Assembly: GCA_026415155.1 (NCBI GenBank)
Contig: JAOAHQ010000070.1
Coordinates: 1 to 33,961, forward strand
Direction: 5' to 3'
DNA from: Rhodocyclaceae bacterium
GTDB taxonomy: Bacteria; Pseudomonadota; Gammaproteobacteria; Burkholderiales; Rhodocyclaceae
DNA length: 33,961 nt
The translations under genes were made by a program, and so were the position numbers. Positions 1 through 33,961 of the stretch are shown piece after piece; positions within the stretch are counted from its first letter, which is position 1, and each line of letters begins with the position of its first letter. Under the pieces are notes generated by a model. That model had not been told where the DNA came from and did no database searches. It was given only the letters and a program-made list of their open reading frames with translations.

Positions 1-293
1 AGAGACAGGCACATATGCGCGCCAGAGAGCGCCTCGGCGATCTTGTCGCGCTCGGCAAGCGCATGTTCCTTGGCGCGCTCGGGCTTGCCGCCGGCGCCCA
101 GCCCCGGGCCGAGCTGCAGCTTGATGCCGGCCGAAGACTGCTTCAAGGCCTGCGCGTCGGTATTGACGCAGATGAACTCCACGCCGCCGACACCTTCGCG
201 GATCATGTGCTCGACGGCATTGCCGCCGGCACCACCAACGCCGACCACCTTGATGACCGTCGCGTTCGGTTCCCTGTCGATGATTTCGAACAT
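1..293 (-). CDS. ftsZ: Cell division GTPase FtsZ, N-terminal part (cut by window edge)
   Basis: FtsZ polymerises into the Z ring at midcell and recruits the division machinery. The visible 97 codons start at an ATG and read MFEIIDREPNATVIKVVGVGG, then show the glycine-rich nucleotide-binding loop GVGGAGGNAV and the VNTDAQAL segment, both standard for FtsZ. An AAGGAGAG ribosome binding site lies 7 nt upstream of the ATG (301-308). It is the last dcw gene visible, 29 bp downstream of ftsA, and one of the few genes in the cluster with a real intergenic gap and a strong own ribosome binding site. That fits the high FtsZ level cells need. The GTPase signature and C-terminal tail lie outside the window. 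Confidence 0.97.
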   Translation of the reverse strand, partial: MFEIIDREPNATVIKVVGVGGAGGNAVEHMIREGVGGVEFICVNTDAQALKQSSAGIKLQLGPGLGAGGKPERAKEHALAERDKIAEALSGAHMCLS

Positions 294-322
294 TTTTCGC
301 CTCTCCTTGTCGTTGCTAAGCA

Positions 323-1561
323 TTAAAGATTGCGGGCAAACCAGGCTTTCATGCGCGCGAACACCTGGCCGAGCGTCAGCGGCGGCTGCTTGCTGCCGCG
401 CTGGCGCTGCGCCACGCCTTCGAGCAGGAGCCCCATCGCCGTGGCATAGCGCGGATTGCGCACGAAGTCGCGCAGATTGCCCGCATAGTGCGGCACGCCG
501 ATCTTGACGGTGTTGTGGAATACCTCCTCGCCGAGCTCGCGCATGCCCGGCATGAGCGCCGTGCCGCCGGTGAGCACGATGCCGGCGCGCAACAGGCGCG
601 CATAGCCGCTCTTGACGAGCTCCTCTTGCACCTTCTGGAAGATCTCCTCGACGCGCGGCTGGATGAAGCCTGCCAGCGTCGCGCGCGACAGGCGTGTGGC
701 CGGCCGGTCGCCGACGCCCGGCACTTCGAGCATCTCCTCGGGGTCGGCGAGCTGGGCGAGCGCCACGCCATAGCGCAGCTTGATCTCCTCGGCGTCTTGC
801 GTCGAGGTGCGCAGCGCGATCGCGATGTCGTTGGTGATCTGGTCGCCGGCGATCGGGATCACGGCCGTGTGGCGGATCGCGCCCTGGCTGAAGACGGCGA
901 TGTCGGTGGTGCCGCCGCCGACATCGACGAGGCAGACGCCGACGTCTTTCTCGTCTTCGGTCAGCACTGCATTGCCCGAGGCGAGCGGTTGCAGCACGAG
1001 ATCGACGACCTCGAGGCCGCAGCGGCGCACGCACTTGACGATGTTTTGCACGGCGGTCACCGCGCCGGTGACGAGATGCACCTTGACCTCGAGGCGCTTG
1101 GCATCCATGCCGAGCGGATCCTTGACGCCATCTTGGCCATCGACGATGAACTCCTGCACCAGCGTGTGGAGGATCTGGTCATCCGCCGAGATCGGTGTGG
1201 CGTTGGCGGCCTCGATGGCGCGCGCGATGTCGTATTGCGTCACCTCCTTGTCCTTGACGACCGCCATGCCGTTCGAGTCCTTGCTCTTGATGTGGCTGCC
1301 GGCGATGCCGGTATAGACCTCCTTCACTTTGCAGCCGGCCATCATCTCGACTTCGGCGATCGCCTTCGAGATGCTATTGACCGTCGCCTCGATGTTGACG
1401 ACCACACCCTTCCTCAGCCCGCGCGACTCCTGCGTATCCTGCGTGCCGATGCCGAGGATCGACAGTTGCCCCTCGGCATTGAGTTCGGCGACGATGGCGA
1501 CGATCTTCGAGGTGCCGATGTCGAGGCCGACGATGAGATCGCGGTTCTTTTCCTTGCTCAT
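323..1561 (-). CDS. ftsA: Cell division protein FtsA
   Basis: FtsA is an actin-like ATPase that ties FtsZ filaments to the inner membrane and recruits later division proteins. The 412 aa match the usual length. The N-terminus has the phosphate-1 motif DLIVGLDIGTSKI, phosphate-2 is CLVDVGGGTTDIAVF and the adenosine motif is IVLTGGTALMPG. The extreme C-terminus, FARMKAWFARN, is the expected amphipathic membrane-targeting helix. The ATG overlaps the ftsQ stop in an ATGA, so translation is probably coupled. ftsZ follows after 29 bp. Confidence 0.97.
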   Translation of the reverse strand: MSKEKNRDLIVGLDIGTSKIVAIVAELNAEGQLSILGIGTQDTQESRGLRKGVVVNIEATVNSISKAIAEVEMMAGCKVKEVYTGIAGSHIKSKDSNGMAVVKDKEVTQYDIARAIEAANATPISADDQILHTLVQEFIVDGQDGVKDPLGMDAKRLEVKVHLVTGAVTAVQNIVKCVRRCGLEVVDLVLQPLASGNAVLTEDEKDVGVCLVDVGGGTTDIAVFSQGAIRHTAVIPIAGDQITNDIAIALRTSTQDAEEIKLRYGVALAQLADPEEMLEVPGVGDRPATRLSRATLAGFIQPRVEEIFQKVQEELVKSGYARLLRAGIVLTGGTALMPGMRELGEEVFHNTVKIGVPHYAGNLRDFVRNPRYATAMGLLLEGVAQRQRGSKQPPLTLGQVFARMKAWFARNL

Positions 1562-2382
1562 GACTGCGTATCCTGCGGGGCGCGCCGCGTCAGGCGGGGG
1601 GCGGCGGCCGTCAGCACGAATCCGTTCGGATAGCGCATGTCGGCCATGCGCGCCGCCGGCAGGCGTGCCCGGGCGGCGTCGGCGTGGGCAACGAAGCGCG
1701 CCAGCCGCTCCTCGAGCGGATGCTTTTCCTGGTCGCGGCCGAGCTCGACGACGAAGCCATCGTCGAGCTCCAAGCGCCAGGCGCGGCGCGGCGAGAGCGC
1801 GAGCGCCTCGATGCGCCGCCCGATGGCGGCAAGCGGCGCGGAAAATTCCTGATGGCGGCGCAAAAGCTCGGCGGCACTGCCTTCAGGGCCCGACAGGAGC
1901 GGCAAGGCCGCCGCGCCTTCAGCAAGCGGCGCGCGAAACACTTCGCCTTGGCGGTTGATGAGTTCGTCACCCGTGCGTTCGGCGGAAAGAGGCCGCCAGC
2001 GCGCCACCGCCTCGTGCTCTTCGAGCGCAAGCAGCAAGCCGTCCGGCCATTGGCGGCGCACGCTCGCCTGGCGCACCCAGGGCAGCGCTTCGAAGGCCTG
2101 CCGGGCGGCCTCGAGATCGACGGTGAAAAAATTGCCCACGACGGCGCGGCGCGCGACATGCTCGAGCTGATCGAGCGAGACGCGCGCCGGCGCCGTCGCG
2201 ACGACGATCTCGCGCAGCGGGAAGAGCGGCAGCCGCGCCAATGCCTTGAGCGCGCCCCAGCCGAGCGCGGCGAGCGATGCCACGATGAGGAGATCGGCGA
2301 GGAGGTTCATGAGCGCCGGCTGATGCCACAAGCCGCCCGGCTCCTGCTCGGGCCGCCGGCCGTTGTCCTTGCGCTTAGCCAC
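1558..2382 (-). CDS. ftsQ: Cell division protein FtsQ
   Basis: FtsQ is a single-pass inner-membrane protein that bridges early and late divisome parts through FtsB and FtsL. I start it at GTG (2380-2382), giving 274 aa: GGAGG sits 6 nt upstream, whereas the in-frame ATG at 2421 lies deep in ddl and has no such site. A short basic cytoplasmic tail rich in K, R and Q is followed by a hydrophobic segment (LLADLLIVASLAALGWGALK). Next comes a POTRA-type stretch (LREIVVATAPARVSLDQLE through NFFTVDLEAARQAFEALPWV) and the FtsQ beta domain. It overlaps ddl by 8 bp and ftsA by 4 bp. Confidence 0.93.
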   Translation of the reverse strand: MAKRKDNGRRPEQEPGGLWHQPALMNLLADLLIVASLAALGWGALKALARLPLFPLREIVVATAPARVSLDQLEHVARRAVVGNFFTVDLEAARQAFEALPWVRQASVRRQWPDGLLLALEEHEAVARWRPLSAERTGDELINRQGEVFRAPLAEGAAALPLLSGPEGSAAELLRRHQEFSAPLAAIGRRIEALALSPRRAWRLELDDGFVVELGRDQEKHPLEERLARFVAHADAARARLPAARMADMRYPNGFVLTAAAPRLTRRAPQDTQS

Positions 2383-3298
2383 AGCGCGCCTCCGCGAGCA
2401 CCTGCATGACGAGCTCGGCAAAGTCTAGCCCTGCCGCCTTGGCGGCCATCGGCACGAGCGAGTGCCCCGTCATGCCGGGATTGGTGTTCATCTCGAGCAG
2501 GAAAAAGCGGCCATCCTCGCGCAGGATCAGATCGGCGCGCCCCCAGCCGCGGCAGCCGAGCGCATCGAACGCCTCCTTCACGGCGCGGCCGATCTCGGCT
2601 TCCTTGGCCGATTCCAGGCCCGCCGGGCAGTGGTAGCGCACTGCATCGGTGAAATACTTGTTCTCGTAGTCGTAACCCGCCGCGGGCGGCTCTATCCGCA
2701 CGAGCGGCAGCACGCGCTCGCCCAAGACGGCGGCCGTAAGTTCCGTGCCGGCGATGAATTCCTCGGCCATCACCTCGTGTTGCCCCGCGGGGCCGGCGGC
2801 CTGGGCAAAGGCGGCGGCGAATGCTTCGCGGCGCGTCACCTTGGAGACCCCGATCGAGGAACCCTCGCGCACCGGTTTGACGATGAGCGGCAGGCCGAGC
2901 GCGGCGATGACCGCCGGCCCCTCGTCGGCATCACACACGCGCAGCCCGCGGGGGGTAGGCAAGCCGACCGCCTGCCACAGCCACTTGCTGCGCAGCTTGT
3001 CCATCGCGAGCGCCGAGGCGAGCACGCCGCTGCCGGTATAGGGAATGCCCATCAAGTCGAGCGCGCCCTGGATCGTGCCGTTTTCACCCGCCCCGCCGTG
3101 CAGGATGTTGAAGACGCGCGCCACCCCCAGTTCGGCGAGGCGCCAGATCGGTGTGGCGGCCGGATCGAAGGCGAAGGCCTCGACGCGGCGTTCTTGGAGC
3201 GCCGCGAGCACGGCCTTGCCTGATAGGAGCGAAATCTCGCGCTCGGCAGAGGCCCCGCCCATCAATACCGCGACCTTGCCAAACTGCCCTGCTTTCAA
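2375..3298 (-). CDS. ddl: D-alanine--D-alanine ligase (DdlB type)
   Basis: This enzyme joins two D-alanines with ATP to make the dipeptide that MurF adds to the wall precursor. The 307 aa show the N-terminal VAVLMGGASAEREISL, the loop NILHGGAGENGTIQGAL, the ATP-grasp segment LPLIVKPVREGSSIGVSKV and the metal-binding end FFLLEMNTNPGMT. The start is a TTG (3296-3298), which overlaps the murB stop as TTGA and has GGGAG 7 nt upstream. No ATG exists before the conserved N-terminal strand, so TTG is the best choice. Many DdlB proteins have HGRxGEDG in the first loop. Here it is HGGAGENG, with Asn for Asp, which may be a lineage trait. Confidence 0.95.
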   Translation of the reverse strand: MKAGQFGKVAVLMGGASAEREISLLSGKAVLAALQERRVEAFAFDPAATPIWRLAELGVARVFNILHGGAGENGTIQGALDLMGIPYTGSGVLASALAMDKLRSKWLWQAVGLPTPRGLRVCDADEGPAVIAALGLPLIVKPVREGSSIGVSKVTRREAFAAAFAQAAGPAGQHEVMAEEFIAGTELTAAVLGERVLPLVRIEPPAAGYDYENKYFTDAVRYHCPAGLESAKEAEIGRAVKEAFDALGCRGWGRADLILREDGRFFLLEMNTNPGMTGHSLVPMAAKAAGLDFAELVMQVLAEARCG

Positions 3299-4170
3299 TG
3301 CCTTGCTCCCAGGATGCGCACCTCGCGCTTGAGCGCCACGCCGAACCGTTCCTTCACCTCGGCCTCTATGCGGCCGATTAAGCTTTCTATCGCGGCGGCG
3401 GTGGCCCTGCCCGCGGGATTAACGATGAAATTCGCATGCTTTTCAGACACGCGCGCGCCATCGATTTCGATCCCCTTCAAGCCGGCCGCCTCGATGAGCC
3501 GCGCGGCATAGTCACCCGGCGGATTCCTGAACACGGAACCGGCGTTGGGCAACTGCAGGGGCTGGCGGGCGATGCGCTTTTCGAGCAAGGCGCGGATCCT
3601 CGCGCGCGCTTTTTCCGCATCGCCTTGTTCAAAGCGCAGCCAGGCGGCGACGAAGAGTTCATCGCAGGCGCGTTTGAGGCCCACATGGCGGTAGCCGATC
3701 GCAAAATCGGCACTCGTGCGCTCGATCAAATCGCCGCGCCGGTTGAGCATGACGACCCGTTCGACGTGATGCCAGATCTCGTCGCCATAGCAGCCTGCGT
3801 TCATCGCCAGCGCCCCGCCCACGGTGCCCGGGATGCCGGCGAGGAATTCGGCGCCGGAAAGATTGTGGTTGGCGGCAAAGCGCGCGAGCTTCGGCGTCGC
3901 GACCCCGGCCTCGGCGTAGATCGTGCCGTCGGCTTCCATGCGCAACGCGTTTAGCGCGCCATGGGTGAAGATCGCCGTGCCATCGAAGCCGCCGTCGCGG
4001 ATCAGGAGGTTCGAGCCCAGGCCGACGACGAGCAGCGGTTCGTCGTGGCGCAGGCTGGCGAGGAAGGCAGCGAGATCGTCAAGATCGCGCGGAAAGCAGG
4101 CGCGCGCCACTGGCCCGCCGGCGCGCCAGCTCACATGCTTGGCCATCGGTTCGTCGTAGCGGATCTCCAT
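3295..4170 (-). CDS. murB: UDP-N-acetylenolpyruvoylglucosamine reductase MurB
   Basis: MurB is an FAD enzyme that reduces the enolpyruvyl group to make UDP-MurNAc using NADPH. From the ATG at 4168-4170 it is 291 aa. The FAD-binding parts are GLGSNLLIRDGG, FLAGIPGTVGGALAMNAGCYG and the GYRHVGLK region. The proton-donor serine lies in LPNAGSVFRNP, and HANFIVN near the C-terminus is also conserved. The short length and missing tyrosine loop suggest the type II form. The reading frame stays open upstream, but that part is a shadow of murC. The ATG shares its A with the TGA of murC (TGATG), so the two are coupled. Confidence 0.95.
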   Translation of the reverse strand: MEIRYDEPMAKHVSWRAGGPVARACFPRDLDDLAAFLASLRHDEPLLVVGLGSNLLIRDGGFDGTAIFTHGALNALRMEADGTIYAEAGVATPKLARFAANHNLSGAEFLAGIPGTVGGALAMNAGCYGDEIWHHVERVVMLNRRGDLIERTSADFAIGYRHVGLKRACDELFVAAWLRFEQGDAEKARARIRALLEKRIARQPLQLPNAGSVFRNPPGDYAARLIEAAGLKGIEIDGARVSEKHANFIVNPAGRATAAAIESLIGRIEAEVKERFGVALKREVRILGARH

Positions 4171-5558
4171 CAGGCCCCCGCCAGTTTGGCCGGCACCGTG
4201 CCGATCGAGCCGGCGCCGAGCGTGATCACGACATCGCCGTCGCGGGCGAGATCGAGGATGGCCTGCGGCAAGGCGGCGATGTCTTCGACGAAGACGGGTT
4301 CCACCTTGCCCGCGACGCGCAGCGCGCGCGCCAGCGTCCTGCCGTCGGCGGCGACGATCGGGGCTTCGCCCGCCGCATAGACCTCGGTGAGCAAGACGGC
4401 ATCGGCTTTTCCGAGCACCTTGACAAAATCTTCGAAGCAGTCGCGCGTGCGCGTGTAGCGATGCGGCTGAAAGGCCACGACGATGCGCCGGCCCGGATAG
4501 GCGCCGCGCGCGGCAGCAAGGGTGGCCGCCATCTCGGCCGGATGATGGCCATAGTCGTCGATGAGCGTAAAGCGGCCGCCGCCGGGCAGCGCGATTTCGC
4601 CATAGCGCTGGAAACGCCGCGCCACGCCCGTGAATTCGGCGAGCGCCTTCTGGATCGCCGCATCGCTCGCGCCGACTTCCGTGGCTACCGCGATCGCGGC
4701 GAGCGCGTTCCTCACATTGTGCAGGCCCGGCAGGTTGAGGGTGACCGGAAAACGCGTCACGGCGCCATTGGTACGCACGCATTCGAAATGCATGCGCCCG
4801 CCCTCGGCGCGGATCTCTTCGGCGCGCACGTTGAGTCCCTCGCCCAGGCCATAGGTGACCACCTGTTTGGCGATCTGCGGCAGGATCTCGCGCACCTGCG
4901 GATCGTCGGCGCACATCACGGCGACGCCATAGAACGGCAGGCGATGCACGAAGTCCACGAAGGCCTGCTTGAGGCGGCCGAAATCGTGGCCGTAGGTATC
5001 CATGTGATCGGCATCGATGTTGGTGACGACGGCGATCACGGGCGAGAGAAAGAGGAAGGAGGCATCCGATTCATCGGCCTCGGCGACGAGGTAGTCGCCC
5101 TGGCCGAGCCGCGCATTCGCGCCGGCCGAGTTAAGCCGCCCGCCGATGACGAAGGTCGGATCGAGCCCCGCTTCGGCGAGGCAGCTCGCGACGAGGCTGG
5201 TCGTCGTCGTCTTGCCGTGCGTGCCAGCGATCGCGATGCCTTGCTTTAAGCGCATCAGCTCGGCGAGCATCTGTGCGCGCGGCACCACCGGCACGTGGCG
5301 CGCGCGCGCCGCGACGATTTCGGGATTGTCGGCCTGGACGGCGCTCGAGACGACCACCGCATCGGCGCCCGCGACGTGCTCGGCCGCATGGCCGATCATC
5401 ACGCGCACGCCAAGGCTGGCAAGCCGGCGCGTCGCCGCCGATTCGGCGAGATCCGAGCCGCTCACTTCAAAGCCCTGGTTGGCGAGCACCTCGGCGATGC
5501 CCGACATGCCCGATCCGCCAATCCCGACGAAGTGAATGCGCTTGACTTTATGTTTCAT
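4170..5558 (-). CDS. murC: UDP-N-acetylmuramate--L-alanine ligase MurC
   Basis: MurC adds L-Ala to UDP-MurNAc with ATP, the first step of the stem peptide. The 462 aa start [10 protein letters not shown], followed by the nucleotide-fold motif [15 protein letters not shown], the P-loop GTHGKTTTT at residues 112-120, EADESDASF, and the C-terminal [11 protein letters not shown] and FQPHRYTRT motifs. I chose the ATG at 5556-5558 because GGGAGG lies 5 nt upstream and the protein then has normal length. A second, diverged copy of the first 35 nt of the gene lies 122 bp upstream, exactly at the murG stop codon, but in another frame relative to this gene (see the mini-ORF and hairpin entries). The downstream junction with murB is a 1-nt overlap. 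Confidence 0.95.
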
Positions 5559-5582
5559 CGGGCCTCCCGTCGGGATTGGCGG
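5515..5582 (-). promoter_or_regulatory. 14-bp perfect stem enclosing the murC ribosome binding site and start
   Basis: In the mRNA sense, the arm CCGCCAATCCCGAC (5582-5569) pairs without mismatch with GTCGGGATTGGCGG (5528-5515). The 40-nt loop between them holds GGGAGG and the murC ATG plus nine codons. The downstream arm encodes the conserved V-G-I-G-G of MurC, so the upstream arm is an inverted copy of coding sequence. The arms are seen directly. An effect on murC translation is inference. Confidence 0.6.
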
Positions 5583-5680
5583 TGCGCGGCCAGCGGCCGC
5601 GCCGCCGCCCCTAGCAGGCGCGAACGCGACTGCGTGCGTTCGCTGCCGACGAAATGGATGCGCTTGACTTTGTGTTTCAT
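5555..5680 (-). CDS. 41-codon mini-ORF: decayed or duplicated start of murC
   Basis: This frame begins [12 protein letters not shown], identical to the first 12 residues of MurC, then leaves the MurC sequence for an arginine/alanine-rich tail ending REAR. Its ATG overlaps the murG TGA as ATGA, and its own TGA overlaps the true murC ATG as ATGA. A ribosome leaving murG could therefore pass through it into murC. Over the first 35 nt it differs from murC at three positions, all silent third-codon changes. I do not propose a protein function. It may be a coupling leader peptide or simply what remains after a rearrangement at the murG/murC junction. Confidence 0.4.
5584..5602 (-). repeat. Perfect 8-bp hairpin in the murG-murC spacer
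   Basis: On the plus strand GCGCGGCC (5584-5591) and GGCCGCGC (5595-5602) flank the 3-nt loop AGC. No T-tract follows in the transcription direction, so it is not a standard terminator. It lies directly upstream of the stem that encloses the murC start. Confidence 0.6.
5620..5643 (-). repeat. Perfect 8-bp hairpin at the end of the duplicated murC start
   Basis: On the plus strand GCGAACGC (5620-5627) and GCGTTCGC (5636-5643) flank an 8-nt loop. It starts right where the upstream murC-like copy stops resembling murC. That makes it the first of three consecutive perfect inverted repeats in this spacer. Confidence 0.6.
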
Positions 5681-6738
5681 CGTGCGATTTCCATACAGGT
5701 GCGCGCGACGGCCTCGGCCGCATCGGGCCGCGCCAGCTTTCTTGCCTGCTCGGCCATTTCGGCAAGCTGCGCGCGCGAGAGATTGCCCACGAGCGCGAGC
5801 CGCTCGGGGCTCAACTCCTCTTGCGGCAAGAGCATTGCCGCGCCGGCATGCACGAGAAAGCGCGCATTGGCCGTCTGGTGGTCATCGACCGCATGCGGAT
5901 AGGGCACGAGGATGCTCGCCACACCCGCGGCAGCGAGCTCGGCGATCGTCAAGGCGCCGGCGCGGCAGAGCACGACGTCGGCCCAGGCATAGGCGCCCGC
6001 CATGTCGTCGATGAAGGCCACGCAATGCGCCTTCACGCCCGCCGCCGCGTAGGCCGCCTGCAAGGCGGAAAGATGCTTCTCGCCCGACTGATGCACGACT
6101 TCGGGCCGCGCGTTTTCCGGCAAGAGCGCAATCGCCTTGGGTACAGTCTCGTTGAGCACCGCCGCGCCGAGGCTGCCGCCGATCACCAACAGGCGCAGCC
6201 GCCCGCTGCGCTCGCCATAGCGCAGACTCGGCGCTGGCAGGACGGCGATTGCGTCGCGCACCGGATTGCCGACCCAGCGCCCCTCTTTGAGCACGTCGGG
6301 AAAGCCCGTCAGCACCCGGTCGGCGACATGGGCCAGCACGCGATTGGCAAGGCCGGCGATTGCGTTTTGCTCGTGCAGCACGAGCGGAATGCCCAACAGC
6401 GCCGCCATCATGCCGCCGGGGAAGCTGATGAAGCCGCCCAAGCCCAGCACCACGTCGGGCCGGAGGCGCCTGAAATGGGCGAGCGCCTGAGCGAAACCGC
6501 GCAGCAAGTTGAAGGGCAGCAAGAGCTTGCGCACGAGCCCCTTGCCGCGCAGCGCGGAAAAACGCACCCAGGCCATCTCATAGCCGCGCTCGGGCACGAG
6601 GCGCGCTTCCATCCCGTCGGGATTGCCCATCCAGACGACCCGCCAGCCATGCCGCGTGAGCCAATCGGCCACGGCAAGCCCCGGCATGATGTGCCCGCCG
6701 GTGCCGCCTGCCATGATGACGATGGTTTTTTTCGTCAT
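5677..6738 (-). CDS. murG: Lipid II synthase MurG (GlcNAc transferase)
   Basis: MurG transfers GlcNAc from UDP-GlcNAc to lipid I on the cytoplasmic face of the membrane, making lipid II. From the ATG at 6736-6738 it is 353 aa. It begins [20 protein letters not shown] with the glycine-rich donor-side loop, then has [28 protein letters not shown], the second glycine loop [12 protein letters not shown], and the UDP-GlcNAc-binding region [24 protein letters not shown] followed by DDHQTANA. The ATG overlaps the ftsW stop (ATGA). Its own TGA overlaps the mini-ORF start. The open frame upstream of 6738 belongs to the shadow of ftsW. Confidence 0.96.
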
Positions 6739-7895
6739 GCCGGCAGCCCCCGCATGAGGCGCCGATTCTCGTAATCGACGCGCAACAGGATGGCGAGCGC
6801 GAGGCAATTCGCGACGAGGCCCGAGCCGCCGAAGCTCATCAAGGGCAGCGTGAGCCCCTTGGTCGGCAAGAGGCCCATATTGACGCCCATGTTGATGAAG
6901 GATTGCAGGCCGAGCCAGAGGCCGATGCCTTGCGCGACGAGGCCTGAATAGACGCGGTCGAGCAAGAGCGCCTGGCGGCCGACCTGAAAGGCGCGCCAGA
7001 CTAAGAGCGCGAAGAGGCCGATCACCGCGACGACGCCGGCGAAGCCGAGTTCCTCGGCGATCACGGCGAGCAGGAAATCGGTGTGCGCCTCGGGCAGATA
7101 AAACAGTTTCTCGACCGAGGCGCCCAAGCCTACCCCGAACCATTCGCCGCGGCCGAAGGCGATCAGCGCGTGGGAGAGCTGATAGCCCTTGCCGAAGGCA
7201 TCCTGCCAGGGGTCGAGGAAGAACAGGATGCGCTGACGGCGGTATTCCGAAAAATAGATGAGCGCAGCAAAGCCCACGACGGCGACAAGCCCCAGCAGCA
7301 CGAAGATGCGCCCATTGACGCCGCCTAAGAACAGGATGCCGAAGGCGATCGCCGCGATGACGACGAAGGCGCCGAAATCGGGTTCCTTGAGGAGCAGCCC
7401 GCCGATGGCGAGCATCACGGCAGCAAGGGGCACGAAGCCGCGCCGGAAGCTTTCCATGTCGGCAAGCTTCCTGGCCGTGTAATCGGCGACATAGAGCACG
7501 GTAAAGAGCTTCATGAATTCCGAAGGCTGGAGATTGATGGGCCCCAAGCCGATCCAGCGCTGGGCGCCATTGACGGCGCGGCCGAGGCCCGGGATCAGCA
7601 CGAGGACGAGCAGCACGCCGCCGGCGAGGAAGAGCCAGGGGGCGAATTGCTGCCAGAAGCGCAGCGGGATCTGAAAGGCGATCAGCGCGCCGGTGAGCCC
7701 GACGGCGAGGAACACCGCATGGCGGACGAGGAAATAGGTGGGCTGATGATGGGTGAAGGCGGAGCCTTCGGCGGTGGCGATCGAGGCCGAATAGACCATG
7801 ACGAGGCCCAGGAGGAGCAGCGCGAGCGCGGGCCAGATGAGGAGCGGATCGACCTCGGCGGCGTGCGGCCGCTGGCCGAGTAAAGCGGTGTTCAT
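6735..7895 (-). CDS. ftsW: Septal peptidoglycan glycosyltransferase FtsW
   Basis: FtsW is the SEDS-family polymerase that works with FtsI to make septal wall from lipid II. From the ATG at 7893-7895 it is 386 aa, a short FtsW. About ten hydrophobic segments are visible. Motifs include LVMVYSAS in the first membrane helix, [32 protein letters not shown], the large extracytoplasmic loop with [20 protein letters not shown] and [19 protein letters not shown], and the end [11 protein letters not shown]. The ATG overlaps the murD stop as ATGA. Confidence 0.96.
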
Positions 7896-9280
7896 CGTTC
7901 CGCCTCCAGCGCGGCCACCGCGGCGCGGAAGACCTCGGCGCGGTGCGCGTAATTCTTGAACATGTCGAAGCTCGCGCAAGCCGGCGAGAGCAGCACCGCA
8001 TCGCCGGGCTGGGCCAGTTCGGCGGCGGTGCGCACCGCCTCGTCCATGCCGGCCGCGTTGATGACCGGCACACCGCAACCGGCGATGGCCCGCTCGATCA
8101 GCGGCGCATCGCGGCCGATCAGCACCGCGGCGCGCGCGTGACGGGCGATGGCGGCCATAAGCGGCGAGAAATCCTGCCCCTTGCCCTCGCCGCCCAAGAT
8201 GACGACGCACTTGCGCCCGAGGCCCGCTAAAGCGGCGACGGTGGCGCCGACATTGGTGCCTTTCGAATCGTCGTAGTAGCGGACGCCGGCAATCTCGGCG
8301 ATCGGCTCGACGCGGTGCGGCAGCCCGCGGAAGCTTTTCAGGGCCGGCACGAGGCTTGCCGGATCGAGGCCGAGCGCGGCGCACAAGGCGAGCGCCGCGA
8401 GCGCATTGGCGGCGTTGTGCAACCCCGCGAGCGGCAGTTCAAAGAGCGGCAGCAAGAAGCGCTCGCCTTCCACGAGCCAAGGCTCGCCGCGCTGCTCGCG
8501 CAGGCCGAAATCGCGCTCATCGGCCGGCGCATCGAGGCCGAAAGTGATCAACGGGCGGCCGGGAATCGCCATGCGCCGAACGCGCGCATCGTCGCGGTTC
8601 AAAACCTGGACGCCGCCGCCGCGGAAAATGCGCGCCTTGGCGGCGGCGTAATCCTCGAGATCGATGTAGCGGTCGAGATGATCGTCCGAGACATTGAGCA
8701 CCGTCGCGGCAGTGGCATCGAGGCTTTCCGTCGTTTCGAGCTGGAAGCTCGAGAGCTCGAGCACCCAGGCCTGCGGCAGGGCGTTGCGGTCAAGGCACTC
8801 CATCAAGGCATCGAGCGCCGCCGGCGAGATGTTGCCGGCCACCATGACCGTGCGGCCCGTCGAGGCAATCAAATGGCCGGTGAGCGCCGTCGTCGTCGTC
8901 TTGCCATTGGTGCCGGTGATCGCAACGATCGGCGCATGCGGTTGCAGCCGGGCGAGCGCTTGGGCGAAGAGCTCGATTTCGCCGACGACGGGGATCCCCA
9001 GGGCGCGCGCGTGGAGGACGGGCAAGAGGCCGGGCGAGAGGCCGGGAGAGAGGACGAGCAGGTCGATGGCGGAGAGCAGCGTCTTGTCGAAGCGCTCATC
9101 GAGCGGCTGGCAGGCAAACTCGGCGCTGGGCAGACGGCCTGTGAGCGCGGCCAGTCCCGGCGGCTCGGCACGCGAATCGACGATACGCAACTCGGCGCCC
9201 TGGCGCGCGCACCAGCGTGCGGAAGCGAGGCCCGATTCGCCAAGCCCCATGATCAAAACGCGCTTGCCCGAGAGCTCCAT
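7892..9280 (-). CDS. murD: UDP-N-acetylmuramoylalanine--D-glutamate ligase MurD
   Basis: MurD adds D-Glu to UDP-MurNAc-L-Ala with ATP. The 462 aa begin [20 protein letters not shown] (UDP-substrate domain), with the P-loop GTNGKTTTT at residues 123-131. LELSSFQLE, the [12 protein letters not shown] motif and [13 protein letters not shown] with [11 protein letters not shown] near the C-terminus complete the family pattern. The ATG (9278-9280) shares a base with the mraY stop (TGATG). The end overlaps ftsW by 4 bp. Confidence 0.96.
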
Positions 9281-10449
9281 CAGCGAATCTTCAACGTCGA
9301 CAGGCCAAACAAAACGAGCAGGATCGTGATGATCCAGAAGCGCACGACGACCTGCGTTTCCTTCCAGCCCGATTGCTCGAAATGGTGATGCAGCGGCGCC
9401 ATGAGCAGGATGCGCTGGCCGGTGCCGGTCTTCCACTTCGTGAATTTGAACCAGCCGACCTGGATCATCACCGAAAGCGTCTCGGCGACGAAGACACCGC
9501 CCATGATGAAGAGCACGATCTCCTGCCTCGCCACGACGGCGACGGTGCCGAGCGCCGCGCCCAGGGCCAGCGCGCCGACGTCGCCCATGAAGACTTCGGC
9601 GGGATAGGCGTTGAACCACAGGAAACCAAGCCCCGCGCCGGCGAGCGCTCCGCAGAAGACGGTGAGCTCGCCCGCGCCGGGCACGTAGGGCATGAGCAGG
9701 TATTTCGAAAAGCCGGCGTGCCCCGCGACATAGGTGAACACGCCGAGTGCGGCGCCCACCATCACCGTCGGCAGGATGGCGAGGCCATCGAGGCCGTCGG
9801 TGAGATTGACCGCATTGCTCGTGCCGACGATCACGAAGTAGGTGAGCACGATGAAGCCGACGATGCCGAGCGGGTAAGAAACGCTCTTGAAGAAGGGCAC
9901 GATGAGATCGGTGCGCGCCGGCATCTCGAGCGCAAAGCCGCTCGTCAGCCACTGCCAGAAGAGCTCGAAGGCCTTTTCCGACGAGGGCGCCGCGATCGAG
10001 AAGGCCAGCCAGATGGCGGCCACCAAGCCGATCAGCGACTGCCAGAAATATTTGGCCTTGGCCGACAGGCCCTTCGGATTGCGATAAACGACCTTGCGCC
10101 AATCGTCGACCCAGCCGATCGCGCCGAAGCCGAGCGTGACGATCAGCACGATCCAGACGAAACGGTTGGAAAGATCCGCCCACAGGAGCGTCGAAGCACC
10201 GAGCGAGAGCAGGATCAAGGCCCCGCCCATCGTCGGCGTGCCGGCCTTGACGAGGTGGGTCTGCGGGCCATCATCGCGCACCGCCTGGCCGATCTTCTTC
10301 GCCGTGAGCCAGCGGATCACGGCCGGGCCGAAAACGAAGGAGATCGACAGCGCTGTCATCGTCGCCAAGACGGCGCGCAGCGTGATGTAGTTGAAGACGT
10401 TGAAGGCGCGGATGTCCTGCGCCAGCCATTGAAAGAGCTCAAGCAGCAT
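9280..10449 (-). CDS. mraY: Phospho-N-acetylmuramoyl-pentapeptide transferase MraY
   Basis: MraY is the integral membrane enzyme that moves phospho-MurNAc-pentapeptide onto undecaprenyl phosphate, making lipid I. The 389 aa have about ten membrane segments. They carry the sequence [11 protein letters not shown], the acidic [24 protein letters not shown] and, near the C-terminus, the triple-histidine loop [16 protein letters not shown]. All are expected active-site parts. The start overlaps the end of murF by 11 bp. Confidence 0.97.
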
Positions 10450-11815
10450 CTGCGCCCTCCACGATCGCGGCGACGACGCGCTCCATCTTCATGAAACGCG
10501 AGCCTTTGACGAGCACGGTGGTCTCGCCATCGAGCTGCGGCCTGAGCGCGCGCACGAGGGCCTCGACGCTGGTGAAATGCCTGCCGCCTTCGCCGAAGTC
10601 ATGCACCGCGGCCACGCTTTTTTCGCCCAGCGCGAACAAGAGATCGATGCCCTGGCTCTTGGCGTAGCCGCCGATCTCGCTGTGCAGCTGCCCGGCGGCT
10701 GCGCCGACCTCGCCCATGTCGCCCATGACGAGGAGGCGCCGGCCGGGGAGCGCCGCCAGGACGTCGATCGCGGCGCGCATCGAATCGGGATTGGCGTTGT
10801 AGCTATCGTCGATGACGTGCGCGCCATTCAAGCCCTTCCGGCTGTGCAGACGGCCGGGCGCGGGTGTAAAGGTGGAGAGCCCCCGCACGATCGGCGCGAG
10901 CGGCACGCCGGCGCCAATGGCGGCGGCTGCGGCCGCGCAAGCGTTCTTCGCGTTGTGCTCGCCCGGCACGGCAAGATGCAGCGAAACTTCCCCGAGCGGC
11001 GTGGCAAGCTCCAATTCGCCGCCAAAGCCCTCGTTGGCGTGACTCGGCCGCCAGCGGCCGCGCACCTCGGCCTGGGAGGAGAAGCCAAAGCGGAGGATGC
11101 GCCGCCTGCCGGCGAGTTCCTGCCACAAGGGCGCGTGCGGATCATCGGCGTTGATGACGGCCACGCCATCATCGGCCAGCCCCGCGAAGATCTCGCCCTT
11201 GGCGCGCGCGATGGCCTCGACGCTGCCCAAGCCCTCGAGGTGGGCGCGCTGGGCGTTATTGACGAGCGCGACGGTCGGGCGCGCAAGACGCGTCAGATAG
11301 TCGATTTCGCCGGCGTGATTCATGCCCATCTCGATCGCCGCGGCGCGATGGCTGCTGCGCAGTTTGAGCAGCATGAGCGGCACGCCGATGTCGTTGTTGA
11401 GATTGCCCACCGTGGCGAGCACGGCGTTTTGACCGAAGTCGGCGCGCAGGATCGCCGCCGTCATCTCCTTGACGGTGGTCTTGCCGTTGCTGCCCGTGAT
11501 GCCGATGAGCGGCAGGCAAAAGCGGGCCCGCCAGGCGGCGGCAAGCTTCCCGAGCGCACGCCGCGTGTCGTCGACGGCGACTTGCGGCAGCTCAGGATGA
11601 GATGCGGCGAAGGCGTGCGTGACGAGGGCGGCGGCCGCGCCTTGCGCCATAGCCTCGAGCACAAAGTCATGGCCATCGAAGCGCTCTCCCACGAGGGCGA
11701 CGAAGAGCATGCCCGGGATGACGGCGCGCGAATCGGTGCCGACGCTCGTGTATTCGAGCTCGCGGCCGATGTGGGTGCCGCCCACCAAGCGCGCGGTTTC
11801 GGAGAGCGTCAGCAT
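10439..11815 (-). CDS. murF: UDP-MurNAc-tripeptide--D-Ala-D-Ala ligase MurF
   Basis: MurF adds the D-Ala-D-Ala made by Ddl to the tripeptide precursor. I start it at the ATG 11813-11815 (458 aa), which has GGAGG 7 nt upstream and gives the family-typical N-terminus [13 protein letters not shown]. An in-frame ATG 18 bp earlier lacks a site. Visible motifs are [11 protein letters not shown], the P-loop [11 protein letters not shown] at residues 108-118, the [14 protein letters not shown] segment and [13 protein letters not shown]. It overlaps murE by 7 bp and mraY by 11 bp. Confidence 0.95.
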
Positions 11816-13269
11816 CCGCCTGCCTCCTGCCACAGCGCCAGCGCCGCCTCGCTCTCGGCGAGATCGGAAAAGGGCAGGCGCCGCCCAGCGATTTCCTGAT
11901 AAGGCTCATGTCCCTTGCCGGCGACGAGGATCACGTCGCGCGCCCCGGCCTCGCGCACGGCCGCGCGGATCGCTGCGGCGCGGTCGGGCTCGATGAGCGG
12001 AGCCGTCTTCATGCCGGTGCGGATCTGCTCGATGATCGCGGCCGGGTCTTCGCCGCGCGGATTGTCGCTTGTCAGCACGACGCGATCGGCGCGCCGTTCG
12101 GCGACTTCGCCCATCAGCGGGCGCTTGCCGGGATCACGCTCGCCGCCGCAGCCGAAGACGCAGACGAGCCGGCCGCCGCGCGCTTTGGCCGTGGCGCGCA
12201 GCGTCGTGAGCGCTTGTTCGAGCGCATCGGGCGAATGGGCGTAGTCGATCACCACGAGGGGCGTGCCCTGGCCGCCGACCGCTTGCATGCGGCCCGGCGG
12301 CGGCTTGAGCCTAGAGACGGCGGCAGCGAGATCGGTAAGCGCCTCGCCGCGCGCGAGCAAGGCGCCGATGACGGCGAGCAGGTTCGAGACGTTGAAGCGG
12401 CCGATGAGAGGCGCGGTAAACCTGACGCCCTCGAGCGTGAAGGCAAGCCCCGTTGGGCGCTCCTCGACGTCCCGCGCGGCAAGCACGGTTTCGGCGCCGC
12501 TTGCTTCGCCGAGGGTATAGCCGATCGTGCGCACGCGGCCTTTGAGCTTTTCGGCGAGCGCGCGGCCGAAGGGATCGTCGAGATTGAGCACGGCGGCGGC
12601 AAGAGCCGGCCAGTCGAAGAGCTTCGCCTTCGCCGCCGCATAGGCGGCCATCGTGCCGTGGTATTCGAGGTGGTCGCGCGTGAGGTTCGTGAGCACGGCC
12701 ACAGCGAAGCGCGCGCCTTGGACGCGGCCTTGGTCGAGGCCGATCGAGGAGACCTCCATCGCGCAGGCGGCCGCCCCTTCGCGCAGGAAGCGCGCAAGCG
12801 TCGCATGGAGGGTGATCGCATCCGGCGTCGTGTTGGGGCACTCCTCCAGCGTAGGCCAAAAGCCGTTGCCGAGTGTGCCGATCACGCCGCACTGGATGCC
12901 CTGGGCATGCAATGCCTGGGCGATCCACTGCGAGACCGAGGTCTTGCCATTGGTGCCCGTCACGCCGCACAGCCACAGCCGCTCCGAGGGCCGCCCATAG
13001 ACGAGGTGGGCGATTTCGCCCAGATGCGCCGCCAGATGCTCCACTTCGACGATGGGGGCCGTCTTGCCAGCGCCGACTTTCGCGCCGGCTTCGGCGATCA
13101 CCGCGGCGGCGCCGCGCGCGAGCGCATCCTCGATGAAGGCGCGGCCATCGGCGTGTCTGCCTGCCAGGGCGACGAAGACATCGCCTGGTGCGATGCGGCG
13201 CGAATCGAGGCAAAGCCGCGCCGGCCGGATGCCGGCCGAGGCCAGGCGCGCGAGCACCGCTTCGGCCAT
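11809..13269 (-). CDS. murE: UDP-MurNAc-L-Ala-D-Glu--meso-DAP ligase MurE
   Basis: MurE adds the third amino acid of the stem peptide. The 486 aa show LCLDSRRIAPGDVF at the N-terminus, the P-loop GTNGKTSVS from residue 105, the AMEVSSIGLDQGRV region, and the C-terminal motif TSDNPRGEDP. The DNPR sequence is the known signature for meso-diaminopimelate specificity, so the wall is of the DAP type. The ATG at 13267-13269 has GGAGGAG 8 nt upstream. A GTG two codons earlier overlaps the ftsI stop but sits only 2 nt from that site. Confidence 0.95.
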   Translation of the reverse strand: MAEAVLARLASAGIRPARLCLDSRRIAPGDVFVALAGRHADGRAFIEDALARGAAAVIAEAGAKVGAGKTAPIVEVEHLAAHLGEIAHLVYGRPSERLWLCGVTGTNGKTSVSQWIAQALHAQGIQCGVIGTLGNGFWPTLEECPNTTPDAITLHATLARFLREGAAACAMEVSSIGLDQGRVQGARFAVAVLTNLTRDHLEYHGTMAAYAAAKAKLFDWPALAAAVLNLDDPFGRALAEKLKGRVRTIGYTLGEASGAETVLAARDVEERPTGLAFTLEGVRFTAPLIGRFNVSNLLAVIGALLARGEALTDLAAAVSRLKPPPGRMQAVGGQGTPLVVIDYAHSPDALEQALTTLRATAKARGGRLVCVFGCGGERDPGKRPLMGEVAERRADRVVLTSDNPRGEDPAAIIEQIRTGMKTAPLIEPDRAAAIRAAVREAGARDVILVAGKGHEPYQEIAGRRLPFSDLAESEAALALWQEAGGC

Positions 13270-13271
13270 GC

Positions 13272-14996
13272 TCACATCTCCTCCTTCGCCGCGCTCGCGG
13301 CGGCGAACTGCAAGGGCCGCGCCGTGTCGTCGGGCGGCACGCCGAGCGCGCGCAGGGCGCTTTCCATCACGCTGGAAAAGACCGGGGCGGCGACCTCGCC
13401 GCCGTAATACTTGCCGGCCGAGGGCTCGTCGATCATCACCGCGACGATCAAGCGCGGATCGGAGACCGGCGCGAAGCCGACGAAGCCCGAGACATATTTC
13501 TTCGTATAGACGCCGCCTTCGAGCTTGACGGCCGTGCCGGTCTTGCCGGCGACGCGGTAGCCCGGCACCTGGGCCTTGGGCGCCGTGCCGCCGGGCTGCA
13601 CGGCCATCTCGAGCATCGTGCGCACCTCGCGCGCCGTCTGCTGCGAAAAGACGCGCGCGCCGACGGCCGGCGCGGCCTCGACCTTGACGAGCGAGAGCGG
13701 CACGAGATCGCCATCGCGCGCGAAGACCTGGTAGGCGCGCGCCAGCTGCAGGAGCGTCACCGAGATGCCATGCCCATAGGACATCGTCGCCTGCTCGATC
13801 GGCCGCCAGCGCTGCCAGGGCCGCAGCCGCCCGGCGGCTTCGCCGGGAAAGCCGATCTTGGTCGGCTGGCCGAAGCCGAGCGCGTCGAACATCGCCCACA
13901 TCGCCTCGGGCGGCAGGGAGAGAGCGATCTTCGAGGTGCCGACGTTGGAGGATTTCTGGATCACCTGGGCGACGGTCAAGAGGCCATGGGGGTGGGCATC
14001 ATGGATCGTGGCGGGGCCGATCGTGAGCTTGCCCGGCGCCGTCTGGATCGCCGTGTCGAAGCGCACCTGACCCTTGTCGAGCGCCAAGGCGACCGTGAAG
14101 GGCTTGAAGGTCGAACCGGGCTCGAAGGTATCGGTGATGGCGCGGTTCCTCAACTGGGCGCCGGAAAGATCGCTGCGGTTGTTCGGGTTGTAGGCAGGCA
14201 GATTGGCCAAGGCCAGGATTTCGCCGCTTTTGGCATCGAGCACGACGATGCCGCCTGCCTTGGCGCGGTGCTCCTGCACGGCCTGCTTGAGCTTCGAGAA
14301 GGCGAGATACTGCAGCTTCGCGTCGAGCGCGAGCACGACGTCGCGGCCCTCTTGCGGCGCGCGGATCGCCTCGACGTCCTCGACGATCTGGCCGCGCCGG
14401 TCCTTGATGACGCGCCGGCTGCCCGGCTTGCCAGCGAGCTGCGCCTCGAAGGCGAGTTCAATGCCCTCCTGACCGACGTCTTCCGCGCCCGTGAAGCCGA
14501 GCATGTGGGCGGTCACCTCGCCGGCAGGATAGTAGCGGCGGTATTCGTTCTGGAAATGGATGCCCGGCAGCTTCAAGGCCGCGACGCGCTCGGCGACGTC
14601 CGGCGCGATCTGGCGCTTGAGATAAACGAAATCGCGCGCCGTCGACAGCTTGCGGGAAAGGAGCCGCGGCTCGGTCTCCAAAAGCCGCGCGAGCTCGCGC
14701 AGCTGGGCGGGGGTGAGCTTGGCATCCTCGGGGATCGCCCAGACAGACTTGACCGGTGTCGACATCGCGAGCACCTCACCGTGCCGGTCGAGGATGCGGC
14801 CGCGCGTGGCGGGGATCTCGATGATGCGCTCGTAACGCGATTCGCCCTTGCCGATCAAAAACTCATTGTTGATGCCTTGCAAATAGAAAGCGCGGCCGAT
14901 GAGCGCGAGCGAGCCGCCGAGCAGCAAGCCCAGCAAGAGGCGCGCCCGCCAGGCAGGCAGCGGCGCATCGAGGAGGGGGCTGCGGACGGCTTTCAT
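13272..14996 (-). CDS. ftsI: Septal peptidoglycan transpeptidase FtsI (PBP3)
   Basis: FtsI is the class B penicillin-binding protein that cross-links septal wall with FtsW. From the ATG at 14994-14996 it has 574 aa: a short cytoplasmic tail and one membrane helix (about residues 18-36). The pedestal domain opens with IPATRGRILDRHGEVLA. The transpeptidase domain has STFK at 295-298 (active-site Ser295), SSN at 349-351 and KTG at 485-487. The catalytic triad of motifs is complete. The ATG overlaps the ftsL TGA as ATGA, and murE follows closely. The longer open frame upstream only shadows ftsL. Confidence 0.96.
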   Translation of the reverse strand: MKAVRSPLLDAPLPAWRARLLLGLLLGGSLALIGRAFYLQGINNEFLIGKGESRYERIIEIPATRGRILDRHGEVLAMSTPVKSVWAIPEDAKLTPAQLRELARLLETEPRLLSRKLSTARDFVYLKRQIAPDVAERVAALKLPGIHFQNEYRRYYPAGEVTAHMLGFTGAEDVGQEGIELAFEAQLAGKPGSRRVIKDRRGQIVEDVEAIRAPQEGRDVVLALDAKLQYLAFSKLKQAVQEHRAKAGGIVVLDAKSGEILALANLPAYNPNNRSDLSGAQLRNRAITDTFEPGSTFKPFTVALALDKGQVRFDTAIQTAPGKLTIGPATIHDAHPHGLLTVAQVIQKSSNVGTSKIALSLPPEAMWAMFDALGFGQPTKIGFPGEAAGRLRPWQRWRPIEQATMSYGHGISVTLLQLARAYQVFARDGDLVPLSLVKVEAAPAVGARVFSQQTAREVRTMLEMAVQPGGTAPKAQVPGYRVAGKTGTAVKLEGGVYTKKYVSGFVGFAPVSDPRLIVAVMIDEPSAGKYYGGEVAAPVFSSVMESALRALGVPPDDTARPLQFAAASAAKEEM

Positions 14997-15262
14997 GGCT
15001 GGAGGACGATGATCTGCGCGGGCTTGGGCGCATGCATGCCGAGCCTCTCGCGCGCGATCTGCTCGATGCGCGCATGGGTGGCCCAGGTGCCTTGCTCGAG
15101 CTGCAATTGCCCCCATTCGACCTCGAGCGCGCGCATGCGTTCCTGCTCGCGTTCATAGGCGATGACGAGCTTCCTCGCGCGGTGATTCGTCGTCACCACG
15201 GCGAGCGCCGAAATGAGCACGAGGATGAGCAAGAACAGGTTCGTGCGCACCATCGTCAGCAT
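14993..15262 (-). CDS. ftsL: Cell division protein FtsL
   Basis: FtsL is a small bitopic membrane protein that forms a complex with FtsQ and FtsB and activates FtsWI. The 89 aa have a short N-terminal tail, one membrane helix ([17 protein letters not shown]), and a charged coiled coil with the family-typical start [18 protein letters not shown]. The sequence [12 protein letters not shown] near the end is also characteristic. The start could be either the ATG at 15262 (GGAG very close) or the ATG three codons on at 15253 (spacing about 11). Overlaps rsmH by 7 bp and ftsI by 4 bp. Confidence 0.92.
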
Positions 15263-16188
15263 TTCTCCGCCACGCGCAGGCGGGCGCTTCTCGCGCGCGG
15301 GTTGGTGGCGATTTCGGCTTCACTCGCCTTTTGCGCCTTGCCGATCAAGCGCACTTGGGGGGGAGGCAGCTCCGAGGCCTTCACGGGCACGCCCTTGGGC
15401 GGCGCAGGCGGCGTCGCCGCAGAGCGCAGAAAGCGTTTGACGATGCGGTCTTCGAGGGAATGAAAGCTGATCACGGCAAGACGCCCTCCCGGTCGCAAGC
15501 GTGAAAGCGCCTGCGGCAAGACTAGCGACAGCTCCTCAAGCTCCCGATTGACGTGAATCCGTAGAGCCTGGAAGGTGCGCGTCGCCGGGTGTTGATTAGG
15601 CTCGCGCGTGCGGACGACCGACGCCACGAGCGCGGCAAGTTGTCCTGTGGATGAAAGACGGCCTTGCTGCCGAGCAGCAACAATCGCCTTTGCAAGCGCA
15701 TGAGCAAACCGTTCTTCGCCATACTCACGAATCACCTCCTCGATTTCCGATTGATCGGCCCGCGCCAGAAACTCCGCCGCGGTTTCCCCTCCAGTCGTAT
15801 CCATGCGCATGTCGAGCGGCGCATCGAAACGAAAACTCATGCCGCGCGCCGGGTCGTCGAGCTGCGGCGAGGACACCCCCAAATCCAACAGCACGCCATC
15901 CACGGCCTCGATCCCCAGCGCGTCGAGCACGGCGGAAAGCCGGCCAAACGGCGCATGGACGAGCGAAAAGCGCGCATCGCGGATTTCTTGCCCCGCCGCG
16001 ATCGCCGCCGGATCGCGATCGAGCGCGATGAGCCGCCCGTGTGGCCCCAGCCGCGCGAGGATCGCCCGGCTGTGGCCGCCGCGCCCGAAAGTGGCATCGA
16101 CATAGACGCCGTGCGGCTGAATGTCGAGCGCGGCGAGGGCTTCGGAAAGCAGCACCGGCTGGTGGGCTGCCCGGCCATCCGTGCGCAT
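15256..16188 (-). CDS. rsmH: 16S rRNA (cytosine1402-N4)-methyltransferase RsmH (MraW)
   Basis: RsmH methylates N4 of C1402 in 16S rRNA using SAM, tuning the decoding site. The 310 aa begin with [10 protein letters not shown], then the SAM motif [49 protein letters not shown] and the C-terminal [16 protein letters not shown]. These are diagnostic. RsmI at 18.7-19.5 kb in this window modifies the ribose of the same nucleotide, so both C1402 enzymes are encoded here. It starts 9 bp after mraZ. Confidence 0.97.
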
Positions 16189-16197
16189 CGCCGCCGC

Positions 16198-16644
16198 TCA
16201 CAGGGAAATTCCTTCGAAGCCGGGCGGCGGCTCGCTGCCCGCGAGTGCTTCGAAGGCGGCCTCGTGCTGACGCCGCCAGCCCGCATCGCTCCACAGCTCG
16301 AAATGGGTGCCCATGCCGACGAGCCAGACCTGCTTGTCGAGCTCGGCCACTTCGCGCAGCTCCGGCGCAATGAGGATGCGGCCGGCCGCATCGAGCTCGC
16401 ACTCGCGCGCATGGCCGACCAGGATGCGCTTCAAGGCTGCCGAGCGCGGGTCGAAGCTCGGCGCGGCGAGGATCTGATCGCGGATCGGCAGCCAGGCGGC
16501 CTCGGGATAGAGCAAGAGGCAGCGATGCGGATGGGCGGTGAGCACGAGGCGCTCGCCAGCGGCCGCGAGCGCCTCGCGATGCCGCGCGGGGAACGCCAAA
16601 CGCCCCTTGGCATCGAGACTCAACTGCGCCGCCCCCTGAAACAC
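16198..16644 (-). CDS. mraZ: Transcriptional regulator MraZ
   Basis: MraZ is a ring-forming DNA-binding protein of the AbrB-like double fold that controls the dcw operon. I start it at GTG (16642-16644), giving 148 aa and the family-typical N-terminus (M)FQGAAQLSLDAKGRLAFPAR. GGAGG lies 9 nt upstream. An in-frame ATG at 16680 would add 12 residues encoded by the operator repeats and is less likely. Both halves carry the repeated motif: LDAKGRLAFPARHR near residue 10 and LDAAGRILIAPELR near residue 85. It is the first gene of the operon, and its promoter carries the TGGG boxes it is expected to bind. Confidence 0.94.
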   Translation of the reverse strand: MFQGAAQLSLDAKGRLAFPARHREALAAAGERLVLTAHPHRCLLLYPEAAWLPIRDQILAAPSFDPRSAALKRILVGHARECELDAAGRILIAPELREVAELDKQVWLVGMGTHFELWSDAGWRRQHEAAFEALAGSEPPPGFEGISL

Positions 16645-16656
16645 TGCCCGGATCCT

Positions 16657-16690
16657 CCCAGAAATCCCACGATCTCCCACTCACCCCCAC
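16657..16690 (-). promoter_or_regulatory. MraZ operator: four TGGG boxes about 10 bp apart
   Basis: On the transcribed sense TGGG occurs at 16689, 16679, 16669 and 16660 (positions of the T), so the spacing is 10, 10 and 9 bp. Known MraZ sites in Escherichia coli are TGGGN units separated by 5 nt, which gives this period. The first box touches the -10 element, so binding would be expected to block the promoter. Confidence 0.8.
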
Positions 16691-16717
16691 TTTATTCCAC
16701 CAAATGCGGGCCGTCAA
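16689..16717 (-). promoter_or_regulatory. Sigma70-like promoter of the dcw operon
   Basis: TTGACG (16717-16712, 5 of 6 consensus bases) and TAAAGT (16694-16689, 4 of 6) are separated by exactly 17 bp. It is the only good promoter-like pair between rnpB and mraZ. Transcription would start about 40 nt before the mraZ GTG, inside the operator. Confidence 0.65.
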
Positions 16718-16774
16718 GGGTGAAAACGCGAAAATTTCAGGCACGACAAAGGCTTAGCGGCGCAGCGCCAAGAA

Positions 16775-16803
16775 GATTTGCAAAGGAATAATCCTTGCAA
16801 ATC
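16775..16803 (-). terminator. Imperfect AT-rich hairpin between rnpB and the dcw promoter
   Basis: On the plus strand GATTTGCAAAGGA (16775-16787) and TCCTTGCAAATC (16792-16803) pair across an ATAA loop with a single bulged base. It lies about 50 nt after the rnpB 3' end on the rnpB strand and is followed only by TTCTT, a poor T-tract. It could stop rnpB transcription before the dcw promoter. The remaining bases of 16718-16851 show nothing else I can name. Confidence 0.4.
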
Positions 16804-16851
16804 AATACGTGAAAAAGGATTTTGAAAGTGAAGTGTGAAGAGTGGAAGGGG

Positions 16852-17211
16852 GAAGCCCGCCGATAAGCCGGGTTCTGTCGTGGGCAGCCATTCCTCTAGG
16901 CCTGCCGTTACCGGCAGGCTCAAGCAGCCTACCCGGGAGCGGCGCGAGCCACGCCATCGCTCCCCTATTTGGCCTTGCCCCGGATGGGGTTTTGCCTGCC
17001 GCCGCCATTACTGGCGGCGCGGTGAGCTCTTACCTCGCCTTTTCACCCTTACCGGTCCTTCAATGGACTTAGGCGGTGTGTTTTCTGTGCCACTTTCCGT
17101 CGCCTTGGGCCTTGCGGCTTGCTGCGCCCGGCCGTTAGCCGGCATCCTGCTCTGCGGGGCCCGGACTTTCCTCGTCAGCTTTGCGCTGCCGCGGCTGCCT
17201 GGCGGACTTCC
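16852..17211 (-). ncRNA. rnpB: RNase P RNA (bacterial class A)
   Basis: This is the catalytic RNA that trims tRNA 5' leaders together with RnpA protein. On the minus strand the start GAAGTCCGCC pairs with the end GGCGGGCTTC to close helix P1, with one G-U pair. Inside are the conserved GAGGAAAGTCCGGGC near the 5' end, CGGTAAGGGTGAAAAGG followed by the GGTAAGAGCTCACCG stem in the middle, and ACAGAACCCGGCTTAT near the 3' end. These are the universal RNase P elements, and the length of about 360 nt is normal. A TATAAT box sits 7 nt upstream of the start. Confidence 0.96.
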
Positions 17212-17217
17212 TTCATC

Positions 17218-17223
17218 ATTATA
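17218..17223 (-). promoter_or_regulatory. rnpB: -10 box of rnpB
   Basis: A perfect TATAAT (17223-17218 on the minus strand) ends 6-7 nt before the first base of RNase P RNA. I see no clear -35 element at 17 bp spacing. That segment is inside the last codons of the upstream lipoprotein gene. The box is half of the palindrome ATAGGGC-G-GCCCTAT (17221-17235), which also covers the lipoprotein stop codon. Confidence 0.65.
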
Positions 17224-17231
17224 GGGCGGCC

Positions 17232-17669
17232 CTATTCGGCCTTGCTCTTGGCTTTCGCCGGCTCTTCCTCGACCGGCACGAAGACGAAGCGGGCGTTCTT
17301 GACGCGGAAGGTGCCGAGCAATTCGCCCGGCTCCGGCGGCGGCGCCTCATACATCTGCATGCGGCATTCGCGCGTCTCGGCGACATACCAGCGCTTGCCC
17401 TGGTTGAGGATGAAGACGCCCGGCTCGACGCGATAGAGATCGACGCGCACCTTCTCGCCCGCTTTCTTGAGCGCATGGCGGCGCTGGCACTCGGGATAGC
17501 GCGCGACGACGAGCTCGAGCTCCCAGCCATCGCTCCAGAAATAGGGCTTGCGGCGCTCGACGGTCAGCGAGTGATCGCCGCCGTCGATCAGATAGGCAGC
17601 GGGCTCGATTTCGCAGCCCGTGAGGAGCGGCGCGGCGCACAAGGCAAGCAGCCCGCTTCGCAGCTTCAT
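17232..17669 (-). CDS. Putative small lipoprotein of unknown function
   Basis: The 145-aa product has a lipoprotein signal: [19 protein letters not shown], with lipobox LLTGC and the acceptor Cys at residue 19. After the Cys come E and I rather than the inner-membrane retention signal Asp, so outer-membrane sorting is possible. The body has few recognisable motifs ([25 protein letters not shown], then a cysteine in [18 protein letters not shown]). The tail is acidic and then lysine/alanine rich ([12 protein letters not shown]). I do not recognise the family. Its ATG overlaps the pyrC stop (ATGA), so it is the last protein gene of the rsmI-pyrC operon, just before rnpB. Confidence 0.8.
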
Positions 17670-18709
17670 CGCGAAACCTCCAGCTTCCAGCCCACCTGCT
17701 CGCCGGCGCGCAGCGGCACGAGCCCATCGTCGGGGAGATAGGGCAGTTCCCCCGGCACCGGCCAGGCTTCCTTGACGAGGGTGATTTTCTCGGCATTGCG
17801 CGGCAAGCCATAGAAATCGGCGCCGTGGAAACTCGCAAAGGCTTCGAGCTTATCGAGCGCGCCGGCCGCTTCGAAGGCTTCGGCATAAAGTTCGAGCGCG
17901 GCATGGGCGGTATAGCAACCGGCGCAGCCGCAGGCGGCCTCCTTGGTCTTCTTGCCATGCGGAGCCGAGTCGGTGCCGAGAAAGAACTTCGGATTGCCCG
18001 AAATCGCCGCCTGGAGGAGCGCTTGTCGGTGCGCCTCGCGCTTTAAGACCGGCAGGCAGTAGTGATGCGGCCGCAGCCCGCCAGCAAAGAGTGCGTTTCT
18101 GTTCAAAAGCAGGTGATGCGCGGTGATCGTTGCGGCTACCTGCGGGCCGGCAGCTTTCACGAACTCGACGCCCTCACGGGTCGTGACGTGCTCCAGCACG
18201 ACTTTCAGCGCTGGAAAGTCCTTCGTGAGCGGCGCTAGCACCGTGTCGATGAATACGGCCTCGCGGTCGAAGATGTCGACCTCTGGATCGGTGACCTCGC
18301 CATGCACGAGGAGCGGCAGGCCAAGCGCTTCCATGCGCTCAAGCGTCGCATAGCATTTCTTCAAGTCGGTCACGCCGGCGTCCGAATTCGTCGTCGCGCC
18401 CGCCGGATAGAGCTTCACGGCATGGATGATGCCGCTCGCTTTGGCGCGGTCGATCTCCTCGGGCGGCAGGTTGTCGGTGAGGTAGAGCGTCATCAAGGGC
18501 GTGAAACTCGGCCCGGGCGGGACGGCCGCGAGGATGCGCGCGCGATAGGCGGCCGCCTGTTCGACCGTCGTCACCGGCGGCTTGAGATTCGGCATCACGA
18601 TCGCGCGCGCGAAGCGCTTCGCCGTATCGGGCAAGACGGCGCGGAGCGCCTCGCCATCGCGCAGGTGCAGATGCCAGTCGTCGGGGCGAGTGAGCGTAAG
18701 GGTCTGCAT
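17666..18709 (-). CDS. pyrC: Dihydroorotase PyrC
   Basis: PyrC cyclises N-carbamoyl-aspartate to dihydroorotate in pyrimidine synthesis. The 347 aa match the class II enzyme of Escherichia coli in length. Metal ligands are visible: [10 protein letters not shown] (His13, His15), the lysine of [15 protein letters not shown] that is carbamylated in the family, LLVHGEV, LEHVTT and the catalytic Asp of [15 protein letters not shown]. It starts 10 bp after rsmI and overlaps the lipoprotein gene by 4 bp. An in-frame extension upstream would run into rsmI and is less likely. Confidence 0.95.
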
Positions 18710-18719
18710 GGCGTCGATT

Positions 18720-19550
18720 CTAACTGCCCTTGATTTCGAGCGCCCGCGCATAGAGCGCGTTCTTCGGCAGGCCGGTGATCCCGGCGGCGAGCTTCGCCGC
18801 CTGCTTGACGGGCAGCTCGGCGAGCAAAAGTTTCAGGATGCGCTCGCTCTCGGCATCGAGCCCGGCCTTCGGCGGCGGGGCGGAGACGATGAGCACGAAT
18901 TCGCCCCTTGGCCGGTGTTCTTCAGCGGCGAGCCAAGCCGGCGCGGTGGAGAGCGGCAGGCGCGCGATTTCTTCGAAGCGCTTTGTGAGTTCGCGCGCGA
19001 TGACGATCTCGCGCTCAGGCTCGAAGAGCGCGGCGAGATCGGCGACGGTCTCGGCGATACGGTGAGGCGCTTCAAAGAAGACGAGCGTGGCCGGCATCGT
19101 TTTCAACGCCGCGAGCGCCGTCTGGCGCGCGCCGGCCTTGGCGGGCAAAAAGCCCGCGAAGTAAAAGGGCCCCTCGAAGCCCGCGGCCGAGAGCGCGGCG
19201 ATCGCGGCGTTCGGGCCAGGGATGGGAGTGATGCGCAAGCCCGCCGCCCGCACGGCGGCCACCGCGCGCGCGCCTGGATCGGAGATGGCCGGCGTGCCGG
19301 CATCGGAGATCAGCGCAACGTTTTGCCCCGCGGCGAGCGAGTCGATGAGGCGCGCGGCGGCAGCGCGCTCGTTGTGCTCGTGAAGCGCCAGGCAGGGCGT
19401 GCGAATGCCGTAGTGATCAAGGAGCCGCCGCGCATGGCGCGTATCCTCGCAGGCAATGAGATCAACGGCCTTGAGCGTCTCGAGCGCGCGCAGCGTGATG
19501 TCGGCGAGGTTGCCGATCGGGGTGGCGACGATGAATAATGTGCCAGTCAT
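18720..19550 (-). CDS. rsmI: 16S rRNA (cytidine1402-2'-O)-methyltransferase RsmI
   Basis: RsmI methylates the ribose of C1402 in 16S rRNA, the same base that RsmH modifies. The product (276 aa from ATG 19550) shows [56 protein letters not shown] and [10 protein letters not shown], all typical of this SAM-dependent family. An alternative ATG three codons upstream (19559) has GGGGG close by and is possible. The gene is divergent from yraN, and the start codons touch or overlap, leaving no room for ordinary promoters between them. Confidence 0.93.
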
Positions 19551-19908
19551 GGACGGCATTATCCCCCACCCGAGGCAAGCGATTGGCGCGGCGGCCGAAG
19601 AGCGCGCGGCGCGGCATCTCGCTGCCGAGGGACTTGTGATCCTGGCGAGGAATTTCCGTGTCAAGGGCGGTGAGCTCGATCTCGTCTGCCGGGATGGGAA
19701 AACGACCGTCTTCGTCGAAGTGCGCCGTCGTGCCCGCGCCGAGTTTGGCGGCGCCGCGGCAAGCATCACGGCGGCGAAGCAAAAGCGGCTCATCCTTGCC
19801 GCGCGCCATTGGCTCGCCCGGCATGGCGAAGGCCCGTGCCGCTTCGATTGCGTGCTGATCGAGGGCGACCGGCTCGAATGGATCAAGGATGCGTTTCGTC
19901 TGGATTAG
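19549..19908 (+). CDS. yraN: YraN family endonuclease-like protein (UPF0102)
   Basis: YraN proteins have a Holliday-junction-resolvase-like nuclease fold, and their function is not settled. The 119 aa begin [20 protein letters not shown]. The family core follows: RHLAAEGLVILARNFRVKGGELDLVCRDG with the Glu-Leu-Asp metal site, then VFVEVRRR and the C-terminal RFDCVLIEG. The start is uncertain. An in-frame ATG at 19531 is also possible. The neighbours rsmI, gmhA/diaA and the BON lipoprotein match the yraL-yraN-diaA-dolP order of Escherichia coli. Its end overlaps the next gene by 20 bp. Confidence 0.9.
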   Translation: MDGIIPHPRQAIGAAAEERAARHLAAEGLVILARNFRVKGGELDLVCRDGKTTVFVEVRRRARAEFGGAAASITAAKQKRLILAARHWLARHGEGPCRFDCVLIEGDRLEWIKDAFRLD

Positions 19909-20257
19909 CCTCCTCTCGCTCGCCTTGAGCCTCGCGGCGCGGGCCGAGAGCGTCAGGCTGCTCGTGCAAAGCTCGCCGCTTGCGGGTTTTCAGTATCACG
20001 CCGGCGAAGCGCTGTGGGATGAGCTCAAGGTCGGCGACCGGCTCACCCTGATCCGCGAGCCGGAAAATCCCTATGATGCCCGCGCGGTGCGCGTCGAATG
20101 GCGCGGCCACAAGCTCGGCTATCTACCGCGCGCCGAGAACGAGGCGGTGGCAGCAGCCATGGATCGCGGCGAGCGCGTCGAAGGCCGCATCGCAGCGCTC
20201 GTGCGGCACAAGAACCCCTGGCGGCGCCTGCGCATCGACGTATTTGTGATCCTTTAG
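19889..20257 (+). CDS. Secreted HIRAN-domain protein
   Basis: The 122-aa product starts with a signal peptide (MRFVWISLLSLALSLAARA, likely cut after ARA). The rest is essentially one HIRAN-like domain: LVQSSPLAGFQYHAGEALWDEL, then the typical LTLIREPENPYDARAVRVEW and HKLGYLPRAENEAVAAAMD. HIRAN domains of eukaryotic helicases bind DNA ends. What a periplasmic single-domain version binds is not known to me. The gene overlaps the end of yraN by 20 bp in another frame, so the two are co-transcribed, and it precedes gmhA by 54 bp. Confidence 0.8.
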   Translation: MRFVWISLLSLALSLAARAESVRLLVQSSPLAGFQYHAGEALWDELKVGDRLTLIREPENPYDARAVRVEWRGHKLGYLPRAENEAVAAAMDRGERVEGRIAALVRHKNPWRRLRIDVFVIL

Positions 20258-20296
20258 CGGTTCTTTTCCCGCCCCGGGCAGGGCCAGCGCGCCGGG

Positions 20297-21539
<1,243 letters not shown>

Positions 21540-21543
<4 letters not shown>

Positions 21544-22028
21544 TCTATCCGCCGCCGGCCTTCGAAGCCAAGCTCTGCGCGCCCGCTGAGCTGGTGGCGC
21601 GAGCCGCGGCGCTGCCGCGGCCGCTCGTCTTCACCAATGGCTGCTTTGACATCCTGCACCGCGGCCATGTCACGTATCTCGCCCAGGCGCGCGCCCTCGG
21701 GGCGAGTCTCGTCGTGGCAGTCAATTCCGATGCCTCGGTCAAGCGCCTCGGCAAGGGGCCAGATCGGCCGGTCAATGCGCTCGAAGACCGCCTCGCGGTG
21801 CTCGCCGCCTTGGAAAGCGTCTCGCTCGTCACCTGGTTCGAGGAAGATACGCCCTTAGAGCGCATCCTCGAATGTAGGCCCGAGATCCTCGTCAAGGGCG
21901 GCGATTGGCCCGTGGAAAAAATCGTCGGCGCGGCGGAAGTGATCGGCTGGGGCGGCGAGGTGCATTCGATCCCCTTTCGCCATGAGCGCTCGACGAGCGC
22001 TTTGCTCGAAAAAATCCGGCGCCTGTGA
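21540..22028 (+). CDS. rfaE2: D-glycero-beta-D-manno-heptose 1-phosphate adenylyltransferase (stand-alone)
   Basis: This enzyme charges heptose 1-phosphate with ATP to give ADP-heptose for LPS. The 162 aa correspond only to the C-terminal half of bifunctional HldE. Visible motifs are the nucleotidyltransferase VFTNGCFDILHRGHVTYL with the HxGH element, VAVNSDASVKRLGKGPDRPVN, EILVKGGDW and the end FRHERSTSALLEKIR. No kinase half is nearby. The start is GTG (21540-21542), overlapping the dolP stop as GTGA, so it is coupled to the lipoprotein gene. Confidence 0.93.
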
Positions 22029-22033
22029 GCGCC
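22018..22033. terminator. Short hairpin spanning the two convergent stop codons
   Basis: GGCGC and GCGCC pair across CTGTGA, which contains the stop of the adenylyltransferase gene. The ssb stop is only 6 bp further. No T-tract is present on either side. This is weak evidence for a shared terminator. Confidence 0.25.
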
Positions 22034-22034
22034 G

Positions 22035-22484
22035 TCAGAACGGAATGTCGTCCTCGAAATTGCTGAAGCCGTTGTCGGCGGGAGCGGGCTGCGCCTTCGC
22101 AGGCGCGGGGCGGCTCGCCGCGCCTTCGCGCGGCGCCTCGCCCGCGCCTTCGCGGCGGCCGAGCATCTGCATCTCCTGCGCCTCGATCTCGGTCGTGTAG
22201 CGATCCTGGCCGTCCTGGCCTTGCCACTTGCGCGTGCGCAGGCGCCCCTCGATATAGACCTGGGAGCCCTTCTTGAGATACTGGCCGGCGATCTCGGCGA
22301 GCTTGCGGTAAAAGACCACGCGATGCCACTCGGTGAGCTCCTTCTTCTCGCCGGTATTCTTGTCTTTCCAGGACTCCGTCGTCGCGACGCGGATGTTGGC
22401 CACCGCGTCGCCATTCGGCAAATAGCGGACTTCCGGATCCGCGCCGAGATTGCCCACCAGAATCACCTTGTTTACCGAAGCCAT
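22035..22484 (-). CDS. ssb: Single-stranded DNA-binding protein SSB
   Basis: SSB coats single-stranded DNA during replication and repair and recruits partners through its tail. The 149 aa start [23 protein letters not shown], the classic OB-fold opening, with [21 protein letters not shown] and [14 protein letters not shown] proline/alanine/glutamine-rich linker follows, then the acidic tip DDIPF that binds partner proteins. A GGGAG site lies just before the ATG. It is downstream of the MFS gene on the same strand with a 10-bp gap. Confidence 0.97.
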
Positions 22485-22494
22485 GTCGTTCTCC

Positions 22495-23682
22495 CTAGTT
22501 CGTCCGTGGGTTGGGTGCCTGCAACCGCGTCGCCAAAATCAGCCAGATGATACCAAGCGCGGCGCAGGCCAGATGGACGGCGCCCGTGCCGAGGTGCTTG
22601 ACGAGCCAGCCGCCCAGGGCGCCGCCGAAGAAAAGCCCCACCGATTGCGTCGTGTTGTAAACCCCGAGCGCCGCGCCCTTGGCCGCCGGCGGCGCGAGGC
22701 GCGAGATCAAGGAAGGCTGCAAGGCTTCGAGGATGTTGAAGGCAATGAAGAACAGCGTGAGCCACAGCGCGGCGCTCCACAGCCCCGCCCCGAAAAAGGC
22801 AAGCCCCGCCTGCACGAAGACGAGGAGCGCCACAGCGCCAGCATAGATGAGCCGCATGCGGCCGCGGCGCTCGGCGATGATGATCGCCGGCACCATGACA
22901 ACGAAGGAAAGCAGCACGGCGGGCAGATAAATCTTCCAGTGCTCGCTGCCCGCGAGCCCTGCCGCGACAAGCGCCGGCGGGATCACGACCCACAGCGCCG
23001 TCTGCATCAGGTGCAGCGCGAAGACGCCGAAATTGAGCTGGGCGAGCCGGCTATCGAGTAGCACGGCCGATAGCGGCGGGCGCTCGGGGTGGCCAAAACT
23101 CGGCGCTGGCGGCACGGCCGTATAGAGCAGCAAGATCGCCCCGAGCGCGAGCGCGCCGATCAATGCAAAGAGGCCAGAGAGCCCCAGCGCGGCGGCCAAG
23201 GGCGGTGCGATCACGAGGGAAGCGGCGAAGACGAGGCCGATCGAGGCGCCGATCATCGCCATCACCTTGGTGCGATGCTGCTCGCGCGTCAAGTCCGCCG
23301 CAAGCGCCGAGACGGCGGCCGAAATCGCCCCGGCGCCTTGCAGCACGCGCGCGGCGATCATCCAGTGCATGTCGGGTGCTACCGCGGCGAGGAAGCTCCC
23401 TGCGGCGAAGAGGAGCAGCCCAGCGACGATCACGGGCTTTCTGCCGAAGCGGTCGGAGGCGATGCCGAAAGGGATCTGCAGGAGGGCTTGCGTCAAGCCA
23501 TAGGCGCCGAGCGCGAAGCCGACCAAGGCCGCATCCTCCCCCCCGGGCAGCTCGCGCGCGAGCACGGCGAATACCGGCAGCACGAGGAAGAGCCCGAGCA
23601 TGCGCAGGCCGAAGATCGCGGCAAGCGCCATGCCGGCGCGCCGTTCGGCGGGAGTCATGGCGTCGGTGGCTGGAGAGCGCAT
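22495..23682 (-). CDS. MFS transporter
   Basis: The 395-aa integral membrane protein has about 12 hydrophobic segments. The MFS loop motif between helices 2 and 3 is [20 protein letters not shown], and the helix 4-5 region has [21 protein letters not shown]. It resembles the YajR-type family of proton-driven drug/H+ antiporter-like carriers, without YajR's extra C-terminal domain. The substrate cannot be read from the sequence. It forms a pair with ssb. Betaproteobacteria often have this pair facing uvrA, but no uvrA reading frame is upstream here. Two starts are possible, ATG 23682 or the ATG eight codons on. Neither has a strong ribosome binding site. Confidence 0.88.
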
Positions 23683-23807
23683 GGAAAATCCAGCTCAATG
23701 CCGCCTGTCGCGCAGGTTTTCCCGATGGGTGAGCTGATCGTCACCAATGGGGGCGCTACGCAGAGCGTGTTTGGAATTCATCGTTTGGAACCGATTCGAG
23801 ACCACGC

Positions 23808-23835
23808 ATCTTATCCGAGGAAGCAAGTGGTTCAA
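23808..23835 (-). promoter_or_regulatory. Possible promoter of the MFS-ssb pair
   Basis: TTGAAC (23835-23830) and TAAGAT (23813-23808) are 16 bp apart, each with 4 of 6 consensus bases. They lie about 125 bp before the MFS start. The rest of the 172-bp gap between MFS and algR shows no gene I recognise. Confidence 0.3.
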
Positions 23836-23854
23836 CTTTCCCTGCCGGCCAGAC

Positions 23855-24610
23855 TCACAGCCCCAGCCGCGTCTTCACCTGGGGCCACTGGCGCCGGCTC
23901 ACCGTCAAGCGCTCGGTTACCCCCTTCAAGGAGAGTTCCCAGTGCGCCTCGCCGTGCGCGTTTTCGACGCGCGCCGCGCCCGCGACGGCAGCGACGGCGA
24001 CGAGGCAATTGCGATGGATTCGCACGAAGCGAGCGGCGAATTCGGCTTCGAGATGAGCGAGCGACTCTTCGAGCAGGTATGCGCGCTCAGGCGTGCGCGC
24101 CGTGACGTATTTCAGTTCGGCGCGCAAATAAAGCACCGCGTCGATCGGCACGAGGATGACCTGGCCGCGCTCGACGACGCGCAAGCGCGTGCGCTGAGGC
24201 GCGGCGAGGGCGGCGAAGTCGGCGCTGGCAAGACGGCGCGCCTTCCTGAGCGCCTCGAGCAGGCGCTCGGCGCGCACCGGCTTCATGAGGTAATCGGCGG
24301 CGGAAAGTTCGAAGGCCTTAAGCGCGAACTCGTCGTGGGCCGTCACGAACACCACGGCCGGCGCCTGCGGCAGGCCGGCGAGCTGCTGGGCGAGCTCGAG
24401 CCCGCCCATCTCGGGCATCGCGATGTCGGCGAGCACGATGTCGACGGGCACGGACAAGGCCGCGAGCCGCTCGAGGGCCGCGAGGCCATTGTCGGCCTCG
24501 CCGACGAGCTCATGGGGAAATTCCCCGGCGATGTCGGAAAGGAGCGCCTTGAGCCGCGCCCGCGCCGGCGGCTCGTCATCGACGATGAGGATGCGCGGGC
24601 GGGCGTTCAT
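23855..24610 (-). CDS. algR: LytTR-family response regulator, AlgR-like
   Basis: The 251-aa protein has an N-terminal receiver domain (RILIVDDEPPAR acidic pair, phospho-acceptor Asp in VDIVLADIAMPEMGG, conserved Thr in FVTAHDEFAL, Lys in YLMKPVRAERLL). Its C-terminal LytTR DNA-binding domain runs about residues 145-245 (RGQVILVPIDAVLYLRAELKYV, SLAHLEAEFAARFVRIHRN). In pseudomonads AlgR controls alginate, twitching and virulence genes. Targets here are unknown. It overlaps the kinase gene upstream by 4 bp (ATGA) and would be phosphorylated by it. Confidence 0.9.
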   Translation of the reverse strand: MNARPRILIVDDEPPARARLKALLSDIAGEFPHELVGEADNGLAALERLAALSVPVDIVLADIAMPEMGGLELAQQLAGLPQAPAVVFVTAHDEFALKAFELSAADYLMKPVRAERLLEALRKARRLASADFAALAAPQRTRLRVVERGQVILVPIDAVLYLRAELKYVTARTPERAYLLEESLAHLEAEFAARFVRIHRNCLVAVAAVAGAARVENAHGEAHWELSLKGVTERLTVSRRQWPQVKTRLGL

Positions 24611-25611
24611 GTCTGGCGCCGCAGCGGCAGTTCGACGCGCACCCGGAAGCGGCCATCGGCGCTGCGTGTCTCGAGGCTTGCTTCGAGGTCGTAAAAGAGC
24701 AAGAGGCGCTCGCGCAGGTTGGCAAGCGCCAGCTGGCTGCCCGGCCGCGGGGAGGCGCCTGGCGCGAGCGGATTGTCGATCTCGATGACGAGACGCTTAG
24801 CATCGCTGCGGATACTGACGCCGATCTCGCCGGCTGTGGCGAGCGGCTCGATGCCGTGATGGACGGCGTTTTCGATGAGCGGCTGCAAAAGAAGCGGCGG
24901 CGCGAGCAGATCGGACGGGAAAGGATCGATCTGCCAGCGCACGCGCAAGCGCTCCCCCAGCCGCAGGCGCTCGATGTCGAGGTATTTCTGGGCCAGCGCG
25001 ATATCGTCGGCCAGCGGCAGGAGCTCGCGGCTATCGCGCATCAAGGCGCGGTAGAGCTCGGCGAGCGCTTCGAGCGCGGCCTCGGCGCGGCGCGCATCTT
25101 CGCGCAGCACGCCGAGCACGGCATTCAGGCTGTTGTAAAGGAAATGCGGCCGGATACGCGCCGTGAGCGCCGCGAGGCGCGCTTCGGCCAAGGCAGGGGC
25201 CCGCGCGCGCGCCACGAGATCGAGCCAGTAGAGGAGGAAGAGCGCCGCTGCACCCGCGGCGAGCGGCGCGCGCCTGGCACTCTCGGCCATGCCGAAGAGA
25301 TGAGCGAGAAAGGTTTGGCTGACGAGCGCCATCGTCATGGCAAGCAGGATGACGAGAAGGGCGCCAAGCCGTGGCGGCAGCCGCTGTAAAACAGGAGAAG
25401 CGGCGTAGAGCAGGATCAAAGTGCAGAGCAGCGCCGGTTCACTCCAGGCCGCCAGTTCGGCGATCTCGAACGGCAGCCGGGCCGCCTCGCGGTTCGCGAT
25501 GAGCGCGGCTACGACAAGCAGGCCATTGGCCGCGAGCAAGAGGCGCAGCCAGATGCCCTGGTTGCGGAAATCCGGCAGGCGGAAGGCAGGCGGACGCAAG
25601 GGTATACTCAT
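24607..25611 (-). CDS. algZ: Sensor histidine kinase, AlgZ/FimS-like
   Basis: The 334 aa start with a membrane domain of about four helices (residues about 20-155). The kinase core is of the LytS/AlgZ type: the phospho-acceptor His is in RPHFLYNSLNAVLGVL and the ATP-binding N box is LLLQPLIENAVHHGIEPL. The GSQLALANLRERLLLFY glycine region is reduced, as in this family. AlgZ-AlgR beside argH is also the pseudomonad order. It is divergent from argH with only 33 bp between the start codons, so their promoters must overlap each other's coding ends. Confidence 0.9.
   Translation of the reverse strand: MSIPLRPPAFRLPDFRNQGIWLRLLLAANGLLVVAALIANREAARLPFEIAELAAWSEPALLCTLILLYAASPVLQRLPPRLGALLVILLAMTMALVSQTFLAHLFGMAESARRAPLAAGAAALFLLYWLDLVARARAPALAEARLAALTARIRPHFLYNSLNAVLGVLREDARRAEAALEALAELYRALMRDSRELLPLADDIALAQKYLDIERLRLGERLRVRWQIDPFPSDLLAPPLLLQPLIENAVHHGIEPLATAGEIGVSIRSDAKRLVIEIDNPLAPGASPRPGSQLALANLRERLLLFYDLEASLETRSADGRFRVRVELPLRRQT
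25603..25608 (+). promoter_or_regulatory. Possible -10 box of argH
   Basis: TATACT (5 of 6 consensus bases) overlaps the first codons of algZ, 36 bp before the argH ATG. No -35 match is seen at 17 bp. Confidence 0.35.
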
Positions 25612-25644
25612 CGCTTTTGACGCATCCGTTCGACATTTCCCATT

Positions 25645-27035
25645 ATGTCAGATCATTCCCAAGAGGCGGGCCAAGCCTGGTCTGGCCGTTTTTCCGAACC
25701 CGTTGCCGAGCTCGTCAAGCGCTACACCGCCTCGGTGTTTTTCGATCGGCGCCTGTGGCGGCAGGACATCCAAGGCTCGCTTGCCCATGCGAAGATGCTC
25801 GCCCGGCAGGGCATCCTCTCGAATGAAGACCTGGCCGCGATCGAGCGCGGCATGGGCGAGATCGCCGCCGAAATCGAGCGCGGCGAATTCGCTTGGCAGC
25901 TGGATGCCGAGGACGTGCATCTCAACATCGAAAAACGCCTCACGGCGCTCATCGGCGAGGCCGGCAAGCGCTTGCATACCGGCCGCTCGCGCAACGACCA
26001 GGTCGCCACCGACATCCGCCTGTGGCTGCGCGAGGCGATCGATACGATCACTGGCCTCCTGAAGAACCTCATACGCGCGCTCCTCGACTTGGCCGAAGCG
26101 CATGCCGCCACGCCGATGCCCGGCTTCACCCATTTGCAAGTCGCCCAGCCAGTCACTTTCGGTCACCATCTCTTGGCCTATGTCGAGATGTTCGCGCGCG
26201 ATGGCGAACGCTTCGCCGATTGCCGCAAGCGCGTCAATCGTCTGCCGCTCGGCGCGGCGGCGCTCGCTGGCACCACCTTCCCCATCGACCGCGATTTCGT
26301 CGCGCGCGAGCTCGGCTTCGACGGCTTGTGCGAAAACTCGCTCGATGCCGTTTCCGACCGCGACTTCGCGATCGAATTCACTGCCGCGGCTTCGCTCGTG
26401 ATGGTGCACCTTTCACGCTTTTCGGAAGAGCTGATCCTCTGGATGAATCCAAGGCTTGGCTTCATCGATCTAGCCGACCGCTTCTGCACCGGCTCTTCGA
26501 TCATGCCGCAGAAGAAGAACCCGGATGTGCCTGAGCTTGCGCGGGGCAAAAGCGGCCGCGTCTTCGGCCACCTTGTCGGCCTCTTGACGCTCATGAAGGG
26601 GCAGCCGCTCGCCTACAACAAGGACAACCAGGAAGACAAGGAGCCCCTGTTCGACACGGCCGATACCGTGATCGACAGCTTGCGCATCTTCGCCGACCTG
26701 GTGCCCGGCATCCGCGTCAAGGCCGACGCGATGGCGGCGGCCTTGCGGCAAGGCTATGCCACGGCGACCGATCTCGCCGACTACCTCGTCAAGAAGGGAC
26801 TGCCATTTCGCGATGCGCACGAGGCGGTGGCGCGCGCGGTGCGGCTGGCCGAAGCGAAGGGCTGCGATCTCGCCGAGCTTTCACTTTCCGAATTGCAGGC
26901 CTTTTCACCGCTCATCGCGGCGGACGTCTATGAAGTGCTGACCGTCGCCGGCGCGCTTGCGGCGCGCGACCACATCGGCGGCACGGCGCCGGCGCAAGTC
27001 CAAGCGGCGATCGCGCGCTGGCGCGAGAAGCTCTG

Positions 27036-27036
<1 letters not shown>
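25645..27036 (+). CDS. argH: Argininosuccinate lyase ArgH
   Basis: ArgH splits argininosuccinate into arginine and fumarate, the last step of arginine synthesis. The 463 aa show the opening [33 protein letters not shown] at 111-123, the catalytic His of [12 protein letters not shown] (His163), and the fumarase-superfamily signature [12 protein letters not shown] at 283-294 with the catalytic Ser. It starts at the ATG at 25645 without a clear Shine-Dalgarno sequence. It is followed by a kinase gene whose ATG shares a base with the argH TGA, so arginine synthesis and the kinase are co-expressed. Confidence 0.97.
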
Positions 27037-28339
<1,303 letters not shown>

Positions 28340-28340
<1 letters not shown>

Positions 28341-29107
28341 TGGCCATTTTCCGCAAGACCGTGCCACTGGGTGAACAAGACCGGCTTGCCGCCGAGGCAG
28401 ACGGCCTCGCGGCGCTTGCTGCCACGGGCGCACTGCGCGTGCCCGCCGTGTTGGGCCAAGGCCAAGATGGCCAGCACGCCTGGCTCGAGCTCGAATATTT
28501 CGAGCTTACCGCCCTCGATCGCTTAAGCGGCGCGCGCCTCGGCGAGCAGCTGGCCGCCCTGCATCGCGCGTACGGGCCGGACGACGTCTATGGCTGGCCG
28601 CGCGACAATTACATCGGCATGAACCCGCAATCGAATCGGTCGCACCCGAGCTGGGCCCGCTTCTTCGCCGCCGAACGGCTCGCGCCGCAATTGGCCTGGG
28701 CGAGCAGCAATGGGCTCGAGCGCGTCTGGCGCGACAAGGGCGAGCGGCTTTGTGAAAAGCTCGGCGCCTTCTTCCTCGACTACCGGCCAGCGCCTTCCCT
28801 CTTGCATGGCGATCTATGGGGCGGCAATGCCGGCCGGCTGCCCGACGGCACGCCGGTCGTCTTCGATCCGGCCGTCTATCGCGGCGACCGCGAGACGGAT
28901 CTCGCGATGAGCGAGCTCTTCGGCGGTTTCCCGGAATCCTTCTACGCGGCCTACCGGCTCGCCTGGCCGCTCGACCCTGGCTACGAGACGCGGAAGACGC
29001 TCTACAACCTCTACCACGTCTTGAACCACCTCAACCTGTTCGGCGCGGCCTACCTCAATCAGGCCAAGCGCATGATCGACAAGCTGCTGGCCGAATTGCG
29101 CGGCTGA
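28340..29107 (+). CDS. Fructosamine-kinase-family protein, short N-terminus
   Basis: The 255-aa product belongs to the fructosamine-3-kinase/aminoglycoside-phosphotransferase-like fold. DDVYGWPRDNYIGMNPQSNR, then SWARFFAAERL, the catalytic loop HGDLWGGN (156-163) and the metal-binding VFDPAVYRGDRETDLAM are clear. FN3K enzymes phosphorylate ketosamines on glycated proteins, leading to deglycation. Family members usually have about 30 more residues at the N-terminus, with a glycine loop ahead of the ATP lysine. Here the protein starts at MAIFRKT, near where that lysine strand is expected, and the upstream frame does not look like the missing part. The ATG overlaps the kinase TAA by 1 nt. Confidence 0.87.
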
Positions 29108-29114
29108 TCTGATC

Positions 29115-29135
29115 GTCTGGGTTTTCCCTTCAGAC
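29115..29135 (+). terminator. Weak hairpin after the argH-kinase-FN3K group
   Basis: GTCTG and CAGAC pair around GG-TTTT-CC with a 2-nt bulge, 8 bp after the FN3K stop. There is no T-tract, so termination is uncertain. Confidence 0.25.
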
Positions 29136-29140
29136 AGGGC

Positions 29141-29146
29141 TATACT
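29141..29146 (+). promoter_or_regulatory. Possible -10 box of the coiled-coil gene
   Basis: TATACT (5 of 6 consensus bases) lies 26 bp before the ATG at 29172, followed by a purine-rich GGAG-containing leader. The matching -35 is poor. Confidence 0.4.
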
Positions 29147-29171
29147 CGGGAGGCGGAGAGGGGAGAGAAGC

Positions 29172-29786
29172 ATGGAAATCGCCGACACGCTGAAAAAGGT
29201 CTTGCAGGAATGGCTTGCGCCCGAACTCGAGAAGCTGCATCTCGAGCTGGCTAGGCAAAGCGGTCAGATCGACGGCATCGTCAAGCGCCTCGACGACATC
29301 AATCTCCATCTGGCCGATCAAAGCCGCCGCATCGATGAAGTCGGCAAGCGCATCGATGAGACAAACAAACGCATCGATGAAACGAACAAGCGCATCGATG
29401 AGACAAACAAGCGCATCGATGAAACGAACAATCGTGTCGATGAAATAAACAAACGCATCGACGAGACGAACAAGCGCATCGAGACGGTCTATCTAGAGCT
29501 CGGACGGCGCATCGACGAGACGAACAAACGTATCGAGACGGTCTATCTAGAGCTCGAACGACGCATCGATGAAGTGCGCGATCGCGCTGACGCACATCAT
29601 GCCGATGCCCTGCTGCGCATCGACCGTCTAGCAAGCGACATGCAGCTCCGTTTCGACCAGCTCAATGCCCGCCTCGACCGCTTCGAGGACGTCTTCGTGC
29701 GACGCAATGAACACGAGCATCTGATCGAGCGCATTGCAGAACTCGACCGACGCTTGAGCGCCGTCGAAGAGCGCCTGGCGGCCTAG
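29172..29786 (+). CDS. Coiled-coil protein made of heptad repeats
   Basis: The 204-aa product has no signal peptide and no membrane helix. It looks like one long coiled coil. Residues 59-100 are six near-perfect copies of the heptad KRIDETN. Residues 101-136 are two copies of an 18-residue unit starting KRIETVYLEL and ending in RRIDE. Outside this, the N-terminus (MEIADTLKKVLQEWLAPELEKLHLEL) and C-terminus (LNARLDRFEDVFVRRNEHEHLIERI) are less repetitive but still heptad-like. I do not recognise a function. It has its own leader with GGAG 7-10 nt before the ATG. The repeats use AAA, ACA and ATA codons more than neighbouring genes. Confidence 0.8.
   Translation: MEIADTLKKVLQEWLAPELEKLHLELARQSGQIDGIVKRLDDINLHLADQSRRIDEVGKRIDETNKRIDETNKRIDETNKRIDETNNRVDEINKRIDETNKRIETVYLELGRRIDETNKRIETVYLELERRIDEVRDRADAHHADALLRIDRLASDMQLRFDQLNARLDRFEDVFVRRNEHEHLIERIAELDRRLSAVEERLAA
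29346..29471 (+). repeat. Six tandem 21-bp units inside the coiled-coil gene
   Basis: Six in-frame units encode KRIDETN-type heptads. Units 1+2 (29346-29387) and 3+4 (29388-29429) form a 42-bp higher-order repeat that differs at one base (29369). Unit 5 is the most diverged (NRVDEIN). Slippage would change length by seven residues without breaking the frame. Confidence 0.9.
29472..29579 (+). repeat. Two 54-bp repeats after the heptad array
   Basis: Positions 29472-29525 and 29526-29579 encode almost the same 18 residues (KRIETVYLEL then G/E, RRIDE). They differ at few bases, mostly silent. The CTAG in each copy is otherwise rare in this region. Confidence 0.8.
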
Positions 29787-29790
29787 CCCC

Positions 29791-30111
29791 TCAGCTCGTG
29801 GGCTTCATCAGGTCGCCCAGCTTTTGCTGCAGCTCGCCAGACTGATACATCTCGAGCAGGATGTCCGACCCGCCGATGAGCTCGCCGCGGATGTAGCAGA
29901 CCGGCACGGTCGGCCAGTCGGCGTATTCGCGCAACTCGGGCACCGTATTGGGCTCGGCGAGCACATTGACATCAAAGAAATCGACGCCGCAGGCCTTCAA
30001 AACCTGTGCGGCGCGGCCGGAAAAGCCGCAGGTCGGAAAGTGCTTGGTGCCCTTCATGAAGAGCACGACGGGATGTTCCGAGACGATCTGGTGGATTTTT
30101 TCCTTGTTCAT
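29791..30111 (-). CDS. grxD: Monothiol glutaredoxin GrxD
   Basis: GrxD binds and transfers iron-sulfur clusters with glutathione. From the ATG at 30109-30111 (AAGGGG 7 nt upstream) it is 106 aa. The monothiol site CGFS is at residues 28-31 in FPTCGFSGRAAQVL, followed by WPTVPVCYIRGELIGGSDI, which carries the cis-Pro and glutathione-binding Gly-Gly. An ATG five codons earlier would put the ribosome binding site inside the gene. It is the last gene of the hemA-prfA-prmC-grxD set, an arrangement known from other betaproteobacteria. Confidence 0.96.
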   Translation of the reverse strand: MNKEKIHQIVSEHPVVLFMKGTKHFPTCGFSGRAAQVLKACGVDFFDVNVLAEPNTVPELREYADWPTVPVCYIRGELIGGSDILLEMYQSGELQQKLGDLMKPTS

Positions 30112-30137
30112 GGCGATCCCCTTCAAAGTTGAACGAA

Positions 30138-30959
30138 TCAGTCGGGAATTCTACCACCGCCGACGCGCTCGATGCCGGCCAGGTCGCGATGCCGTTCGAG
30201 CGCGCAAAACCCCGCCGCCGCCAAACACTCTTCGACGGCCGCGGCCTGATCCCAGCCGTGCTCGAGGAAGAGCCAGCCGCCGGCAGCAAGCCATGCCGGC
30301 GCCGCTTTGATGATGCGGCGGATTGACGTAAGGCCATCGGCTCCGTCGGTGAGCGCCACTTTCGGCTCGAAGCGCAAATCGCCTTGCGTCAAATGCGGGT
30401 CGCCCGCCGCGACATAGGGCGGATTGGCGACGATGAGGTCGAAGCGCTGCGGCGGCAGCGCGGCAAACCAATCACTCTCGATGAAATCGACCGCCGCGCC
30501 GAGCTGTCTGGCATTCTTGCGCGCCACTTCGAGGGCGGCGGGAGAGGCGTCGACGGCGGTGACGTGTGCCGCGGGCAATTCGAGCGCGAGCGTAATGGCT
30601 AGGCAGCCGCTGCCGGTGCCCAAATCGAGGATGCTGGCCGTCGGGTGAGCGCCGACTTTGGCAAGCGCGAGCTCCACGAGCAGCTCCGTCTCCGGCCGCG
30701 GAATCAACACGTCCGGCGTGACGAGAAACGAGCGCCCGTAAAACTCGCGCTCGCCGACGAGATAGGCGATCGGCTCCCCCGCCGCGCGCCGCTCGATGAG
30801 CGCCCCAAAGCGCGCCGCGGCAGCGGGCTCGAGTTCCTCCTCGCGGTGCGCTTCGAGCCAGGCGGTAGGCTGGCCAAGCACGTGAGAGAGCAAGAGGCGC
30901 GCCTCGGACGCCGGAATCTGCGCGCGCGCTTGGGAAAGCAGCGCGGCGATCGCCGTCAT
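30138..30959 (-). CDS. prmC: Release factor glutamine methyltransferase PrmC
   Basis: PrmC methylates the glutamine of the GGQ motif in release factors RF1 and RF2, using SAM. The 273 aa have the N-terminal helical RF-binding domain, then [15 protein letters not shown] and [12 protein letters not shown]. The SAM loop is [12 protein letters not shown] (112-123), and the catalytic NPPY is at 179-182 in [10 protein letters not shown]. Its ATG overlaps the prfA stop (ATGA), so enzyme and substrate are made together. Confidence 0.96.
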
Positions 30960-32044
30960 GATTCGCTTGCGAGCGCGGCGAGCCGTTCGGTCTGATGCTC
31001 GGCCTGCAAGGCGCCGATGAGCTCGTCGAGGTCGCCGTCCATGACCGCGTCGAGCTTATAGAGCGTCAGGTTGATGCGATGGTCGGTGACGCGCCCCTGC
31101 GGAAAGTTGTAGGTGCGGATGCGCTCCGAGCGGTCGCCGCTGCCGATCAGCGATTTGCGCGTCGTGGCGATCTGCTGCTGCTTTTCGCGCTCCTGCATGT
31201 CCTTCAGGCGCGCCGCGAGCACGGCGAGCGCCTGGGCCTTGTTGCGATGCTGCGAACGGTCGTCCTGGCATTCGACAACGAGGCCGGTCGGCAGGTGGGT
31301 CACGCGCACCGCCGAGTCGGTTTTGTTGATGTGCTGTCCGCCGGCGCCGGAGGCGCGGAAAGTGTCGATCTTGAGATCGGCCGGATTGAGGTCGATCTCG
31401 GCCAGCTCACCCGCCTCGGGCAGCACGGCCACCGTGCAGGCCGAGGTATGGATGCGGCCCTGCGCCTCGGTCTCCGGCACGCGCTGCACGCGGTGCCCGC
31501 CCGATTCGAACTTGAGCTTCCCGAAGACCCCCTCGCCCTCGATGCGGGCGATGATCTCGCGAAAGCCGCCGAGATCGGACTCATTCTTCGACACGACCTC
31601 GACGCGCCAGCCTTGGCGTTCGGCAAAGCGCGCATACATCCGAAACAGATCGGCCGCGAAAAGCGCCGATTCTTCTCCGCCGGTGCCGGCGCGGATTTCG
31701 AGGAAGACGTTCTTCTCGTCGTCCGGGTCTTTGGGCAGGAGGGCGCGTTGTAGTTCCAGCTCGAGCTCGGCCAGTTTCTGCTGGGCGGCCTGGGCTTCCT
31801 CGCGTGCGAATGCGGCGAGTTCCGCCTCGGCTTCCATCGCGCGGGCGGCGGCCAAATCGTTTTCGGCCTGGCAGTAGGCCGTAAAGAGCGCCACGGTCTC
31901 GCCGATCTCGGCGCGCTCTTTGCTTAAGCGGCGGAAGTTTTCGAGGTCGCGCACCGCCTCGGCGCTGCCTAGCAGGGCATCGAGTTCGGCAAGCCGGTCG
32001 ACGAGCCGCGTCAAGCGCTGGCGCTGGGAGGGAAGCATCGTCAT
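30956..32044 (-). CDS. prfA: Peptide chain release factor 1 (RF1)
   Basis: RF1 reads UAA and UAG in the ribosomal A site and triggers peptide release. The 362 aa show a coiled N-terminal domain, the stop-codon recognition motif PET at 190-192 inside [19 protein letters not shown] (the PxT tripeptide typical of RF1) and the catalytic GGQ at 235-237 in [18 protein letters not shown]2 has SPF instead of PxT, so RF1 is clear. The ATG overlaps the hemA TAA by 1 nt. A second ATG two codons later is possible. Confidence 0.97.
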
Positions 32045-33297
32045 TATTTTTCGGGATGCAGATGCCAGATGCGCGCGATCAGCGCGGCCACCTCGTGGCG
32101 CTCAGGACCTTCGGCGAGGTTGAGCGCCTGGGTCGGCGGGTGCAAGAGCTTGTTGGTGAGCCCCTTCGATAGCGCTTCGAGCACCTCTTTGGGGTCGACG
32201 CCCCGCTGCAGCATCTTGAGCGCATGTTCGAGCTCGTGCCGCCGTGCGCGCTCGCCGGCATCGCGCAAGGCGCGGATCGTCGGCACCGTCTCGCGCGCTT
32301 CGAGCCAGTGCAGGAAATCGTCGACGCGGTGCGCGATGATCGCCTCGGCCTCGACGATGGCGGCCTGGCGCGATTCTTGGCCCGATTCGACGATCTGGGC
32401 GAGATCGTCGAGCGTGTAGAGGAAGACGTCGTCGAGCCGGCCCACCTCGGCCTCGATGTCGCGTGGCACGGCGAGATCCACCATCACCATCGGGCGGTGC
32501 TTGCGCGCCTTCAAGGCCCGCTCGACCATGCCGAGCCCGATGATCGGCAAGGTGCTCGCCGTGCAGGAGACGACGATGTCGTACTCGGCCAGTTTCGTGC
32601 TCACCTCATCGAGCCGCAGCACGTCGCCGCCAAAGCGCTCGGCGATCGGCCGCGCCCGCTCGGGCGTGCGGTTGGCGATCGACAGGCGCTTCGGCCGCTG
32701 GCCAGCAAAGTGCGCCGCGGCAAGCTCGATCATCTCGCCGGCGCCGATGAAGAGCACCTGCTGGTCGGCAAGCCGCTCGAAGATGCGCTCTGCAAGATGC
32801 ACCGCGGCGGCGGCGAGCGAGACGATGTTGGCGCCGATCGCGGTGGTCGAGCGCACTTCCTTGGCCACTGCGAAGGTGCGCTGAAAAAGCTTGTTGAGCA
32901 GCGTGCCGAGCGTGCCGGCCTCTTGGGCGATGCGCGCCGCCTGCTTCATTTGCCCCAGAATCTGCGGTTCGCCGAGCACCATCGAATCGAGCCCCGAGGC
33001 GACGCGAAACATGTGGCGCACGGCATCCCTATGCGGGTGGCGGTAGAGATAGGGCTCGATCTTGCGCACCGGCAGCGCATGGTATTCGGCGAGCCAATCG
33101 GCGGCCGCCTGTGGCTCGTCGGTCGTGCAATAGAGCTCGGTGCGGTTGCAGGTCGAGAGAATCGCTGCTTCCTCCACCGGCTGGCGGCGCAATAGATCAT
33201 GCAGCGCCGTGACGAGCCGCGCCGGATCGAAGGCCACCTGCGCGCGGATGTCGAGCGGCGCGGTGTGATGATTGATGCCGAGAGCGTAAACCTGCAC
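32044..33297 (-). CDS. hemA: Glutamyl-tRNA reductase HemA
   Basis: HemA reduces glutamyl-tRNA to glutamate-1-semialdehyde, the first committed step of heme synthesis by the C5 route. The 417 aa begin (M)[20 protein letters not shown]. The catalytic Cys50 is in STCNRTELY, followed by [17 protein letters not shown], the NADPH loop [14 protein letters not shown] and the PRDIEAEV region. The start codon is GTG (33295-33297). I see no better ATG upstream. prfA follows in a 1-nt overlap. Confidence 0.96.
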
Positions 33298-33329
33298 GTA
33301 AGTTCGAGTTTCCGGAAAGCGGGCGCGTA

Positions 33330-33358
33330 ATTAGAAACGATTTGACCGGCACAGGCAA
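33330..33358 (-). promoter_or_regulatory. Sigma70-like promoter of hemA
   Basis: TTGCCT (33358-33353, 4 of 6) and TCTAAT (33335-33330, 5 of 6) are exactly 17 bp apart. They would start a transcript about 25-30 nt before the hemA GTG. The 107-bp gap between hemA and the divergent HicA-like gene holds nothing else I can name with confidence. Confidence 0.55.
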
Positions 33359-33404
33359 CCCAGCGGACGGCTATCATTGCCCACAAATCCACGCGGAGCC
33401 TTCC

Positions 33405-33677
33405 ATGAGTCACAAGCACGCCCATCTGCTGGCCGCGATCTTCAGCGATCCGCCCAGCGGCAACATCCACTGGCGAGAAGTCGAATCCCTGCTCCACCAC
33501 TTGGGCGCGGCAATCGAGACCGGCCATGGCGCGCGTTTTCGCATCGTCTTGAATGGCTTCGAGTTCTATCTCCACCACCCGCACAACAGCTCTACCTGTT
33601 CGAAGCAGGACATCAAGCAGCTCCGGGAGCACCTCGCGCGCGCCGGCGTGACGCTGTCGAGCTACGAGAAAAAATGA
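33405..33677 (+). CDS. HicA-like protein (mRNA interferase family), no HicB seen
   Basis: The 90-aa product matches the HicA/YcfA fold: LLAAIFSDPPSGNIHWREVESLL, LHHLGAAIETGHGARFRIVLNG, then FYLHHPHNSSTCSKQDIKQLREHLARAG. Classical HicA toxins are about 60 aa with a Gly-Ser-His core (GSHxxY). Here the corresponding place reads GHGARF, still with a His, and the protein is longer. This longer form is often found without a partner, so toxicity should not be assumed. GGAG lies 6 nt before the ATG. No HicB-like gene follows: the next 150 bp lead into an IS30-type transposase gene on the other strand. Confidence 0.8.
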   Translation: MSHKHAHLLAAIFSDPPSGNIHWREVESLLHHLGAAIETGHGARFRIVLNGFEFYLHHPHNSSTCSKQDIKQLREHLARAGVTLSSYEKK

Positions 33678-33783
33678 GCGCCTTGGGCGCCGTCCCGCCC
33701 GCGCCGACTTGCATGCCCTCACGATATTGCATTGGCGTGACAGGATCGGGTAAAACATATGCCAATCGCTATATTCAGGGAGG

Positions 33784-33799
33784 CCCGCAAAGCTGCGGG
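33784..33799. terminator. Hairpin between the HicA-like gene and the transposase
   Basis: CCCGCA and TGCGGG pair across AAGC. It lies 31 bp beyond the transposase stop on its strand and about 107 bp after the HicA-like gene. It has no T-tract on either side. It may belong to the insertion sequence end or to the chromosome. Confidence 0.3.
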
Positions 33800-33830
33800 A
33801 GCCATGAGTCTCGAACAAGACCGGGCGGTT

Positions 33831-33961
33831 TCAAGGTCGAAGTGCAACGAATTGACGAAAGTGTTGTTCGAAGTTGAAGGCCTCGGGCATGAAGAGTTCG
33901 GCAGGGCAAAGCCAGTTGAGGCTCTTGCGGGGTCGGGTATTGAGCTTCCAGGCGATGGCAT
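33831..33961 (-). mobile_element. IS30-family transposase, C-terminal end (cut by window edge)
   Basis: On the minus strand the last 43 codons read AIAWKLNTRPRKSLNWLCPA, then ELFMPEAFNFEQHFRQFVAL and RP before a TGA. The N-TRPRK-L-W---AE-F pattern is the typical end of the DDE domain of IS30-type transposases. Only this end lies in the window. The inverted repeat and target duplication could not be identified. The element end must lie between the HicA-like gene (33677) and about 33830. A short unassigned frame starts at 33760 and may be interrupted by it. Confidence 0.75.

Follow-up and report, generated by a model that had tools for sequence, protein, structure and literature searches.

A recurrent murC-specific leader unit at the murG-murC junction of betaproteobacteria and its possible role as a translational relay

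The 122 bp at the murG-murC junction of a Rhodocyclaceae bacterium (GenBank assembly GCA_026415155.1, contig JAOAHQ010000070.1, positions 1 to 33,961; this whole stretch of 33,961 nucleotides is called the window) are best explained as one unit of a recurrent betaproteobacterial murG-murC leader element. Sequence comparison indicates that this murC-specific leader unit is real and wider in occurrence than the original prediction had it. As read from the aligned loci, a unit opens with a copy of the murC initiation region, mostly on the murG stop codon, which appears to be the position where murC was coupled ancestrally, and ends in a stop codon that overlaps or adjoins the start of the next unit or of murC itself. 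The unit is probably a translated leader cistron, that is, a translational relay, which expands and is lost by recombination between start copies. The gene that follows it encodes MurC, the ligase that joins the first amino acid to the precursor of peptidoglycan.

The elements of the window locus are as follows, in window positions.

5677..6738, minus strand: murG, with its ATG at 6738 and its TGA (5679-5677) overlapping the start of the copy
5646..5680, minus strand: start copy, corresponding to the first 35 nt of murC with 3 silent differences (sequence comparison)
5555..5680, minus strand: leader ORF of 41 codons, whose stop TGA overlaps the murC ATG (ORF and open-frame tests)
5620..5643, minus strand: hairpin 1, GCGAACGC/GCGTTCGC, perfect 8 bp, arms 5620-5627 and 5636-5643
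5584..5602, minus strand: hairpin 2, GCGCGGCC/GGCCGCGC, perfect 8 bp, arms 5584-5591 and 5595-5602
5568..5582, minus strand: anti-murC arm, perfectly complementary to murC nt 30-44
5563..5568, minus strand: Shine-Dalgarno-like GGGAGG ahead of murC, within the predicted anti-murC duplex
5515..5529, minus strand: murC target of the anti-murC arm, nt 30-44
4170..5558, minus strand: murC, 462 codons

The start of murC is indeed present twice on the minus strand, as originally predicted: positions 5680-5646 and 5558-5524, at a spacing of 122, are identical at 32 of 35 positions, and all three differences are silent (3 silent and 0 replacement over codons 2-11). The copy ATG (5680-5678) overlaps the murG TGA (5679-5677) as ATGA, and the 41-codon frame (5680-5555) closes with a TGA over the murC ATG (5558-5556), again as ATGA. 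A chance repeat is ruled out by the probability of a match of at least 32 of 35 at one place, which is 4.5e-15 under the local base composition, and murC alone among the 102 ORFs of at least 120 aa in a mechanical ORF list of the window has a copy of its start 60-170 nt upstream. Two structural features were absent from the earlier account: the spacer holds a pair of perfect 8-bp hairpins, and murC nt 30-44 is matched by an inverted copy that is perfect over 15 nt, with arms at 5568-5582 and 5515-5529. The predicted fold of the strand amounts to -85 kcal/mol (z = -2.75; equalled in 2 of 200 shuffles), and the predicted duplex between the unit tail and murC, at -42.2 kcal/mol, includes the Shine-Dalgarno-like GGGAGG. 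An origin of the unit from a gene on contig 67 was also considered and rejected, the 35-nt match there being read as lying within rpsM and taken as chance.

Units between murG and murC were read in 31 loci, 36 units in total, each combining a murC-start copy, GC-rich hairpins and an arm complementary to early murC. These loci are betaproteobacterial as far as they are named, the exception being an uncultured bacterium (L152). Among 30 fetched murC loci of relatives, the junctions of 24 were examined (the motif missed 6), and besides the window the element was found in L021 (= G035) and L023 (= G024), both from other genera. It was absent from the 12 same-genus loci examined; yet a second contig of the same-genus genome G004 ends inside a unit of this kind, which speaks against an assembly error as the source of the duplication, an explanation also made unlikely by homologous cores in other genera. 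The G004 case shows that contigs of draft assemblies can break off within a unit, so that counts from draft genomes may be too low. G004 has two different murG ends, L006 (G004:C145) and L163 (G004:C33), one of them breaking within the element, and mixed strains or contamination are possible in this genome.

The duplication pattern occurs in 5 of 395 family genomes, from 5 genera and always at murC, and in 4 of 399 genomes of the order, while a scan of named genomes returned at least 116 stretches and, after filtering, at least 18 murC-start duplications, 6 of which (L054, L061, L065, L080, L117, L127) belong to genomes also counted under G handles; the filter passed over L129, which appears to be G608. 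A covariance model (R1) built on the core alone, leaving out the copy and covering only the window's type of unit, matched 8 of 395 family genomes, each once and at murC (E <= 0.001), adding G187, G289 and G305 to the first five; presence of the element is thus sporadic. At E <= 1, covering 29 genomes, R1 gave two weak matches away from murC, in G004:C36 (0.12) and G532:C7 (0.46). A looser profile (R2) led to units in G046, G052, G590, G707, G714 and G766; together with G000, G461, G532, G578 and G608, at least 11 of 399 order genomes carry units, a count that leaves aside doubled matches in G429, G514 and G549. With just 2 pairs, R2 comes close to a pure sequence profile and so gives scores to ordinary murC starts too; of the 264 of 399 order genomes that "match", the doubled or high-scoring cases were examined. 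Homologous or like-built units, some of them tandem, occur in several genera and families, and such conservation of the spacer in other genera is what the original prediction had named as refuting it; a single displacement of murC by a 122-bp insertion is not supported.

The reading frame that opens at the copy start (ATG; GTG in G046) runs to murC across the whole insert in all 31 loci, and its stop, at -5 to +11 nt from the murC start, overlaps or adjoins the downstream start in each, as is expected of a leader cistron. Among the 36 unit stops, 17 form ATGA (+4), 15 lie at +11, two at -1 and one at -5; the remaining unit, the first in G608, is in frame with the next unit and not with murC. 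None of the 31 last units has a length that is a multiple of 3, which would put it in frame with murC. Dinucleotide-shuffled, frame-randomised controls that kept the murC start relayed in 37.5% of cases on average, versus 31 of 31 loci observed, an excess with P = 2.9e-6 when one locus is taken from each of 12 groups defined by likeness; pooled P values are overstated because the loci are related. The stop positions at +4 and +11 are largely set by the murC start sequence once a frame is open and out of phase, and openness and phase are the informative facts about the leader frame.

The position of the copy supports the original suggestion that it marks the first murC start: by heuristic frame calling, 24 of 30 first units have a copy start that overlaps the murG stop, and 19 of 32 element-free loci have their murC start in this overlapping position. 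Six element-free loci (L013, L016, L025, L193, L194, L198) have a long unrelated spacer without a start copy at the murG-murC junction, with the murG stop 85-111 nt ahead of murC. In all six, an ATG on or beside the murG stop opens a frame that reaches to within -7 to +11 nt of murC (chance product 5.6e-4), so that this junction seems to take inserts of any sequence as open relays. Reinitiation has been reported to drop by 80-100% at a spacing of 38 nt in three E. coli gene pairs (PMC10666635), and an untranslated insert of the unit's size should therefore uncouple murG from murC.

Selection on the copy as coding sequence, which the original prediction had proposed from the silent-only differences, is supported by the wider set, although exchange between diverged murC alleles could also yield such a pattern. 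Over codons 5-11 of 34 units, the copy differs from its own murC by 54 silent and 23 replacement changes, whereas a neutral-copy model (kappa 2, omega 0.1 for murC) expects about 64% replacements; the bias has P of about 1e-9 with related loci pooled. Constraint was scored on codons 5-11 and not on codons 2-11 because the search pattern fixes codons 1-4 and biases the longer test. Among 11 units found without the duplication pattern, constraint is weaker (17.5 silent vs 10.5 replacement, P = 0.01), and replacement changes do exist in copies, as in G035, G153 and L062. The earlier interpretation is supported in the original-start position and the coding signature, and not in the single insertion.

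Coding constraint on the copy also fits a quite different scheme, translational bypassing or splicing, in which the copy would encode the true N-terminus and the core would be skipped as far as murC codon 12, either by the ribosome or in RNA processing. Bypassing is known from phage T4 gene 60, where the take-off codon is followed by a stop, and from mitochondrial byp elements. Near-identical sequences at the possible take-off and landing sites and a hairpin directly after the copy agree with such a scheme, but murC has kept a start codon, the frames run on open with no stop after the take-off site, and an open frame of out-of-phase length up to the murC start would be unneeded. We regard bypassing as highly improbable.

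Copies resemble the murC that they precede. In 28 units, mean identity is 30.0/33 to the unit's own murC and 25.5/33 to others, and copy and murC have oddities in common, such as KVN in G590, GTG starts in G046 and A7/I11 in L140. In 12 of the 28 units the own murC fits better than every foreign one, and in 11 a single foreign murC is as good; the remaining five (G154, G035, L055, L064 and unit 2 of L074) have two or more equal or better foreign fits, which is compatible with allele exchange. Such fits, and the sporadic recurrence of the element at the same site in several families, favour a mobile element that targets the murC start and carries its own, or an exchange of murC starts between lineages, with the two starts differing silently because both were once real murC starts. 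Recombination with a related allele, as envisaged in the original prediction, could have occurred in the window, whose copy is matched at 32/33 by the murC of L116 and at 30/33 by its own murC; the 12 copies without an equal foreign murC, and the 11 with just one, speak against a mobile element or exchange. The core is matched only once per positive genome, at murC, and copy and murC share lineage-specific silent changes in G461, which likewise disagree with mobility or exchange, and we consider either improbable.

Two tandem units are present in L068, L074 and G608 and three in G578. A survey of one genus (13 genomes searched, 9 of 10 murC loci parsed) found units in four genomes, short scars of the start copy in G666 and G781, and neither in G782, G785 and G504. 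The silent changes in G461, common to the copy and its murC and not found in G578, point to homogenisation of the copy with its own murC. Recombination between start copies may build tandem arrays, homogenise copies with their own murC, and delete units, leaving scars. In L121, murC starts with MKHKVKHIHFVGQVHFVGIGG, and a piece of a leader unit is seemingly fused into the N-terminus of the enzyme.

Hairpin 1 is 100% paired across 10 type-B units, with both sides changed at 4 of 7 pairs, a compensatory pattern. Pairing of the unit tail with murC nt 25-54, a stretch chosen by the analyst, exceeds that of shuffled tails at P <= 0.05 for 24 of the 29 last units and does not for the other 5, and tails pair better with their own murC than with those of others (Wilcoxon 5e-4). 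Predicted accessibility of the Shine-Dalgarno region is alike in 31 loci with and 22 loci without units (P = 0.12), and blocking of murC initiation is therefore proposed for the window's type and not as a general property; for murC nt 28-50, the same comparison gave P = 0.03.

Another account takes the units to be neutral debris of tandem duplication: a hairpin-rich insert would re-duplicate time and again along with the murC start, would be tolerated for its start codon and open frame, and would itself be functionless. The sporadic occurrence (8 of 395), scars and varying array size inside one genus, and the tolerance of unrelated open inserts at the same junction are all as such debris would have them. 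The silent bias in the copies, the compensatory changes in the hairpin and the pairing of the tail with its own murC are not, and we judge neutral debris unlikely, if the most credible of the rival accounts.

Known classes of element were compared with the unit. Integron attC sites have the core-site motifs GTTRRRY and RYYYAAC, which were seen together in 0 of 6 units checked, and this identity was rejected. A known Rfam RNA family was rejected likewise, a scan of 6 loci giving only PtaRNA1 and CcsR1 below the gathering score, and the unit had no match in plasmid or phage records. Copies in large numbers per genome, a trait of REP sequences and MITEs, were not found with R1, which matched once per positive genome in 8 of 395. 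To our knowledge the murC leader has no inducer, unlike erm-type attenuators. The unit is short, palindromic and intergenic like MITEs and REP repeats (PMC10969869, PMC2817692), but it occurs only at murC, at one locus per genome, and bears the start of its target gene. Leader-peptide attenuators such as the erm leaders (PMC5118997) likewise place a short ORF before a gene and a hairpin near the ribosome-binding site; the murC leader differs in starting with the N-terminus of the downstream gene and in lying inside an operon. A further related system is termination-reinitiation coupling at ATGA overlaps (PMC10666635, PMC6728339): here, too, 4-nt stop/start overlaps link the leader with murG on one side and murC on the other, but the leader is an additional cistron, in some loci a tandem one, that begins with a copy of the start of the gene after it. 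A literature search, mostly at abstract level, returned nothing on a murC leader.

A weaker parallel comes from a dispersed repeat in the family, to which the motif CTTGGGGCGGC, common to some type-A units, belongs. This repeat has up to 118 pattern matches per genome and is present in 25 of 61 genomes. Of 78 loci considered for a relay test, 30 co-directional operon junctions remained once 18 unclear cases, 26 with opposing genes, 3 at an edge and 1 reclassified locus had been set aside; 13 of the 30 copies relay (7 of 21 sense, 6 of 9 antisense). Because the shuffled control expects 9.6, a figure in which 4 of the 30 segments enter as zero for want of sufficient length to be shuffled, relay by these repeats is suggested and not established; with ATG at both ends, 11 were observed and 6.6 expected. 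The general claim of relaying repeats at operon junctions is weak. By eye, L225, L227, L232 and L233, all outside the 30 tested, also relay, and the frame in L229, which failed the test, relays through two units. L232 (G000:C6:16700-17600) and L233 (G000:C30:47700-48500) are repeats of the window's own genome that bridge stop to start by eye. In a same-genus genome, L231 (G002:C1:2106000-2106900) has a repeat on the ftsW-murG ATGA junction, a site that is empty in the window (bare ATGA at 6738). Tandem units of 113-122 nt in L225, L227 and L229 come near the murC unit lengths. The terminal arms of the repeat vary by locus and yet remain complementary (7.6/9 vs 4.7 when re-paired, 59 arm pairs). 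Membership of the murC units in this repeat was rejected, as an nhmmer profile of 82 copies scored no unit above shuffled controls; without homology in the profile, the likeness is one of behaviour and descent is not shown. At some operon junctions copies of the repeat, like the murC units, keep a frame open between two ATGA overlaps, and the repeat also has complementary arms particular to each locus and forms tandem units; it differs in its many copies per genome and in a relay count not clearly above the shuffled control.

Under the favoured reading, ribosomes ending murG would reinitiate on the copy, translate a leader of 28-53 codons, then terminate on the murC start and reinitiate there. 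On the way they would melt the hairpins as well as the duplex with murC, under which the Shine-Dalgarno sequence would also lie in the window's type. Such a relay would keep murC coupled to murG over an insert that would otherwise uncouple them, and the unit may lower or tune the amount of MurC made per MurG. A bolder and doubtful extension, put forward tentatively, would be that the junction accepts inserts only as translated relays, one betaproteobacterial kind of which, with its copy of the murC start and its antisense arm to it, may have turned into a translational rheostat dedicated to this gene and able to expand in tandem, and that short structured repeats sitting open and relaying on ATGA overlaps may form a general class of operon insert. 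If the leader reading is true, a start-copying structured leader, variable in number and tracking the murC of its host, would be a new form of expression control in the dcw operon, and it would illustrate a way for a tightly coupled operon to take up inserts and remain coupled.
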